Part shown: piece after piece, positions 1 to 64,000 of the stretch | Layout of the letters: each line of letters opens with the position of its first letter | Position numbering within the stretch: position 1 is the first letter of the stretch | NCBI RefSeq assembly: GCF_025999095.1 | Contig: NZ_AP024678.1 | Span: 2,139,527 to 2,203,526, forward strand | Source of the DNA: Thermosynechococcus sp. | GTDB lineage: Bacteria > Cyanobacteriota > Cyanobacteriia > Thermosynechococcales > Thermosynechococcaceae | DNA length: 64,000 bases | Direction of reading: 5' to 3' | The notes under the pieces: model-generated | What the model was told of the DNA's origin: nothing | Seen by the model: the letters and a program-made list of their open reading frames with translations, nothing else | Databases searched by the model: none | Made by a program: the position numbers and the translations under genes

Positions 1-1887
1 ATCCACCGCGGTCCCAATGCAGAGGGCATCTGGGCAGAAGACGGTATTGCCCTAGGACACCGGCGCCTGTCGATTCTGGATCTCAGTCCTGCCGGTGGTC
101 AGCCAATGCAATCAGCCTGTAGTCGCTATATCTTGGTTTTCAACGGCGAGATCTACAACCACCTCGATTTGCGTCGGGAGTTGGAGGCTCAGGGCACAGC
201 ACCCTCCTGGCACAGTCATTCGGATACCGAAACGTTGCTGGCTGCGATCGCCCACTGGGGCTTGGAGGCAACGCTACAGAAGGCCGCTGGCATGTTTGCA
301 ATTGCCCTTTGGGACCGGAAGGAACGGTGTTTGTCCCTTGCCCGTGATCGCATGGGAGAGAAGCCGCTCTACTGGGGCTGGGCCGGATCCGCGCTGGTGT
401 TTGGCTCCGAGCTTAAGGCCCTGCGGCAGCATCCAGAGTGTCGGCCTGCTCTTTGCCCCCAAGCACTCGCGCAGTACCTGCGCTTTGCCTATGTGCCAGC
501 GCCGCGCAGCATCTACTCCGGCATCTACAAGCTGGAACCGGGCTGCATCCTGACTGTTGCCAGTTGCCCGCCCCCGTCACCACCGTCAGAGCCGCTGCGG
601 CCAGGCGATACCTATGGATCTCTGTCGATCCGGCGCTATTGGTCGCTGAACGCGACGATCAAAGCCGGCGCGCAGGATAGGCTCGACGATGAGGCGCAGG
701 CACTGGTCCAGGTTGAGGAGGCGCTGCATCAGGCCGTTGGGCGCCAGATGATCGCAGATGTGCCGCTCGGTGCATTCCTCTCGGGAGGGATTGATAGTTC
801 TCTAATCGTCGCGCTAATGCAGACGCAATCGCCGCGCCCGATTCGTACCTTCACCGTCGCATTCGAGAACCCCGCATTCAATGAGGCCCCCTTTGCCGCG
901 GCCGTTGCCCGGTATCTGGGAACGGACCACACCGAACTGATCGTCACCGAGACCCAGGCGAGTGATGTCATCCCGCTGCTGCCGGAGATGTACGACGAAC
1001 CCTTTGCGGATTCCTCGCAAATTCCGACCCATCTGGTTTGCCGCGCTGCGCGGTCACACGTGACGGTTGCCCTCTCTGGCGACGGTGGGGATGAGCTGTT
1101 CGGTGGCTATAACCGCTATTTCTGGAGGCGGCATATCTGGTCTAAGGTGAGCTGGATACCGTATCCCCTGCGGCGGGGTATAGGGCGGGCAATCACTGCA
1201 GTACCCATCGCGTCCTGGGAGAGACTCGGAGCACTGGCTGGGAGGCCTGTGTCGCGCCTAGGTGACAAGGCACACCGTCTTGCCGAGCGTTTGGACAGTG
1301 TCCAGACGATGGATAATCTCTACTGCAGCCTGGTGTCAGAATGGCCAGGTGAGCGACTGGTTATTGGTCTGGATCATACTGCGCCGACTCTACTCGACGA
1401 TCCTCTGCCTGCAGCAGTTGCCCAGGATGCTGTGGCTCGGATGATGGTGCAGGACATGCGCACCTACCTGCCCGATGACATCCTGTGCAAAGTAGATCGG
1501 GCAGCCATGGCAATAAGTCTCGAAACCCGTGCGCCCTTCCTTGACCCTGATGTTCTTGCGGTGTCTGCACGTTTGCCAATGCGGATGAAGCTCCGCAATA
1601 GCAAGGGGAAATGGGCACTGCGGCAGATCCTGTATCGGTATGTGCCACCGGCGTTGATCGAGCGGCCCAAAACTGGTTTTGGTATCCCGATTGGCGAATG
1701 GCTGCGTGGCCCATTGCGCGGTTGGGCTGAAGAACTACTATCTGAGGATGCCCTGCGGCGCGACGGGCTGATCGATCCTATCCCAGTGCGACAAGCCTGG
1801 ACCGAACACCTTTCAGGCCAGCGTGACTGGACACATCGCCTGTGGATTATTCTGATGTGGCAGGCGTGGCGGGAACGATGGGCATGA
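1..1887 (+). CDS. asnB: asparagine synthase (glutamine-hydrolysing), 5' end outside window
   Basis: Frame 1 is open from the first base, so the true start and the nucleophilic Cys of the class II amidotransferase domain lie upstream. The visible N-terminus (HRGPNAEG, then GHRRLSILDLS and FNGEIYNHLDLR) is the glutaminase half; the C-terminal half carries the ATP-pyrophosphatase loop SGGIDSS and the LSGDGGDELFGGYNRY block. Such enzymes transfer glutamine ammonia to aspartate. AsnB paralogues inside polysaccharide islands probably amidate sugar acids instead. The stop overlaps the start of the following glycosyltransferase (ATGA), so the two are translationally coupled, which supports a polysaccharide role. 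The reading of the fold is firm; the substrate is inferred. Confidence 0.92.
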   Translation: MHRGPNAEGIWAEDGIALGHRRLSILDLSPAGGQPMQSACSRYILVFNGEIYNHLDLRRELEAQGTAPSWHSHSDTETLLAAIAHWGLEATLQKAAGMFAIALWDRKERCLSLARDRMGEKPLYWGWAGSALVFGSELKALRQHPECRPALCPQALAQYLRFAYVPAPRSIYSGIYKLEPGCILTVASCPPPSPPSEPLRPGDTYGSLSIRRYWSLNATIKAGAQDRLDDEAQALVQVEEALHQAVGRQMIADVPLGAFLSGGIDSSLIVALMQTQSPRPIRTFTVAFENPAFNEAPFAAAVARYLGTDHTELIVTETQASDVIPLLPEMYDEPFADSSQIPTHLVCRAARSHVTVALSGDGGDELFGGYNRYFWRRHIWSKVSWIPYPLRRGIGRAITAVPIASWERLGALAGRPVSRLGDKAHRLAERLDSVQTMDNLYCSLVSEWPGERLVIGLDHTAPTLLDDPLPAAVAQDAVARMMVQDMRTYLPDDILCKVDRAAMAISLETRAPFLDPDVLAVSARLPMRMKLRNSKGKWALRQILYRYVPPALIERPKTGFGIPIGEWLRGPLRGWAEELLSEDALRRDGLIDPIPVRQAWTEHLSGQRDWTHRLWIILMWQAWRERWA

Positions 1888-2957
1888 GACTGCAAGTGCT
1901 GACGCGGTATAGCCGAATGGGAGCCTCTAGCCGGCTGCGGATGATGCAGTTTGCCCCGATATTGGCCGAGCATGGCATCGAAACCTGTTTTAATCCCTTG
2001 CTGGACAATCGTTATCTTCGGGGGCTTTATGGCGGAACCTTGTGCTTCGGAGCTGCCTTTCGCAGCTATGCACGCCGACTGCGGGATTTAATTCGGTCCC
2101 GGAATGCGGATGTGATCTGGCTTGAAAAGGAGGCGCTGCCGTGGGTACCGGCCCTTGTCGAGCATGCATTAATGCCGAAAGGGGTGCCCGTGGTTACCGA
2201 TTACGATGACGCACTTTTCCATCGTTACGATCAGCACCACAGTGTCCTTGTCCGCCACCTACTCGGACACAAGATCGACAAGGTCATGGCGCGATCGGCG
2301 CTAGTGATGGCCGGCAATCGCTATCTGGCAGACCGGGCCCTGGTGGCCGGTGCACCCTGGGTTGAGACTGTACCGACCGTCGTAGATATCACTCGCTATC
2401 AACCGAAACCGCTGGAAGCTCGGCAGGGGGAGGTGGTGATTGGCTGGATCGGTTCCCCCAGCACTTGGAACAACGATCTAAAGCCGATAGTGCCGCTTCT
2501 GACGGCCATTGCTCATGACTCTAAGGCACGGCTACATGTGATTGGTAGCCATGCTTTGCCCGATCTACATCCCCTAGTCAACATCATCCCTTGGGTGGAG
2601 GAAGAGGAAGTGGCACGCATCCAAGCGATGGACATTGGGATCATGCCCCTAACCGACACGCCTTGGGCGCGCGGCAAATGTGGCTACAAGCTGATCCAGT
2701 ATATGGCCTGCGGCCTGCCTGTTGTCGCTTCACCGATTGGGGTTAACTGTGAGATTGTGGAACATGGGGTTAACGGTTTTCTGGCAAGTACACCTGCCGA
2801 GTGGCAAGAGGCGCTCAAAACCCTTATCGCAAACCCATCTTTGCGCGTCGAAATGGGGCTTGCTGGAAGGCGCAAAGTGGAAAGTCAATATTCTCTTCAG
2901 GTTTGGGGCCCCAGAGTTGCCGAATTGTTCTACAGAGTAGGGAAACCTAAAGCCTAA
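1884..2957 (+). CDS. glycosyltransferase family 4 (GT-B)
   Basis: A protein of about 357 residues. The N-terminal half begins MRLQVLTRYSRMGASSRLR, the usual opening of GT4 enzymes with a donor loop. The C-terminal half holds the nucleotide-sugar site: IGWIGSPSTW, then KCGYKLIQYMACGLPVVASP with the conserved E of the E-x7-E region following. It should transfer a sugar from an activated donor onto a lipid-linked or polysaccharide acceptor at the cytoplasmic membrane. The start at 1884 (ATGA overlap with the asnB stop) or 1878 is preferred to the longer frame at 1842, which would lie deep inside asnB. Donor and acceptor cannot be read from sequence. Confidence 0.85.
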   Translation: MRLQVLTRYSRMGASSRLRMMQFAPILAEHGIETCFNPLLDNRYLRGLYGGTLCFGAAFRSYARRLRDLIRSRNADVIWLEKEALPWVPALVEHALMPKGVPVVTDYDDALFHRYDQHHSVLVRHLLGHKIDKVMARSALVMAGNRYLADRALVAGAPWVETVPTVVDITRYQPKPLEARQGEVVIGWIGSPSTWNNDLKPIVPLLTAIAHDSKARLHVIGSHALPDLHPLVNIIPWVEEEEVARIQAMDIGIMPLTDTPWARGKCGYKLIQYMACGLPVVASPIGVNCEIVEHGVNGFLASTPAEWQEALKTLIANPSLRVEMGLAGRRKVESQYSLQVWGPRVAELFYRVGKPKA

Positions 2958-2970
2958 TAGCTTCCCAAGG

Positions 2971-3002
2971 CTGTAGCGCTCTTCTCTCAAGTATTGCTAC
3001 AG
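2971..3002. other. inverted repeat downstream of the glycosyltransferase
   Basis: CTGTAGC at 2971-2977 is matched by GCTACAG at 2996-3002, a perfect 7-bp stem with an 18-nt loop, 14 nt after the glycosyltransferase stop. No T-run follows, so it is at best a weak transcript-end structure between this gene and the convergent TPR gene. The rest of the 185-nt spacer shows nothing recognisable. Confidence 0.3.
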
Positions 3003-3142
3003 ATCCAGACTACGGTTCGTCTTTCTTCAGTTCTGGACAATTGACTAGTTGGACATAGGGAGATATGAGCCAATCTAATGATCTTGGACCGTGGTCTTGG
3101 TTTTACGCCTCAGTCGACTGCCAGCCACTTCCGAGGTGTTTT

Positions 3143-3952
3143 TCAAGGCTGAGCCTTCTGAGCCGCCTGCTGAATGGCATCTTTATACTTGGCAGGAGCT
3201 AATTCCACCGCTTTAGCATAGAGGGAAGCCGCCTCGGTCTTTTTCCCCTGTTCCGTCAGTGCCATCGCTTGGGCAAGCACTGGGCGAAAATCGTTGGGAT
3301 TTTCTTTGCCAAGATTTTGGAAAAGGGTTAGCGCCTCATCATACCGTTTTTGAGTCATATAGACATCGCCAAGGAGGAGTTGCACCGCCGTCACGTCCAC
3401 GCTCCCCGGTTGGAGTTTATTGGCTTGCTCTGACCCTTGGAGGGTCTCTTCAATCAGACCAATGGCAGCTTGAGGACGATTTTCCTTGAGGTAGAGATCC
3501 ACCAGAGCCCGCAGGGCATTGAGGTTCCCCGGCGATTTAGCCAGAACCCCTTGAAACGTTTGGGCAGCCCCCTCGCGATCGCCCGTTTGTTGTTGCGCTT
3601 GCCCTAGGAGAATGGCATAGTCTGTTTGTTCGGGTCGCTGAGCCGCCAACCGCCGCAGGGGGTCAATGATGCTGGCGATCTCTCCTTTGCCCAGTTGAAT
3701 CAGCTGCAACCGCGCCAGCACTAAGCCTTCTAATGCTGTGGCATTGTTAGGTTCCCGCTCCAGCACCAATTGATAGCCCCTTTCTTGGGCTTGCAGCTCT
3801 ACAACTTTGTCCCCAGCGGCAAGACTAGCCATAGGACTTGGGGTAGCTTGGGGTGGCGTAAAGGCACTAGTGAGCAGAGGCATCACAGAAATGGCAATGA
3901 AGGGAATCATCCCTAATAGCAACACGAACAGGGTGATCCATTTCTTGCGCAT
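3143..3952 (-). CDS. membrane-anchored TPR-repeat protein
   Basis: The start at 3952 is chosen because AGGAGG lies just upstream; the frame extends a further 23 codons but without a site. The 269-residue product starts MRKKWITLFVLLLGMIPFIA, a single membrane anchor or uncleaved signal at about residues 5-30. It continues with a Pro/Ala linker and four to five tetratricopeptide repeats (for example LLGQAQQQTGDREGAAQTF and LLGDVYMTQKRYDEALTLF). TPR solenoids bind other proteins, so a periplasm-side or thylakoid-lumen scaffold role is likely, but no partner is indicated. Neighbours on both sides face it or diverge from it. Confidence 0.8.
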   Translation of the reverse strand: MRKKWITLFVLLLGMIPFIAISVMPLLTSAFTPPQATPSPMASLAAGDKVVELQAQERGYQLVLEREPNNATALEGLVLARLQLIQLGKGEIASIIDPLRRLAAQRPEQTDYAILLGQAQQQTGDREGAAQTFQGVLAKSPGNLNALRALVDLYLKENRPQAAIGLIEETLQGSEQANKLQPGSVDVTAVQLLLGDVYMTQKRYDEALTLFQNLGKENPNDFRPVLAQAMALTEQGKKTEAASLYAKAVELAPAKYKDAIQQAAQKAQP

Positions 3953-4074
3953 TTTGCCTCCTAACCAACGCTTCCCTTGCCAGTATGATTCTAGCCTAAG
4001 GGGCATGGTCATCATTGCCAATTTTCGTTTGGCTTCCCCTTGCTAAAATTTGAAAAATTCCTCGGAGAGCTGCC

Positions 4075-4302
4075 ATGAGTGAACTAACGCCAGAAACCAT
4101 CAATTGTGCAGAGGCCTGTGTCAATGGCTGTGTTTTGGGCGATCGCTGTCCTAACCGCAAGTACATTGCTGCTGCCAGCAAGTTTATGCATGAGACCCCC
4201 CTTGATCAGATTTTGCAAATTGCAGCAGATAGCTATCCGAAGCGCCTCTTGGCCTCAATTGAGCGCGATCGCCAGCGAGCAGCAAACCCAACCCAAGAAT
4301 AA
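4075..4302 (+). CDS. small Cys-rich conserved cyanobacterial protein
   Basis: A 75-residue soluble protein. Its N-terminal third holds four cysteines spaced C-x3-C-x3-C-x4-C (residues 11, 15, 19 and 24: CAEACVNGCVLGDRC), which looks like a metal or Fe-S site. The rest is a basic, helical tail. The start ATG has GGAGAG upstream. It precedes the permease gene by 12 nt and is probably cotranscribed with it. I recognise no named family; the metal-binding idea is inference from the cysteine spacing. Confidence 0.65.
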   Translation: MSELTPETINCAEACVNGCVLGDRCPNRKYIAAASKFMHETPLDQILQIAADSYPKRLLASIERDRQRAANPTQE

Positions 4303-4314
4303 CTCGAGCTGTTG

Positions 4315-5340
4315 ATGTCTCGTCTGCGTGCATTGCTGGGGTACTTGCTCCTGCGACTTTTACTTGCGCCACTCATGCTGTGGACAATTGTCACCGTCGT
4401 CTTTTTGCTGCTGCGAGCCACGCCAGGAGATCCCGTGGATGCGATTTTAGGCCCCCGTGCTCCGGCGGCTGTAAAGGAGGCCTTGCGGCAACAATTGGGC
4501 TTGGCGCAACCCCTATGGCAGCAATACTTGAATTATTTAGGGCAGCTTCTGCAATTTGATCTGGGAACCTCCCTCACCAGTCAAGGGGAAGCAGTCACTA
4601 GTATCATTGCCAAGCATTTTCCGGCCACAGCAGAATTGAGCCTCGTCAGTCTGGCGATCGCCTTTGGCTTAGGAGTGCTCATCGGCAGTCTCGCTGCGGT
4701 TAAATCCGGAACTGCTTGGGATATGGCTGGCCGTCTCTTTGGCATCATCACCTATGCCTTGCCCCTCTTTTGGTTCGGGATGCTCCTGCAACTACTCTTT
4801 GCGGTGAATTTGCGTTGGCTTCCCTTGGGCAGCCGCTACCCCATCACCGAAACACCCCCCCAAGGCCCCACTGGGCTGTACATGCTTGATGCGCTCCTAA
4901 ATGGCAATCTTCAGCAACTGGGAACTGCGTTTACCTACTTGCTTCTGCCGGCCCTCACCCTGGCAATTGTCCTGAGTGGCATCTTTGAGCGGATGGTGCG
5001 GGTCAATCTCAAGCAAACCCTCGTCGCTGATTATGTCGAGGCCGCCCGTGCCCGTGGCATCCCTGAACATCGCATTCTCATTCAGTATGCCCTCAAGAAT
5101 GCCTTAATCCCTGTGATTACCGTTTTGGGCTTGACCCTTGCGAGTCTCTTGGGGGGAGCAGTGTTGACAGAGGTCACGTTTTCTTGGCCGGGGCTGGGCC
5201 AGCGACTCTACGAAGCCATTACACTACGGGATTATCCGACCGTGCAGGGGATTGTGGTGTTCTTCGCGGTGATTGTGGTCGCTGCCAGTATTCTCATTGA
5301 CTTGCTCAATGCTTGGATTGATCCTCGCATCCACTACTAA
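4315..5340 (+). CDS. ABC transporter permease, DppB/OppB type
   Basis: About 341 residues with six membrane spans. The N-terminal TM and RATPGDPVDAILG block are typical of the DppB half of dipeptide, oligopeptide or nickel importers. The cytoplasmic EAA loop (YVEAARARGIPEHRILIQYALKNALIPV) docks to the ATPase. The normal partners (DppC, DppD/F and a binding protein) are absent from this window, so it is an orphan here and must assemble with subunits encoded elsewhere. The start could be TTG 4312 or ATG 4315 in the same frame. Substrate unknown. Confidence 0.9.
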   Translation: MSRLRALLGYLLLRLLLAPLMLWTIVTVVFLLLRATPGDPVDAILGPRAPAAVKEALRQQLGLAQPLWQQYLNYLGQLLQFDLGTSLTSQGEAVTSIIAKHFPATAELSLVSLAIAFGLGVLIGSLAAVKSGTAWDMAGRLFGIITYALPLFWFGMLLQLLFAVNLRWLPLGSRYPITETPPQGPTGLYMLDALLNGNLQQLGTAFTYLLLPALTLAIVLSGIFERMVRVNLKQTLVADYVEAARARGIPEHRILIQYALKNALIPVITVLGLTLASLLGGAVLTEVTFSWPGLGQRLYEAITLRDYPTVQGIVVFFAVIVVAASILIDLLNAWIDPRIHY

Positions 5341-5412
5341 CTTTTTGGCGCATACCGATAGAATAAAGAACGAAACGACGTAACAAATCTTAAAGCTAGG
5401 AGGTTATGCATC

Positions 5413-5850
5413 ATGGCTTTAGCGGTTGGTACACCTGCACCCCCCTTTACTGCCAAAGACACCCATGGCAATACCATTTCCCTCAGCGACTTTGCTGGCA
5501 AAACGGTGGTGCTGTACTTCTACCCCAAGGATGATACCCCCGGCTGCACTAAGGAGGCCTGTAGCTTCCGTGACAACTATGCCGCCTATCAGGACAAAAA
5601 TATTGTTGTTTTAGGCGTCAGCACCGATGACGAAACCTCACACCAAAAGTTCACCGAGAAATTTAACCTCCCGTTCCCGCTGCTGGCGGATGTTGATAGG
5701 TCGATTATCAAAGCCTACGACGTGGATGGGGGCGGCTACGCCAAGCGAGTTACCTATGTGATTGACGGCAATGGCATTATTTCCCATGTCTATACCAGCG
5801 TGAAAACCGAGACCCACGCCACCGACATTTTGGCGGATCTTGGCTTGTAG
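5413..5850 (+). CDS. bcp: peroxiredoxin, PrxQ/BCP type
   Basis: A 145-residue thioredoxin-fold thiol peroxidase that reduces H2O2 and organic peroxides with electrons from thioredoxin. The active site reads TPGCTKEACSFRD; the second Cys five residues after the first is the PrxQ arrangement that forms an intramolecular disulfide. The length fits the family exactly. A strong AGGAGG precedes the ATG. A rho-independent terminator follows at 5899. It is monocistronic and probably protects the photosynthetic cell from peroxide. Confidence 0.93.
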   Translation: MALAVGTPAPPFTAKDTHGNTISLSDFAGKTVVLYFYPKDDTPGCTKEACSFRDNYAAYQDKNIVVLGVSTDDETSHQKFTEKFNLPFPLLADVDRSIIKAYDVDGGGYAKRVTYVIDGNGIISHVYTSVKTETHATDILADLGL

Positions 5851-5869
5851 GCCACTCCAATAAAGGCAT

Positions 5870-5889
5870 CATTAATAAACATTAATAAA
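5870..5889. repeat. perfect 10-bp tandem duplication
   Basis: CATTAATAAA occurs twice head to tail between the bcp stop and its terminator. It is one of a series of exact short duplications in spacers of this window. Confidence 0.85.
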
Positions 5890-5898
5890 GTAATAGTG

Positions 5899-5929
5899 AG
5901 GCGGCTAGAGCAGCTCTGGCTGCCTTTTT
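5899..5929 (+). terminator. rho-independent terminator of bcp
   Basis: A 12-bp stem (AGGCGGCTAGAG pairing with CTCTGGCTGCCT, two G-T pairs) with a CAG loop, directly followed by TTTTG. It lies 49 nt after the bcp stop and ends transcription ahead of the opposing tRNA gene. Confidence 0.9.
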
Positions 5930-5940
5930 GTTAATTGAAC

Positions 5941-6026
5941 GGAGAGAGAGGGATTCGAACCCTCGGTGGCATCACTGCCACACTCGATTTCAAGTCGAGC
6001 GCATTCGACCACTCTGCCATCTCTCC
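5941..6026 (-). tRNA. tRNA-Ser (anticodon UGA)
   Basis: On the minus strand the 86-nt sequence opens GGAGAGATGGCAGAG and ends TCTCTCC, giving a perfect 7-bp acceptor stem. The anticodon arm is CTCGA-CTTGAAA-TCGAG with anticodon TGA. The long variable arm (GTGGCAGTGATGCCACC) is typical of serine tRNAs. The T-loop GGTTCGAATCC is intact. CCA is not encoded. Confidence 0.97.
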
Positions 6027-6028
6027 CA

Positions 6029-6056
6029 GCATTCTTTATTTTGCATTCTTTATTTT
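6029..6056. repeat. perfect 14-bp tandem duplication upstream of tRNA-Ser
   Basis: GCATTCTTTATTTT is present twice head to tail with no mismatch, immediately 5' of tRNA-Ser where its promoter should be. The duplication may have doubled an AT-rich promoter element. Confidence 0.9.
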
Positions 6057-6119
6057 AGCCTTAGTTCGAATGCCAAGGGCCAAGGAGTAGACGGCGACAG
6101 GTGAAGGATTAGCTGTTCT

Positions 6120-8474
6120 TCAGGCAGAGATCCCAGAGATCGAACTCATCTCTAAGTCAGTAGTCTGAGTTTGGAAGTTGCCAAACGCTTGGTTGGCCTT
6201 GGCTACATCATTCACCACAATCCCCAGAATCTTTTGCCGTAAACCCAGATCGCAGGCTTTCAGCACTTCGGCCAAGGCCTCCTGTCGTGTTTGCCTTAGG
6301 CGCACCACCAACAGAGCCCGCTCTAGTGCTGTCAGCACTCGATATGTATCCGCAGCAGCGAGGATCGCAAGGACATCAACAATCACGAAGTCAAAAGTTT
6401 CTTTAGTGCTGTCTAGGAAATCAAACCAGCGATAAGAACTAAACAGTGCCATGGGTTCCTGCTGCGCCTGACCTGCCGTCAATACCCAGAGTCCTTCAGT
6501 AGAATTGGCCAAAAGACTAGACCAGTGGGGCAGAGGCATTGTTCCCTGCAACAGTTCCCCTAAACCAGTGACGTTGGGAATGCCAAGAGCTTGATGGAGG
6601 CTTGGCTGGTGCAAATTGGCATCCACCAGCAAGACCCGCTTTCCCGTCGCCGCTGCCGCCAAAGCAAGATAAAGGGCAACGGTGGTTTGTCTTTCTTGAC
6701 CACTGATGCCCATAATTGCTAAGGAGTGGGGTAACCCCAACGCTTCTAACTGCGTCAACAGGAAGTAAAAACTTTCCTTAAAAGCAGGACTTACCCCCGG
6801 CAAACGGTGCTGCAACCCCCACAATGTCAACGGTGTCTCTAAACGACTAAAGGCCAGTTGATCAAAGGCCTTGGTCACAGGAATCTGACCCAAAATAGGT
6901 AAGGGGGTCTGTTGGCGAATTCGCTCCACCTCTAGAAAGCGATCATCCAACCAATCCACGATCAGGGCAACCAGCACCCCAGAGACCCCCCCAAGCGCCA
7001 AAGCGATCAACAATGCTGTTGACAAACGCATGGTCAACTCATACCGCTTCAGATCGCCAATATCGGAAAGAAGCTTCCATGTAAAGTCGCGCTGGGCAAT
7101 TTGGAGTTGCAGGTTTTGCCGTGTCTGCAATAGCAGTGCTAGGGATTCTAGTGTGGCTGCAAAACGTTGCTCAATTTTGCGGTAAGGGTTTGCAAGGCTT
7201 ATCAGTCGGGATATTTCTGCTTCAGTTGCTTGAATTTGATTACTCAATTCCGTATCTGCTCTTTTGAGAGCTTCAAGCTCAATTTTTGCCTCTAGGTATT
7301 TCTCAATCAGGGAGCCAGAGACCGCACTTTCGTAACCAATTAAGGCTTCAGGGCGAGGAACTTGGTTCCGGTATCGAATCGTCATTTGTCGACCTTGGCG
7401 CTTAGCCTGAGCCAGTAGTTGCCGCTTTTTTTCCTCTAGGGCTTGAACTGTGGGCGATCCATCCGTTAACTTGCTCCGCTCTTCCACCAACTTTATTTCC
7501 GTTTCGGTGAGTCCCTCCAGTAATTTTTCATAAGTTTTCGAAGCAGCCAAGTTAGAAGCAGCTAATGCCTCATCAGGAGAGAGCTTTAACTGCGCCTTTA
7601 GGGAGTTAAATGCTTCCTGTGTAGATTCCAGTTTTACTCTATTTTCGTTTTTTTTAGATTCCAACTCAGTTAGAAGGCTAGCATAGAGCTGAAGTTCACT
7701 GATCTGAGAGACTAGAGTTTTAGAAGTCGCAGAAGGTATAGAATCAGGACGTAAAACTCGATTTTGATACCGGAACTCATTGAGTTGACTGTCAAGATCA
7801 TCAATTTGACTAAGGGTCTTTTGAATTTCTTGGTTAACGTAGCGAAGATTATCTGATATTTGCTCTTGTTTTTGTGTCTCATTAAACTTTTTTAATTCCT
7901 CAGCAATGATTTTTAAGGCAGATTCTACCTTTGTTTTATCTTTGTCAATAAAAGTAATATTTACTATTTTTGAGCTACCTTTGCTAAGCAATTTTCGTTC
8001 TTCTTGATTCTTACTAATTCTTATGGACTTAAGAAACCTTTTATAGGAATATTTCTCTCGATCTAAATCGGGATTATCTTGAAGAAACTTTTCATAAATG
8101 GGTTGGAGGATGGTATCACTACTGAGTATCTGGACTAGTGTTTCTACATCCCCCTCCGTTGATCCTGATTCTAGAGGTAGAGGCAGAGGTGCAAGATCAC
8201 GGATTAAATCTAACCTTGCCGCTGGTCGAGTACCTAAGGGTTTGATGGGTTCAACTTGCAGCAAAATGGAGTATTGATAGTTCCTCACAAAGAGGTAATA
8301 GTACCCCAAGTAGCTAATTGCAACAAATGCACCAACTAATGCAGCAACCGCTGAACGCCGCTTCAAACCTCGCAATAGTTCGTCAATGGTGACTTTGTCA
8401 ATGGGTCGCGGCTGCCACAAACTCAGTTGTGAAGCTTCAGGGGAAAAGGACAGATGGTTATTTTCACTGGACAT
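6120..8474 (-). CDS. Wzc-like polysaccharide co-polymerase with degenerate BY-kinase domain
   Basis: A 784-residue protein with the Wzz/Wzc layout: an N-terminal TM at about residues 35-55, a long periplasmic coiled-coil region, a second TM near 480-505, and a cytoplasmic ATPase-like domain. That domain is degraded. Where P-loops read G-x4-G-K-[ST] this one reads GISGQERQTT (about residue 593), replacing the lysine with Gln. Walker A' VLLVDANL is kept, but Walker B reads VIVDVLA instead of the DTPP block. The C-terminus has no Tyr cluster. It should control polysaccharide chain length and export, probably without autokinase activity. It is the last gene of the minus-strand cluster. Confidence 0.88.
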   Translation of the reverse strand: MSSENNHLSFSPEASQLSLWQPRPIDKVTIDELLRGLKRRSAVAALVGAFVAISYLGYYYLFVRNYQYSILLQVEPIKPLGTRPAARLDLIRDLAPLPLPLESGSTEGDVETLVQILSSDTILQPIYEKFLQDNPDLDREKYSYKRFLKSIRISKNQEERKLLSKGSSKIVNITFIDKDKTKVESALKIIAEELKKFNETQKQEQISDNLRYVNQEIQKTLSQIDDLDSQLNEFRYQNRVLRPDSIPSATSKTLVSQISELQLYASLLTELESKKNENRVKLESTQEAFNSLKAQLKLSPDEALAASNLAASKTYEKLLEGLTETEIKLVEERSKLTDGSPTVQALEEKKRQLLAQAKRQGRQMTIRYRNQVPRPEALIGYESAVSGSLIEKYLEAKIELEALKRADTELSNQIQATEAEISRLISLANPYRKIEQRFAATLESLALLLQTRQNLQLQIAQRDFTWKLLSDIGDLKRYELTMRLSTALLIALALGGVSGVLVALIVDWLDDRFLEVERIRQQTPLPILGQIPVTKAFDQLAFSRLETPLTLWGLQHRLPGVSPAFKESFYFLLTQLEALGLPHSLAIMGISGQERQTTVALYLALAAAATGKRVLLVDANLHQPSLHQALGIPNVTGLGELLQGTMPLPHWSSLLANSTEGLWVLTAGQAQQEPMALFSSYRWFDFLDSTKETFDFVIVDVLAILAAADTYRVLTALERALLVVRLRQTRQEALAEVLKACDLGLRQKILGIVVNDVAKANQAFGNFQTQTTDLEMSSISGISA

Positions 8475-8493
8475 GGTGGACTCTCAAGAAATC

Positions 8494-9510
8494 TTAAAGA
8501 CGATAGTAGTCACGATACCACTCCACAAACTGTTGTACACCAATCTCAACAGGGGTAACGGGTTCATAACCTGTATCTTCTTTGAGGGCGGTTACATCGG
8601 CATAGGTATCAGGCACATCTCCCGGCTGCAAGGGTAAAAAAGTTATGAGAGCCTTTTTGCCAAGGTACTGCTCCAAAAGCTCAATGTAGCGGAGAAGCTC
8701 AATGGGACGATGGGCGCCAATGTTGTACACTCGCCAGGGTGCTAAACTGGTGGCGGGATCTGGTGCTTCGCCACACCAAGCAGGGTTGGGGACTGCTGGC
8801 CGATCCAAGACGCGCAGAATACCTTCGACAATGTCATCAATGTAGGTAAAGTCACGGCGATGTTTCCCATAGTTAAAGACGGGTAGGGGTTCATTATTCA
8901 GGATGGCCCTAGTAAACTTAAACAGCGCCATGTCAGGGCGACCCCAAGGGCCATAGACGGTAAAAAAGCGCAGTCCCGTTGTCGGAATATTATAGAGGTG
9001 GCTGTAAGTGTGTGCCATGAGCTCGTTGGCCTTCTTGGTTGCTGCATACAGGCTCAGTGGATGATCAACGTTATCGTGAACGGAAAAAGGTAACTTTCTA
9101 TTCGCGCCATAAACACTGGAACTACTGGCATAGACCAAATGCTCTACTTGGTGATGGCGGCAAGCTTCTAAAATGTGGAGAAAACCAACGATATTACTAT
9201 CAATGTAGGCAAAAGGATTTTCTAAGGAATAACGCACGCCTGCCTGGGCTGCTAAGTGGATCACCCTTTGGGGAGAAAAATCTGCAAAGAGCTGGTTTAC
9301 CCCTTGGCGGTCAACTAAATCAATTTTTCGGAAAATAAACTGACCTGGCTGGCTAGAAGCATTCAGGTGCTCTAAGCGAGATTTCTTAAGGTTGACGTCA
9401 TAGTAGTTATTCAAATTATCCAATCCAATTACGCGATCGCCCCGCCGTAGGAGTGCTAGAGCCACCCCATGGCCAATAAATCCGGCCACACCGGTTACCA
9501 AAACATCCAT
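8494..9510 (-). CDS. NAD-dependent UDP-sugar 4-epimerase (UDP-glucuronate epimerase type)
   Basis: An extended short-chain dehydrogenase of 338 residues. The Rossmann motif is TGVAGFIG; the catalytic pair is the Ser-x24-Tyr-x3-Lys arrangement, with SSSSVYG and YAATKKANE. The block [17 protein letters not shown] and [12 protein letters not shown] match the CapI/GAE family, which interconverts UDP-glucuronate and UDP-galacturonate. ATG 9510 has GGAGG five bases upstream; GTG 9513 is the alternative. Together with the dehydrogenase 18 bp upstream it would supply an acidic sugar for the polymer. Confidence 0.9.
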
Positions 9511-9528
9511 CACTACCTCCTTGAAAAC

Positions 9529-10812
9529 TTAAAGGCGTCCATCTGCATCTTCCTTGGACAACACCCACTTGACATCATACAGAGCACTTGGGGTTTTTAA
9601 GCAACGGCGAATTCCAGCAGCACCCAATTCACAAAATTGACGATGAGCAACTGCAATCACTGCACCATCCCAGTACTCTGGGTACAGCTCCTCAATCAGT
9701 GAAATGCCATACTCCTTTTTAGCCAATTCAGGATCAGCCCATGGATCATAAACATCTACTTGAACACCATAGTCTCGCAACTCGGAAATCACATCCGCAA
9801 CACGTGTATTGCGAAGGTCAGGGCAATTTTCCTTAAACGTTAGACCCATGACGAGCACCCTTGCTTGTTGTGGATGAATTCCTTTTTGGATTAAAAGCTT
9901 AATAAACTGTTGAGCTACATAAATGCCCATATAGTCGTTAATTCGTCGGCCGGCTAAAATCAATTCAGGGTGATAACCGTAGGCAGATGCCTGATAGGTT
10001 AAATAGTAAGGATCTACACCAATGCAGTGACCACCGACTAATCCCGGACAGAAAGGCAAAAAATTCCACTTTGTTCCTGCGGCTGTTAGTACCTCTTGGG
10101 TGTCGATCCCTAAGCGATCAAAGAGAATAGAAAGCTCATTGACTAAAGCAATATTGATATCCCGCTGAATATTCTCAATGACCTTAGCAGCTTCTGCTAC
10201 CCTAATTGAGCTACATCTATGGGTTCCTGCGGGTACAATTGAGGCATAGACCCGATCTACAATCTCTGCTACCTCAGGAGTTGATCCAGAGGTAAGTTTA
10301 ACAATCGTAGTCAAACGATGCTCTTTATCTCCCGGATTCACACGTTCTGGACTATACCCTACAAAGAAATCTTGATTAAAAACAAGGCCAGAAGCTTGCT
10401 CAAGAATGGGTACACAGATTTCTTCAGTAACACCCGGATAGACAGTGGACTCATAAACAACAATACTGTTGCGGGGGAGAACATTACCGAGATGTTGAGA
10501 AGCAGTTTTAAGACATCCTAAATCAGGTACTTTATGATCGTCCACAGGAGTTGGAACTGCAACCACGAAAAAGGAGCATTCTCTCAAGTCTTGGATATTA
10601 GTTGTGTAATTTAAATATGAAGCACTTTTTAGCTCTTCAGAACTGATTTCGCCTGTGTGATCATAACCTTTGATGAGTTGGGATACTCGCAGAGAATTTA
10701 AGTCATACCCTAAAGTGGGGTATTTTTTGCCGAACTCCACTGCTAAAGGTAGGCCAACATACCCAAGGCCAATCACGGCAATTGAAAGGTTGCTATATTC
10801 TATTTGTAGCAT
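9529..10812 (-). CDS. UDP-sugar 6-dehydrogenase (WbpO/TviB/WbpA family)
   Basis: A 427-residue four-electron oxidoreductase that converts a UDP-hexose to the UDP-uronate with two NAD+. The NAD fold opens IAVIGLGYVGLPLAVEF; the central block has YESTVYPGVTEE and GYSPERVNPGD; the thioester Cys sits in GGHCIGVDPYYL. These features are closer to UDP-HexNAc dehydrogenases than to the shorter UDP-glucose enzyme, so UDP-GlcNAc or UDP-GalNAc is a plausible substrate. That conflicts mildly with the glucuronate-type epimerase next to it. One base separates it from the upstream glycosyltransferase. Confidence 0.9.
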   Translation of the reverse strand: MLQIEYSNLSIAVIGLGYVGLPLAVEFGKKYPTLGYDLNSLRVSQLIKGYDHTGEISSEELKSASYLNYTTNIQDLRECSFFVVAVPTPVDDHKVPDLGCLKTASQHLGNVLPRNSIVVYESTVYPGVTEEICVPILEQASGLVFNQDFFVGYSPERVNPGDKEHRLTTIVKLTSGSTPEVAEIVDRVYASIVPAGTHRCSSIRVAEAAKVIENIQRDINIALVNELSILFDRLGIDTQEVLTAAGTKWNFLPFCPGLVGGHCIGVDPYYLTYQASAYGYHPELILAGRRINDYMGIYVAQQFIKLLIQKGIHPQQARVLVMGLTFKENCPDLRNTRVADVISELRDYGVQVDVYDPWADPELAKKEYGISLIEELYPEYWDGAVIAVAHRQFCELGAAGIRRCLKTPSALYDVKWVLSKEDADGRL

Positions 10813-10813
10813 T

Positions 10814-11974
10814 CTACTCTCCTAGTTCTTTCGCAAATAATTGGAGGTATTGAGCATTGATTTTTTTAACATCAAAATCTTCAACGGCCTTTAGGTAGCT
10901 ATGATATCCCATTGTGTGAACTAACTCTGGTTGATGAACAAATGCTTCCATAGCTTTTGTTAGAGCATTAACATCACGCGGTGGAACTAGAAAACCATTA
11001 TAGCCGTAAATAACGGTTTCGCGACAGCCTGGTGTATCTGTGGTGATAATGGCTCGGCCAACAGCCATGGCCTCCTGAATACTTCGAGGAATACCCTCTC
11101 GGTAGGAAGGGAGGACAAAAATACTGGTTTTGCCAAAATAGGTTTTACAATCCACAAAGCCAAACCATTGAATAATCCCATCATCAATGAACTTCTGAAG
11201 ATCTTCTTTAACTAAAGATCCAGGATTGGTATCGAAGTCTCCCAATACCCAAAACTCAACTTTTGGATAGTTTGCTTTTAGGCGGGATGCTGCTTGCAGA
11301 AACTCCAAAACACCTTTCTCTCGGAGGAGACGTGCAGCTAGAGTAAAGACTAAAGGAGATGTAGGAGCAGGAGAAAAGTGCCACTCATTGAAGTTAACAC
11401 CAGTACCTTTAATCAAAGCCACTTTATCGCCTGGCAGTTGGCATAGCTTCTTAATTTCAGCACAGTCATCTGAGTTTTGGAAAATTACTTTTGTTACTGA
11501 TGGCAGAGTGATTTTATAAAGTAAAGCTAGTATATTTCGTATACATTTATCTCTCATCGAATCATTTATACAAAAGAAATATCCCAAGCCTGTAAACACT
11601 GCAAATCTTTTTTTAATTCCCAGGAGCTTGGCAGCAGTTAATCCCCAAACAATTGGCTTGGCAGTAAATGCAAGAATACAGAATGGATTAACTTTTTTAA
11701 TAACACTCACCAAAGATACTAAAGTGCGAATATCATGAAATGGATTAACACTATTCCGCTCAAGGTAGAACTCATCAAAAGATGCCCCTAGTTCTAGGAT
11801 TGCTCTTTTTTCTTTGTCTGAGGATACAGGAACAATACAGTGAACACTATAACCAGATGTAGTTAAGTCAATAATTAAATCCTTACGAAAGTTAATTAAC
11901 ATAGAAGCTTTATTACCAATGATAGCAAGTCTATAGCTTTCTCTATTATAAATATTAAGTGTTGATTCAGACAT
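10814..11974 (-). CDS. glycosyltransferase family 4
   Basis: A product of about 386 residues from ATG 11974 (MSESTLNIYNRESYRLAIIGN). A longer frame to 12091 exists but would run into the polymerase gene. The acceptor half includes AFTAKPIVWGLTAAKLLGI and FTGLGYFF, a signature of the PglA-like GT4 subgroup that adds GalNAc or related sugars to undecaprenyl-linked chains. The C-terminal donor site has VLPSYREGIPRSIQEAMAVG with the E-x7-E motif. Base composition is clearly AT-rich and codon use differs from housekeeping neighbours, suggesting horizontal acquisition with the next gene. Confidence 0.87.
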   Translation of the reverse strand: MSESTLNIYNRESYRLAIIGNKASMLINFRKDLIIDLTTSGYSVHCIVPVSSDKEKRAILELGASFDEFYLERNSVNPFHDIRTLVSLVSVIKKVNPFCILAFTAKPIVWGLTAAKLLGIKKRFAVFTGLGYFFCINDSMRDKCIRNILALLYKITLPSVTKVIFQNSDDCAEIKKLCQLPGDKVALIKGTGVNFNEWHFSPAPTSPLVFTLAARLLREKGVLEFLQAASRLKANYPKVEFWVLGDFDTNPGSLVKEDLQKFIDDGIIQWFGFVDCKTYFGKTSIFVLPSYREGIPRSIQEAMAVGRAIITTDTPGCRETVIYGYNGFLVPPRDVNALTKAMEAFVHQPELVHTMGYHSYLKAVEDFDVKKINAQYLQLFAKELGE

Positions 11975-11993
11975 AGAATACCTTACAACTGTG

Positions 11994-13043
11994 CTATACG
12001 AATGGATACATACGATAGGGCAGCCAAGCAAAAGCATGATCTGCAAAATTGAGCCAAACCCATAGTACTGCAAAACTATAAGCAATAACAACTATTAGCC
12101 ACTTGATAAATAGTTTCCAGCTCTTGTCTATAAATAGGTAGGGGAACTGACCAAGAACATAGATCTGAATAGGAATAAAATAAAGGCTGAGACGATCAGC
12201 TGCGGTACTGGAGCCAGTTAAGAGCAGCAGTGGGGATAAAATAGCTAACCAAGACATTGATAAATAAACTCTACTTGATAGCCTAAAAAAATTTCTAGCA
12301 GTATAGCGCTCCAGTAAAAATATAAGTCCTGGCAAAAAATTCATTAATAATCTGATAAGAGCACCGGAGGATTGCAGTTGTGCTTCAATATAAGAAGTTG
12401 AAAATGCCTGGAAAATAAAGTTTAAAGCAACAGTAAATAAAATAAATAAAAAAGATAGACTGATAATATTCAATACTTTTCTGTTCTCAATAGCAGTAAT
12501 GATTTTTACAGTCAAAGGGATTAAGAGAATAAACACAGCAGTCTTATGCAGTAAAGTAGCCAGAAATAGGTTCAGCAAAAATGCAGTCAGTTTACCTTCA
12601 ACTAAATAAACTAAGGCAATCATTTCAAAGCCAATTGCGCCGGATTGGCGTGTATATCCCATTGCAACAACAGTAGTTAGGTATGGAAATGCAACTAGTA
12701 AACCTGCATAAGAGTTTTTAATTTGGCGACAGAAGCAAAATAGACCAGATGTAAATATCAAGGCAACCACTGAGTTAACAAAGTAGATGTCTTGGTTCAG
12801 GGTTCCTGCTAGTTTGTTTATTAAATGATAACCAAAGTCCTTCAAAATTGCTTCTATGCCAAACCAGGACTGAGATTGTGCTTCATCGAATATGCGTAAG
12901 TAAGACCCCCAATCAGCACCAACTTCAAATCTTAGGCCAATGAATAAAACATACAAAAAAAACAGAAAAAAACCATACCATCTCGGTACTTGGAGAATCA
13001 CTGGTATAGCTGTTAGGGCAAAAACAATGAAGTAGGGCAGCAT
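11994..13043 (-). CDS. EpsG-family polysaccharide polymerase (Wzy-like membrane protein)
   Basis: A 349-residue integral membrane protein with about ten hydrophobic spans. The block FIGLRFEVGADWGSY near residue 35 is the characteristic motif of the EpsG family, which polymerises repeat units in the outer leaflet. It is the first gene of the minus-strand cluster, 20 bp from the glycosyltransferase start. The AT-rich sequence lacks HIP1 sites. Assignment as polymerase rests on the motif and topology; sugar linkage cannot be predicted. Confidence 0.82.
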   Translation of the reverse strand: MLPYFIVFALTAIPVILQVPRWYGFFLFFLYVLFIGLRFEVGADWGSYLRIFDEAQSQSWFGIEAILKDFGYHLINKLAGTLNQDIYFVNSVVALIFTSGLFCFCRQIKNSYAGLLVAFPYLTTVVAMGYTRQSGAIGFEMIALVYLVEGKLTAFLLNLFLATLLHKTAVFILLIPLTVKIITAIENRKVLNIISLSFLFILFTVALNFIFQAFSTSYIEAQLQSSGALIRLLMNFLPGLIFLLERYTARNFFRLSSRVYLSMSWLAILSPLLLLTGSSTAADRLSLYFIPIQIYVLGQFPYLFIDKSWKLFIKWLIVVIAYSFAVLWVWLNFADHAFAWLPYRMYPFV

Positions 13044-13463
13044 GAAAGAGCCGTATTTACTTTAGCTATCTATATTACTTCAAGTGAGCTTGAAACATTG
13101 CCGCTATCTACAGTTTAGCCATCCACTCTTTGTTCTGGCTCTAGGGAACTTGAGTTGCTAAACCTATTCCCACCGAATGGCTAGCCAGTCCTAAAGGCTG
13201 CAGATCAAAGCACTTTAGGTGAGCAGCCACGCATTTGCTAACTGTGATCGCATCCTGATTCGGTTCGCTATCAGTATGTGGATAAGACTCGCCACTTCCC
13301 CTGCATCCGTGGCGATCGCGACAAAGCACCTCACCAGCCAAGGGTTCCCTGGTTTCCTTGGTACAATTCACCCCATGCCACACCATCAAGCGTGAGGAAC
13401 AAAAGCCCAATGATTAATGGAATAGGCTGTCGCCAACAATCAAGAATGGGCATTTGACCATCT
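13044..13463. other. 420-bp spacer, promoter side of the polysaccharide cluster
   Basis: No credible gene. An 89-codon minus-strand frame (13141-13410, starting from an alternative codon) has atypical composition (many Cys, His and Ser, little hydrophobic core). The other frames are broken by stops, so this could be a decayed gene at the edge of the acquired island. The cluster promoter should lie near 13050-13130. HIP1 reappears at about 13312. Confidence 0.4.
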
Positions 13464-13712
13464 CTAAGGTGGGCCCAGCGGCTCCACGAGAATGGTGCCA
13501 GCATCCCCTGCCCGTATAGCTACATCCGTCAGGGCACCCACCCGGACGGCCAAGGTTTGACTGCAGGGGGCACGACGCAGCGGGGTGACAGTTTGACCGA
13601 CCGTCAGGCCTACGGCCGCAAGGCGGCGCTGCCAAGCGGCTGTCCCGCCAATAGCAGTGATCCGCGCCGGGGTACCCAGAGGAAGGTCAGAGAGCAACAC
13701 GGGGCAATTCAT
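13464..13712 (-). CDS. feoA: FeoA-domain protein
   Basis: An 82-residue SH3-like beta-barrel protein. The sequence LSDLPLGTPARITAI, then RRLAAVGLTVGQTVTPLRRAP and ending AGTILVE, follows the FeoA pattern. FeoA normally assists the ferrous-iron permease FeoB, but no feoB is present here. The ATG overlaps the stop of the CHASE2 kinase (ATGA at 13709-13712), so the two proteins are translated together. This suggests an FeoA-fold regulator or partner of the kinase rather than a transport subunit. Overlapping frames in this stretch are shadows. Confidence 0.82.
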   Translation of the reverse strand: MNCPVLLSDLPLGTPARITAIGGTAAWQRRLAAVGLTVGQTVTPLRRAPCSQTLAVRVGALTDVAIRAGDAGTILVEPLGPP

Positions 13713-15868
13713 GGGCCTAAACGCCGTACCTCTTGAAGGGCTTCTTTTGCCGAGGGGTAGCGATCGCTAAAGTTAAATTTCACCATCTTATTGATCACTG
13801 CCGCTAAACCTTCACTGACTCTGACACACCGTTGCCAATCCAGTTCACCCGTGCGCGCATCTCGCGGTAGATCACGGGGCTTAATGCCCGTTAACGCCTG
13901 CAGGATAATCATGCCGACAGCATAAATATCACTGCTGAGGGTGGGCTGACCAGAGAGTTGCTCAGGGGGAGCATACCCCATCGTACCAATAACAACGGTA
14001 CTCCCCTGGGCCTTCTCCACTTCTTGAGGTTGAATTTGCTTCACTGCCCCAAAGTCAATTAAGACCAGTTTGCGATCGCTGGCACGGCGAATAAGATTAT
14101 CGGGCTTAATATCGCGGTGAATCACATAGTGACTGTGGACAAAATTCAAGACTTCTAAGATTTCCCGCAGGAGTTGGATGGCCTCGGCTTCCGTGTGTTT
14201 GCGTTTCAGTTCCTCACTCAGGGAGGCACCATCAATAAATTCCTGCACTAGATAGAATTCCCCATTTTCCTCCACATAGGCAAGCAAGAGGGGAATTTGA
14301 TCATGGCGTCCTAGCTTTTCAAGGATTTCTGCTTCGGTATGAAAGAGTCGGCGCGCCACCTGCATAAACCGCTCGTCGGTGCGTCCCGGCCGCAGACGCT
14401 TGACGACACAGAGGGGGTTTCCCGGTCGCTGGGTATCCTGGGCCAAATAGGTGCAGCCAAAGCCCCCTGACCCCAAAACTTTTTGGATTTTGTAGCGACC
14501 ACTGAGGAGGGAACGCGGTTTGCCAGTAATTTCTGTGGGTTCTCGCAGGGCTGCATTGAGGGCTGCTGTATCCTCAGACATTAAGGATCGCAACAGCGCC
14601 AAGGCTTTTTCTTGCTCCTGCACTTTTTTTTGGAAAGATCTTTGCTCCTGCTGCGCCTGATAGCTGACGTAACCTACCATCCCCACACTGCTGAGCACAA
14701 GGGCGATCGCCGGCGGCACCACAGGAATCCAGCCACTCGCCATGACAAAAATGCCAAAGCCACCACCAAAGAGGACAATGAGCCCCCCCACGACCGCGCC
14801 TCCCAACCACAGGGGTTGCCGCAGCCACCAGCCAAGGACACTCCCCACGCCAGCCCACAGGAGAATCCAGCCTAGCACCAGCGGCAGCGGCCAATACCAA
14901 ATGGGACCTTCCCCTTCAAGGGCAGCCCTCAGGAATTGACTCACCATTTGCCCATGAACCACCACCCCCGGCATTTGCTGCGTCACCGCATCACTACCGC
15001 TATACGGGGTGAGGAAAGTATCCTTAATACTCGGCGCAGACACACCAATCAAAACCACGCGATCGCGAATGAGGTCTTCGCTCACCCGTCCACTCAGTAC
15101 ATCCGTTAGGGAAACCGTTGGCCCCACCGCGCCGCGTGAGTGGTACTTAAGGAGGGTTTGCATGCCGCGATCGTCCACCCCCACATAGCCACCGGCATCA
15201 CTGGTAAGGAGGGGAAAATGCACATCATTCAGCGTCAAACCCCTGTCATCGAGTTTGATAGTTTGAGAGGGGTCTTGTTGTAGATAGCGCAGTGCCAACA
15301 TCAGAGCAAAGGAAAAGGGCGTTGTACACCGCTGCGCCTTGGGATTGCTGATCACAAATAGGTTGCGGCGAATGACACCATCGCTATCGAGGGGAATATC
15401 CGCAAAACCCACACGGTCTGGCACCTGTGCTGGGGGAATACTTGGTGGCGGGGGCACCTCGGGTTGTTCCACTGTTTCGCCCGCTGATTTGCACACTGGA
15501 ATAATGCGTGGGTTGATACGAATCATGTTTTGCAGCTCATCGTGGCCGGGGGGCTGGGGCAAATCACGGAAAATATCCAAGCCAATGGCACGTGGGCTGG
15601 CGGCATTGAGGCGGGCGAGAAGTTCTGCCACAGTGGCATCCGGCAATGGCCACGTTTTTTGGGCTTGAATGTCCTGCTCCGTCACCACCACCGTCAGGAT
15701 GCGGGAATCAGGATCACGAGCGGGTTGCGATCGCACATAAAAGTCATACAAACTCAGTTCCGACGGCTGAAGCAGTCCCAATTGGCGCACACCGATCACC
15801 ACAGCAGCCGCCCCTAGAGTCGTGGCAAGAACTGGCATCGGCAGCCATTTTGGCCAAGGGTAGGACAC
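13709..15868 (-). CDS. CHASE2-domain serine/threonine protein kinase
   Basis: About 719 residues from GTG 15868, chosen because GAGGAG lies eight bases upstream; the frame extends 50 codons further without a site. Order: an N-terminal TM, a periplasmic CHASE2 sensor (the LYDFYVRSQPARDPDSRI block is typical), three TMs, a short coiled coil, then a complete Hanks-type kinase. The kinase has glycine loop GSGGFGCTYLA, VVKRL lysine, HRDIKPDNLI catalytic loop, LIDFGAVKQ and the YAPPEQ substitute for APE. It senses an unknown extracytoplasmic signal and phosphorylates Ser/Thr. It forms an operon with feoA. Confidence 0.92.
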   Translation of the reverse strand: MSYPWPKWLPMPVLATTLGAAAVVIGVRQLGLLQPSELSLYDFYVRSQPARDPDSRILTVVVTEQDIQAQKTWPLPDATVAELLARLNAASPRAIGLDIFRDLPQPPGHDELQNMIRINPRIIPVCKSAGETVEQPEVPPPPSIPPAQVPDRVGFADIPLDSDGVIRRNLFVISNPKAQRCTTPFSFALMLALRYLQQDPSQTIKLDDRGLTLNDVHFPLLTSDAGGYVGVDDRGMQTLLKYHSRGAVGPTVSLTDVLSGRVSEDLIRDRVVLIGVSAPSIKDTFLTPYSGSDAVTQQMPGVVVHGQMVSQFLRAALEGEGPIWYWPLPLVLGWILLWAGVGSVLGWWLRQPLWLGGAVVGGLIVLFGGGFGIFVMASGWIPVVPPAIALVLSSVGMVGYVSYQAQQEQRSFQKKVQEQEKALALLRSLMSEDTAALNAALREPTEITGKPRSLLSGRYKIQKVLGSGGFGCTYLAQDTQRPGNPLCVVKRLRPGRTDERFMQVARRLFHTEAEILEKLGRHDQIPLLLAYVEENGEFYLVQEFIDGASLSEELKRKHTEAEAIQLLREILEVLNFVHSHYVIHRDIKPDNLIRRASDRKLVLIDFGAVKQIQPQEVEKAQGSTVVIGTMGYAPPEQLSGQPTLSSDIYAVGMIILQALTGIKPRDLPRDARTGELDWQRCVRVSEGLAAVINKMVKFNFSDRYPSAKEALQEVRRLGP

Positions 15869-16258
15869 GATTTCAACTCCTCGGGCAATTGTCCAGCGGC
15901 TCCCCAAGAGCAACGCTAGACCGATTTTAGCTTTATCGGCAGAAAGCCCAGCGCTGTATTGGTGAATGCTGCTCGAGCAACAGGGTATGGCTTTAAGAAG
16001 CGGCCAGTGCAAGCACATGCTCGCGCGGTGCTAGATGGGCGATCGCTCGCTCCACAGCCCAGTAATGTAACAAAACAATGTAACAATTTGTAACAAAAAT
16101 CAGCAATCGCGCGGGGAAAACCCAACCCTTACAATAGGTTTCAGACGTGCTATTTTGCGTTACTGGCACGCCAAGCTCAGCTTTCTTGTGCGGGGATACA
16201 TATCATATTGGGCATGATTCCTGATAAGTTCAGAAAAACGCCTCTTGGTGGCACGCCT
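15869..16258. promoter_or_regulatory. divergent control region of the CHASE2 kinase and rbcR
   Basis: About 390 bp between divergent genes. It contains three copies of TGTAACA (16066-16072, 16079-16085 and 16089-16095) in an AT-rich stretch. LysR-type regulators usually bind next to their own gene, so these repeats are candidate operator half-sites, but the spacings of 13 and 10 are not a standard T-N11-A pair. No gene was seen here. Confidence 0.5.
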
Positions 16259-17314
16259 ATGGCCTCAATGCCTATGTCCGAACTGCCCTTTTCCCTTGAT
16301 CAATTGCGAATCCTCAAGGCGATCGCCCTCGAAGGAAGTTTTAAGCGAGCCGCCGACAGCCTCTACGTCTCCCAACCCGCAGTGAGTTTACAGGTGCAAA
16401 ACCTTGAGCGCCAACTGGATGTTCCCCTATTTGACCGGGGGGGGCGCCGCGCCCAACTCACCGAAGCTGGACAGCTCCTACTGGCCTACGGCGATCAAAT
16501 TCTCTCCCTGTGCCATGAAGCCTGCCGTGCCATCGAAGACCTGCAAAAATTACAGGGGGGTACCCTGATCATTGGGGCAAGCCAAACCACCGGCACCTAC
16601 CTGATGCCCCGCATGATTGGGCTATTTCGCAGCAAATATCCCGAAGTCGCTGTTCAGCTACATGTGCATTCCACCCGCCGCACCTGCTGGAGCTTGGTCA
16701 ATGGTCAAATTGATCTAGCGATTATTGGCGGTGAAGTTCCCTCAGAACTGAGTGAGCAAATCACGGTTACCCCCTACGCGGAGGACGAACTGGCACTGAT
16801 CTTACCTGTGGATCATCCCTTAGCGAGTGCCGAAACCCTCACCAAAGAAGACTTGTATAAGCTGAGCTTTATTGCTCTGGATGCCCAATCCACCATTCGC
16901 AAGGTGATTGATCAAGTCCTTCAGCGCGCCAACATTGACCCTCGCCGCCTCAAGGTAGAGATGGAGTTAAATTCCATCGAGGCGATTAAAAACGCCGTGC
17001 AGTCGGGCCTGGGGGCTGCCTTCGTCTCCATTTCCGCCATTGAGAAGGAGTTACAACTGGGGAGCCTACGGCGGATCGGTATCGAAAATGTGGTGGTGAA
17101 ACGTACTCTATCGCTGATTACCAATCCCAATCGCTACCGATCGCGGGCAGCGGAGGTCTTCTGCCGTGAAATTCTCACTCAATTTGCCACCTTCGCCATC
17201 GATACAGAACTGACAACGGCCAAACCGCCCATCTCCGATAGTGAAAAGCCCCTTAAGGAACTGCTGACGATCGCCCCCCTTGAGGAAAACAGCACCAATG
17301 TCAGTAATTCTTAG
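16259..17314 (+). CDS. rbcR: LysR-family transcriptional regulator, RbcR type
   Basis: A LysR regulator with an N-terminal winged helix ([31 protein letters not shown]) and a C-terminal effector domain. The near-invariant blocks [14 protein letters not shown] and [17 protein letters not shown] are those of the cyanobacterial/plastid RbcR (Ycf30) group, which controls Rubisco and carbon-assimilation genes in response to carbon metabolites. Homologues begin close to SELPFSLDQ, so ATG 16259 or 16274 is more likely than 16208. The tail after about residue 310 is Pro/Glu-rich and variable. NdhR/CcmR is a related alternative name. Confidence 0.9.
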
Positions 17315-17419
17315 GGCAGAGCAGGACCAGCCCAGGGGCAGAAGAGTCCCCTCACGGGAGTTTATTATTTCGAAAAATCGGAGTATGATAGTAGATCGCG
17401 CTGTTCATAACGGATGACC

Positions 17420-17689
17420 ATGGCCCTGCAACACGACGTCAAACAAGAAATTATCAACACCTACCAGATCCACGGTACGGATACTGGCTCTGCGGATGTC
17501 CAAGTTGCTATCCTTACAGAGCGGATCAAGCAGCTTTCTGAGCATCTCAAGGTGAATAAAAAAGATCACGCCTCTCGCCGAGGACTCCTGAAAATCATTG
17601 GCCGTCGCAAGCGGCTATTGGCCTATATCCATCGCCACGATCCCCAACGCTATCATCAACTCATTGAACGTCTGGGAATTCGGGGTTAA
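17420..17689 (+). CDS. rpsO: 30S ribosomal protein S15
   Basis: An 89-residue primary 16S rRNA-binding protein of the small-subunit platform. [35 protein letters not shown] and [21 protein letters not shown] are classic S15. The start at 17420 gives the usual N-terminus; 17414 is an in-frame alternative. Five bases separate it from pam68, indicating an operon. A possible -10 (TATGAT at 17384-17389) lies about 30 bp upstream. Confidence 0.97.
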
Positions 17690-17694
17690 AGACA

Positions 17695-18159
17695 ATGGCA
17701 AAACGGTCGGATCTGCCTTTTGAGCCTAAAAAGAAAAAAGGAGCAACCAATTCTGCTAAAGCTCCTGCTGCCGCAGCCGTCCGTTCTAAGGCCCCAAAAT
17801 CCTCAGCCAAGCAAGCCAAAAAAAGTACAGGTATTCCAGAAATTGTCAGCCAACGGATGGTCACTCGGATGGCAATCTTCTGCGGTACCCCCACCCTCTT
17901 GGGACTGATGACATTTCCCCTCAGCTATTTCATTGTCCATGAGGGCTGGTTCAAGTTGCCCAATGTGGTCGTTGTCATTGCTAGTCTCAGTCTTTTTGGC
18001 CTTGGGGCCCTGGGGCTAAGCTATGGGATTCTTTCTGCCTCTTGGGATGAGCACGAGCAGGGAAGTTGGCTCGGCTGGCGAGAATTCCGCACCAATTTTG
18101 GTCGTGTTGTCGAGAGTTGGCAAGCCTATCAGGGCGAGCGATCGCAAAATGCTGAATAG
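17695..18159 (+). CDS. pam68: PAM68-family photosystem II assembly protein
   Basis: 154 residues. The N-terminal third is a Lys/Ala/Ser-rich cytosolic stretch (PFEPKKKKG motif). Then come VSQRMVTRMAIFCGTPTLLG, two transmembrane helices (about 60-82 and 89-114), and a short tail SWDEHEQGSWLGWREFRTNF. The two-TM core and SWDE tail match PAM68/Sll0933, which helps early PSII assembly and chlorophyll insertion into CP47 in thylakoid membranes. Linkage to rpsO fits the ribosome-proximal role proposed for this family. Function is inferred from family. Confidence 0.9.
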   Translation: MAKRSDLPFEPKKKKGATNSAKAPAAAAVRSKAPKSSAKQAKKSTGIPEIVSQRMVTRMAIFCGTPTLLGLMTFPLSYFIVHEGWFKLPNVVVVIASLSLFGLGALGLSYGILSASWDEHEQGSWLGWREFRTNFGRVVESWQAYQGERSQNAE

Positions 18160-18449
18160 TCGAACGGGTGCGATCGCTGATTCGCATATGCTGCTCTAGC
18201 TAAGTTTAATTCCAATGTCTAATCAAGAAAATATCAAGAATTTTTAGGAATTTTTAGCAATTTGTGTAGATTTTTCATTCTAATCTGGCGATTATTATAA
18301 CCTTGTAAGTTTATATTGGCCATCAATTCCTATAGTTACCCCCTTTCGCCAATAACTGGGAGCTTCCTGCCAACATCCGGCGCTCTCGGCATGGCCAACA
18401 GCAAAGGGTGCTAGAATCGCCCAAACCCTGTTCCCCTCGGAGAATCCCT
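18160..18449. other. 290-bp AT-rich spacer before the output-domain gene
   Basis: It holds an A/T-rich segment (18200-18300) with a perfect 10-bp tandem duplication at 18238-18257 and a possible -10 (TAGAAT, 18412-18417) about 33 bp before the next start. No clear -35 and no terminator for rpsO-pam68 were seen. Confidence 0.4.
18238..18257. repeat. perfect 10-bp tandem duplication
   Basis: GAATTTTTAG occurs twice head to tail, placing T-tracts one helical turn apart, which could bend the DNA upstream of the next promoter. Confidence 0.85.
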
Positions 18450-19022
18450 ATGACAGCAAATGAAATGTTCCGAGCTGAGGCCTACACAAACGTGGGAAAT
18501 TTGCCCATTGACCTACAGTCCTCTAGCTTTCTGCAAAATTTCCTGGGATTAGTGGCAGAGACCCTTGAAGATATTGTTGGGCTGGATGATGCTTCTGGCT
18601 TTATTGCCCTTGTGGGACAGCAAATGGGCAATCACATCAACAAGCTTTACACCCAAGCCCTCGGCGATCGCCCCCTTGATGCTAAGACAGTGGCTCAAAT
18701 TCTTGTAGATCTCAAAAATCGTATTGAAGGGGGATTTTTCCTGATTGAGCAAGATGAGGAGCGCATTATTTTAGGGAATCAGCGTTGCCCCCTTGGCAGT
18801 GGTGTGATTGGTCATCCCTCATTGTGCATGATGACCTCAAGTGTCTTTGGCGTCATTGTGGCGCACCACTTGGGCTATGCCAAGGTTTGTATTGAAGCGG
18901 CGATCGCCAATGGAGATCAAGGGTGCCGCGTCGTGATCTATACCCAACCCACTGCTGCTGCCGCTGCTGCCAAAGGACGAGAGTATTATCCGGTTGAATC
19001 ACATGAGGCCGGTCTAAGCTAG
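18450..19022 (+). CDS. metanogen-output-domain (MOD1) protein, signalling partner
   Basis: 190 residues from ATG 18450 (CGGAGAA upstream). The whole protein looks like one output domain of the MOD1 type: an N-terminal helical part, then RCPLGSGVIGHPSLCMMTSSVFGVIVAHHLGYAKV and IANGDQGCRVVIY. Cysteines at 113, 126, 147 and 159 include the family-typical ones. Such domains usually sit at the end of sensor proteins. Here it stands alone, 28 bp before a PAS-GGDEF diguanylate cyclase, so the two probably form a signalling pair. The ligand is unknown. The family call is from memory of the motif pattern. Confidence 0.7.
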   Translation: MTANEMFRAEAYTNVGNLPIDLQSSSFLQNFLGLVAETLEDIVGLDDASGFIALVGQQMGNHINKLYTQALGDRPLDAKTVAQILVDLKNRIEGGFFLIEQDEERIILGNQRCPLGSGVIGHPSLCMMTSSVFGVIVAHHLGYAKVCIEAAIANGDQGCRVVIYTQPTAAAAAAKGREYYPVESHEAGLS

Positions 19023-19050
19023 GCAAGTAGTTCATTCCAGCGGGGTCAAG

Positions 19051-20061
19051 ATGAGCAATTTTACACTGGATGTTGGCGTATGGATTGATCTGTTGCCGGA
19101 GCCAACGCTGGTCATGGATCTCGAGGGCAACATTGTGGCCGTTAACTCCAGTGGCCGTGAATTTTTTGGCGGCAGCGTGCTTGATTGCAACCTTAGGGAA
19201 CTCGTAGCCACTCCGCCAGAGAAACTCAAAAAATGGCTGCTCCTTTGGCAACAAGCGACGCAAATAGTGCCCGGGACTCTGCGAGACCCCCAAGACCAAA
19301 AAATTGAAGTGGAAGCCGTGGGTATCCACCGTTGCCAGCCCCCCTTGATTCTGCTGCGCGTCTTGCGCCAACCTCGGTTTCTACGGCAGTTTATTATCCA
19401 ACGGCAACAGTTTCAGCAGTTGCAACAGCAGATGGCACAGCAAACCGCTTTGATTGTAGAGCTACAGCAGCGGCAAAAACAACTAGAGGCAGAAAACCAC
19501 CATCTACAGGAGATCTCACGGCAAGATAGCCTGACCAAACTGGCGAATCGGCGTGCCTTTAAAGCCTGTCTGCCGATAGCTTGGCGGGAATCGGCCACCA
19601 CCCATACTCCCTTTGCCATTGCCCTGCTGGATATTGACCACTTCAAGTGCTACAACGATACCTATGGCCATCTGGCGGGCGATCGCGCCCTGCAACGGGT
19701 TGCCCATGCCATTAAATCTCAGGTGCGGGAAACAGATCTGGTCGCTCGCTATGGCGGTGAAGAGTTTATTCTCCTGTTACGCCAGACCGACCACGATGCT
19801 GCCATTTGTGTTCTAGAGCGAGTCTTTAAACACATCCGCAACCTAGGGATTCCCCATGCCAGTTCACCAGTGCAGCCCTACCTCACCGTTAGTGCCGGCA
19901 TTTGCATTGTGGCCGCTTCCCTTCAGGACTGCCCAATGGCGGAGCTGGTGGCGACTGCCGATGCTGCTTTGTACGCAGCCAAACACTCAGGGCGCGATCG
20001 CTATGTGTTGCAAACCTATCCTGGCATGAGTGTGCCCATCTCTCCCAGCCAAGAAATTTAG
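19051..20061 (+). CDS. PAS-GGDEF diguanylate cyclase
   Basis: 336 residues. The N-terminal PAS domain (LPEPTLVMDLEGNIVAVNSSGREFFGG) is followed by a Gln-rich coiled coil (about 110-165) and a GGDEF domain with the active-site signature RYGGEEF. RETD sits five residues upstream, which is the inhibitory I-site, so c-di-GMP feedback is expected. It makes c-di-GMP from GTP; no EAL domain is present. It is cotranscribed with the MOD1 protein, which may deliver or modulate its signal. Confidence 0.92.
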   Translation: MSNFTLDVGVWIDLLPEPTLVMDLEGNIVAVNSSGREFFGGSVLDCNLRELVATPPEKLKKWLLLWQQATQIVPGTLRDPQDQKIEVEAVGIHRCQPPLILLRVLRQPRFLRQFIIQRQQFQQLQQQMAQQTALIVELQQRQKQLEAENHHLQEISRQDSLTKLANRRAFKACLPIAWRESATTHTPFAIALLDIDHFKCYNDTYGHLAGDRALQRVAHAIKSQVRETDLVARYGGEEFILLLRQTDHDAAICVLERVFKHIRNLGIPHASSPVQPYLTVSAGICIVAASLQDCPMAELVATADAALYAAKHSGRDRYVLQTYPGMSVPISPSQEI

Positions 20062-20090
20062 AGAAACCTCCTGTCGCTGCCGCTGCTAGA

Positions 20091-20096
20091 TATAAT
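20091..20096 (+). promoter_or_regulatory. candidate -10 element of petH
   Basis: A consensus TATAAT 112 bp before the petH ATG, in the 147-bp spacer; no convincing -35. It would give a leader of roughly 105 nt. No NtcA box (GTA-N8-TAC) was seen in the spacer. Confidence 0.4.
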
Positions 20097-20205
20097 GTGG
20101 GTGGCCAAAGCACGGCAATCCCGTAGCCGAAACGTGATAGTTGATCGCGGTTGGGGCGTTGTGTTGCAGAATGTAAAGCTGAGTTAATTTTTGGAGATCG
20201 TGTAG

Positions 20206-21378
<1,173 letters not shown>

Positions 21379-21390
21379 GGAGATGATCTG

Positions 21391-21406
21391 GGGGGCGATC
21401 GCCCCC
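21391..21406. other. extended HIP1 palindrome after petH
   Basis: GGGGGCGATCGCCCCC is a perfect 16-bp palindrome 12 nt after the petH stop. It could fold in RNA but has no T-run. It is built on the HIP1 octamer that recurs throughout the window. Confidence 0.6.
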
Positions 21407-21531
21407 TATGTTCATCTCAAGTACGGCGTGGAGCTGTAAGGATAAAATGGAAACAGAGGGAACAGATGGAGCTGTTACCGAGAAACCAATGGCGGGTGTA
21501 GGGTCGCTAAAATGTAACCTACGGCAGGTCG

Positions 21532-21549
21532 AATTATCAAAATTATCAA
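21532..21549. repeat. perfect 9-bp tandem duplication
   Basis: AATTATCAA occurs twice head to tail, about 40 bp before the start of the small membrane protein gene. Confidence 0.8.
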
Positions 21550-21589
21550 TATTCCCGTATTCTGCTGGGAAGTCATCCAGCGATCGCCT

Positions 21590-21874
21590 ATGATTTATCC
21601 TCGCTTTCTGCGCAAAGCCTACCGCAAGGAACCCCTCTCCGCCTTTCTCCTGTTGATGGGAGGGGTTGACTCGACCATCGGCGGCTTGGGGGGCTATAAC
21701 GGGTTGCTGCTACTGGGTCTGGCTCTGATGGGCAGTGGCCTCCTCTATCGCCTCCGCCAGCGATCGCCCGAACGTCCTCTTCCTGAAAAAGTTCCCCAGT
21801 ATGCGCTGCCACCCCAATCTTCTCGGCCCTTGCCGATGCTGACCATAAGCAAAAAACAGCCCCCCCTGCGCTAG
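21590..21874 (+). CDS. small cyanobacterial membrane protein
   Basis: 94 residues. MIYPRFLRKAYRKEPLSAF is a basic amphipathic start, followed by two hydrophobic segments (about 19-38 and 38-53) and a polar Pro-rich tail. The pattern resembles small conserved two-TM proteins of cyanobacteria, but I recognise no named family. The stop overlaps the convergent menF end by four bases. Coding is supported by clean hydrophobic/basic partition; function unknown. Confidence 0.6.
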   Translation: MIYPRFLRKAYRKEPLSAFLLLMGGVDSTIGGLGGYNGLLLLGLALMGSGLLYRLRQRSPERPLPEKVPQYALPPQSSRPLPMLTISKKQPPLR

Positions 21875-23247
21875 GCCAAAGCTGAGATCATCGTCTGAAA
21901 TTTCCACAGGATTTCCTGCCATTCCCGTTCAGGGTGAGAGCCTTTGACAATCCCCGCCCCAGCAAAAAGATGGGCATGGTTGCCCTGAAGGCGGGCAGAG
22001 CGGATGCCGACAATAAATTCCCCTTCACCGGTGGGTGTCACCCAACCAAGGGGCGCCGCATAGCCATTGCGATCAAAGGGTTCCAGTTGCCGCAGCCAAT
22101 GTTGTGCCCGGGCAGCAGGATAGCCCGCCACTGCTGGCGTCGGGTGCAAGGCCGCCACCACTTGGAGAATATGAATTGGTTGAGGCAGGGGTGCCCGAAT
22201 CAAGGTTTGCAGATGTTGAATATGACTCAATTCAAGGATGCGGGGTTTGGCGGGCACCTCACAGGTCATGCCCAACCGTTGGAGGGTTTGGCAGAGAAAC
22301 TCCACAATGATCTGATGCTCGTAGCGTTCCTTGGGGCTATGGTAAAGGCCATTGCGCAGGCTTTGATCCTCCTGTTGGGTTTGCCCCCGGGGACGGGAGC
22401 CTGCCAAGGCATCGGCACAGAGGACGCCATCGGCAATCTTGACCAAGCGTTCGGGACTGGCTCCCAAAAAGACCTGCTGCCGCTGTTGGCCAACACTGAA
22501 GATGTAGGAATTGGTGTACTGCTGGCGCAGGTTTTGCAACGTTCCCAGCCAGTTAAAGCCCTGAGGCTGCTCTAGGGTAAGGGCAGCGGCTAAGACCAAT
22601 TTTTCGATGTCTCCCGCCGCGAGGAGCTTGAGGGCATGCTTGACCCTGCCAATGAATTGTCCATACTGCTCAGTCAGGGGCGGTAGGGCGATCGCCAGGG
22701 GCGGTGGACAGGGGGGCGGATCAGCGAGAATGTGGGCCAGTGCCCGCCGCACCAGTTGCCAGTCTTGCCAGAGGCGATGGGGTGTGCTGGTCTGTAGGGC
22801 ACAATTGAGGGTGAGCCAAACCTGATCTAGACGCTGAATGACCTGCCAGCGGGGTAAGACCCCCCGGTTAGAGCCTGTGTGATCCCAAAAACTGAATTGA
22901 CAGAACATACGCGGTTCGGCTGGAGCGATCGCCCACACGCGGCTGAGGGTTTGTTCACTAAAACGCTGCAGTTCCCCAAACCGCTGCTGTCCCTGAACAC
23001 TGCTGGTCGCCACTGCACCACACGCAGCAACGATCTCCCCCGCTTGCTCAAGGTAAAAATGCTCCCCTTCACCACTGAGTTGCATCAGACCCACCAACAG
23101 CATCAGGGGATCAACTGTTGGTAAGGAAATACCTAAACTGAGGAACTGACAATTGGCCTGCTGTGCTGCCTGAATTCCAGCGCTGACCTGAGTATAAAAC
23201 TCGGACTCAGAGGATAAATCAAACGTAAGGGGCAGCGAAACGGGCAT
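21871..23247 (-). CDS. menF: isochorismate synthase
   Basis: About 458 residues of the chorismate-binding family, converting chorismate to isochorismate, the first step of phylloquinone synthesis in cyanobacteria. The C-terminal catalytic half shows LAGSRPRGQTQQED, the KERYEHQIIVEFLCQTL helix, HPTPAVAGYP and EFIVGIRSARL with AGAGIVKGSHPEREW. The N-terminal half is variable as usual. ATG 23247 is preferred; 23253 is in frame. menE, which acts later in the same pathway, is at 28946, not in the same operon. EntC-type siderophore synthesis is less likely because no siderophore genes surround it. Confidence 0.9.
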   Translation of the reverse strand: MPVSLPLTFDLSSESEFYTQVSAGIQAAQQANCQFLSLGISLPTVDPLMLLVGLMQLSGEGEHFYLEQAGEIVAACGAVATSSVQGQQRFGELQRFSEQTLSRVWAIAPAEPRMFCQFSFWDHTGSNRGVLPRWQVIQRLDQVWLTLNCALQTSTPHRLWQDWQLVRRALAHILADPPPCPPPLAIALPPLTEQYGQFIGRVKHALKLLAAGDIEKLVLAAALTLEQPQGFNWLGTLQNLRQQYTNSYIFSVGQQRQQVFLGASPERLVKIADGVLCADALAGSRPRGQTQQEDQSLRNGLYHSPKERYEHQIIVEFLCQTLQRLGMTCEVPAKPRILELSHIQHLQTLIRAPLPQPIHILQVVAALHPTPAVAGYPAARAQHWLRQLEPFDRNGYAAPLGWVTPTGEGEFIVGIRSARLQGNHAHLFAGAGIVKGSHPEREWQEILWKFQTMISALA

Positions 23248-23375
23248 AACCAAACAAGGTCAAGATTGCCCTTACATTTTCCCCTTGGTAGGGAACCTTT
23301 GGCAAAAAGACTGGCACTTGCCGATGTCCCTGATTATGCTGAAGAGTAGGATCACGGTCTATTTCTGAGGCAAGT

Positions 23376-23783
23376 ATGGCTAAAGTTGTGAAAACAGATG
23401 CGCAGTGGCAAGCCCAACTGACTCCTGAGCAGTACTATGTCACCCGCAAAAAGGGAACGGAGCGCGCCTTCACGGGCTGCTACTGGAATAACAAAAAGCC
23501 CGGTCTCTATTGCTGTGTCTGCTGCGGCACACCACTCTTTCGCTCTGAGACAAAGTACGATTCTGGCACCGGTTGGCCCAGTTTTTGGCAGCCCCTTGAT
23601 CCCAACAATATCCGCATGGAGCGGGATCTTTCCCATGGCATGGTGCGCACGGAAGTCCTATGTGCTGTCTGCGATGCCCACCTGGGTCATGTCTTTGAGG
23701 ATGGCCCGCCCCCCACAGGACTGCGCTACTGCATTAACTCAGCGGCACTGGCATTTATCCCTGAATCTGCCGCCTCTTCATGA
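23376..23783 (+). CDS. msrB: peptide methionine-(R)-S-oxide reductase
   Basis: A 135-residue repair enzyme reducing methionine-R-sulfoxide in proteins. Two CxxC pairs for structural zinc are present (CCVCCGTPL and [12 protein letters not shown]), plus the GTGWPSFW substrate pocket, and the catalytic Cys in [10 protein letters not shown]. Full length. It diverges from menF with a 122-bp intergenic region. Confidence 0.96.
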
Positions 23784-23893
23784 GTCCGGTGATTGAACAC
23801 CTGCAAAGTCTCAACCGCATTTTGGTCAAGCTGGTGCGGCGGCTGCTGTTTCAGAGGGAGACGTTGAGAAAATTTTCAGGACATTTTCTATAG
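23780..23893 (+). CDS. possible 37-residue protein overlapping the msrB stop
   Basis: ATGA overlap with msrB starts a short frame [20 protein letters not shown] and on to 37 residues: basic, amphipathic, one possible helix. The coupling to msrB is the only support; it may be a chance frame or the decayed start of a larger gene. Confidence 0.25.
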
Positions 23894-24390
23894 GGGTGCC
23901 GGCAGTCTCAATGGGGCAGGGGTGAGTCTTTACTTTTACTGGAGCGATCGCTAGCCCATTAGTCAAGAGCCAGGGCAAGGGTTTGCGCCAGGGATAAAGC
24001 TAACCGCAAATGACTATCCTCTCGCCAACTCAATTTAGCTATTAGGCGGCAAGCCTCCGCCCCAGACGTGAGCATGACCGTGGGGAGGATGTTACAAAAT
24101 TCTGACCCTTGACAAACCCAAGGCAAAGGCGAGAGACTTAAGGCCAACATCATCTTTTTATCTGGGTTTTGTGTAAAATGGCCAGTTGAAGTTTCCTGTT
24201 TTAACTTAACTCTCGTGGACGTTTGTGCATAGGTTCCCTTTTAGCCACGAAACTAAGATTGTTAAAACACGAGAAATACCATCTGGCTTCTACGTTTCTG
24301 ACCTGTCGCGGCGACAATACCACGGCACTTCAGAAAGGGTTTACAACTCATACATTTACTTACATTTACTAGGAGCAATAGTGAGTCGCT
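23894..24390. promoter_or_regulatory. long spacer with structured sepF leader
   Basis: About 500 bp. A 64-codon minus-strand frame (23959-24153) is hydrophobic and unsupported. From 24198 the plus strand holds nested complementary segments: GTTTTAAC (24198) with GTTAAAAC (24261), TCTCGTG (24211) with CACGAGA (24268), TCGTGG (24213) with CCACGA (24245), and a perfect TGTCGC-G-GCGACA hairpin (24304-24316). Several pairings exclude each other, as in a switching leader. No known riboswitch class was recognised. Confidence 0.45.
24351..24370. repeat. perfect 10-bp tandem duplication before the sepF ribosome site
   Basis: TACATTTACT occurs twice head to tail and abuts the AGGAG at 24371. Confidence 0.85.
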
Positions 24391-24410
24391 ATGTTGGGCA
24401 AACTCCGTGA
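24381..24410 (+). other. candidate nine-residue uORF overlapping the sepF start
   Basis: AGGAG at 24371 is five bases from GTG 24381, whose frame encodes MSRYVGQTP and stops at 24408-24410, past the sepF ATG at 24391. The same AGGAG is about 15 bases from the sepF ATG, longer than ideal, so ribosomes may enter at the uORF and reinitiate. Confidence 0.35.
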
Positions 24411-24957
24411 CCTGATGGGTCTAACCCCAGAAACTGACCTCTACGATGAGGAATACCCTCAAGGAACGGCACGAACACTAACCACAGAACCGGACGTAGA
24501 ACCGCTGCCCGCATCGCGGCCAAACCTGGGTCATGACTTTGACACCAGTTCATCCCCCGCGGTTGCCCCTGGTTCAGTGCCGACGGGATCAACTGCCGCC
24601 AATGTGATTGGTATGCCTAATGCCGGCCGTTGGTGGGGGGCAGTGGCCGAAGTCTTGGTGATGCAGCCCCGCAGTTTTAGTGAAATGCCTGAGGTGATCA
24701 AAGCCCTTAAGGAGCGCAAGTCAGTGGTGCTCAATCTGACCTTGATGGAGCCAGAGCAAGCCCAACGCTCAGTGGATTTTGTTGCCGGTGCGACGTTCAC
24801 AATTGATGGCCATCAAGAGCGTATTGGCGAGAGTATTTTCCTCTTTACACCAAGCTGTGTCCAAGTGAGTACTCAAGTGGGCGGCGTTCGTCCAAGTGCA
24901 ACCCCCACCCCCCCGCCCGCTTGGGGTATGGATGCCCAACAACAGCGTAGTGCTTAG
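24391..24957 (+). CDS. sepF: cell division protein SepF (Ylmf/Cdv2)
   Basis: 188 residues: an N-terminal amphipathic membrane-targeting helix ([11 protein letters not shown]), an acidic/Pro-rich linker (about 15-75), then the SepF core ([68 protein letters not shown], given here only as its location, residues 85-155). SepF links FtsZ to the membrane at the division site. The 3' end overlaps proC. The usual pipX/pipY neighbours of other cyanobacteria are not present here. Confidence 0.95.
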
Positions 24958-25753
24958 GGTGCCTGCTCTTGGGATCATTGGCTGTGGCCGCATGGCGGAG
25001 GCAATGCTTTCGCGGCTGCTTGCGAATGGTCTATTGCCAGACCATGTGTGGGTATCGGTGCGATCGCCCCAGCGGCAACAGTACTTAGCCGACACCTACG
25101 GGGTTAGAGTAACAACGAACCCAGAAGTAGCGACTGCCGAAACGCTGCTACTGGCGGTCAAGCCACAGGTCTTTGCCGAGATTGAGTCGGAACTCGCGGA
25201 TACGCCGGTAGCTCAGGAGAGGGGGGTTGTCCTTTCTATCATGGCAGGGATCCACAGTGGGCGACTGCGGCGGCTTTTTCCCCAGCGGTTGATCTTTCGG
25301 GCGATGCCGAATACACCAGCACAGGTGGGCGCCGGCGTGATTGCCCTTGCGAGTGACGGTGCGGCCAGTGAACTGGCGGTTCAAAAGATTCAGCATTTGT
25401 TGGGGGTGCTGGGGCAGGTGGTGGCTGTCAGTGAAGGGCAAATGGATGCGGTCACGGCGCTGTCTGGCTCCGGCCCTGCCTTTGTTGCTCTAATTGTCGA
25501 GGCCCTCTGTGATGCTGGGGTGGCGGTGGGTTTATCGCGATCGCTGACACAGGAACTCGTTTATGGCACAATAGCAGGCACAGTACAATTACTTAAGGAG
25601 CGTGGACTGCATCCGGCGCAACTCAAGGATGCGGTCACCAGTCCTGCGGGGACAACCATTGCGGGTCTCGAAGTACTGGAAGCTGCCGGTATGCGTGGAA
25701 CCCTCATGCAAACGGTAAAAGCGGCCTACGAGCGTTCCCAAGCCCTTAACTAA
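24932..25753 (+). CDS. proC: pyrroline-5-carboxylate reductase
   Basis: About 273 residues, last step of proline synthesis with NAD(P)H. The Rossmann motif is [14 protein letters not shown]; the family signature near the C-terminus is [20 protein letters not shown] with [18 protein letters not shown] 24932 overlaps the sepF end by 26 bp; GTG starts closer to the sepF stop are also possible. The sepF-proC linkage is common in cyanobacteria and firmicutes. Confidence 0.95.
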
Positions 25754-26200
25754 GTGCCTATGCCCAACTCTGCCCCAACCGCTGATCCCCCCGCCATTGA
25801 AGGCTTAGATGCAAAAGTGGTGTTTATTTACTACTTTGCCTGTGTTACTGCCATCACCGCCCTGAGTTTGAGCCAAATTTGCCACTGGAGTCTAGTGTCT
25901 CCTCTGCCCTACCGTTGGGGATTGGTCCTGGGAGTTGTGGTGGGGGCGATCGCCGCCTATCGGAATCATACGAAAATGCTGGCAGTCACCCTGCCGCAAC
26001 TGTTGCGGCTGGAGGCATGGCTCAAGGACCAGGGCTACGAAGTGAGCGAGACCGCAGAGAATTTGACCATTTATCGCTCGCCCCAAAGCTGGCGACGCGG
26101 GGCAATCATTCTGGAGAATTTGGGCGATCGCCGGCGCGTGTATAGCCGCGCGGTCACGATTCGGCAACTGCAACGGGACTTGGCTGAGGGTGGACTGTGA
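25754..26200 (+). CDS. conserved cyanobacterial two-TM protein
   Basis: 146-148 residues starting at GTG 25754 or ATG 25760, directly after the proC stop. Two membrane helices (about 20-45 and 55-72) are followed by a cytosolic domain with [21 protein letters not shown] and an Arg-rich end. The stop overlaps the GTG start of dapA. The C-terminal alpha/beta pattern and strict spacing in the operon support a real gene. No family name recognised. Confidence 0.7.
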
Positions 26201-27087
26201 CTGACTTAGGACGTGTAATTACCGCCATGATTACGCCATTTACCGCTGAGGGCGCGATCGCCTACGATGTGGCGGCAAAACTGGCACAGCACCTTGTGGC
26301 CAATGGCTCCGATGGCATTGTGGTTTGCGGCACCACAGGCGAATCCCCCACCCTGACTTGGGAAGAGGAATTTCAACTCTTTCAAACGGTGCAGCAGGCG
26401 GTGGCGGGCAAAGCCAAAATTATTGCCGGTACGGGTTCCAACTCCACCCGGGAAGCCGTTTATGCCACGGCAAAGGCCGCAGAACTCGGCCTCGACGGTG
26501 CCCTCTTGGTTGTCCCCTACTACAATAAACCGCCCCAAGAAGGACTCTACGCCCATTTTCAGGCGATCGCCAAAGCGGTGCCGGACTTTCCCCTGATGCT
26601 CTACAACATCCCCAGCCGCACAGGGCAAAACCTGCTGCCAGAAACAGTCATCCGCCTTGCTGAGTACCCAAACATTGTGGCCATCAAAGAAGCCAGCGGC
26701 AGCCTTGATCAAGCCAGTACCCTGCGGGCTGCTCTACCGCCGACCTTTCGCATTTACGCCGGCGATGATTCCCTGACGTTGCCATTACTGGCCGTTGGTG
26801 GTTATGGTGTAGTCAGCGTGGCTAGTCACCTTGTGGGCCCACGCATTCAAGAGATGATCCAAGCCTTTGTCCAAGGAGACACCGCCAAAGCCACGGCTAT
26901 TCACTGTCAACTATTGCCCCTGTTCAAGGTTTTATTTGTGACGACAAACCCGATTCCAATCAAAGCTGCCCTTAACCTCCAAGGTTGGTCAGTGGGTGAA
27001 CCCCGACTACCCCTCACAGCTGCGAGTGACGCTGTAATTGGCCAGTTGAAAAGCGTTTTAGATGACCTTGGTCTACTGAAGTCTTAA
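26197..27087 (+). CDS. dapA: 4-hydroxy-tetrahydrodipicolinate synthase
   Basis: A 296-residue TIM-barrel aldolase that condenses pyruvate with aspartate semialdehyde at the head of lysine and diaminopimelate synthesis. Motifs: [25 protein letters not shown] with the catalytic Tyr, and [10 protein letters not shown] with the Schiff-base Lys. GTG 26197 overlaps the previous stop. It precedes rnj by 60 bp; this order is conserved in other cyanobacteria. Confidence 0.97.
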
Positions 27088-27147
27088 GACAACGCCGGGC
27101 ATTTCCCAAGCTGCACCTTTTTTGTTCGTTTCACTGTAAGGAGACCT

Positions 27148-28893
27148 ATGAGTCAATCCGTTGCAACTGCTGCCCTAAAAATTATTCCCCTCGGTGGGCT
27201 GCATGAAATTGGCAAGAACACCTGCGTTTTTGAATTCCAAGATGAAATTATTTTGCTGGATGCAGGGCTGGCCTTTCCCACCGATGCCATGCACGGCGTC
27301 ACTATCGTCCTACCTGACATGACGTACCTGCGGCAAAATCGCGACAAAATCAAGGGGATGATTGTAACCCACGGCCATGAAGATCACATTGGTGGCATTC
27401 CTTTTCATCTGAAGCAGTTTGATATTCCCGTCATCTATGGCCCGCGCCTTGCCATGGCGCTGCTACAAGGGAAACTGGAAGAGGCGGGGGTTGCCGATCG
27501 CACCGAACTTCGCCCTGTACAGCCGCGGGAGATAGTGCGCTTGGGCAAAAACTTCCTGGTGGAGTATATCCGCAATACCCACTCCATTGCCGATAGCTTC
27601 TCCGTAGCAATTTATACCCCCCTTGGCGTGATTATCCACACAGGGGATTTTAAGTTTGACTTTACCCCCGTTGATGGCGAGTGCTTTGACCTGCAGCGGC
27701 TCGCGGAGCATGGGGAGAAGGGGGTGCTTTGCCTGATTAGTGACTCCACCAACTCAGAGGTCCCCGGCCACACGCCCTCGGAGCGATCCGTCTTTCCCAA
27801 CTTGGATCGTGCCTTTAGCCAAGCGGCGGGGCGGATTATTTTTACCACCTTTGCCTCTTCGGTGCATCGTCTCAGTATGGCCTTGGAACTGGCGCAAAAG
27901 CATGGCCGAGTGGTCTCGGTCTTGGGTCGCTCAATGCTCAATGTGATTGCCCATGCCCGGCAGTTGGGCTATATTCGCTGCCCGGATGATCTCTTTGTGC
28001 CCTTGCACATGATGCACAAGTACCCGGATCATCAGGTGATGTACCTCACCACTGGCTCCCAAGGGGAACCCCTGTCTGCCCTGACGCGGATTTCCAAGGG
28101 GGAACACAACAAAATTAAAATTCGCCCCGGGGATACTGTCATTCTCTCGGCTCACCCGATTCCAGGGAACACAATTGCCGTGGTGAACATGATCGATCGC
28201 CTGATGATGCAAGGCGCCAAAGTCATCTATGGTCGTGAACAGGGCATTCACGTCTCTGGCCATGCCTGCCAGGAGGATCAAAAGCTGATGCTGGCCTTGA
28301 CGAAGCCCAAGTTCTTTTTACCCGTGCATGGAGAACACCGCATGTTGGTGAAACACGCCCAAACGGCTCAGAGCATGGGTATTCCTCCTGAGAATATGGT
28401 GATTGTTGACAATGGCGATGTGGTAGAACTCACCCGTGACTCGATTCGGGTCGTAGATAAAGTCCCCGCTGGCATTGAGCTACTGGATCGTGGTGGCATT
28501 GTCAAAGCCCATGTGCTGCAAGAGCGGCAACAGCTGGCTGAGGAGGGCATTATCACCGTGGCGGTGGCGGTGGGTACTGATGGCAGTCTGAAAGCCACTC
28601 CCGAAGTTCACCTGCGGGGCGTGGTCACAGCCATTGAGCCACAGGCTTGGCAGGCTTGGGTACATGCCACGGTGGAAACCGCCTTGAGCGATCGCTGGAG
28701 TGAATATGCCCGCAATGGCGATGTGGACTGGGCTGGGGTCAAAGCTCACATTGAACGGGAACTGGTGCGACTGGTGCGCCGTGAACTTCAGGGCAATGCC
28801 TCAGTCCTATTGCTCCTGCAACCCATCGAAGTCACCCCCACTGTGACCACAGGAATCCGGCGGCGGCGCAGCACGACTTCTGTGGTTGGCTAG
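27148..28893 (+). CDS. rnj: ribonuclease J
   Basis: 581 residues of the metallo-beta-lactamase/beta-CASP family. The zinc motif is VTHGHEDHIGG, followed by HTGDFKFD, the beta-CASP Ser/Thr block SDSTNSEVPG, and the late LPVHGEHRML histidine. The C-terminal part (about 450-560) is the RNase J-specific domain. The enzyme combines 5'-3' exonuclease and endonuclease activities in mRNA decay and is essential in many cyanobacteria. A GGAGACC site precedes the start. Confidence 0.96.
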   Translation: MSQSVATAALKIIPLGGLHEIGKNTCVFEFQDEIILLDAGLAFPTDAMHGVTIVLPDMTYLRQNRDKIKGMIVTHGHEDHIGGIPFHLKQFDIPVIYGPRLAMALLQGKLEEAGVADRTELRPVQPREIVRLGKNFLVEYIRNTHSIADSFSVAIYTPLGVIIHTGDFKFDFTPVDGECFDLQRLAEHGEKGVLCLISDSTNSEVPGHTPSERSVFPNLDRAFSQAAGRIIFTTFASSVHRLSMALELAQKHGRVVSVLGRSMLNVIAHARQLGYIRCPDDLFVPLHMMHKYPDHQVMYLTTGSQGEPLSALTRISKGEHNKIKIRPGDTVILSAHPIPGNTIAVVNMIDRLMMQGAKVIYGREQGIHVSGHACQEDQKLMLALTKPKFFLPVHGEHRMLVKHAQTAQSMGIPPENMVIVDNGDVVELTRDSIRVVDKVPAGIELLDRGGIVKAHVLQERQQLAEEGIITVAVAVGTDGSLKATPEVHLRGVVTAIEPQAWQAWVHATVETALSDRWSEYARNGDVDWAGVKAHIERELVRLVRRELQGNASVLLLLQPIEVTPTVTTGIRRRRSTTSVVG

Positions 28894-28945
28894 GGACCAG
28901 AGCCACCCCTTGCCTAGGGTTCTGCATTTGTGGGCGGCGGCTTTC

Positions 28946-30283
28946 CTAGGAAACATTGGCGAGATGGATGGCAGACAATGGCACTTTTCCCTGAGGGGTA
29001 CGGGGAATGTGGTCAACCGGCACCCAGCGCTTGGGGCATTTGTAGGCGCTGCACCGCTGCTTGAGCCATCTGCTGAGTTCCTCAGGGGAGGCGTCTCCCA
29101 CATAGAGGGCAACCACCTGTTCGCCCCAAAGGGGGTCAGGTGCGCCGTAGATGTAGATGTCTTGGACAAGGCCACTGTCAAGGAGTAAAGCCTCTAACTC
29201 TTCGGGGTAGATATTCTCGCCGCCACTGATGATTTTGCGGCTGCTGCGTCCCAAAATGTAGAGGCGATCGCCCCGCCATTGAGCGCGATCGTCGGTTGGG
29301 AAGATGGCTGAGTGAAACAACGCCGGGTAATAGCCCAGGGCAAGGGAAGCCGCCTGAATCTGAATCTCACCCGTAGGGGTCAAATCAATCTGGGCATGGG
29401 GTAAGACTTGACCACAGGAGCGATCGCCCGCCAAAAATTCCCCCTGTCGCTGGGCACAGATCATACCTGCAGTTTCTGTCATGCCATAGGTGAGACATAA
29501 AGGCAATCGCTGCGTTGCCGCTTCCTCTAACAGTTGTAACCAGGTGGGACCACCGCCAATAAAAATCCCCTTTAACTTCCCTAACCACGGCAGCGGCTCG
29601 CTAAGCACCTGTTGCAGTTGGCGCGGCACCAGAGAGAGCCACAGAGCAAGATTGGCAGGGGGTGGGGTTTGCCGTAAGTCCCGTAAGTGGCTCGCCAGGT
29701 AGAGTTCTCCCCCACTCCATAGCGATCGCACCACGGGCATTAGGCCACTGACATGGTACAAGGGCAAAATACTCAGGCAATGAATCGTTGATTGCTGTAG
29801 ATGACTTTGCAGCCCCATCACCGCCGCTTGCAGGCTGTCCACCGTGTGAATTGCCCAACGCAATCGCCCTTGAGTGCCGCCAGTGGGAATCAGAATCCAG
29901 CCCTGGGGCAATGGCTTTCCAGAACCTTGGGGGGTGAGGGGGGGCACCGTTCCCCAAGCCATAAAATTCTGCGGCAAGATTGCTGCCACCTGCTGCCACT
30001 CTTGGGACTGCCATTGGGGATTGGCCAGTAACAGGGGCGTGCCTGTGGAGAGTGCTGCTAGAAAACCCCTGAGAAAAGCGAGGGGGTCGGGTTCGGCGAG
30101 CACAAGTACCGTTGGCTGCTGCTGTTGGAGTTGCGCCTGATCGTTGGCTAATTGTTCGACGAGGCGGGCCGTAGCCCTGTGCCATTGTCGGTTGTGGGCA
30201 CACCACAGCCAGTGGGGGGCAATACGCGTAAGGTTTTGTAACAAATTTGTCCTGCGCCTCCCGAAACCAATGGGTAAAATCAA
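28946..30283 (-). CDS. menE: o-succinylbenzoate-CoA ligase
   Basis: An adenylate-forming enzyme of about 435-445 residues activating o-succinylbenzoate with CoA in phylloquinone synthesis. The N-terminal half is short; the nucleotide loop is IPTGGTQGRLRWA (a modified SGTTG), then LTYGMTETAG, YILGRSSRKIISGGENIYPEELE and the C-terminal catalytic lysine in PRTPQGKVPLSAI. No ATG start fits; TTG 30283 or TTG 30244 (GGGAGG upstream) are the candidates. It diverges from rsfS, the starts being 12-50 bp apart. Confidence 0.85.
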   Translation of the reverse strand: MILPIGFGRRRTNLLQNLTRIAPHWLWCAHNRQWHRATARLVEQLANDQAQLQQQQPTVLVLAEPDPLAFLRGFLAALSTGTPLLLANPQWQSQEWQQVAAILPQNFMAWGTVPPLTPQGSGKPLPQGWILIPTGGTQGRLRWAIHTVDSLQAAVMGLQSHLQQSTIHCLSILPLYHVSGLMPVVRSLWSGGELYLASHLRDLRQTPPPANLALWLSLVPRQLQQVLSEPLPWLGKLKGIFIGGGPTWLQLLEEAATQRLPLCLTYGMTETAGMICAQRQGEFLAGDRSCGQVLPHAQIDLTPTGEIQIQAASLALGYYPALFHSAIFPTDDRAQWRGDRLYILGRSSRKIISGGENIYPEELEALLLDSGLVQDIYIYGAPDPLWGEQVVALYVGDASPEELSRWLKQRCSAYKCPKRWVPVDHIPRTPQGKVPLSAIHLANVS

Positions 30284-30294
30284 AGGATAAAGGA

Positions 30295-30714
30295 ATGCGT
30301 TTAGGAGAGAGCAGCCTGACTATTCAACAGATGCAACGGGTAGCCGCAATTACTGACCCTAGCCTTAAACTAGCATGGACCGCCGCCTATGCCGCCGACG
30401 ATCGCAAGGGAGTGGACATCTGCCTTTTAGATGTAAGTGGCGTGTCCTACCTCAGCGATTACTTTGTGATCATTACGGGACTCTCAAAAACCCAAGTGCG
30501 TGCCATTTACCAAGGGATTGAGGAGGCGGCTCTCGAACATTGCCAACGCCAACCCCAACATATTGAAGGCCAGGCGGAATGTTCATGGGTGCTGATGGAC
30601 TACGGCGATGTCATTGTCCATGTGCAGTTGCCCAAGGAGCGCCAATACTATAACCTTGAGGCCTTTTGGGGTCACGCCCAGCGCATTCCCTTTGAGTCCT
30701 TGGTAACTACCTAG
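30295..30714 (+). CDS. rsfS: ribosome silencing factor RsfS (Iojap)
   Basis: 139 residues. The family block is AADDRKGVDICLLDVSGVSYLSDYFVIITGLSKTQVRAI (residues about 33-70), then DYGDVIVHVQLPKERQYYNLEAFWG. RsfS binds ribosomal protein uL14 on the 50S subunit and stops subunit joining under starvation. ATG 30295 has AAAGGA just upstream. Confidence 0.95.
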   Translation: MRLGESSLTIQQMQRVAAITDPSLKLAWTAAYAADDRKGVDICLLDVSGVSYLSDYFVIITGLSKTQVRAIYQGIEEAALEHCQRQPQHIEGQAECSWVLMDYGDVIVHVQLPKERQYYNLEAFWGHAQRIPFESLVTT

Positions 30715-31210
30715 GGAGTGCCGCGGGGGGTAGGCGATTCTTGTTGGCCTGCCACGGGGGGCGATCGCCAGACACAGCGCCATACCGCTTCTTGCTCCAT
30801 TGACCCCTATTGCCGCCCCATCCCCACCAGTCAGGGCCTGACTGATTTGCTCACGGCTCCTAGTCGAACAGCTCCCCCACCACTGCCCGTTATCCTCTAT
30901 CAATCGCAACTGGCCGCCGAACGCTACAGGCTGTTGCAAAATGCTAGGGATCCCACAGCAGTACTAACGCGCCCCTTGGCTCTGGCAACCTTAGCACCCT
31001 TGCGGCTCCAACATCGTAACCCCGTCGATCAAAAGACTTGGACAACCGACACCCCCTCGTGCAGCTTTGGACACCGCCTGAGCCGCCCCTAAAACTAACG
31101 GCGTGCCAGTATTGGTAACACTTTGGTAGAGTGCCAGCCAAATAGACGGAGATAGCAAAATAGATGAAGATGAAAGAAAGCATAAAAATTAGGACATCTG
31201 CTCACCTGCC
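30715..31210 (+). other. 496-bp region with one weak open frame
   Basis: A 124-codon frame (30718-31092, GTG start) follows rsfS closely but is rich in Pro, Thr, Arg and Ser, lacks recognisable motifs, and may be noncoding or a decayed gene. HIP1 occurs in its 5' part. The last 120 bp should hold the Ca2+-ATPase promoter; GTGCCAG is repeated at about 31102 and 31132. No terminator for rsfS was recognised. Confidence 0.35.
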
Positions 31211-34036
31211 ATGACCTCCTCCAATGCCTTGTCCCAGATTGATCGTGAGTCAGTTTGGCATACCCTGAGTGCTGATGAAGTCATTAGCCGTCTGGGGAGC
31301 GATCGCCAACAGGGGTTGAGTTTTGCAGAAGTGCAACGGCGACAAGCCCAATATGGGCGCAACGAACTGGTTGACAATGGCCGCCGTCCCCGCTGGCGAA
31401 TCTTCATGGATCAGTTTTGCAATGTGATGCTGATCATGCTGCTGGTGGTGGCCTTCATTTCTGGCGCATTGGAGATTCTCAAATCCCTCAAAGAGAACAG
31501 CATCCCCTTCCCCAAGGACGCAACCGCAATTCTGGTGGTGGTGATTCTCAATGCCATTTTGGGCTATGTCCAAGAAGCCCGTGCTGAGGAGGCTCTGGCA
31601 GCGCTGAAAAATATGGCGGCACCCAAGGTGCGTGTCCTGCGCGAGGGCAAAGTCATGGAAATTGACTCCCCGGAGCTGGTGGTCGGGGATATTTTCTTTC
31701 TGGAAACTGGGGTAAAAGTGGCTGCCGATGGTCGACTTCTAGAAGCCGTCAACCTGCAAATCCGCGAGGCGGCCCTTACAGGGGAAGCAGCAGCCACCAG
31801 TAAAGATGCTGCGAAAGTGTTGCCTACCGATACTGAAGTGGGCGATCGCGCCAATCTAGTGTTTGCAGGCACAGAGGTCAGCCAAGGGCGAGGGGTCGCC
31901 GTCGTCACCGCGATCGGCATGAACACCGAACTGGGGAAAATTGCTGCTGCCCTCCAAGGGGTCGAGCAGGAACCCACACCACTGCAAAAACGAATGACCG
32001 AGCTGGGAAATCGCTTAGTGGGGTTTTCCTTGGTGCTGGTGAGCATTGTTGTGATTGCGGGGAGTCTGTACGATCCTTCGCTGCTGGGGCATCTCATTGA
32101 AGTTTCCCTGAGTATGGCGGTGGCAGTGGTACCCGAAGGCTTGCCCGCTGTGATTACCGTCACCCTTGCCTTGGGAACACAACGGATGGTGAAACGCCAT
32201 GCCCTGATTCGTCGGCTGCCGGCAGTGGAGACGTTGGGGAGTGTGACAGTCATCTGCTCCGACAAAACAGGTACCCTCACCCAAAACAAAATGGTCGTGC
32301 AGGCGATCGCCACAACGTCCTATCGCGCCAAGGTGAGTGGCAATGGCTATGAACCTAAGGGGGACTTTTACGATGCCAATACCGCCGACCCCTCAGCCCT
32401 ATATGAACGGCAATTGCTCCTTATCGCCGGCGCGCTGTGCAATGATGCCCTGCTCAAACAACACGCAGCCGAATGGGTGATCCTCGGTGACCCCACAGAA
32501 GGCTCCCTCCTGCCCTTGGCCGCTAAGGGGGGCATTGATCTGAAAGCGTTGCAAGAAACGGCGAAGCGAGTGGCGGAGTTTCCCTTTGATGCCAATCGCA
32601 AGCGCATGAGTACCTTCTATCGCAGTGAGTCTGTTCCTGAGATTCCCGCCAAGGAACCCTACTGGATGATCACCAAAGGGTCACCCGAACTGACCCTGGA
32701 ACGCTGTCAATGGCGGCAGGTGGGACAGGACATTCAACCCCTAACACTGGCGGAGCGCCAAGAGATTCTCGCTGAAAACGATCGCTTTGCCGCTCAGGGT
32801 CTGCGGGTCTTGGGGATTGCCCATCGCTACTGGTCAGAGTTGCCGCCGCCGGAGAGTGTCGAGACCAGTGAGCAGGGGTTAATTTGGTTAGGACTGGTGG
32901 GCATTCTTGATCCCCCCCGTCCGGAGGTGCTGGCGGCCGTCGCCACCTGTCGCACTGCCGGCATTCGCCCGATTATGATTACGGGCGATCATCAACTGAC
33001 TGCCCAGGCGATCGCCAGTCAAATTGGCATCTGTGAGTGGGGCGATCCGACCCTCACGGGTCGGGACATTGAAAAAATGAGTAGCGAGGAATTGGATGCT
33101 GTCACTCCCACCGTCAGCGTCTATGCCCGCGTCTCCCCAGAACATAAACTGCGGATTGTCAAATCGCTGCAACGCCACGGTGAAATTGTGGCCATGACTG
33201 GCGATGGTGTGAATGATGCCCCCGCCCTTAAACAAGCGGATATTGGGGTGGCCATGGGAATTACGGGGACTGATGTCACTAAGGAAGCCAGTGATATGGT
33301 GCTCTTGGATGATAACTTTGCTACCATTGTGGCCGCTACCGAGGAAGGGCGAGTCATTTACAGTAATATTCGTCGCTTTATTAGATACATTCTCGGCTCC
33401 AATATTGGTGAAGTCATTACAATCGCCTGCTCACCCCTGCTGGGACTAGGAGGCGTTCCCCTAACGCCCTTGCAAATTCTCTGGATGAACCTAGTCACTG
33501 ATGGCCTGCCGGCCCTTGCCCTGGCCGTTGAACCGGGGGACCCTGAGGTGATGAAGCGTCCTCCCATTCAGCCCAATGAGAGCATTTTTGGCCGCGGCAT
33601 GGGTTCCTACATGATTCGCGTTGGTTTGATCTTGGCCATCGTCGGCATTGCCCTCATGGTATGGGCCTATGGCTACACCGCCGAGCACGTCGAGGGGGGT
33701 CTAGAGCCGCAGCGTTGGACAACGATAGTCTTTACCACCCTCTGCCTTTCCCAAATGGGTCACGCCCTTGCTGCTCGTTCGAGTACACGACTGACCATTG
33801 AAATGAACCCCACTGACAATCTCTTTGTTTGGGTATCGGTTATTTTGACAACGATTCTGCAACTACTGCTGATCTATACTCCACTCCTGCGGCAGTTTTT
33901 TGGCACCTACCTGATCTCGGGAACTGAGCTAGCGGTGTGTATTGGCTGTAGCATGCTTGTCTTTGTCTGGGTAGAGCTGGAGAAACTGGTGTTGCGGCTA
34001 TTCAATAGGGGCCAAGAACTCAAGCTATTGGAATAG
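31211..34036 (+). CDS. pacL: P-type Ca2+-transporting ATPase (PMR1/SERCA-like)
   Basis: 941 residues. Order: cation-transporter N-domain, actuator with TGEAAAT, phosphorylation site [13 protein letters not shown], nucleotide domain with KGSPE, hinge [16 protein letters not shown], ten TM segments. Ca2+-site residues are visible: VPEGLPA in M4, NIGE in M5 and NLVTDG in M6, which match the SERCA/PMR1 pattern, not Na+/K+ pumps. It exports Ca2+ from the cytoplasm using ATP. It converges on thrC with only five bases between stops. Confidence 0.93.
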
Positions 34037-34041
34037 GCTCG

Positions 34042-35130
34042 CTAAAAGCCCATCACCTTGGCCACGGTTTGCTCAGTGGGTTCAATGTGGCGGTGGAAGC
34101 GATCGCTCTCCTGCTTGAGGGCGGTTTCTGGATCCTTGAGGCCATTGCCCGTCAGCACACAAACTACCGTGGCACCGCTGGGCACCTGATCTGCCAACTT
34201 CAAGAGGCCAGCCACAGAAGCGGCACTCGCAGGTTCACAGAAGATCCCTTCCGCGGAGGCCAGCAGACAATAGGCATTGAGGATTTCCTCATCTGTAACA
34301 GCATTAAAGGCCCCTTGGCTGGCTTCCTTGACCGCGATCGCCCGTTGCCAGTTGGCAGGATTGCCAATACGAATGGCCGTGGCAACCGTTTCCGGATGCG
34401 TAACAATCTCACCCTTGACCAGCGGGGCAGATCCCGCGGCTTGAAAGCCCATCATCCGCGGCAGGCGATCGCAACGGTTTTGCTCACGATACTGGCAAAA
34501 GCCCATCCAGTACGCCGTAATGTTACCGGCATTGCCCATAGGAATGCAGAGCCAGTCGGGGGCATTGCCCAAGCTATCCACCACCTCAAAGGCCGCTGTT
34601 TTCTGTCCTTCGAGCCGATAGGGATTGACGGAATTGACCAGGGTCACGGGGTAGGTTTCCGCCATCAGGCGCACAATGGCCAAGGCTTTATCAAAGTTGC
34701 CCTCAATGGCAATGACTTCAGCGCCATACAGAAGCGCTTGGGCAAGTTTTCCTTGGGCAACATAGCCCTCTGGCACCAGGACATAGGCGCGCAGTCCAGC
34801 TCGCCGGGCATAGGCCGCCGCAGCGGCTGAGGTATTCCCTGTGCTGGCACAAATCACCGCCTCAGCACCTGCTTCCTTGGCCTTGGAAATGGCCATGGTC
34901 ATGCCGCGATCCTTGAAGCTCCCTGTGGGGTTAAGGCCATCGTACTTGACATAAACTGAGACGTTGCGGCCAATCCGCGCTGCAATTTGAGGCACCGGAA
35001 TCAATGGTGTATTCCCCTCATAGAGGGTGACCACTGGGGTGCGATCGCTCACGGGCAAAAAGTCACCGTAGGCGTGAATTAGGCCACGCCAAGCAGGACG
35101 GATGGGGGGAGCAGAGAGTGTTACAGGCAC
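34042..35130 (-). CDS. thrC: threonine synthase
   Basis: About 362 residues, PLP enzyme converting phosphohomoserine to threonine. [13 protein letters not shown] opens the fold; the PLP Lys is in [29 protein letters not shown] and [10 protein letters not shown] bind phosphate and cofactor. GTG 35130 matches the usual N-terminus (PVTLSAP...[13 protein letters not shown]). The frame extends to 35208, but that extra segment looks hydrophobic and promoter-like and is probably untranslated. Confidence 0.94.
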
Positions 35131-35253
35131 AGGTACGCAGTCAGGAAATATGAATAAATTTGAGGCTAAGGATAGAGTGCAAGCACACAGTACGATAATT
35201 TTAGCCATCAGGGGTTACACTTGCCAATTGCTGCCCTGGGGGAGAGCTACACA

Positions 35254-35868
35254 ATGCGTTTAATTTTGATTCGTCATGGAGAAGCTGTTGGCAATGATTC
35301 GGGCGTCATGCTTGGACGGCAAGATGTGCCCCTCACAGAACGGGGACGGCAGCAAGCCCTTGCCCTGCGGGAAAAACTCCCCCGACCGAATGCCATTTAC
35401 ACCAGTCCGCTGCAACGCTGCTACGATACAGCTAGGCTGATGAATCCCTGTCCCGACTTAAAAATTCAAGAGCTAGCGGAGTTGATTGAAATTGATCAGG
35501 GAATTTTTACAGGACTGACCTGGGCACAGGCACAGGCACAATATCCCGACCTCTGTGCAGAACTGGAAGGGAGCGCTTACCTGATTCCAGTCGCCGAAGC
35601 CGAGTCAATGGCCATGGCTTGGCAGCGGGCAAAACAGGCTTGGAAACAACTGCGACGCCACAGCGATCAGGACTGCGTTTGGTGTGTTAGTCATGGCGGT
35701 TTTTTGCAGTGCCTTATTAGTGTTGTGCTGGGGAGCGATCGCCTCTGGGGGATGGAGATTCCCCCCGCCGCTTGGTTCGACTTCTCAGTACGGGTGGATT
35801 TAGATGGACGCTTTGAAGCGGAAAATACCCGCTGGTGGCGCATCAATGCCTTCAATCAGTTCCCCTAG
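35254..35868 (+). CDS. histidine phosphatase family protein (phosphoglycerate mutase-like)
   Basis: 204 residues from ATG 35254, which has GGGGGAGA upstream. The catalytic RHGEAVGN, the SPLQRCYDTARL arm, EIDQGIFTGLT and the second histidine in CVSHGGFLQ are complete, so it should be an active phosphomonoesterase. Substrates of this family in cyanobacteria include phosphoserine and phosphorylated sugars; none can be chosen from sequence. Confidence 0.9.
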   Translation: MRLILIRHGEAVGNDSGVMLGRQDVPLTERGRQQALALREKLPRPNAIYTSPLQRCYDTARLMNPCPDLKIQELAELIEIDQGIFTGLTWAQAQAQYPDLCAELEGSAYLIPVAEAESMAMAWQRAKQAWKQLRRHSDQDCVWCVSHGGFLQCLISVVLGSDRLWGMEIPPAAWFDFSVRVDLDGRFEAENTRWWRINAFNQFP

Positions 35869-35954
35869 CCATCCAGCCGTATTAGGTTGTCAACAAACTG
35901 CAATGGGCGCAACTAGGGTAAAGATCGGCGCAAGCAAAACACTGAGGCCCTCAG

Positions 35955-36269
35955 CTAAGGAATTGTTACCCAGCATGCTGCTTCAAATTCATCAACTAAA
36001 CGAAAGCGTTGAAATGTTCCTCGGCCGCTTTGGCGATCGATCCAGATGGGGAGGCTAATTAGACCGCGGTTGTCCTTAGTGAGCCAGTGGATCGAGCCGT
36101 CGTTGTCACGATAGAGGCGGATGCCATTCACCAGTGCCCAGGATTCTCCTAGACTGAGCCCCCCAAAGCGAGCGATTTGAGCGGGGGTGGAAAGGGCGAT
36201 CGCCACCCGGTCGGCGAGCTTCACTGTCCCCACTTCCTCCCTGGAATCAATCCGAACAACTACTTTCAA
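35955..36269 (-). CDS. conserved small cyanobacterial protein
   Basis: About 104 residues if TTG 36269 is used (KVVVRIDSREEVGTVKLADRVAIAL); the open frame runs to 36371. GAGGAGG lies about 15 bases before that TTG. The body AQIARFGGLSLGESWALVNGIRLYRDNDGSIHWLTKD reads as a compact beta-rich domain with normal composition, so coding is likely. No name recognised; start uncertain. Confidence 0.55.
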   Translation of the reverse strand: MKVVVRIDSREEVGTVKLADRVAIALSTPAQIARFGGLSLGESWALVNGIRLYRDNDGSIHWLTKDNRGLISLPIWIDRQSGRGTFQRFRLVDEFEAACWVTIP

Positions 36270-36441
36270 AGTGGAAAAGAATTTCCTCCTCTGAAGGTGT
36301 TGCTGGCAGAGACACGCGCTTGGGTATTTACGAGGGGCGATCGATTGCTGCAATCGATGTTTAGCGGACAATCAACCACCCTAGGCAGCAACCGTTGCCG
36401 ATCTATTCCTGTATTTTTGCCCTTTAGCAAAGCAACTCATT

Positions 36442-36473
36442 ACTATCATGACTAGAAACTATCATGACTAGAA
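36442..36473. repeat. perfect 16-bp tandem duplication
   Basis: ACTATCATGACTAGAA is present twice head to tail without mismatch in the 180-bp spacer between two minus-strand genes. A 16-bp exact duplication cannot be chance. Confidence 0.95.
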
Positions 36474-36553
36474 GATGCCAGTTCAATAGCCCAATTGGGG
36501 CAAGGAGACATCATCCCTTGGCGTTCTTCTAGGGTGAGGGGCCGCAACACTCT

Positions 36554-37168
36554 CTAAGGATTGTTGCGCCACTGAAAACTGCGTTTCCATGCGGGCGATC
36601 GCGGGGGCAATTCCTGCAAGGAGGCTGTTACATGGTTAAACACCTCCTCCATTACTGGTAGGGGCACTTGATCCTGAACCTCCAAGAGAAGCGCCAGCCG
36701 CTGTCCCCCCTGTAGCTGCAGGAAGTACAACTCTTGGTGAATCGGTCGTGGCACTGGCAAATAGCGCACTTCACCGCGCAGGCGCCGTCCCAAAATAGCT
36801 CGCTCCACTGGTGCCGATGTGGTGGCAGGGGAGCCCCCCAGTTGGGTAAAGCGCAGCCAATTGCCCAACTCCTGATCCGAGAGACCCCCTAGGACTTCAT
36901 CTATTTTGGGTAGAGCAATTAGGCTCACCATGAACTCATGCTCTCCCGGGACAGCATTGGCGGGATAAACCACAGCAACACCATTCTCACCAAAAGCGAT
37001 AGGGGGCGAAAATGGCAGGGGTGTTTCAAAGGACAGCCCCAGCAGTTGATGGCGTTGGGGGACAGGGGCAACAGTCTGAACTGTCGGTTCACTCGCCCGC
37101 CCGATGAGCAGGGGAAACGCCCCCAAAAGGGCCAGACTACAACAACCAAGGGTCAGCAGCAAACGCAT
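36554..37168 (-). CDS. secreted hypothetical protein with signal peptide
   Basis: 204 residues. MRLLLTLGCCSLALLGAFPLLIGRA is an export signal or anchor; the mature part contains PLPFSPPIAFGENGVAVVYPAN and an Arg-rich beta section ending in a basic tail. Gene start lies 12 bp after the stop of the RDD gene, so both are on one transcript. It is probably periplasmic. No family recognised. Confidence 0.65.
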   Translation of the reverse strand: MRLLLTLGCCSLALLGAFPLLIGRASEPTVQTVAPVPQRHQLLGLSFETPLPFSPPIAFGENGVAVVYPANAVPGEHEFMVSLIALPKIDEVLGGLSDQELGNWLRFTQLGGSPATTSAPVERAILGRRLRGEVRYLPVPRPIHQELYFLQLQGGQRLALLLEVQDQVPLPVMEEVFNHVTASLQELPPRSPAWKRSFQWRNNP

Positions 37169-37179
37169 AAACTTTCACA

Positions 37180-38958
37180 CTAGGGGGATGATTGATGTTG
37201 TTGCCGATAGGCAATGTATAGACCCTCTAGGAAGTCTTCGGCGCTCAGGGAGGGCCAGTGGGCGGGATAGGTGGGCAGCAACAGGGGTTCTACTTGTTGG
37301 CGCAGCTCTTCAGCCGCTTGATAACGACCCACAGGACTCAGGCGATCGCGACTATTGAGGTAGTTCCGTACTAGGAGATAGTGTTCCGGCATCATCTGTT
37401 CCCAGTGGGCGAGCGATCGCAACTCCTGCACCCAAGCCGCCTGTGGTTGCCGAAGGCTTGTCCCTTGGGGTGCGAACCGCGTCGCCTGTTCATCTTGAAT
37501 CACCAAGGTACCCGCCACCATATCTCCTAGGCGTTTTTCTGATCGAGATAACGTCACCAGAAATGCCCCTATACCCAAAAAAGCAAAATCAACGGATTGC
37601 AGCAAACTGCGCAGCGTCGCCTGCCGCAGACCAATGGGGCGGCCATCATCCTGAACAACCCGAATTTCTGCATATCGCTTGCCGGGGGTTTGTCCCTGCC
37701 AATAGGTTTCAAAGAAAATGTAATAGCCGTTGTAGAGGGCAAAGATCACCAATAGGTAAATGCCCAAACTCCAAGCTTCAATACTCTGGCCACTGGCGGG
37801 TAGCACCCCAATCAGCCACGGGTAAAGGGCATAAAAATAGATGTACCCCGCTGCCAGCGAAAAGAGCACAAGGGTGGTGTAGAGAATCACCTGATCAATG
37901 AGCCAAGCTAGAACACGGCTGCCGATTCCCCCAAGGGCAAAGTCCAATTCAATGCTTTCGGGCGTGCGTAATGTTACCCGCCGCAACCAACGCAAGGGGT
38001 TGACCGCTTCAGGGCGCACTTGAAACGCTGCTCCTTCATTGCGTACCGGCAGATCCCAGTAGAGAACTGCCTTGATCCCTTGCCACAGGGGCAGGAGCAC
38101 AACCGCCACAAAGAGGCCAGCAACCGGAATAATCACCACACTATTGAGAATACTGCCAAGGAGATGGGCGGGAATGGTTGCCAGGGAAGCAACAAAAAAC
38201 ACTGTCAGGGTATGCCATGCCTGTCCCTGCGTCAGTTGCCAACTGCGGCGAATGGACTTGAGGGGCGTACATTCCGGTTCAAGAGCCAAGACCACATCAA
38301 CGAGGGAAAGCCGCGCCACAAAGTAGCTAATGACCAGCAGCGCCAGGAGCACTAGCAACAGGATGCCGAGGAAAAAACTTAAAAAGAAGAGATCTCTTGC
38401 GGGTTCAGTTTGAATATTTCGCTCCAGCAATTGCACTAAAGGCGATCCCACCAAATAAAGTAAGTAGCCGATCGCCCCCAAGACCATATAAACCAAAAGC
38501 AAAATAAAGCTGACAATCAGAGTAGCCAGCAGATAATTCCACATCTTGGGAAAAATGAAGCCGCGGGCTTCCGATTCCGATTCCTCAAGGGCAGTGAGAG
38601 CAGCATAGATACAGCGAGAAAGCAGGGCACCACTGGCCATCAGCCGCGTCCAACCAAAGAGATAAAAAGGCACAGCGACAAGGATACCAATGCCCCCAAG
38701 CAAGAGAAACAGGGCAACATTATTGATTGCTCCAGCGAGAATCCCGCCAACAATCAGGGCCACAGCGACGATCAGCACGGCGGCAATGGTGAGCAGAAAA
38801 AACCACGCATGGGCAAAAAGGCTCAAAAGAAAATAGCGGTTGCCCCGATGCCGGTATAGTTCCAAAGCAATCGTCACCACATTGCCACTCGAGAGAGAAT
38901 GGGGAAGCCGTCCTCGCTGTTGAAAAGGCCACATTCGCAATACCCAACCAACTGGCAA
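37180..38958 (-). CDS. RDD-family multi-span membrane protein
   Basis: About 584-592 residues. The N-terminal 340 residues contain six or more TM helices resembling the membrane domain seen beside stage II/glycerophosphodiesterase-type proteins. Then follows an RDD domain (GIGSRVLAWLIDQVILYTTLVLF ... YWQGQTPGKRYAEIRVV), and a soluble tail (RYQAAEELRQQVEPLLLP). RDD domains occur in ion exchangers and uncharacterised transporters. The start is uncertain: ATG 38934 and GTG 38880 are alternatives. Function unknown. Confidence 0.78.
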   Translation of the reverse strand: MPVGWVLRMWPFQQRGRLPHSLSSGNVVTIALELYRHRGNRYFLLSLFAHAWFFLLTIAAVLIVAVALIVGGILAGAINNVALFLLLGGIGILVAVPFYLFGWTRLMASGALLSRCIYAALTALEESESEARGFIFPKMWNYLLATLIVSFILLLVYMVLGAIGYLLYLVGSPLVQLLERNIQTEPARDLFFLSFFLGILLLVLLALLVISYFVARLSLVDVVLALEPECTPLKSIRRSWQLTQGQAWHTLTVFFVASLATIPAHLLGSILNSVVIIPVAGLFVAVVLLPLWQGIKAVLYWDLPVRNEGAAFQVRPEAVNPLRWLRRVTLRTPESIELDFALGGIGSRVLAWLIDQVILYTTLVLFSLAAGYIYFYALYPWLIGVLPASGQSIEAWSLGIYLLVIFALYNGYYIFFETYWQGQTPGKRYAEIRVVQDDGRPIGLRQATLRSLLQSVDFAFLGIGAFLVTLSRSEKRLGDMVAGTLVIQDEQATRFAPQGTSLRQPQAAWVQELRSLAHWEQMMPEHYLLVRNYLNSRDRLSPVGRYQAAEELRQQVEPLLLPTYPAHWPSLSAEDFLEGLYIAYRQQHQSSP

Positions 38959-39153
38959 TCAAAACGATCCTAACGTTTGCACCTAGCGATCCCTGCGGCA
39001 CTCTTGTAAAATTTGTTAACATTAGAACAATTTAACCCGTCTTTTCTTCGTTCATCGCTGTTTTTGTTCTGTTCTTGATGGCTGAGGTGTGGGCATTGAC
39101 CCCTCTGGCCAGTGGAGGTATTGGTTGCGTTTTGGCTAGTTCAAGGAGCACGT

Positions 39154-40206
39154 ATGGCACTGTACGCAGAACTACATCGACATTTGGGTGGCTCAGTAGT
39201 ACCGCGGATCCTTTGGCGGTATTTTCAGCGCAACGATCGCTCCCTTGCGGATCGCTTTCCCGACTATGAGGAATTTGAAGCCTTTTATACTCGCCCCCGC
39301 CAATCCCTCGAAGAATACCTCGAACTCCACACCCTAGTGGAGAGTGTGCAAACACCACAAACCTTGCCCTATTTCATTTTTCGTTTGATTCGCGGCGCCT
39401 ATATTTTTGAAAATTTGGCCTACTTGGAGTTGCGCTATACTCCCTACCTGCGCACGGATCCGCAGCGGTCCCAGAGCGATCGCATTGAGCAGATGGCAGA
39501 CATTGTCAAAACCGTGGGTCTAGCTTGCCAAGTGCCCGAGTACCCGATTGTGACTAGCCAAATTCTCTGTATGCACACGCGGCTACCCTATGCCGTCAAC
39601 CGTGCCATCGTTGATCTGGCGGCCAGTTTGCCCCAGTTTGTCTGTGGCATTGATTTGGCCGGGGGGGATAGCGTCTATGGCGATCGCCTAGCGGAATTTA
39701 TTGACCTCTATGCCTATGCCCGCGATCGCGGTCTGAAAACCACGGGTCACCTCTACGAAACAGTGAATGGCTGCTATCCCGAACTGCTGCCCTACCTACA
39801 ACGCATTGGCCATGGCATTCAAATTCCGCTGCGCTACCCAGAGCTGCTCAAGGAAGTTGCTGCTGCCGGTCAATGCCTTGAAGTGTGCCCCACCACCTAT
39901 TTTCAAACGGGCACCCTTGAGAGCTACGAACAGTTGCGGCTGATTTTTGAACGCTGCTTTGAGGCAGGGGTGGATGTGGCCATTTGTACCGATAATGCAG
40001 GTCTGCATAATGTGCGGCTGCCCTTTGAGTACGAAAACTTGCTGACCTATGACATCCTGAACTTCAAGGAATTGCAAGCCTGTCAGGAAGCGGCTTTTCG
40101 CCATGCCTTTGCTTGGCCCCATCCGCAACCGCCGACCCTGCTCCTGAGTAACCTGCTTCAGAACAATTCCCCTCAAACTGCCCTTGCCGGCTGCGGCATC
40201 CAGTAA
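39154..40206 (+). CDS. adenosine deaminase-family hydrolase with altered active site
   Basis: 350 residues from ATG 39154 (AAGGAG upstream). The TIM-barrel metal ligands are present: H8 and H10 in ELHRHLGG, H199 in TGHLYE with the catalytic Glu at 202, H220 in RIGHG, and D280. The second Asp of the usual TDD signature is Asn (CTDNAG), and the substrate loop CPTSN is CPTTY. It should deaminate a purine-like compound, but plain adenosine is not certain. Ends 10 bp before leuD. Confidence 0.85.
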   Translation: MALYAELHRHLGGSVVPRILWRYFQRNDRSLADRFPDYEEFEAFYTRPRQSLEEYLELHTLVESVQTPQTLPYFIFRLIRGAYIFENLAYLELRYTPYLRTDPQRSQSDRIEQMADIVKTVGLACQVPEYPIVTSQILCMHTRLPYAVNRAIVDLAASLPQFVCGIDLAGGDSVYGDRLAEFIDLYAYARDRGLKTTGHLYETVNGCYPELLPYLQRIGHGIQIPLRYPELLKEVAAAGQCLEVCPTTYFQTGTLESYEQLRLIFERCFEAGVDVAICTDNAGLHNVRLPFEYENLLTYDILNFKELQACQEAAFRHAFAWPHPQPPTLLLSNLLQNNSPQTALAGCGIQ

Positions 40207-40215
40207 GATAGGCCT

Positions 40216-40806
40216 ATGAGCAAGATTGAACGCATTACAGGGCGGGGCCTTCCCCTGCGCGGCAACGATATTGATACCGATCGCATTATTCCAGCGCGGT
40301 TTCTCCGCTGTGTCACCTTTGATGGCCTCGGAGAACACGTTTTTGCTGACGATCGCCAGGCGGGGCAGCACCCCTTTGACCGGCCTCAATACCAAGGGGC
40401 AAGGATTTTGGTGGTGAATGCCAATTTTGGCTGTGGCTCGAGTCGTGAGCACGCCCCCCAAGCGATCGCCCGTTGGGGCATTCAAGCAATTGTCGGCGAA
40501 AGCTTTGCTGAAATTTTTGCGGGGAACTGCTTGGCGATGGGGGTTCCCTGTCTGACGGCAGCCCCAGAACAGGTACAGGCGCTGCAAACGCTCTTAGAGA
40601 ATCAGCCCAGTACAGAACTGACCCTAGACCTGCACGCCCTGACCCTGACGGCGGGGGATCAAGTGATTGCCCTAACCGTGGCGGAAAGTGCCCGACAAAT
40701 GCTCATTTCTGGTCAATGGGATGCCTGCGGTCAGCTCTTGGCCCATCGTGACAAAATCCACGAAGTAGCAGCGCGACTACCCTATGTGCAGTGGGCCATT
40801 CGGTGA
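40216..40806 (+). CDS. leuD: 3-isopropylmalate dehydratase small subunit
   Basis: 196 residues, swivelling domain of isopropylmalate isomerase in leucine synthesis. GNDIDTDRIIPARF, NFGCGSSREHAPQAI and FAEIFAGNCLAMG are the family hallmarks. Its large subunit (leuC, with the Fe-S cluster) is not in the window. Confidence 0.96.
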   Translation: MSKIERITGRGLPLRGNDIDTDRIIPARFLRCVTFDGLGEHVFADDRQAGQHPFDRPQYQGARILVVNANFGCGSSREHAPQAIARWGIQAIVGESFAEIFAGNCLAMGVPCLTAAPEQVQALQTLLENQPSTELTLDLHALTLTAGDQVIALTVAESARQMLISGQWDACGQLLAHRDKIHEVAARLPYVQWAIR

Positions 40807-41182
40807 TGTACTCCCGACGCTCCTGCTGACGGATTGATCTATTGATCTGTTGATACAGTTGATACATTAGAGGGGGTCGCTCAGGGACTTCTACTACTAC
40901 ATCGGGTATTTCCTGAGCTTGAAGGAGGGGATGCCCCATCGCTGATAGTGACTGCCCCATGAGGGAAATTTAGCTAAGAAGCCGCTTAAAATGTGATCAA
41001 TATCACAGCAACCCTAGGCAAAACCGGCCAAGGTAGAAGTAAGCACGCAATCTAGACCAGTTGTTGAAGTGTCACGTTTTGTAACGTTATGCCTGCCCTA
41101 AATGAAGCGGAAGGCGGAAGGTATTGAGATTTGCAGAGGGAATGATTTCTTGAGGGCTATTGAGACACAGGGGAGAGATAGA
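40807..41182. other. 376-bp spacer with tandem repeats
   Basis: No gene. A minus-strand frame of 85 codons (40703-40960) runs through the tandem repeats and into leuD and is rejected. The plus-strand frame upstream of 41183 lacks a ribosome site. The stretch 40980-41100 is a likely promoter region for the FHA gene. Confidence 0.45.
40833..40866. repeat. two adjacent exact tandem duplications (8 bp and 9 bp)
   Basis: ATTGATCT occurs twice at 40833-40848, immediately followed by GTTGATACA twice at 40849-40866. The two units share TTGAT, so the array may have grown stepwise. Confidence 0.85.
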
Positions 41183-41923
41183 ATGAGCGGCCGGCAGCAG
41201 GAACGTCATGTCTTGATTTTGAATACGGTCGGTGGGCGGCGGGCGATCGCCCTTGAGGCAGCGGCCTACTCCCTTGGGCGCGATGAGAGTAATGCCATTG
41301 TTATTGATTTTGAAACGGTTTCCCGCCAGCACGCCATTCTCCTGCGGGTCCCTGTCCCCGGCACCACCAGCTATCGCTATCGTTTGGTGGATGGCAATGC
41401 CAATGGTAAACCCAGTACCAATGGCACTTTTGTCAATGGCAGGCGCATTAGCAGTCATGAATTGCAACACGGCGATGTCATTCTCTTTGGCCGTAAAGCC
41501 AAGGCCTCCTATCTCCTGCTCTCCATGGCGGATACGGAGTTTAGCCAATATCTGCAATCCATTGCTTTCCAAAGCATTAAATCCGATCTGCGGGGTGCAA
41601 AGGAAACCCTGGTGGGGGTGGAGCTAAGTGGCGAACTGCGGCGAACCCCCAACCGTGAGTTGGTGGCAGCCGGAGCCACCCAGTTACACCCTGAACTTGA
41701 ACCAGCAAAAGATACGTTGTCTAGTGAGAGCGACAGCGAGGCAAAGGGAAACCACAAAGAAACCCTCCATGAAAAAGAAAGCCAAGGAGCAAAAACTAAC
41801 CTCGTGGCTCTAGGGGCGATCGCCCTTGTGGTTGTTGCCATTACCATAGGAGCGGTCTGGAGAGCAGGCCTCTCCCCCAATCAACTGCAGGGATCACCGC
41901 CTGCCAGCTCAAGCCGCAACTAG
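41183..41923 (+). CDS. FHA-domain protein with C-terminal membrane anchor
   Basis: 246 residues from ATG 41183 (GGGAGAGA upstream). The FHA domain (about 8-110) shows SLGRDESNAIVIDFETVSRQHAIL and STNGTFVNGRRI, the phosphothreonine-binding pattern. A charged linker (about 150-200) leads to one TM helix (LVALGAIALVVVAITIGAVW) and a short tail. It probably binds a target phosphorylated by a Ser/Thr kinase at the membrane; the CHASE2 kinase at 13.7 kb is one candidate but not linked. Confidence 0.85.
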   Translation: MSGRQQERHVLILNTVGGRRAIALEAAAYSLGRDESNAIVIDFETVSRQHAILLRVPVPGTTSYRYRLVDGNANGKPSTNGTFVNGRRISSHELQHGDVILFGRKAKASYLLLSMADTEFSQYLQSIAFQSIKSDLRGAKETLVGVELSGELRRTPNRELVAAGATQLHPELEPAKDTLSSESDSEAKGNHKETLHEKESQGAKTNLVALGAIALVVVAITIGAVWRAGLSPNQLQGSPPASSSRN

Positions 41924-41980
41924 CTTAACCCAGATCCTTACATCGCTTTGATAAATAGTTTCAAAGTATAAACAATCCCG

Positions 41981-41986
41981 TATAAT
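41981..41986 (+). promoter_or_regulatory. candidate -10 element of the ferredoxin gene
   Basis: A consensus TATAAT 180 bp before the ferredoxin ATG, with TTTCAA about 16 bp upstream as a weak -35. A second candidate, TAAAAT, is at 42011-42016. Either would give an unusually long leader containing the 14-bp repeats. Confidence 0.35.
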
Positions 41987-42078
41987 CGTTGCTCCCCTGA
42001 GTCCCTTTGCTAAAATGAAACCAATAATGGAATGCATTCCACAACTACCTGGGAGGTTGCGATCGCTCTCAAACTATG

Positions 42079-42112
42079 AGTTATAAATCATCAGTTACAA
42101 ATCATGAGTTAA
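42079..42112. repeat. 14-bp tandem repeat, about 2.4 copies, in the ferredoxin leader
   Basis: AGTTATAAATCATC, then AGTTACAAATCATG, then AGTTAA. The first two units differ at two positions. It lies 54 bp before the ferredoxin start. Confidence 0.8.
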
Positions 42113-42165
42113 GCGGACAAACATACAAGGTATCTTAAAATCAAGTCAACGTTAGGAGACACTAA

Positions 42166-42492
42166 ATGACAAAGCGGGATCATAGCAAAGTTTATAATGT
42201 AACACTGGTCAACGAAGCAAAGGGCCTCAATAAAACGATTCGGGTTCATGCCGACGAGTACATTCTCGATGCAGCGGAAGCCCAGGGTATTCCTCTGCCC
42301 TACTCCTGCCGTGCTGGCGCCTGTGTCAACTGCGCCGGTCGCATCATCAAAGGGACTGTGGACCAGTCAGATCACTCCTTCTTGAAACCCAAGGAGCTGG
42401 ATGCTGGCTTTGTGCTGCTGTGTGCCGCCTATCCCACATCGGATTGCGTGATCTCAACCCACGAAGAAGACAATTTACTGAACTTAGCTTAG
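42166..42492 (+). CDS. plant-type [2Fe-2S] ferredoxin, divergent paralogue
   Basis: 108 residues. Cluster ligands are Cys 48, 53, 56 and 86 in [15 protein letters not shown] and [11 protein letters not shown]. It is about ten residues longer than photosynthetic PetF because of a basic N-terminus ([12 protein letters not shown]), and has CVNC where PetF has CSTC. The acidic patch used for FNR binding is reduced. I therefore call it a secondary ferredoxin, not PetF1. GGAGA precedes the start. It probably feeds a specific oxidoreductase. Confidence 0.92.
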
Positions 42493-42498
42493 TTTTTG

Positions 42499-42518
42499 CC
42501 TCAACGTTGCTGTTGAGG
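42499..42518 (+). terminator. candidate terminator hairpin of the ferredoxin gene
   Basis: CCTCAAC (42499-42505) pairs perfectly with GTTGAGG (42512-42518) around a 6-nt loop, seven bases after the stop. There is no downstream T-run, so termination may be partial. Confidence 0.5.
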
Positions 42519-42579
42519 AGTGGCGGCACGTCAGTTTTACAGGTTTCCCTCCAGCCGAGGGGAGCTGATATGATAATAA

Positions 42580-42607
42580 TTAATTCTTAATTATTAATTC
42601 TTAATTC
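42580..42607. repeat. 14-bp tandem duplication (13 of 14 identical) between ferredoxin and glmS
   Basis: TTAATTCTTAATTA is followed by TTAATTCTTAATTC. It lies just beyond the glmS stop in the convergent spacer. Confidence 0.8.
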
Positions 42608-42616
42608 CTGAAGAGG

Positions 42617-44497
42617 CTACTCAACGGTTACTGACTTGGCAAGATTGCGGGGTTGATCTACATCTAAACCGCGGCGGTTAGCAATGTGGTAAGCCAGAAG
42701 TTGTAGGGGCATGACCGTCAGGAGAGGGGAGAGCAGCTCATCAACCTCCGGCACGGGTAAGAGGTTATCAAAGGTGTGCTGGGCTTCGGCCTCGTCAAGG
42801 GGGGTAACACCAATAAGGCGAGCATCACGAGCTCGGGCTTCTTGGGCATTGGAGAGGACCTTTTCAAAGACACTGCCGGGCATAGCGATCGTGACCACCG
42901 GCACTTTGGCATCGAGGAGAGCGATCGGGCCATGTTTCATCTCACCCGCAGGATACCCCTCGGCATGGATATAGCTAATTTCTTTAAGTTTAAGGGCACC
43001 CTCAAGGGCAATGGGAAAATTGATTCCGCGTCCCAAAAAGATAAAGTCTTGGGTTTCAGAAAAATCATGGGAGAGGGTTTCAATGTAGCGTTCTTGGCTC
43101 TCTAAAATTTGCTCCATCTGGGCGGGCAATTGCCGCAACCCAGTCACCAGTTCCGCTAACCGGGAGCGATCGCAAGACTGCCGCTGCCACGCCAACTCTA
43201 GGGTGAGCAGATAAAAAGCCATCAGTTGGGCAACAAAGGTTTTGGTGGCCGCCACACCAATTTCAATACCGGCGCGGGTATCAATAATGTGGGGCACCAG
43301 ATGCCCTAGAGTACTTTCGGGCCGATTGGTAATCCCTAGCAAACGAGGTTGGAGAGCGCCATCAAGGCCTTGGCGGCGTTTTAGCTCCATCTCTAGGGCG
43401 GCAAGGGTGTCTGCGGTTTCCCCAGACTGGGTGACACCAATGGTGAGGGTATGGGGTAGCAGGGGCGGCGGTGCATAGCGAAACTCTGAGGCGTATTGCA
43501 CACTGGTGGGAATCTGAGCCAGCTGCTCAAGCAGATATTTGCCCACCAGGCCGGCGTGCCAACTGGTGCCACAGGCAACAATTTGAATGTGCTGTAGACT
43601 ATCCAGCAGACTGGGAGGGAGAGTTAGTTGCACAGGACTAAAGGGACTGTCTGCATGCCAATCGGCTCGCAAATAGTTCTCTAAACAGGCGCGTACCACC
43701 CCCGGTTGCTCATAGATTTCCTTGAGCATGTAGTGCTTAAAGCCCTGCTTTTCCACCATCACAGGGTTCCAGTTGAGGGTGCGGGGGGTTTTGCGCAGTC
43801 GCTGTCCTGCAAAGTCATAGACCTCAACCCCAGTGGGCGTCAGCCGAGCCAGTTCGCCATTTTCCAGCGGCAACACCGCACGGGTATAGGGAATGATGGC
43901 TGGGGTATCCGAGGCACAGAAAAACTCCCCTTGGCCAAAACCAATCACCAGAGGAGCCTGTTGCCGTGCCACGATCAATTCATCCGGGTAGTCTGCACAG
44001 ATAACGGCAATCGCAAATGCGCCTTCCAATTGATGTACCGCTTGGCGTACCGCCTCTAGGAGGCCATTGGCGGTGACGGTCTCAGGCAAGGCTTCGGCAA
44101 TCAGGTGGGGGATGACTTCTGTATCGGTTTCCGAGCGAAAAATGTGCCCCCGCGCCTGGAGCTGCTCCCGCAGTTCGCGGTAGTTTTCAATGATGCCATT
44201 TTGCACCACGGCTAGGCGATCGCGACTGTCACGATGGGGGTGGGCATTGTGTTCCTCTGGTTTGCCGTGGGTCGCCCAACGGGTGTGGCCAATGCCGACA
44301 TGGGCAATAAGGTCCAGCCGTTCAACCTTCTCCACCAGGTTCTGGAGTTTGCCCTTGGCGCGCACACAGAGGAGTTCGCCCTCATTGAGGGTGGCAATGC
44401 CAGCGGAATCATAGCCCCGGTATTCCAGCTTTTGCAGCCCTTGGAGTAGGACTTGCGCCGCTTGCTGGGGGCCAATATAACCAACAATGCCACACAT
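42617..44497 (-). CDS. glmS: glutamine-fructose-6-phosphate aminotransferase (isomerising)
   Basis: 626 residues from ATG 44497, which places the nucleophilic Cys second (MCGIVGYIG); the longer frame would bury it. The glutaminase half has GHTRWATHGKPEEHNAHPH; the two SIS isomerase domains include ACGTSWHAGLVGKYLLEQLA and VTQSGETADTLAAL; the C-terminus DQPRNLAKSVTVE is invariant. It makes glucosamine-6-phosphate for peptidoglycan and for amino sugars of the polymer. No glmS ribozyme was seen. Confidence 0.97.
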   Translation of the reverse strand: MCGIVGYIGPQQAAQVLLQGLQKLEYRGYDSAGIATLNEGELLCVRAKGKLQNLVEKVERLDLIAHVGIGHTRWATHGKPEEHNAHPHRDSRDRLAVVQNGIIENYRELREQLQARGHIFRSETDTEVIPHLIAEALPETVTANGLLEAVRQAVHQLEGAFAIAVICADYPDELIVARQQAPLVIGFGQGEFFCASDTPAIIPYTRAVLPLENGELARLTPTGVEVYDFAGQRLRKTPRTLNWNPVMVEKQGFKHYMLKEIYEQPGVVRACLENYLRADWHADSPFSPVQLTLPPSLLDSLQHIQIVACGTSWHAGLVGKYLLEQLAQIPTSVQYASEFRYAPPPLLPHTLTIGVTQSGETADTLAALEMELKRRQGLDGALQPRLLGITNRPESTLGHLVPHIIDTRAGIEIGVAATKTFVAQLMAFYLLTLELAWQRQSCDRSRLAELVTGLRQLPAQMEQILESQERYIETLSHDFSETQDFIFLGRGINFPIALEGALKLKEISYIHAEGYPAGEMKHGPIALLDAKVPVVTIAMPGSVFEKVLSNAQEARARDARLIGVTPLDEAEAQHTFDNLLPVPEVDELLSPLLTVMPLQLLAYHIANRRGLDVDQPRNLAKSVTVE

Positions 44498-44537
44498 AAT
44501 TTTATAGACCTCGTCATCTGAGAGAAATAGGGGTGCT

Positions 44538-44843
44538 CTAACGACGGCTGGCAAACTGGGGCAGTTCCACCTGTGGTTGTTGCCGGGGGGGTCGTGAACG
44601 GGTAGCAAAGCGTTCTTTGGTCAATTCGGCTTGCCAAGGTTGAATGCCAATCGGTTGAATCGAAGGGCGATGGGAAACTCCTGATATCGTGATCCTGTCT
44701 AAGGGTTTTGAGGCGGGTCTGGAGGAAATCTCAACTCCCTGAATTGTCCTGTGCCAGGAGGTTTCGATCTGGCGGCGAGAGTTGGCGATCGCGTGCCATT
44801 CTTGCTCATCAATGTTCCACTCTACTTTCTGCCACTCACTCAT
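44538..44843 (-). CDS. small hypothetical protein
   Basis: About 101 residues from ATG 44843 (MSEWQKVEWNIDEQEWHAIANSRRQIETSW). The N-terminal third is Trp- and Glu-rich; the rest is basic and Pro/Gln-rich, likely disordered. It ends 41 bp before glmS on the same strand. Codon-like composition and initiation fit a real gene, but no family is recognised. Confidence 0.5.
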   Translation of the reverse strand: MSEWQKVEWNIDEQEWHAIANSRRQIETSWHRTIQGVEISSRPASKPLDRITISGVSHRPSIQPIGIQPWQAELTKERFATRSRPPRQQPQVELPQFASRR

Positions 44844-45194
44844 CACCCAACACCCACACGTTGATGACATGTTGTTATTCGGATTTTTATGAACTAGATT
44901 ATCGGAATTTTAACAAAAGGCAAGCTTTGGGCAAAAATTGTCACAGGATGCCAGAGAGACAGCCTGTCACTCCCGTCACCTGCTGTGTTGAGCAATTACG
45001 CCAATCCACTAGCATCCATGCGGTTTCAGGGCAACTCAAGACACTTCAGAAACTGGCACGTGCCTTGCCAGGGGCTTGACCCCCTCGCAGAATTCCCCAT
45101 CTGGGGAGCGGGGTAAGTTGTTTTCGTATCTTTTACAGACGAGTGCCGTAGTGCCACAATACCCTAAACAGCCTATCACTGGAGATGCACAGCC
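44844..45194. other. 351-bp spacer upstream of murE
   Basis: Divergent region between the small protein and murE. A 43-codon plus-strand frame starting at 44949 (MPERQPVTPVTCCVEQ) has no ribosome site and is not called. The AT-rich part at 44870-44940 may hold promoters. No terminator seen. Confidence 0.35.
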
Positions 45195-46688
45195 ATGAAC
45201 CTGCGGGAACTCCTGACAGCGGCAGCGATTACACCGGGTTTTGAGCATCCTGCCCTCGATCAAGAGGTGACATCCCTGAGTACGAATTCCTGGGAGTGTG
45301 AGCATGGCTCGTTGTTTATTGGTATGCCCGGCACACGGGTGGAGGGGGGCAATTTTTGGCCGAGTGCCTTGGCGGCAGGGGCGATCGCCGCGGTGGTGTC
45401 TCCCCAAGCCAAACCCGGTGAGGGAGATGCCTGTGTAATTGTGGTGCCCGATATTGAGCGTGCCTGTGGTCGGCTCGCGGCTGCTTTTTATAATTACCCC
45501 AGTCAACATCTCAGCCTGCTAGGGGTTACGGGTACAAACGGCAAAACAACCACCACCCACTTGGTGGAACATCTCCTCAACAGTGTCGGCTTGCCAACAG
45601 CCCTTTTGGGGACGCTCTACAGTCGGTGGCCAGGACACTGTGAGGTGGCCAGCCATACGACGCCCTTTGCGGTGACCCTTCAGGCGCAATTGGCCGCCGC
45701 CGTGGCAGCAGGCTGTCGCTTTGGGGTGATGGAGGTCAGTTCCCATGCCTTAGCGCAGGATCGGGTGTGGGGCTGTCAGTTTGAGGTGGCGGCTTTTACT
45801 AACTTGACCCAAGATCACCTAGACTATCACCGCGATTTGGAGGACTATTTTGCGGCTAAGGCCAAGCTCTTTAGCGCTGACTACCTGAAGGGTCGAGCAA
45901 TTCTCAATGGGGATGATCCCTTTGGCCAGCGACTGGCTCAGCAGTTGTCCCGCGATCGCTACTGGACCTATGGCCTAAGCGAGGATGCCGATTTTCGAGC
46001 TGCGAATCTCAACTATCGCATCAATGGCGTGACGGGCACGGTTCATACCCCCCTCGGCAGCGGCACCCTAGACTCGCCGTTGGTGGGACAGTTTAATGTG
46101 GCCAATGTGCTGGCAGCGATCGCTATGGCAGCAGCGGTAGGGCTCCCCCTTGACGCGATGCTCGAGGCCCTGCGTGACTTTCCAGGGGTACCGGGGCGCA
46201 TGGAGCAGGTGCGCCTTGACCCAGAACAGGACATTACCGTTGTCGTGGACTATGCCCACACCCCTGATAGCCTTGAAAACCTGCTGAGGGCGGCTCGTCC
46301 CTTTATTCCTGGCAAACTGATCTGTGTCTTTGGCTGTGGGGGCGATCGCGATCGCAGCAAACGTCCCCAAATGGGAGCTATTGCCGCTCGCTTGGCGGAT
46401 CAAGTAGTGGTCACCTCGGACAATCCCCGCACTGAGAATCCACAGCGCATTCTCGCTGACATCCTTGCCGGTATCCCACCCGCAACAGCGATGATTGTTG
46501 AGGGCGATCGCCGCCAAGCTATTCGCCAAGCCATTCTGAGCGCCGCCCCCGGCGATGGCGTGATTATTGCCGGTAAAGGCCATGAGGACTACCAAATTCT
46601 CGGTACCGAAAAAGTGCACTTTGACGATCGCGAGGAAGCCCGAAATGCCCTGAAGGAGCGACTCAAACAACCACGGCAGGGGGGCTAA
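45195..46688 (+). CDS. murE: UDP-MurNAc-Ala-Glu-diaminopimelate ligase
   Basis: 497 residues of the Mur ligase family. The ATP loop is GVTGTNGKTTTTHLVEHLL; the carbamylated-Lys and Mg2+ blocks follow (FTNLTQDHLDYH, CGGDRDRSKRPQMG). The meso-diaminopimelate-selecting motif DNPR is present as TSDNPRTENP, so DAP not Lys is added to the murein precursor. Consistent with the Gram-negative type wall of cyanobacteria. Confidence 0.97.
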   Translation: MNLRELLTAAAITPGFEHPALDQEVTSLSTNSWECEHGSLFIGMPGTRVEGGNFWPSALAAGAIAAVVSPQAKPGEGDACVIVVPDIERACGRLAAAFYNYPSQHLSLLGVTGTNGKTTTTHLVEHLLNSVGLPTALLGTLYSRWPGHCEVASHTTPFAVTLQAQLAAAVAAGCRFGVMEVSSHALAQDRVWGCQFEVAAFTNLTQDHLDYHRDLEDYFAAKAKLFSADYLKGRAILNGDDPFGQRLAQQLSRDRYWTYGLSEDADFRAANLNYRINGVTGTVHTPLGSGTLDSPLVGQFNVANVLAAIAMAAAVGLPLDAMLEALRDFPGVPGRMEQVRLDPEQDITVVVDYAHTPDSLENLLRAARPFIPGKLICVFGCGGDRDRSKRPQMGAIAARLADQVVVTSDNPRTENPQRILADILAGIPPATAMIVEGDRRQAIRQAILSAAPGDGVIIAGKGHEDYQILGTEKVHFDDREEARNALKERLKQPRQGG

Positions 46689-46705
46689 CATGCCACAATA
46701 GGGGA

Positions 46706-48202
46706 TTGTTGTTCCAAAGCGAGCAGAGTGTGATTGAGGCAGAGGTTCACCAGCAATTACGGGCATTTTTACGCAGCAGTGGCGATCGCCGGTGGCCTCA
46801 CCATCTCACCTTGGCGCGGTTAGTGGCCCGTGCCCTGCGGCTGCGGCGGGGGTGTTTACTTCAGGTCAGCCAGCGGGCGGTGTTACAACATCGCTATGGC
46901 CTGAGTTATCTGTTGCCGCTGCTGTTGTATTCTGAACCTGCCCTGCTAGTCGTCCCCCAGGAGCGACTAACACGACTACTGCACCAAGAAATTCCTGAAC
47001 TGCTCACCTTCCTTGCCGTCACCAAACCAATTCAGCATAGCCACTGCCCGCCGCCAGTGTTTGAGGGGGTGCTCGTGATGAACCTCGAAGACTGGTGTCG
47101 CCAAGCCACGCCCCACCCCAACGTTGTCACGATTATTGATGGCATCGAAGCCTTGCCCCAAATTGCCCAGCAGCAGATGACCTGCACAATTACCACCAGC
47201 GATTGGGAGCATTTGAAACTAGCGATTCCCAGTGCCGTTGGTGCCATTCGCCAAGTTTATGCCCAGTTGGTGCAACACCTCTTTCAGCGGCCTCAGAATC
47301 CCTATGGCGACTATCTACTCACCTGCACAGAACAGCAACCCCTCCTTGATCTGCTCCATCCATGGCCGCAGTCGCTGCCTCCCCAATGGTCGCAATTGCG
47401 GGACTACCTCAACCGCAGTGACACAGTCATCTGGGGACGCCGCCATCCCACGGTAGGCTACTTTACCCTCCATGGCCACCCCCTGAATTTGCGTCCCTAT
47501 TTTCAGGACATTTGGCGCCAAGCCCCCTTTGTCCTCATTGGCAGCGGACCGGACACAGAGCCGCCCCTGGCCTATGTGCAGCAGGAACTAGGGATTGCGC
47601 CCCAAACGACGATTAAATTTGCCAGCGATCGCCACAGTGAAGCCATTACCCTTGCGATCGCCGAAGACTTACCCCTACCCAATACCCCAGAATTTGCCCC
47701 GGCGGTTTTGCGGCGTCTCTACGATCTCATTGGCATGATTGGCCATCAACGGGCGGTGATCCTGGTCAGCGATGTGCCCCTGCGGGAACAGTTGGCCACC
47801 CAATTGGCTGCCCTCTACGGTTCACGGGTACAGGTGGAGACGACGACCCTTGAGACGAACACGATTTTAGTAACGGGGGAAACCTTTTGGCTGCGTCATG
47901 GGGCCCAATTGCCCTGCCCGGCGCTATTGGTCTTGACGACGTTGCCCTTCCCCTCCCCGGAAAAAGCAGTGGTGAGTGCCCGCATTGAATGGCACAAACG
48001 GCAAAAACAAGACTGGTTTCGTCAGTATCTCTTGCCCGAGTGCTTGACGGTGCTAGATCGTGCCCTTGCCCCTGTACGTCAGGATGATACCTTGGTGGCC
48101 ATTTTGGATCGGCGGCTGACAGAGCGCAGCTATGGCCGCGAAATTCTCCAGAGTCTCAGTCCCTACAACCGCATCAGGGATCGCGCCCAAGCGCGGCATT
48201 GA
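46706..48202 (+). CDS. DinG-like helicase relative lacking ATPase motifs
   Basis: About 498 residues from TTG 46706 (GTG 46730 possible). The C-terminal third matches the DinG/XPD HELICc2 domain: LTTLPFPSPEKAVVSARIEW, YLLPECLTVLDRAL and VAILDRRLTERSYGREIL. The nucleotide motifs are missing. Where DinG has the GTGTGKT loop before YLLP, this protein has AVLQHRYGLSYLLP. The DEAH box is IIDGIE, and the motif VI arginine run (QGxGRxIR) reads RALAPVRQ. It also has no Fe-S cysteine set. It cannot be an active helicase in the usual way, and may bind DNA as a structural factor. It overlaps larE by 29 bp. Confidence 0.75.
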   Translation: MLFQSEQSVIEAEVHQQLRAFLRSSGDRRWPHHLTLARLVARALRLRRGCLLQVSQRAVLQHRYGLSYLLPLLLYSEPALLVVPQERLTRLLHQEIPELLTFLAVTKPIQHSHCPPPVFEGVLVMNLEDWCRQATPHPNVVTIIDGIEALPQIAQQQMTCTITTSDWEHLKLAIPSAVGAIRQVYAQLVQHLFQRPQNPYGDYLLTCTEQQPLLDLLHPWPQSLPPQWSQLRDYLNRSDTVIWGRRHPTVGYFTLHGHPLNLRPYFQDIWRQAPFVLIGSGPDTEPPLAYVQQELGIAPQTTIKFASDRHSEAITLAIAEDLPLPNTPEFAPAVLRRLYDLIGMIGHQRAVILVSDVPLREQLATQLAALYGSRVQVETTTLETNTILVTGETFWLRHGAQLPCPALLVLTTLPFPSPEKAVVSARIEWHKRQKQDWFRQYLLPECLTVLDRALAPVRQDDTLVAILDRRLTERSYGREILQSLSPYNRIRDRAQARH

Positions 48203-48986
48203 GTTTGCCGCTGCGAAAGCCCTCCAGATCCAAAGTGACATAGGTAAAGCCAAGGGACTGAAAGTGATTCACCAGTTGCTCAAGATCCGTCATCGTTACA
48301 AAGTCAGCAATCTGCTGTTGGGGCACCTCAATGCGAGCGGTATCGCCATGACTGCGAACACGACACAGTTCCCAGCCCTGCTTGCGCAGGTAGTATTCGG
48401 CATTGCCCACCCGTTGTAGCTTGGCAAGGGTAATTTCTTCACCGTAGGGAAAGCGCGAACTGAGACAGGGTTGGGCGGGTTTATTCCACCAGGGCAGCCC
48501 TAGGGATTTGGCAATTTCTCGCACTTCTAGCTTGCTAATGCCGACTTCGGCTAGGGGCGATCGCACCCCGCGTTCTTTGGCCGCCGCAATGCCCGGACGA
48601 TAGTCTTGGAGATCATCAGCGTTCACCCCATCAAGAACATACTCATAGCCCCAAGCCTGCGCCAGTTCCCGCAGGCGATCGTGGAGTTCACTTTTGCAAA
48701 AGTAGCAGCGATTCACGGGGTTAGTGGCGTAGTTGGGGTTCTCCAGTTCGTGGGTTTCAATGAGTTCGTGGCGAATGCCAATGGCCGCTGCCTGAATGCG
48801 CGCATCCTCTAGATCCGCTGGCAATAGGGAAGGGGACACGGCCGTGACCGCCACAGCGCGATCGCCCAAGACATCCTGAGCAACCTTGGCCACGAGGGTA
48901 CTATCAATGCCACCGGAGTAGGCAATCAGGGCTCGATCCAGTTGACCAATGAGATCGCGTAAGGCCGCTAGTTTGTCCACGCCCAT
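48174..48986 (-). CDS. larE: ATP-dependent sulfur transferase LarE
   Basis: About 270 residues. The pyrophosphatase loop is AYSGGIDSTLVAKVA. Three cysteines are conserved: CxxC at 95 and 98 (NRCYFCKSEL) and C175 (PCLSSRFPYG). In LarE of some bacteria the single Cys gives up its sulfur; the three-Cys form holds a [4Fe-4S] cluster and acts catalytically, which this sequence would fit. LarE thiolates pyridinium dicarboxylate to make the nickel-pincer cofactor of lactate racemase. larB, larC and larA are not in the window. Confidence 0.9.
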   Translation of the reverse strand: MGVDKLAALRDLIGQLDRALIAYSGGIDSTLVAKVAQDVLGDRAVAVTAVSPSLLPADLEDARIQAAAIGIRHELIETHELENPNYATNPVNRCYFCKSELHDRLRELAQAWGYEYVLDGVNADDLQDYRPGIAAAKERGVRSPLAEVGISKLEVREIAKSLGLPWWNKPAQPCLSSRFPYGEEITLAKLQRVGNAEYYLRKQGWELCRVRSHGDTARIEVPQQQIADFVTMTDLEQLVNHFQSLGFTYVTLDLEGFRSGKLNAALGRDP

Positions 48987-49091
48987 CACCGACCAATTTT
49001 CTGAGAATTCTGCTTCTACAGTGTAGCTTAGGGATGGGAGCAGAAGGCTGAGGCAGCCGTTGCCAAACGCTGCGAGTGCTCCCCCCTGCTC

Positions 49092-49097
49092 TAAAAT
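49092..49097 (+). promoter_or_regulatory. candidate -10 element of psb30
   Basis: TAAAAT lies 42 bp before the psb30 ATG within an AT-rich patch. No convincing -35 at the right distance. Confidence 0.35.
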
Positions 49098-49138
49098 AAA
49101 ATCACAAACTGATAACCGCTGATTACTCGGGAGAACCT

Positions 49139-49279
49139 ATGGGAATTTTCAATGGTATTATTGAGTTTCTTAGCAATATCAACTTTGAAGTCATTGCCCA
49201 ACTCACCATGATTGCCATGATTGGCATTGCAGGGCCAATGATTATTTTCCTGTTGGCCGTGCGTCGCGGCAATTTGTAA
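49139..49279 (+). CDS. psb30: photosystem II reaction centre protein Psb30 (Ycf12)
   Basis: A 46-residue single-span thylakoid protein: MGIFNGIIEFLSNINFEVIA, then a TM helix and the basic end AVRRGNL. This matches Ycf12/Psb30, which sits at the periphery of PSII near cytochrome b559 and PsbZ. CGGGAGA lies six bases before the ATG. Its last 38 bp overlap the 3' end of recJ on the other strand. Confidence 0.93.
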   Translation: MGIFNGIIEFLSNINFEVIAQLTMIAMIGIAGPMIIFLLAVRRGNL

Positions 49280-51569
49280 GCCATTTCTTTTTCAAAGCTT
49301 TGGCAGTCCCCCACGTTTGCGCTAACCGGGCCAAATCCTTGGCCTGCAGCTGATACCAGCGTTGCAATCGTGCCAGTTCTTCGGTCATGCTCAGGGTGGG
49401 GGCAAATTCTTCGCAGCCATAGCCCAGATGGCGTAGGATCGCGACCAGCGTACAGGGGGCAATCCAATAGGTCTGACTCCAGGCTAAAAGATTTACTTTA
49501 GTCCCTGCGGTGGCCTTGAGCTCATTTTGAATCGAAAGGATGAGGGTTGGTAGGGGGGCGATCGCGGGTCGTTGGTTTCCGACATAGACGATTTCGGGCT
49601 GGGCAATGGCCAATAGCCAACGCAAATGGGTCCAAGAGGGCGGCAGCGACCAGAGGATGAGGGTACGACAGCGATCGCGGGGGCGATCGTAATGAATCCT
49701 GGCCGTGGTCAAGTTGGGCGGTACCTCAGGGCGGCCATAGCCATAGAGCAAGACAGGGTCGCGCAACTGCGGTAGGAGCGTTGTCAAAGGTGGTAGGGGT
49801 TGCCAACTGGGAAGCGGGTGACTCGGTGGCTCGGGGACGTCCCACGCCAGTGAGGGTTTGATGCCCTTCAGTTCGAGTTCCAACTGGGTTTCGCCATTCC
49901 AAGTGTGGGCTGTGAGGTGATAGGCAATATCTACCCTGGTCGGCAACGGCAACAATGGTCCCCAGCGCCAAGCCTTGGCGGTCATCTGCTGCCCATTCTG
50001 CTCTAGGGTGAGTTTCAGGTGCTCCCCCTGCTGACCCATGGGCGTTTGTTCGCGGATCTTGACCCCGCGACTGCAGAAAATAGGCTGAGGATTCTCACTG
50101 CCAAAGGGTTGCAATTGCTCCACTTGAGTGTAAAAGTCCCAGGTCAGTTGCGCAAAGGAGATTTCGGCATCAAGGGTGACCAGGGGACGCAGATCCTCGG
50201 GCTTGAGACAGGTTTGGGCAAAGGCCCGCAGGCGATCGCGCCAAGCTGCTAAATGCTCCGCCCGGAGGCTAAATCCGCCGGCCGCCTTATGACCGCCATA
50301 TTTCAACAGCAAGTCCTTGGTTGCCTCAAGAGCCTCAAAAACATGGAATTCTGGAATACCGCGAATTGAGCCACGAATTGTCGTCTCATCTTCATAGGTG
50401 CCAATAAACACAGGTACGCCGTAGCGCTCCACAAGACGGGAGGCCACAATGCCAATGACCCCATGGTGCCAGTTGGGCTGGACAATCACCAAAACCCACT
50501 CCTGTTGGGGATCAAAAGCCGTCTCTTCGAGGTGGGCGATCGCCGCCGCTTCAATCTCGGCACAGAGATCCTGACGGCGACGGTTAGTTGCCTCACAGAG
50601 GGCTGCCAGCTTCTGAGCCCGGGCTGGATCATCCGTTGTTAACAGTTCAATCACCACTTGCGGATCCCCAATTCGGCCGATGGCATTGATCCGTGGTCCG
50701 AGGCGAAACCCGATGGCGGTGGGTTTCAAAGAGGCCTCCTGCTCAGGCAAACAGCGCGCCATCTGCATCAGCGCTTGGACGCCCACCAGGGGAGAGGTGG
50801 GAAGGGTTTGCAATCCCTGCTTGACCCAGCGGCGATTCACCCCCGTCAAGGGAGCCAGATCGGCAATTGTGCCCAGGGTACACAGCTCCCGCAAAGGCCG
50901 CACCAGTGGCCGCCAGTTGCCCAATCGCTGTGCCAGGGACACAGCAAGGATATAGGCCATCCCCACCCCCGCGAGGGTATGGTAAGGAGAGGTCGGGGAA
51001 ACGAGTTTTGGATTGAGAATGGCATGGGCAGGCGGCAGTTGCGGCGGCACATCGTGGTGATCCGTCACAATTACCGTCAGTCCCAGTTCCCGCGCCTTAA
51101 GAATAGGTTGGAGGGCAGCAATGCCGTTGTCCACGGTGAGAATCAGTTTGACGCCCCGGTCGTAGCACTCCTGCACAATCCGCTCATTGATGCCATAGCC
51201 TTCATGCAGGCGCGAGGGAATTTCATAGTCAATGTCTGCTCCCAGATGGCGCAGGGCACGCAACAGCAGGGCGGTACTCGTCATGCCATCAGCATCGTAA
51301 TCGCCACAAATAGTCATCTTGTCACCGTGGGCGATCGCCCGTTGCAGCAATTCCACCGCTAAATCCAGGTCAGGAAAGACTGTGTTGGGCGGCGGTAGCT
51401 CTAGGGTTTCCGGTTCGAGAAACGCCCGTACGGCTGTAGGGGTTGTGAGACCCCGCCGCAAATAAATTTCCGCCAGCGATGAGGGGCAACCCAGCGCCCG
51501 CCTCAAGGCGTCACGACACTCAGGATCAATCGGTGGCAAGAGCCAACGTTGCCGGGGAAGAACACCCAT
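49242..51569 (-). CDS. recJ: single-stranded-DNA-specific exonuclease RecJ, C-terminally extended
   Basis: 775 residues from ATG 51569 (MGVLPRQRWLLPP, the usual RecJ opening); the frame continues to 51662. DHH-family metal motifs are intact: ICGDYDADGMTSTALL and VIVTDHHDVPP, then the DHHA1 part with KYGGHKAAGGFSL and the OB-fold. RecJ digests 5' ends in recombination and repair. The extra 200 residues at the C-terminus (after about 575) are unlike E. coli RecJ and typical of longer cyanobacterial forms. No strong ribosome site seen. Confidence 0.93.
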   Translation of the reverse strand: MGVLPRQRWLLPPIDPECRDALRRALGCPSSLAEIYLRRGLTTPTAVRAFLEPETLELPPPNTVFPDLDLAVELLQRAIAHGDKMTICGDYDADGMTSTALLLRALRHLGADIDYEIPSRLHEGYGINERIVQECYDRGVKLILTVDNGIAALQPILKARELGLTVIVTDHHDVPPQLPPAHAILNPKLVSPTSPYHTLAGVGMAYILAVSLAQRLGNWRPLVRPLRELCTLGTIADLAPLTGVNRRWVKQGLQTLPTSPLVGVQALMQMARCLPEQEASLKPTAIGFRLGPRINAIGRIGDPQVVIELLTTDDPARAQKLAALCEATNRRRQDLCAEIEAAAIAHLEETAFDPQQEWVLVIVQPNWHHGVIGIVASRLVERYGVPVFIGTYEDETTIRGSIRGIPEFHVFEALEATKDLLLKYGGHKAAGGFSLRAEHLAAWRDRLRAFAQTCLKPEDLRPLVTLDAEISFAQLTWDFYTQVEQLQPFGSENPQPIFCSRGVKIREQTPMGQQGEHLKLTLEQNGQQMTAKAWRWGPLLPLPTRVDIAYHLTAHTWNGETQLELELKGIKPSLAWDVPEPPSHPLPSWQPLPPLTTLLPQLRDPVLLYGYGRPEVPPNLTTARIHYDRPRDRCRTLILWSLPPSWTHLRWLLAIAQPEIVYVGNQRPAIAPLPTLILSIQNELKATAGTKVNLLAWSQTYWIAPCTLVAILRHLGYGCEEFAPTLSMTEELARLQRWYQLQAKDLARLAQTWGTAKALKKKWLTNCRDARPTGK

Positions 51570-51739
51570 GATGCGGAGGGGGGAGATAGGAAAAGCGACA
51601 ACCCCAATGCTAACTTGAGCATGGCTTTGGTTGACACCCTGAAAAAGTAGAATGATAATCATTACAAATCACTCCAGTTCTTATTTAGCCTGGGTGAACT
51701 CCCCAGGCAGTCTTTTGGTGTGAGGCTAGGAGGGCAGTT

Positions 51740-53341
51740 ATGGCAAAATCCCTAACAGCAGTCATCGTGGGTGCTCTTGGCATCAACGTTTTCCTCCTGA
51801 ATTCAGGAGTTTTTGCTCAGACACTGAATCCACTGCGGGCAAGTGCCAGCATAGGACAGGTGACCTCTGTATCACAGCTTTCTGATGTACGTCCCACCGA
51901 TTGGGCCTACCAAGCCCTTGCTGCTTTAGTGGAAAAATATGGTTGTATTGCCGGCTATCCCGATGGCACCTTTCGCGGCAACCGCGCCCTGACGCGGTTT
52001 GAAATGGCGGCGGCTTTAAATGCCTGCCTCGATGTAATTAGCGATCGCTTTGCCAGCAAAGAAGATCTCGCTACAGTGCAACGGCTCTCTCAGGAATTTA
52101 CTGCCGAATTAGCCACGCTTCGCGGGCGGGTAGATCAGCTGGAAGCGCGTACTGCCAACCTAGAAGCTCAGCAATTCTCCACAACCACCAAGTTATCCGT
52201 GGATGCCGTGATGGCCTTTCAAGCCGGTGGCAATACAGGCCAAGTAGTTGATCCCGTCACGGGGACTGTGTTTGCCGGGGGGGGCTATAACCCCACAGTG
52301 ATCAGCCGTGTAGAACTGAACCTGAATACCAGTTTCCGCGGTACCGACTTGCTGACCACAACGCTGGAGGTGGGTAACAATGGCGTAGATACCTTTGGGC
52401 AAACGGGGATTGGTACCAACGGCCTCCTTGCCGGTGGTTCTGTGGATTATGGCGGTGTTGGAGCAGCTGCGAATCTATTTCGCCTTTTTTATACCTTCAA
52501 GCCCACGGCCGACTTGACAATCGGCATAGGCCCGCAGTTTTACCCCAGTGATATTGTGGATACCAACAGCTACGCTAACGATTCATTCACGGATTTTAGT
52601 TCCAACTTTTTTATCAACAATCCCCTGATTGTCCCCTTTGCCGTGAATGATCCCGGCGGCGCAGGGGTGAGTATTGAATGGAACCCAGGAGGAGGGTTCT
52701 TTACCCTGCGCAGTGTCTATGTTGCCGCCACTGCCAACGCCCCCGGCGGTGTAGCCACAGGGGGGGGCCTGTTTGGCGATCCCTATCAGGGAACTGTGGA
52801 ATTGGAGTTTGCGCGCGCCTTTGGGGCCAATGAACAAAACAATTTTGCTGTTCGCCTGCAATACACCAACTCCTCGACCTTGAACATCTCCCAAAATGCA
52901 GGTGGGGTCAATGCGGAACTGTCCCTGGGCAAGTTTGGCCTCTTTGGGCGCTATGCCTACTCCGATATGAAGCTCTATGGGGATGGAGCCACCATTAATG
53001 GCCTAGGGCCCTTTGCCGTCGAGCCGGGTGCCCTTGTCATTCCTGCCGGTGGGCAAGTGAATACTACGGCGCACACATGGATGGTCGGCCTTGCCTACCG
53101 GGATTTGCTCACCGAGGGGTCGCTATTGGCGGCGGCCGTGGGCCAGCCCTTTATTAATTCGTTGCCCTCAGCCCCGCAAGTTAATGATGCCACCCAAACG
53201 AACTATGAACTCTTTTTCCGCTATCCCCTGAGCGACAATATTTTAATTACACCGGTGTTTATGGCGATAACCAATGCCCACAATCGCTCTGACAGCAGTC
53301 CCCTTTTGCAGGGGCTGATCCGCACCACATTTAGCTTCTAG
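51740..53341 (+). CDS. SLH-domain outer-membrane porin (iron-uptake porin type)
   Basis: 533 residues. A signal peptide (about 1-27, cut after VFAQ) is followed by one SLH domain (DVRPTDWAYQALAALVEKYGCIAGYPDGTFRG, about 50-105) that binds peptidoglycan, a coiled coil (about 110-150), and a beta-barrel ending in Phe (RTTFSF), as outer-membrane proteins do. This is the cyanobacterial OprB/SomA-like family, several of which move inorganic iron and small ions. A GGAGG site precedes the start. Confidence 0.92.
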   Translation: MAKSLTAVIVGALGINVFLLNSGVFAQTLNPLRASASIGQVTSVSQLSDVRPTDWAYQALAALVEKYGCIAGYPDGTFRGNRALTRFEMAAALNACLDVISDRFASKEDLATVQRLSQEFTAELATLRGRVDQLEARTANLEAQQFSTTTKLSVDAVMAFQAGGNTGQVVDPVTGTVFAGGGYNPTVISRVELNLNTSFRGTDLLTTTLEVGNNGVDTFGQTGIGTNGLLAGGSVDYGGVGAAANLFRLFYTFKPTADLTIGIGPQFYPSDIVDTNSYANDSFTDFSSNFFINNPLIVPFAVNDPGGAGVSIEWNPGGGFFTLRSVYVAATANAPGGVATGGGLFGDPYQGTVELEFARAFGANEQNNFAVRLQYTNSSTLNISQNAGGVNAELSLGKFGLFGRYAYSDMKLYGDGATINGLGPFAVEPGALVIPAGGQVNTTAHTWMVGLAYRDLLTEGSLLAAAVGQPFINSLPSAPQVNDATQTNYELFFRYPLSDNILITPVFMAITNAHNRSDSSPLLQGLIRTTFSF

Positions 53342-53414
53342 GAAAAGGCCTCCAGTTGTTGTGAAACGGGCGGTAGGATAAAAAAATGCACAATTATGGA
53401 ACACTTCAAAGTCT

Positions 53415-54155
53415 ATGCTGCATCCGCGTTTAGCTGCTGCCTTTGAGCAGCGTTCGGCTCTCAAGATCATCAGTGGCCTGAACAACTTTGATCGCGATCG
53501 CGTGCGGGCGGTCGTGACCGCCGCCGATCAGGGGGGCGCCACCTTTGTGGATATGGCTGCCGATCCTGAACTGGTGCGCCTTGCAAAGGAATTAACAACG
53601 CTGCCGGTCTGCGTGTCGGCGGTGGAGCCCTTGCAACTGCTGCAGGCGGTTGCTGCGGGTGCCGATTTGGTGGAAATTGGCAACTACGATAGTTTCTACG
53701 CCCAAGGGCGGGTGTTTAGTGCCGAGGAAGTCCTGGCCTTGACGCGCCAAACTCGTGAGCTGCTGCCCCAGATCATGCTGTCGGTGACGGTGCCCCATAC
53801 GCTGCCTTTAGATCAACAGGTTGCCCTGGCTGAGGCCTTGGTGGCCGCTGGTGCCGATGTGATTCAAACGGAGGGGGGAACGAGTAGCCAGCCCCACCAC
53901 GGTGGCACCTTGGGCCTGATTGAAAAAGCAGCACCCACATTGGCAGCCGCCTATGAAATTTCCCGTGCTGTTTCGGTGCCGGTGCTGTGTGCTTCGGGGC
54001 TTTCGACGGTGACGATTCCGCTGGCGATCGCCGCTGGGGCGGCGGGTGTCGGGGTTGGTTCTGCCGTCAACCAACTCAATAGTGAAGTGGCCATGGTGGC
54101 CAGTGTGCGCGCCCTTGCCGAAGCGGTCAACGCTGCCATTGCCCTCCACCGCTAA
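53415..54155 (+). CDS. ycf23: Ycf23/DUF561 TIM-barrel protein
   Basis: 246 residues. ALKIISGLNNFDRDRVRAVV, GATFVDMAADPELV, ADLVEIGNYDSFYAQGR and IQTEGGTSSQPHHGG are the family blocks; the C-terminal GAAGVGVGSAVNQL is a phosphate-binding loop. The family is found in cyanobacteria and red-lineage plastids; its reaction is unknown. It ends four bases before the methyltransferase start. Confidence 0.9.
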   Translation: MLHPRLAAAFEQRSALKIISGLNNFDRDRVRAVVTAADQGGATFVDMAADPELVRLAKELTTLPVCVSAVEPLQLLQAVAAGADLVEIGNYDSFYAQGRVFSAEEVLALTRQTRELLPQIMLSVTVPHTLPLDQQVALAEALVAAGADVIQTEGGTSSQPHHGGTLGLIEKAAPTLAAAYEISRAVSVPVLCASGLSTVTIPLAIAAGAAGVGVGSAVNQLNSEVAMVASVRALAEAVNAAIALHR

Positions 54156-54159
54156 CCCT

Positions 54160-55137
54160 GTGGTCAACCCCTCTCGATTGGCGCTGGCCTGTGCGAATCG
54201 CCTTTTTGAGACGGCGGACAATCGGGAGCGGTTCCTCCAGGCCCTAATGACCCCCCCAGCTTATCCGGCCACTGTGCTTTGGTGTGGGGAGCCGGCTGCT
54301 TCACTACCTTTTGTGGCCTTACCGCCGCTGTCGTGGCAGCCCCCCTGGGTGAGCCGCTTTGTTGCCGGTAGTCCAACGGGTCAACACCCTCTCCATGCAG
54401 CCGGTGCCTATTATTGCCTAGATAGCTCCTCGGTGTTTGCGGCGGTTCCCCTACTCACCCTGCCCCAGGAGCCGTCCTTGGTGATAGATGTGTGTGCGGC
54501 GCCTGGCGGCAAGAGCCTCTTGGCGTGGCGATCGCTCCACCCTCGCTACCTCATCTGCAATGAGACCATTGGCAAGCGGGTAGGGATGCTCATTGGCAAT
54601 CTCAAACGCTGTCGCGTCCACCCCGTAGGCGTCACTGCCTGGGATAGCGAAGTGCTGGCCACTGAATTCCAAGGTACCGCCGATGTCGTGATTGTGGATG
54701 CCCCCTGCTCTGGCCAATCCCTGCTGGCCAAGGGACAAAAAGCCGACGGCTGCTTTCATCCATTGACCATTCGCCACAACCAACGGCGACAAAAACGGAT
54801 TCTAGCGGCGGCAACCGCCCTTGTACGCCCGGGGGGATGGCTGCTCTATAGCACCTGCACCTTTAGTCGGGAGGAAAACGAGGATGTGGCGGCTTGGCTC
54901 ATGGCAAAGTTTCCGCAGTTGCTGCCTCAACCGGTGCCGGCACTAGCGGCCTATCAATCCCATCTAGCGGCATTCCCCTGCTATCGCCTATGGCCCCACC
55001 AGGGGGAAGGGGCGGGTGCCTTTACGATTCTCTGGCAACATCAGGGCAAGGGAGAAGCTCATCCCTTACCGGCATTGGCGGAACGTCGCGCCGTTGGCGA
55101 TCGCTGGCGCTGGCACTCCAGTTCCCAACCGGCATAG
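54160..55137 (+). CDS. RsmB/NOP-family RNA (cytosine-5-)-methyltransferase
   Basis: 325 residues from GTG 54160. Motif I is VIDVCAAPGGKSL (AdoMet site); motif IV VDAPCSGQS and motif VI LLYSTCTFSREENEDV carry the two catalytic cysteines. The N-terminal RNA-binding part is short, so this is a compact form without the NusB-like domain of E. coli RsmB. The substrate may be rRNA or tRNA. Its last 79 bp overlap the convergent oxidoreductase gene. Confidence 0.87.
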   Translation: MVNPSRLALACANRLFETADNRERFLQALMTPPAYPATVLWCGEPAASLPFVALPPLSWQPPWVSRFVAGSPTGQHPLHAAGAYYCLDSSSVFAAVPLLTLPQEPSLVIDVCAAPGGKSLLAWRSLHPRYLICNETIGKRVGMLIGNLKRCRVHPVGVTAWDSEVLATEFQGTADVVIVDAPCSGQSLLAKGQKADGCFHPLTIRHNQRRQKRILAAATALVRPGGWLLYSTCTFSREENEDVAAWLMAKFPQLLPQPVPALAAYQSHLAAFPCYRLWPHQGEGAGAFTILWQHQGKGEAHPLPALAERRAVGDRWRWHSSSQPA

Positions 55138-56168
55138 GTGATGGCAGCAAAGGCATTTTGCTCTAAACACTGACCAAAAATGCGACTACTGGCGATCGCC
55201 GCGCGTCCCATTAATGTTGCTCCTAGAAGCTGCCCTTGGCGATTGATCACCACTTGCCCTAAACTCTGACCCTCAGGACTAAACTGCTGAATTTCCCAGC
55301 ATTGAATCGGTCCCCTAAGATACTGCTGCGCTTGCCGCCCATTCCAACCCACACGAGCAATGGGCACAGGTAAGGCAATCCACCACGGTTGACGGTAGTA
55401 ATCCAGGGGCATGGGTTTTCGCTGTAAAATCTGGCGGGCGATCGCAAAGGCCTCAAAGAACGTCAGAGAGGGCAAATGGTATCCCCGCTGCCAGCTGCCA
55501 CAGGCATAGACTTGGGGATGACTCGTGCGCCCTTGGGGATTGATCCGCAACCACCCTTGAGCATCCCGCTGCAGGTGTTGCACATTCAAAGCAGTCGGAT
55601 CAGGCGCTTTGCGCCTTCCCAGGAGCGGAACCCCCCAACCGAGACCACTTAGAGCAGCGTGCAGGCGATCGTTGAACCACGCATCTTCTGTCGTCACAAC
55701 CGGCAGCCCCTCTCCGTCAGTATCAGGGGCGTTGCCAGACCAGTGGTGCCAACAGGCCCGCTCAATCCTGCTGAGGGCGTCCATATCATGAAAATCCATT
55801 GCCGCCGGCGCATCAAGGAGCAAATAGCCTCGCGCATAGAGGCGATCGCCCCCCACCTGAAAATGACAGCGTGGCCGCCAAACAAATTCCCCCACCCCTG
55901 TGATCAGATCTACCCCCACCAGTTCCAAAACCCTAGGGGCATAGCGTCGCTGGCCGTGGCCTAGGTGGGCTTGAAAGTGTTGCCAATGCTGAGCATCTAA
56001 CGTCAGCGGCGGAAACTGCGATAACCACCAGCGTTGCCACTGCCATTGCCACTGCTCGTCAGGCGGGGGGATCACCAAGCCAATCCGCCCCAAAGGGGCA
56101 CACCGATAGGCAATATCCAAAGCCAAGGGACTGGCCGCAACAATCAGCAAATCATAGTCAAAGCGCAT
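55059..56168 (-). CDS. degenerate pyridine-nucleotide-disulfide-oxidoreductase-like protein
   Basis: 369 residues from ATG 56168. The start YDLLIVAASPLALDIAYRC sits where these enzymes have GGGPAG, and no redox CxxxxC is present. The late block VYACGSWQRGYHLPSLTFFEAFAIARQIL corresponds to the FAD segment xxAAGDxxGG. The TM- and Trp-rich EQWQWQWQRWWLS insert is unusual. It may bind flavin or have become a structural protein; catalysis by the classical route is unlikely. Fold call is moderate. Confidence 0.6.
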   Translation of the reverse strand: MRFDYDLLIVAASPLALDIAYRCAPLGRIGLVIPPPDEQWQWQWQRWWLSQFPPLTLDAQHWQHFQAHLGHGQRRYAPRVLELVGVDLITGVGEFVWRPRCHFQVGGDRLYARGYLLLDAPAAMDFHDMDALSRIERACWHHWSGNAPDTDGEGLPVVTTEDAWFNDRLHAALSGLGWGVPLLGRRKAPDPTALNVQHLQRDAQGWLRINPQGRTSHPQVYACGSWQRGYHLPSLTFFEAFAIARQILQRKPMPLDYYRQPWWIALPVPIARVGWNGRQAQQYLRGPIQCWEIQQFSPEGQSLGQVVINRQGQLLGATLMGRAAIASSRIFGQCLEQNAFAAITYAGWELECQRQRSPTARRSANAGKG

Positions 56169-56206
56169 AGGCAATTAAGATAGAAACGACGACACTGGCA
56201 GCCCCT

Positions 56207-56495
56207 ATGAAGCCCACCCCCACCTTTAACGCTCATTCTCACCGGCGGCAACGTTTGGCACCCCCTGCGGGAACTGGCCTGCAACCTCTACTGGCTGTGG
56301 AACCCACAGGCGATCGCCCCCCTTTGCTGCCTCGACCCAACACTGTGGGAGCAAACACACCACAACCCGATCGCCCGCGGGGAAGACCTTCACCCAGATC
56401 ATCTTTTGACGGCGGTTGCCGACAATGGCTCTTGGGCCCAGGTGGAACGGGTGATCGGCCAATTTCAAGAATATGCCCAGCCTGTGCAGGCGTAA
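56207..56495 (+). pseudogene. glgP: N-terminal remnant of alpha-glucan phosphorylase, frameshifted and truncated
   Basis: ATG 56207 starts MKPTPTFNAHS, matching the usual MKPxRTF opening of DUF3417-type glycogen phosphorylases. The next frame then reads HPLRELACNLYWLWNP, PLCCLDPTLWEQTHHNPIA and LHPDHLLTAVADNG, a clear match to that N-terminal domain, without its own start codon. It stops at 56493. About 90 of roughly 850 residues remain, so the gene is dead by a frameshift plus loss of the 3' part. The nucleotidyltransferase gene begins 54 bp later. Confidence 0.75.
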
Positions 56496-56548
56496 TCCTA
56501 GCAAACGCGCACCAACGCACCCCCCGGCGAGCGTAGGAGAGAATCAGG

Positions 56549-56854
56549 TTGCGATTGACAGATCGGCAAGTGCAGCAAATTTGCCAGATAGTGGCGGTGC
56601 TGGTGGGAACCGAGGCAGAGGTGTGGTTATTTGGTTCGCGGGTGGACGATCGCCAAAAGGGCGGTGATGTGGATTTGTTGATTCGGCTCTCCCAGCCCAT
56701 TGAGAATCCTGCCCTTGTCAGTGCCCGCCTCGGAGCCAAAATCAGCCGTGCTATGGGGGGGCGTAAAGTGGATATTGTCCTCTGGGCACCCAATCTGCAG
56801 CGGCAGCCCATCCATGATTGGGCCCGCCAAACGGGAATTCGCTTGCAATGCTAA
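56549..56854 (+). CDS. mntA: MntA-like minimal nucleotidyltransferase (antitoxin type)
   Basis: 101 residues. The polymerase-beta-type active site is LFGSRVDDRQKGGDVDLLI, with the GS motif and the D-x-D pair, and a third acidic position in KVDIVLW. AGGAGA lies eight bases before TTG 56549. Such MntA proteins add AMP to a Tyr of the partner HepT toxin. The stop overlaps the next ATG by 7 bp, the normal arrangement of the pair. Confidence 0.85.
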   Translation: MRLTDRQVQQICQIVAVLVGTEAEVWLFGSRVDDRQKGGDVDLLIRLSQPIENPALVSARLGAKISRAMGGRKVDIVLWAPNLQRQPIHDWARQTGIRLQC

Positions 56855-57324
56855 GTCCGCAACTTCAGGAACGGCTATATCACCTTTGCGAGCTAGTGGA
56901 GCGAGAAGTGGCACACCTACAGGTGACCGATCAACGCCTCTTTCAGGAACCCTTTACGGCAGCACGGGCGGCCCAGTTGGAGGAAGACATTGATCTTGCA
57001 GAGCGCGTAGATGCTTTTGTGGCGCGCTTTGGCCGCCTTCAAGATACCCTAGGAGGCAAGCTCTTGCCCGCCTATCTCGGTGCCTTTGGCGAACCGGTGG
57101 CGACGTTTTTGGAAAACCTTGACCGTGCTGAGCGGCTTGGCCTTGTGCCCGATGCAGAGGCTTGGTTTACCATGCGGCAACTGCGCAATCAAATGGTTTA
57201 TGACTACATTCGAGATGCGGCTGTTTTAGCCACTAGTTTGCAAGCCGCCCATGAGTTTGTGCCTGTCTTAATTGAAACTGCTACTCGGTTGTGCCAACGC
57301 ATCAAACAGGTGTCCTCCTTCTAA
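56848..57324 (+). CDS. hepT: HepT-like HEPN protein with catalytic His replaced by Tyr
   Basis: 158 residues, all helical. The block DLAERVDAFVARFGRLQDTLGGKLLP and LDRAERLGLVPDAEAWFTMRQLRNQM matches the partner family of this MntA type. The RNase motif R-x4-H-x-Y reads R113-N-Q-M-V-Y118-D-Y120: the His is Tyr, while Tyr120, the AMP target, stays. The change is one base (CAT to TAT). The toxin is probably inactive as an RNase. Confidence 0.78.
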   Translation: MLSPQLQERLYHLCELVEREVAHLQVTDQRLFQEPFTAARAAQLEEDIDLAERVDAFVARFGRLQDTLGGKLLPAYLGAFGEPVATFLENLDRAERLGLVPDAEAWFTMRQLRNQMVYDYIRDAAVLATSLQAAHEFVPVLIETATRLCQRIKQVSSF

Positions 57325-57331
57325 GCGGCCT

Positions 57332-59797
57332 ATGGGATCGCCCCCACCAAAAACGGTTGTTGATCTACCCACCGTCACCCTTACCCTCGAAAGTCAAGGG
57401 AAAACGCTGACCTACTCCCTGACCCAACCAGAGCATCGCTTGGGGCGCGATCACCAGTGGGCGGATTTGGTGGTGCCTGATGATCCCCTGTGGTCAGTGA
57501 TTTCCGGCCGCCATGCCGTTTTTAAGCAACAGGGGGCAACCTACTCCCTCTGGGATGGAGATGGCCACCAACGCCGCAGCACCAATGGCACCTTCTACAA
57601 CCGACGCCGCATCGGCATTGAAGAGGGCTTTGCCCTCGGGGAAACCCTCCGCCTAGAAATTGGCCAAGACCCGAAAAACAAAGTGCAATTGCTGGTCCAG
57701 ATCCAGTTTGCGGGAACCGCCAGTCCACCACCCTTACCGCAGCAGCGCCGCCTTGTCCTCAAAACCCTCAAGGAATGGCCGCTGACTTTAGGGCGCCAAG
57801 GGAGCAATAGCTATCAGCATTGGCAACTGGATGCCCCCACGGTGTCCCTGCGCCACGCCAGCATTGATCGCACCAGTGCGGGTCTCTACGTTCTGAGGGA
57901 TTTGGGCAGCAGCAACGGCACCTATGTCAACGCCAAACTCCTAAAGGCCCCCTACACCCTGCGCAATGGGGATCAGATTCGCATTGGGCCCTTTGTCCTT
58001 CTCTACCGCCATGAGACCCTAGAAATTACGGATCAGGGCAGTCATCTTCGCATTGATGCTTGGGGATTGGAACGACGGGTAAAAACGCCAGCGGGCGATC
58101 GCCCCCTCTTACAAAATGTTTCCTTTGTGGCAGAGCCGAGACAACTTGTGGGTATTGTCGGTGGCAGTGGTACGGGGAAATCCACCCTCTTAAAAGTGCT
58201 GATGGGGCTAGAGCCGCCCCAGGAAGGAGAGGTGCTGCTCAATGGTTTGAATTTGCATCGCCATCTTGGCACCTACCGCCACCAAATCGGTTATGTCCCC
58301 CAAGAGGATATTGTCCATGCCCGCCTCACGGTGGCCGAAGTCCTCAATTATGCGGCGCAACTGCGCTTACCTGCCGATACCGATGCCCAAAACCGCAGGG
58401 CAGCAATTGAGCAAGTTCTTGAGCAGGTGCAGTTAAGGGGCACCGAACAGCAACTGGTGGCCAGCCTCAGTGGCGGTCAGCGCAAGCGGGTGAGTATTGC
58501 CGTTGAGCTATTGGCCAATCCCAAGCTCTTTTTCCTGGATGAACCCACCTCGGGTCTGGATCCGGGGCTAGACTTTTTGCTGATGCAGTTGCTGCGGCAA
58601 TTGGCGGATCAAGAACGCACAATTGTTTTGGTGACCCACGCCACCAGCCATGTGTATTTGTGCGATCGCCTACTCGTGCTTGGTCCCGGCGGGCGTCTTT
58701 GCTATTTTGGCCCGGCCGATGAGGCTCGTCAATTCTTTAGTCCAACGGGCGATCGCCCCCTGAATTCTGTGGCTGAAATTTATGCCCTCCTAACTCCCGA
58801 AAATAGTGCTGCATGGAGTCAACAATTTCGCCAATCTGCCCACTATGAACGCTACCTTGCCGGCCACCTCAGTATCGGGCCCCACTACGAGAGTACCAGT
58901 GTTTTGGGGGCGGAGAGTCGTGCCAATGCCGAAGCACCACCGCAGCAGCCGGCACCACCTCACCTCTACCAATGGCGGGTATTGTGTCAACGCCAGTGGC
59001 AACTCCTGTGGCGCGATCGCCTCAGCCTTGTCTTAAATTTGATCGGTGTCCCTATTGCCCTGCTGCTCACCCGCTTTGCCATCGATCGCTCCCCCTTTGT
59101 GCCCCAAGATCCCCCCGGTCTGCTGCAAGCGGCTCAAACCCTGCGCATTCTCTTTGTCTTTACCTGTGCCTGTCTTTGGGTGGGACTCTCGGGCTGGGCG
59201 CAGGCCTTGATCACAGAGGTGGCCATCTACCGCCGCGAACGCCTTGCCAATCTCAGTCTCTGGGCCTACATGGCAGCCAAACTCACCCTTGGCAAGGGCA
59301 TGGCTTTGGCACAAACGCTGCTCATTACCCTGGTGGGACTGTTGGCCTTTGGTCTGCCAAAGGGTGCCCTCCTCCCTTGGCCGCTAGGGTTTGGCATCAC
59401 CACCTTCCTGACCCTAGTGGCGAGTCTCTGTTTGGGGCTTTTGATCTCCGCTGCCGTGAATAATAGCGATCAAGCAAGCAAGGTTTTACCGCCGTTGCTC
59501 CTGCCGCAAATTATCTTTGCCGGCGTCCTCTTTAAGCTCACGGGCGTTGCAACGGCTCTCTCTTGGCTGACGATTGGCCGTTGGGCCATGGGAGCCTATG
59601 GCGCCCTCATGGATGTCAATGGGATGGTGCCACCGCCTTTGGATTTTGGCCTTTTTGAACCACCGCCCCAGCCCTTTGATCCAACGCCTGTCTATGCCCC
59701 CACTTGGGATAATCTGCTGCTGAATTGGGGAATGCTGATTCTCCACAGCCTCATTAACACGGGGGTAGCCACCTATTTGCAGCGCCGCAAAGGCTAG
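57332..59797 (+). CDS. double-FHA ABC-2 (ABCG-type) transporter
   Basis: 821 residues from ATG 57332. Two FHA domains come first (about 10-125 and 140-235: HRLGRDHQW with RRSTNGTFYN, and LGRQGSNSYQ with LGSSNGTYVN). The ATPase follows with GGSGTGKSTLL, the signature LSGGQRKRVSIAVELL and Walker B FFLDEPTSGLD. Six TM helices in the last 270 residues complete a half-transporter that must dimerise. The FHA domains suggest control by Ser/Thr phosphorylation. Cargo unknown; family members include lipid and polysaccharide exporters. Confidence 0.92.
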   Translation: MGSPPPKTVVDLPTVTLTLESQGKTLTYSLTQPEHRLGRDHQWADLVVPDDPLWSVISGRHAVFKQQGATYSLWDGDGHQRRSTNGTFYNRRRIGIEEGFALGETLRLEIGQDPKNKVQLLVQIQFAGTASPPPLPQQRRLVLKTLKEWPLTLGRQGSNSYQHWQLDAPTVSLRHASIDRTSAGLYVLRDLGSSNGTYVNAKLLKAPYTLRNGDQIRIGPFVLLYRHETLEITDQGSHLRIDAWGLERRVKTPAGDRPLLQNVSFVAEPRQLVGIVGGSGTGKSTLLKVLMGLEPPQEGEVLLNGLNLHRHLGTYRHQIGYVPQEDIVHARLTVAEVLNYAAQLRLPADTDAQNRRAAIEQVLEQVQLRGTEQQLVASLSGGQRKRVSIAVELLANPKLFFLDEPTSGLDPGLDFLLMQLLRQLADQERTIVLVTHATSHVYLCDRLLVLGPGGRLCYFGPADEARQFFSPTGDRPLNSVAEIYALLTPENSAAWSQQFRQSAHYERYLAGHLSIGPHYESTSVLGAESRANAEAPPQQPAPPHLYQWRVLCQRQWQLLWRDRLSLVLNLIGVPIALLLTRFAIDRSPFVPQDPPGLLQAAQTLRILFVFTCACLWVGLSGWAQALITEVAIYRRERLANLSLWAYMAAKLTLGKGMALAQTLLITLVGLLAFGLPKGALLPWPLGFGITTFLTLVASLCLGLLISAAVNNSDQASKVLPPLLLPQIIFAGVLFKLTGVATALSWLTIGRWAMGAYGALMDVNGMVPPPLDFGLFEPPPQPFDPTPVYAPTWDNLLLNWGMLILHSLINTGVATYLQRRKG

Positions 59798-59924
59798 CAC
59801 CGCCTGTGCAAGCTGCTGCTGTACCTTCCGCATATTTACCTATTGCGATGTCCCCCAATAGTAAGGGAAGATCTAATAAATTAACCAAAATTTTTCCTTC
59901 TAAAGCGAGACCCCTGCCGCACCC

Positions 59925-62111
59925 ATGGAGACTGATGTCGTTTCCCTGTACGGGCGCGATTACATTCCCATTGTCGCCCCACCCCTGCCGGCCACCAAGA
60001 TTCAAACCCACCCCAAAACCGTTCCCGTTCTCAAGGATGATGATGTGCTGCTCATCTGTGATGAGTTGGGGAATATCTGCAATGATGAACAGCAAACGGC
60101 GATTACAGGGCTCTTTTGTCAAGATACCCGCTTCCTCAGTCAAGCGGAGTTGCGGGTGGGGGGCGATCGCCCAGTGCTTCTAAGTTTTCACTGTACGGGT
60201 AGCCACGCCCTCAAGGTAGTGTGCACCAACCCCAAACAGTCCAACGTACCAGCGGAAGCGTTGGCGATCGAACGATGCCTCGTTGTGCGCGGTGCCCTTT
60301 TTGAAACGATTCTGATTACCAACCACCAAGTACAGCCGGCAGTGGTGGATATTCAACTTACCTTTGCCGCAGACTTTCAGGATTTATTTGAAATTCGCCA
60401 ATACGGTGGTGGTCGCCCCCAGCGGGGACAGAGGTTGCAACCCGTCGGTTGTGAATTACGCCACACCAAGGGACGCGCCGATCTCTGCTTCGCCTATCAA
60501 GGTCTTGATGGTGCCCTGATGGAGACCCAAGTGCAGTTCTTGGGCACTCCCCCTGACCGTCTTGATGACACCACAGCCACCTGGCACCTCAAGCTCGAAC
60601 CCCAAGGCTACCACAGTATTCACTATTGCGTCCGTCCCTTTACCAATGGGGCACCTACGGCACAGGTAGTAGTTCCTTCCTCCCTAGCGGCTGCGGATCA
60701 AGCGGCTCGAGAGGAACGGCAACAATGGTGGTCAGACTGTACAGAAATCGTGACCTCGAATCCGCAGTGGAATCGCATCCTGCGGCGGGGGATGGCGGAT
60801 CTCTATATGCTGTTGCAGTCCTTTGGCCATGGCAAGGTTTTGACTGCGGGTATTCCTTGGTTTGCGACGCTCTTTGGTCGCGACTCAATTATTTCAGCCA
60901 TGCAAACGCTGATCCTCAATCCGGCGATCGCCCGTGATACGCTGCGCACCCTTGCCCACTACCAAGGCAGGGAGGTCTGTCCGGAGCGCGATGAGCAACC
61001 GGGGAAAATTCTCCACGAGCTGCGCTTTGGCGAAATGGCACGCAATCGCGAAATTCCCCATACCCCCTACTACGGCACCGTGGATGCCACCCCCCTCTGG
61101 CTGATGCTCTACGGCGACTACTATGCGTGGACAGGCGATCGCGCCACCTTAGAGCAGTTATGGCCCCATGCCCTTGCTGCCATGGCTTGGATTGATCAAC
61201 AGATGGCTGCCACGGGCTACCTCAGCTACAATCGCCAAGCCGCCAAGGGGATTGACAACCAGGGCTGGAAGGACTCCGGTAACTGCATTGTCAACCGCCG
61301 CGGCGAACTTGCCCAGGGTCCCATTGCCCTCTGTGAAGTCCAAGGCTATGTCTATGCCGCCAAAACTCGCCTCAGTGTCATTGCTCACGCCCTGGGCTAT
61401 GGCGAGTGGGGCGATCGCTGGCAGCGGGAGGCCACCGACCTCAAAGCGCGCTTTAACCGCGACTTTTGGCTGGAATCCGACGGATTCTATGCCCTTGCCC
61501 TCGACGGTGACGGTCGGCGGGTGGATAGTCTCACTTCCAATGCTGGCCAATGTCTGATGACAGGGATTTGTGACCCCGAGAAAGCCCAACGGGTGGGGCA
61601 ACGGCTGCGGCTACCGGATCTGTTCAATGGTTGGGGGATTCGTACCCTGAGCAGCACCTCCCCAGCCTACAATCCCATTGGCTACCACTTGGGGTCAGTG
61701 TGGCCCCACGATACCAGCCTGATTGCCTTTGGTCTGCGGGCAATTGGCGATAGTGACTTTGCCCTGACTCTTGTGGATACCCTGTTTGATATGACCTGTC
61801 GGCAGCCGGATTTGCGCCCCCCAGAACTGTTCTGTGGCTTCGATCGCCAGACCTATCCCCAGCCCGTACAGTACCCAGTGGCCTGCTCCCCCCAAGCTTG
61901 GGCAACCGCCAGCCTCTTCCAGTTCATCCAGATCATGGTTTGGCCACTTGTGGATGCCCCCCAAGGCAAATTCTTGCTCCACCAGCCCCTGTTGCCCGCC
62001 AGTATCGAGGAACTCCACATTCGTCATCTGCGCCTCGGCGAGAGTCGCGTTGAGCTGCGGCTTTGGCGCACCGGTGAGAAGGGCTGTGACTGGGAACTCC
62101 ACACCGCGTAA
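59925..62111 (+). CDS. amylo-alpha-1,6-glucosidase / glycogen-debranching-type glycoside hydrolase
   Basis: 728 residues. An N-terminal beta domain (DELGNICNDEQQTAITGLFCQDTRFLSQAELRV) precedes a GH15-like alpha/alpha barrel. The barrel has PWFATLFGRDSIISAMQTL, GRWxDSGN-type QGWKDSGNCIV, and the catalytic acid region near NPIGYHLGSVWPHDTSLIAFGL. Such proteins remove alpha-1,6 branches from glycogen or hydrolyse related glucans. The broken phosphorylase remnant lies 3.4 kb upstream. Exact bond specificity is not certain. Confidence 0.88.
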   Translation: METDVVSLYGRDYIPIVAPPLPATKIQTHPKTVPVLKDDDVLLICDELGNICNDEQQTAITGLFCQDTRFLSQAELRVGGDRPVLLSFHCTGSHALKVVCTNPKQSNVPAEALAIERCLVVRGALFETILITNHQVQPAVVDIQLTFAADFQDLFEIRQYGGGRPQRGQRLQPVGCELRHTKGRADLCFAYQGLDGALMETQVQFLGTPPDRLDDTTATWHLKLEPQGYHSIHYCVRPFTNGAPTAQVVVPSSLAAADQAAREERQQWWSDCTEIVTSNPQWNRILRRGMADLYMLLQSFGHGKVLTAGIPWFATLFGRDSIISAMQTLILNPAIARDTLRTLAHYQGREVCPERDEQPGKILHELRFGEMARNREIPHTPYYGTVDATPLWLMLYGDYYAWTGDRATLEQLWPHALAAMAWIDQQMAATGYLSYNRQAAKGIDNQGWKDSGNCIVNRRGELAQGPIALCEVQGYVYAAKTRLSVIAHALGYGEWGDRWQREATDLKARFNRDFWLESDGFYALALDGDGRRVDSLTSNAGQCLMTGICDPEKAQRVGQRLRLPDLFNGWGIRTLSSTSPAYNPIGYHLGSVWPHDTSLIAFGLRAIGDSDFALTLVDTLFDMTCRQPDLRPPELFCGFDRQTYPQPVQYPVACSPQAWATASLFQFIQIMVWPLVDAPQGKFLLHQPLLPASIEELHIRHLRLGESRVELRLWRTGEKGCDWELHTA

Positions 62112-62189
62112 CGAAGCGTAACTTGGCGCGATCGCCCTCGCTAAAGTAGAGGTGGCTCAGTTCCCACCTTCTGGAGCGCGAGTAACAGC

Positions 62190-64000
62190 ATGACCCGAAC
62201 CACGGCCTACGACATTTGGCGCGCCGGTCATCAGCCCCTGCGTCCCCTCTTTGCCCCCAAAAGTGTTGCTGTCATCGGGGCCAGCGAAAAAGAAGGCAGT
62301 GTTGGCCGCACCCTGCTGTGGAATTTGATTCAAAGCCCCTTCGGCGGCACCGTCTTTCCCGTTAACCCACGCCGCAGTTCTGTGTTGGGCATCAAGGCCT
62401 ATGCCAGTGTGACGGCTATCCCGGAAGCGGTTGATCTGGCAGTCATTGCCACCCCTGCGGCTACAGTGCCAGCGGTGGTGGCCGAGTGCGCCGCCGCAGG
62501 CGTCAAAGGAGCCATTATTGTTTCAGCCGGGTTTCGCGAAGTAGGGGCAGCGGGACTGGCTCTTGAGGAAGAGATTTTAACCATTGCTCGTCAGGCGCGG
62601 ATGCGCATTATTGGCCCCAATTGTCTAGGGGTGATGTGTCCGCCCACGGGTTTGAATGCCACCTTTGCCGCCAGAATGGCGCGATCAGGGCATGTTGGCT
62701 TTCTCAGTCAAAGCGGCGCCCTGTGCACCTCAATTTTGGATTGGAGTTTACAGGAGAATGTCGGCTTTAGTGCCTTCGTCTCCATTGGCACGATGCTGGA
62801 TGTGGGCTGGGGTGACCTCATCTACTACCTAGGCGATGATCCGCAAACCCGCTGCATTGTTATCTATATGGAATCTTTGGGGGATGCGCGATCCTTCCTC
62901 TCAGCTGCGCGGGAAGTGGCCTATATCAAGCCCATCATTGTCATCAAAGCCGGACGGACTGCTGCCGCTGCCCAGGCCGCCGCTTCCCATACAGGGGCAT
63001 TGATGGGATCCGATGCAGTGGTGGATGCAGCACTAGAACGCTGTGGGGTGCTGCGGGTGGAAACCATTGAAGATTTGTTTGACATGGCAGAGGTTTTGGA
63101 CAAGCAATCACGTCCCAAAGGCCCCCATCTGACGATTCTCACCAATGCTGGCGGCCCGGGGGTCTTGGCTACTGATGCGCTGATTCGGGCGGGGGGCAAA
63201 CTGAGTTCTCTCTGTGCGGATACCCTACAGGCACTGAATCAAGTGCTCCCCCCCGCTTGGAGCCACGGCAACCCCGTGGACATTTTGGGGGATGCAACCG
63301 CCGATCGCTACCTCAAGGCACTGCAACACTGTGAAACGGATGCCAACAGTGACGGCCTACTAGTGATCCTCACTCCCCAAGCCATGACGGATCCCTTGGC
63401 GGTCGCCCAAGATCTTGCCACCTATGCCCAAAACCGTCCCAGTGGTGCCAAGCCGATTCTGGCCAGTTGGATGGGGGGCAACACCGTGAAACCAGGGGAA
63501 GCCATTCTCAACCAAGCGGGCATTCCCACCTATGCCTATGCCGACACCGCTGCCCGCATCTTTAGCTATATGTGGCGCTATAGCGACCACTTGCAGGCAC
63601 TATACCAAACGCCCGCTTTGCCCTTGACCACCACCCCCCCGAATCGAGAGTCTGTCAGTCAACTGTTTGAGCAAGTGCGCCGTGAGGGACGGACCCTGTT
63701 AACGGAGTGGGAAGCCAAGGCTGTTCTTGCTGCCTATGGCCTGCCAGTGGTGGAAACCTGTATTGCCCGCAGTGCAGCAGAGGCAGTGGCGGCCGCCGAT
63801 CGCCTCGGGTATCCCGTGGTTCTCAAGCTCTATTCACCAACAATTACCCACAAAACTGATGTTGGGGGTGTCGCCCTCAATCTTCCCGATGCTGCTGCCG
63901 TCATCACTGCCTACCAACAAATTGAGAAAAATGTCACCACTGCGGCGGGAGCGGGTCATTTTGCTGGCGTCACTGTGCAGCCGATGATTCCATGGCAAGG
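62190..64000 (+). CDS. acyl-CoA synthetase (ADP-forming), 3' end outside window
   Basis: ATG 62190 opens a frame to the window edge (about 603 residues visible). Order: CoA-binding domain ([22 protein letters not shown]), ligase-CoA domain ([29 protein letters not shown]), the phosphohistidine in [12 protein letters not shown], then the start of the ATP-grasp beta part ([21 protein letters not shown]). The enzyme makes acetyl- or other acyl-CoA with ATP to ADP, or runs backwards to give ATP from acyl-CoA, as in acetate overflow. No acetyltransferase domain was seen in the visible part. Confidence 0.92.

Follow-up and report, generated by a model that had tools for sequence, protein, structure and literature searches.

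The closest described proteins are the short-type DinG proteins (sDinG), which were defined in a 2025 review of bacterial DinG-like proteins as a type whose function is unstudied, and which its main text reports from the orders Nostocales, Chroococcidiopsidales and Pleurocapsales (PMC11981726). As described there, sDinG is made of MD1, MD2 and a compact Arch, and has neither an Fe-S or pFeS domain nor the ATP-binding residues. The Nostoc sDinG carries an extra helix, alpha3a, between beta1 and alpha3, at the ATP site, and in an AlphaFold3 prediction of that protein the DNA was placed on the MD2 (HD2) lobe only and ATP could not be placed (PMC11981726).

By the description in the main text of the review, the product of the open reading frame at 46706-48202 (+) in the window (the whole 64,000-nt stretch of Thermosynechococcus sp. 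contig NZ_AP024678.1 that was analysed) belongs to this already named sDinG family. Like the sDinG of the review, the Thermosynechococcus protein is without the Fe-S columns and the ATP-binding residues. Unlike the three orders given in that main text, the sDinG reported here spans Cyanobacteriia, including Thermosynechococcus, Prochlorococcus and Gloeobacterales. To the main text of PMC11981726 we add this class-wide range, an origin before the crown of the class, intermediate forms, the selection acting on the gene and its linkage to DUF2839 and DUF1815.

A shortened DinG-family gene and its predicted fold

The frame is uninterrupted and encodes a DinG-family product. Helicase_C_2 is matched at the C-terminus of the ORF (aa 407-486) with 33.4 bits, above the curated cut-off, and the closest named model by score is NCBIfam YoaA (aa 221-497 of the ORF), with 76.9 bits, which is far below that family's cut-off of 680. 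The open frame with a C-terminal DinG signature, on which the original prediction was built, is thus borne out. The start is almost certainly GTG 46730, replacing TTG 46706, which was rejected since the start codons of the orthologues point to the former: at this codon, which opens 'V/M-I-E-V-E-V-H' in orthologues, GTG is found in 44 of 46, with TTG and ATG once each, a pattern typical of a start codon. The protein therefore has 490 aa, and the sDinG-type pseudo-helicase gene, with its GTG start, covers 46730..48202 (+, stop included), an annotation that rests on the 46 orthologues and on an AlphaFold2 (AF2) model.

The gene had been taken to be full length, which it is not. Active relatives mostly have ~630-730 aa; this protein has no Fe-S region, and by the alignment its motifs II and III lie ~37 aa closer together than those of YoaA. 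The alignment gap puts the junction of the Fe-S cysteine domain deletion at ~aa 103-113 (47036..47068, +), and where YoaA has C168 and C173 all aligned pseudo-forms show a gap.

The template-free AF2 model, made from an alignment of 61 orthologues, has a mean pLDDT of 90 and a pTM of 0.87. Its best PDB matches are the E. coli DinG-ssDNA complexes 6fws and 6fwr (E ~1e-19), followed in order by CRISPR-associated DinG, S. aureus DinG and XPD, and against the DinG structures the TM score, normalised by query length, goes up to 0.73. Two RecA-like lobes and the Helicase_C_2 C-terminus are present, by the model and the profile match, and the predicted structure thus does resemble DinG, as the original prediction implied. 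A single-sequence search of PDB sequences gave nothing real, but the profile search did find DinG.

Lost, retained and rebuilt residues

Motif losses were judged against E. coli DinG, YoaA and intact DinG proteins from the cyanobacterial phylum, with motif counts taken over 155 distinct relatives and the finer residue counts over 34 aligned pseudo-forms. Walker A, DEAH, motif VI and the Fe-S cysteine pattern are found at their places in 0/155 relatives, and the regular-expression motif matches in five proteins fall elsewhere in the chain. By the alignment, Walker A, DEAH, motif III, motif V (WEG) and motif VI are all gone from the Thermosynechococcus protein, so that the claimed loss of Walker A, DEAH and motif VI stands and can be extended to WEG and the Fe-S insert.

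In the former Q-motif region (WPHHLT, aa 22-27, 46793..46810, +) the Arg of the active forms (R21 of YoaA) has become Trp22, which is present in 34/34 pseudo-forms. The lost Walker A, or motif I, site (LLQVSQRAVLQHRYGLSYL, aa 43-61, 46856..46912, +) has no Gly-Lys-Ser/Thr, its GTGxGKS is replaced by a longer, variable loop, and the P-loop Lys is Y, H or W in all 155 relatives. Around this place the AF2 model predicts the secondary structure E42-46, H48-52, H57-66, so that an extra short helix (aa 48-52, 46871..46885, +) follows beta1 and takes the place of the P-loop; this predicted helix resembles the alpha3a described in the review for the Nostoc sDinG. At motif II (aa 137-140, 47138..47149, +), the alignment shows DGIE as the remnant of DEAH. 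The family form is DGxE/D, in which the catalytic Glu has usually become Gly (135/155) and the Asp is retained in 139/155.

The lost motif III site reads GSGP for SATL (aa 271-274, 47540..47551, +; alignment), and the lost motif V site FWLRHG for FWEGVD (aa 386-391, 47885..47902, +), where the E and G are lost and Trp387 is kept in 154 of the 155 relatives. Motif VI appears remade, in an alignment uncertain by one residue, as DRALAPVR against QGxGRLIR (aa 443-450, 48056..48079, +) with loss of the arginine-finger GR; the family consensus is QRAIAPVR, QxxGRxxR occurs in 0/155, and R450 is a new residue found in 34/34. The pseudo-forms have also lost R117 and R211 of DinG, which are DNA contacts of the Fe-S region and HD1, and most of them have Leu or Ile for F615.

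What has been kept is of another kind. Among the 101 columns that are invariant in active DinG, 21 are kept in the pseudo-forms; these are structural residues and HD2 elements, including P406, F430, D460, R462, Y468 and G469, and none is catalytic. The P motif of the HD2 ssDNA channel is retained (TLPFPSPEKA, aa 404-413, 47939..47968, +), with Pro406 in 34/34 and Pro408 in 31/34 pseudo-forms, as are D428-W429-F430 (48011..48019, +), with both W429 and F430 in 34/34, and the C-terminal DinG signature DxR...RxYG (aa 460-469, 48107..48136, +), with D460 and R462 in 155/155 and Y468 in 150/155 relatives. The E. coli DinG equivalent of the P motif, 614-AFPPID-619, shapes the ssDNA channel and contacts ssDNA, and F638, with which F430 aligns, stacks on the deoxyribose of the bound ssDNA (PMC6300356). 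The family has a median pI of 6.3 and is not notably basic.

At the old ATP site itself there are new conserved residues, namely R21->W22 (34/34), E44->Q45 (31/34), R583->P448 (29/34) and I585->R450 (34/34), and to judge from the alignment the changes there are remodelling, not mere erosion. Since these rebuilt residues are conserved, some ligand could bind at the site, and the frequent retention of the DEAH Asp might be taken to mean that sDinG has retained some unorthodox form of nucleotide binding or hydrolysis. However, the P-loop Lys, the DEAH Glu, motif III, motif V and the motif VI Arg are all absent, and an extra helix is predicted to fill the P-loop place, both in our AF2 model and in what the review describes for Nostoc (PMC11981726); we regard such an activity as very unlikely.

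Range, origin and selection

The gene is carried by 39/39 of the nearest genomes, and orthologues were found in 124 of the 135 genomes sampled across Cyanobacteriia, the named loci reaching from Leptolyngbya to Nostoc to Microcystis. The Nostocaceae orthologues (L102, L113 and L121) are 43-44% identical, and L102 falls in the same clade of the tree. Chance is excluded, because all 39 relatives carry the gene and all those aligned show the same losses. Within the genus, dN/dS is 0.08-0.17, and sDinG is under purifying selection. The loss of the catalytic motifs in this genome could by itself have come from recent decay, the gene being a pseudogene, but this is refuted by the class-wide orthologues with the same losses, the open frames and the low dN/dS, and its probability is practically nil. 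Together with the DinG-like fold and the new invariant residues, the shared losses and the low dN/dS support well the claim of the original prediction that selection has kept the gene for a non-enzymatic role. A mobile-element origin was also rejected, the phage and plasmid matches being ordinary distant DinG helicases (22-38% over part of the protein).

The 11 sampled genomes without sDinG are every sampled member of one family, f24 (10 genomes), and one genome that is 87% complete. No substitute DinG-family protein was found in f24, apart from one weak 853-aa match in G094. Loss of photosynthesis as the reason for the absence was rejected, since f24 carries Photo_RC genes.

In the maximum-likelihood tree all dead forms make up one clade (support 100/100), in which the Gloeobacterales copies branch first. 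These copies keep a half-eroded motif II (DRAH, DGAH or DQAH), and one keeps GVGRIR; these half-eroded motifs are intermediate stages. Given the single clade, the first branching of Gloeobacterales and the half-eroded motifs, the dead DinG forms have a single origin, and the loss of the motor predates the crown of Cyanobacteriia. In the Gloeobacterales, with both active and dying forms, one can see how an enzyme turned into a pseudo-enzyme.

Intact DinG, mostly of ~640 aa, is present in the non-photosynthetic members of the phylum, and Gloeobacterales-like genomes (f14, f33 and f30) carry it together with the dead form. This coexistence would fit a regulatory action of the dead paralogue on the active DinG, and such regulation could have been the ancestral role of the pseudo-form. 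However, no other DinG-family protein was found in this Thermosynechococcus genome and most of the class likewise has the pseudo-form as its sole DinG-family protein; as a general role, regulation of an active DinG was rejected, and we hold it to be exceedingly improbable.

The intact genes of the Gloeobacterales-like genomes lie at L197:7821-10004 (G035), L199:7334-9220 (G110) and L035:1447-3399 (G080), and their products have Ser in place of the first Fe-S cysteine (GRSHYVS/GRSHYLS). Outside Gloeobacterales, an intact DinG of 669 aa is present besides sDinG at L037 (G042, family f21). It groups with the Gloeobacterales DinG, though on a long branch, and may thus have been transferred or be the only copy to survive. 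In small-genome members of f2 (L201 and L202, from the Prochlorococcus-like G107 and G023), sDinG is strongly accelerated.

Neighbouring genes and the proposed role

In the genus Thermosynechococcus the usual order of genes around sDinG is broken. The murE gene (Mur ligase, with Pfam Mur_ligase domains; 45195..46688, +) ends 41 nt upstream of the sDinG gene; it is a neighbour in this genus and is not among the recurrent ones elsewhere. On the other side is a convergent PP-loop ATPase gene (48174..48989, -; Pfam NAD_synthase, 27 bits; LarE-like by eye), whose 3' end overlaps the sDinG gene by 29 nt. Two genes downstream of sDinG in this genus is recJ (49242-51662 of the window, -), which is not recurrent elsewhere.

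Across the class, DUF2839, whose 70 aa include a hydrophobic stretch, is encoded directly after sDinG on the same strand in 62/94 loci (Pfam), for example ~56 nt after it in L100. DUF1815 is downstream on the same strand in 47/98 loci (Pfam), and a comparison of coordinates makes it a close neighbour of sDinG in ~15 families. The tyrA gene is divergent and upstream in 34/98 loci, and recA is convergent and downstream in 12/98, including Prochlorococcus. An RNA gene as the explanation of the conserved sDinG-DUF1815 spacing was rejected, since Rfam has none near and the DUF2839 gene fills the gap. In one genome resembling S. elongatus, the IsrR antisense RNA, a regulator of isiA, lies ~2 kb away from the sDinG gene (L195:4819-5005, -).

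DUF1815 is a highly conserved protein of 114 aa with a CxxC (L070:10240-10581 and 46 other loci; G000:C1:489361-489657 in this genome), and its mean identity among the sDinG neighbours is 80%. The predicted fold (pLDDT 87) has no PDB match with E below 0.001 and was dropped as a functional clue. DUF1815 is present in 113 of the 135 class genomes and in none of the f24 genomes. It is also absent in Prochlorococcus, where a fast-evolving sDinG persists, and in Thermosynechococcus the two genes are unlinked. With one co-absence event, and with DUF1815 missing in Prochlorococcus, the co-absence is therefore a lead, not proof. That f24 lost the entire cluster in one deletion is unsupported, since DUF2839 is kept there in 10/10 genomes.

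This retention also means that DUF2839 and sDinG are separable, which bears on whether sDinG could have an RNA-directed or other non-DNA role, such as transcript binding or a membrane-linked process with DUF2839. The position of DUF2839, with its hydrophobic stretch, directly after sDinG would fit such a role, and losing the deoxyribose-stacking F615 in most members could relax DNA specificity. However, F430, the other deoxyribose-stacking residue by its alignment with DinG F638, is invariant, and f24 retains DUF2839 where sDinG is missing; we find a role of this kind quite unlikely.

The reading that we tentatively favour, with a chance of being right that falls only a little short of even, is that sDinG, a DinG/XPD-family motor dead before the crown of Cyanobacteriia, has been kept as an ATP-independent ssDNA-binding or scaffold factor. 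The HD2 half would still offer an ssDNA channel, formed by the P motif and the W-F pair, and the old ATP cleft would be plugged by the extra helix and the rebuilt W22, Q45, P448 and R450, so that the two RecA-like lobes would no longer cycle. The protein may then bind ssDNA, or a fork or gap, without ATP, and may mark DNA or recruit a partner in replication or repair, DUF1815 being a weak candidate for that partner.

A role in DNA binding, replication or repair, as originally proposed, is plausible in view of the retained HD2 residues and the homology of the fold, and the recurrence of recA as a convergent neighbour counts for genome maintenance. Against the favoured reading, the HD1 and Fe-S DNA contacts are lost, F615 is changed in most members and the family is not notably basic; since active DinG also conserves P406, W429 and F430, these could have been retained for folding alone. 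A photosynthetic family (f24, 10/10 genomes) lives without the gene, and tyrA and DUF2839 as neighbours give no hint of a DNA function.

The main rival, which we consider possible if rather doubtful, is that sDinG acts as a protein-protein scaffold or regulator alone, without nucleic-acid binding, with DUF1815, the clamp-loader, SSB or a repair protein. The loss of the HD1 and Fe-S DNA contacts and of most DinG-invariant columns agrees with this, as do the new invariants, which are not those of active DinG and are spread over both lobes, and the recurrence of DUF1815 downstream together with its absence from the sDinG-less family; E. coli YoaA, moreover, acts bound to the clamp-loader protein HolC (PMC8378479). 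However, elements of the HD2 ssDNA channel are among the most conserved positions, and as evidence for a partner DUF1815 suffers from a co-absence that is a single event, from the Prochlorococcus genomes that keep sDinG without it and from the lack of linkage in Thermosynechococcus.

For annotation, names such as 'ATP-dependent helicase' would be wrong for the sDinG family. The natural absence of sDinG in one photosynthetic family and the DUF1815 link are leads that can be tested in the cyanobacteria commonly used in laboratories.

Among known proteins, the E. coli DNA repair helicase YoaA has the HD2 signature and the C-terminus in common with sDinG and, unlike it, has Walker A, DEAH, motif VI and the Fe-S cysteines and works with HolC. 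E. coli DinG is the best structural match (6fwr, 6fws), and its P motif and the equivalent of F638 are kept in sDinG; unlike sDinG, it is an active, ATP-driven Fe-S helicase with R117, R211 and the NTP motifs. In RecC and in the helicase-like domain of AddB, a dead helicase fold has been put to new use, holding or reading DNA as part of a complex. The likeness to sDinG is an analogy in how they work, since RecC and AddB are of Superfamily 1 whereas sDinG is of the DinG/XPD group, and it does not reach to a nuclease complex or sequence recognition, for which sDinG offers no evidence. It is conceivable, though unlikely, that the dead DinG and its partner DUF1815 form a factor that maintains the genome without ATP in all cyanobacteria, as a scaffold that reads DNA much as RecC does, though independently built from XPD/DinG. 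The sDinG protein is a single-copy pseudo-helicase, conserved class-wide since before the crown, and the sole DinG-family protein in most cyanobacteria.
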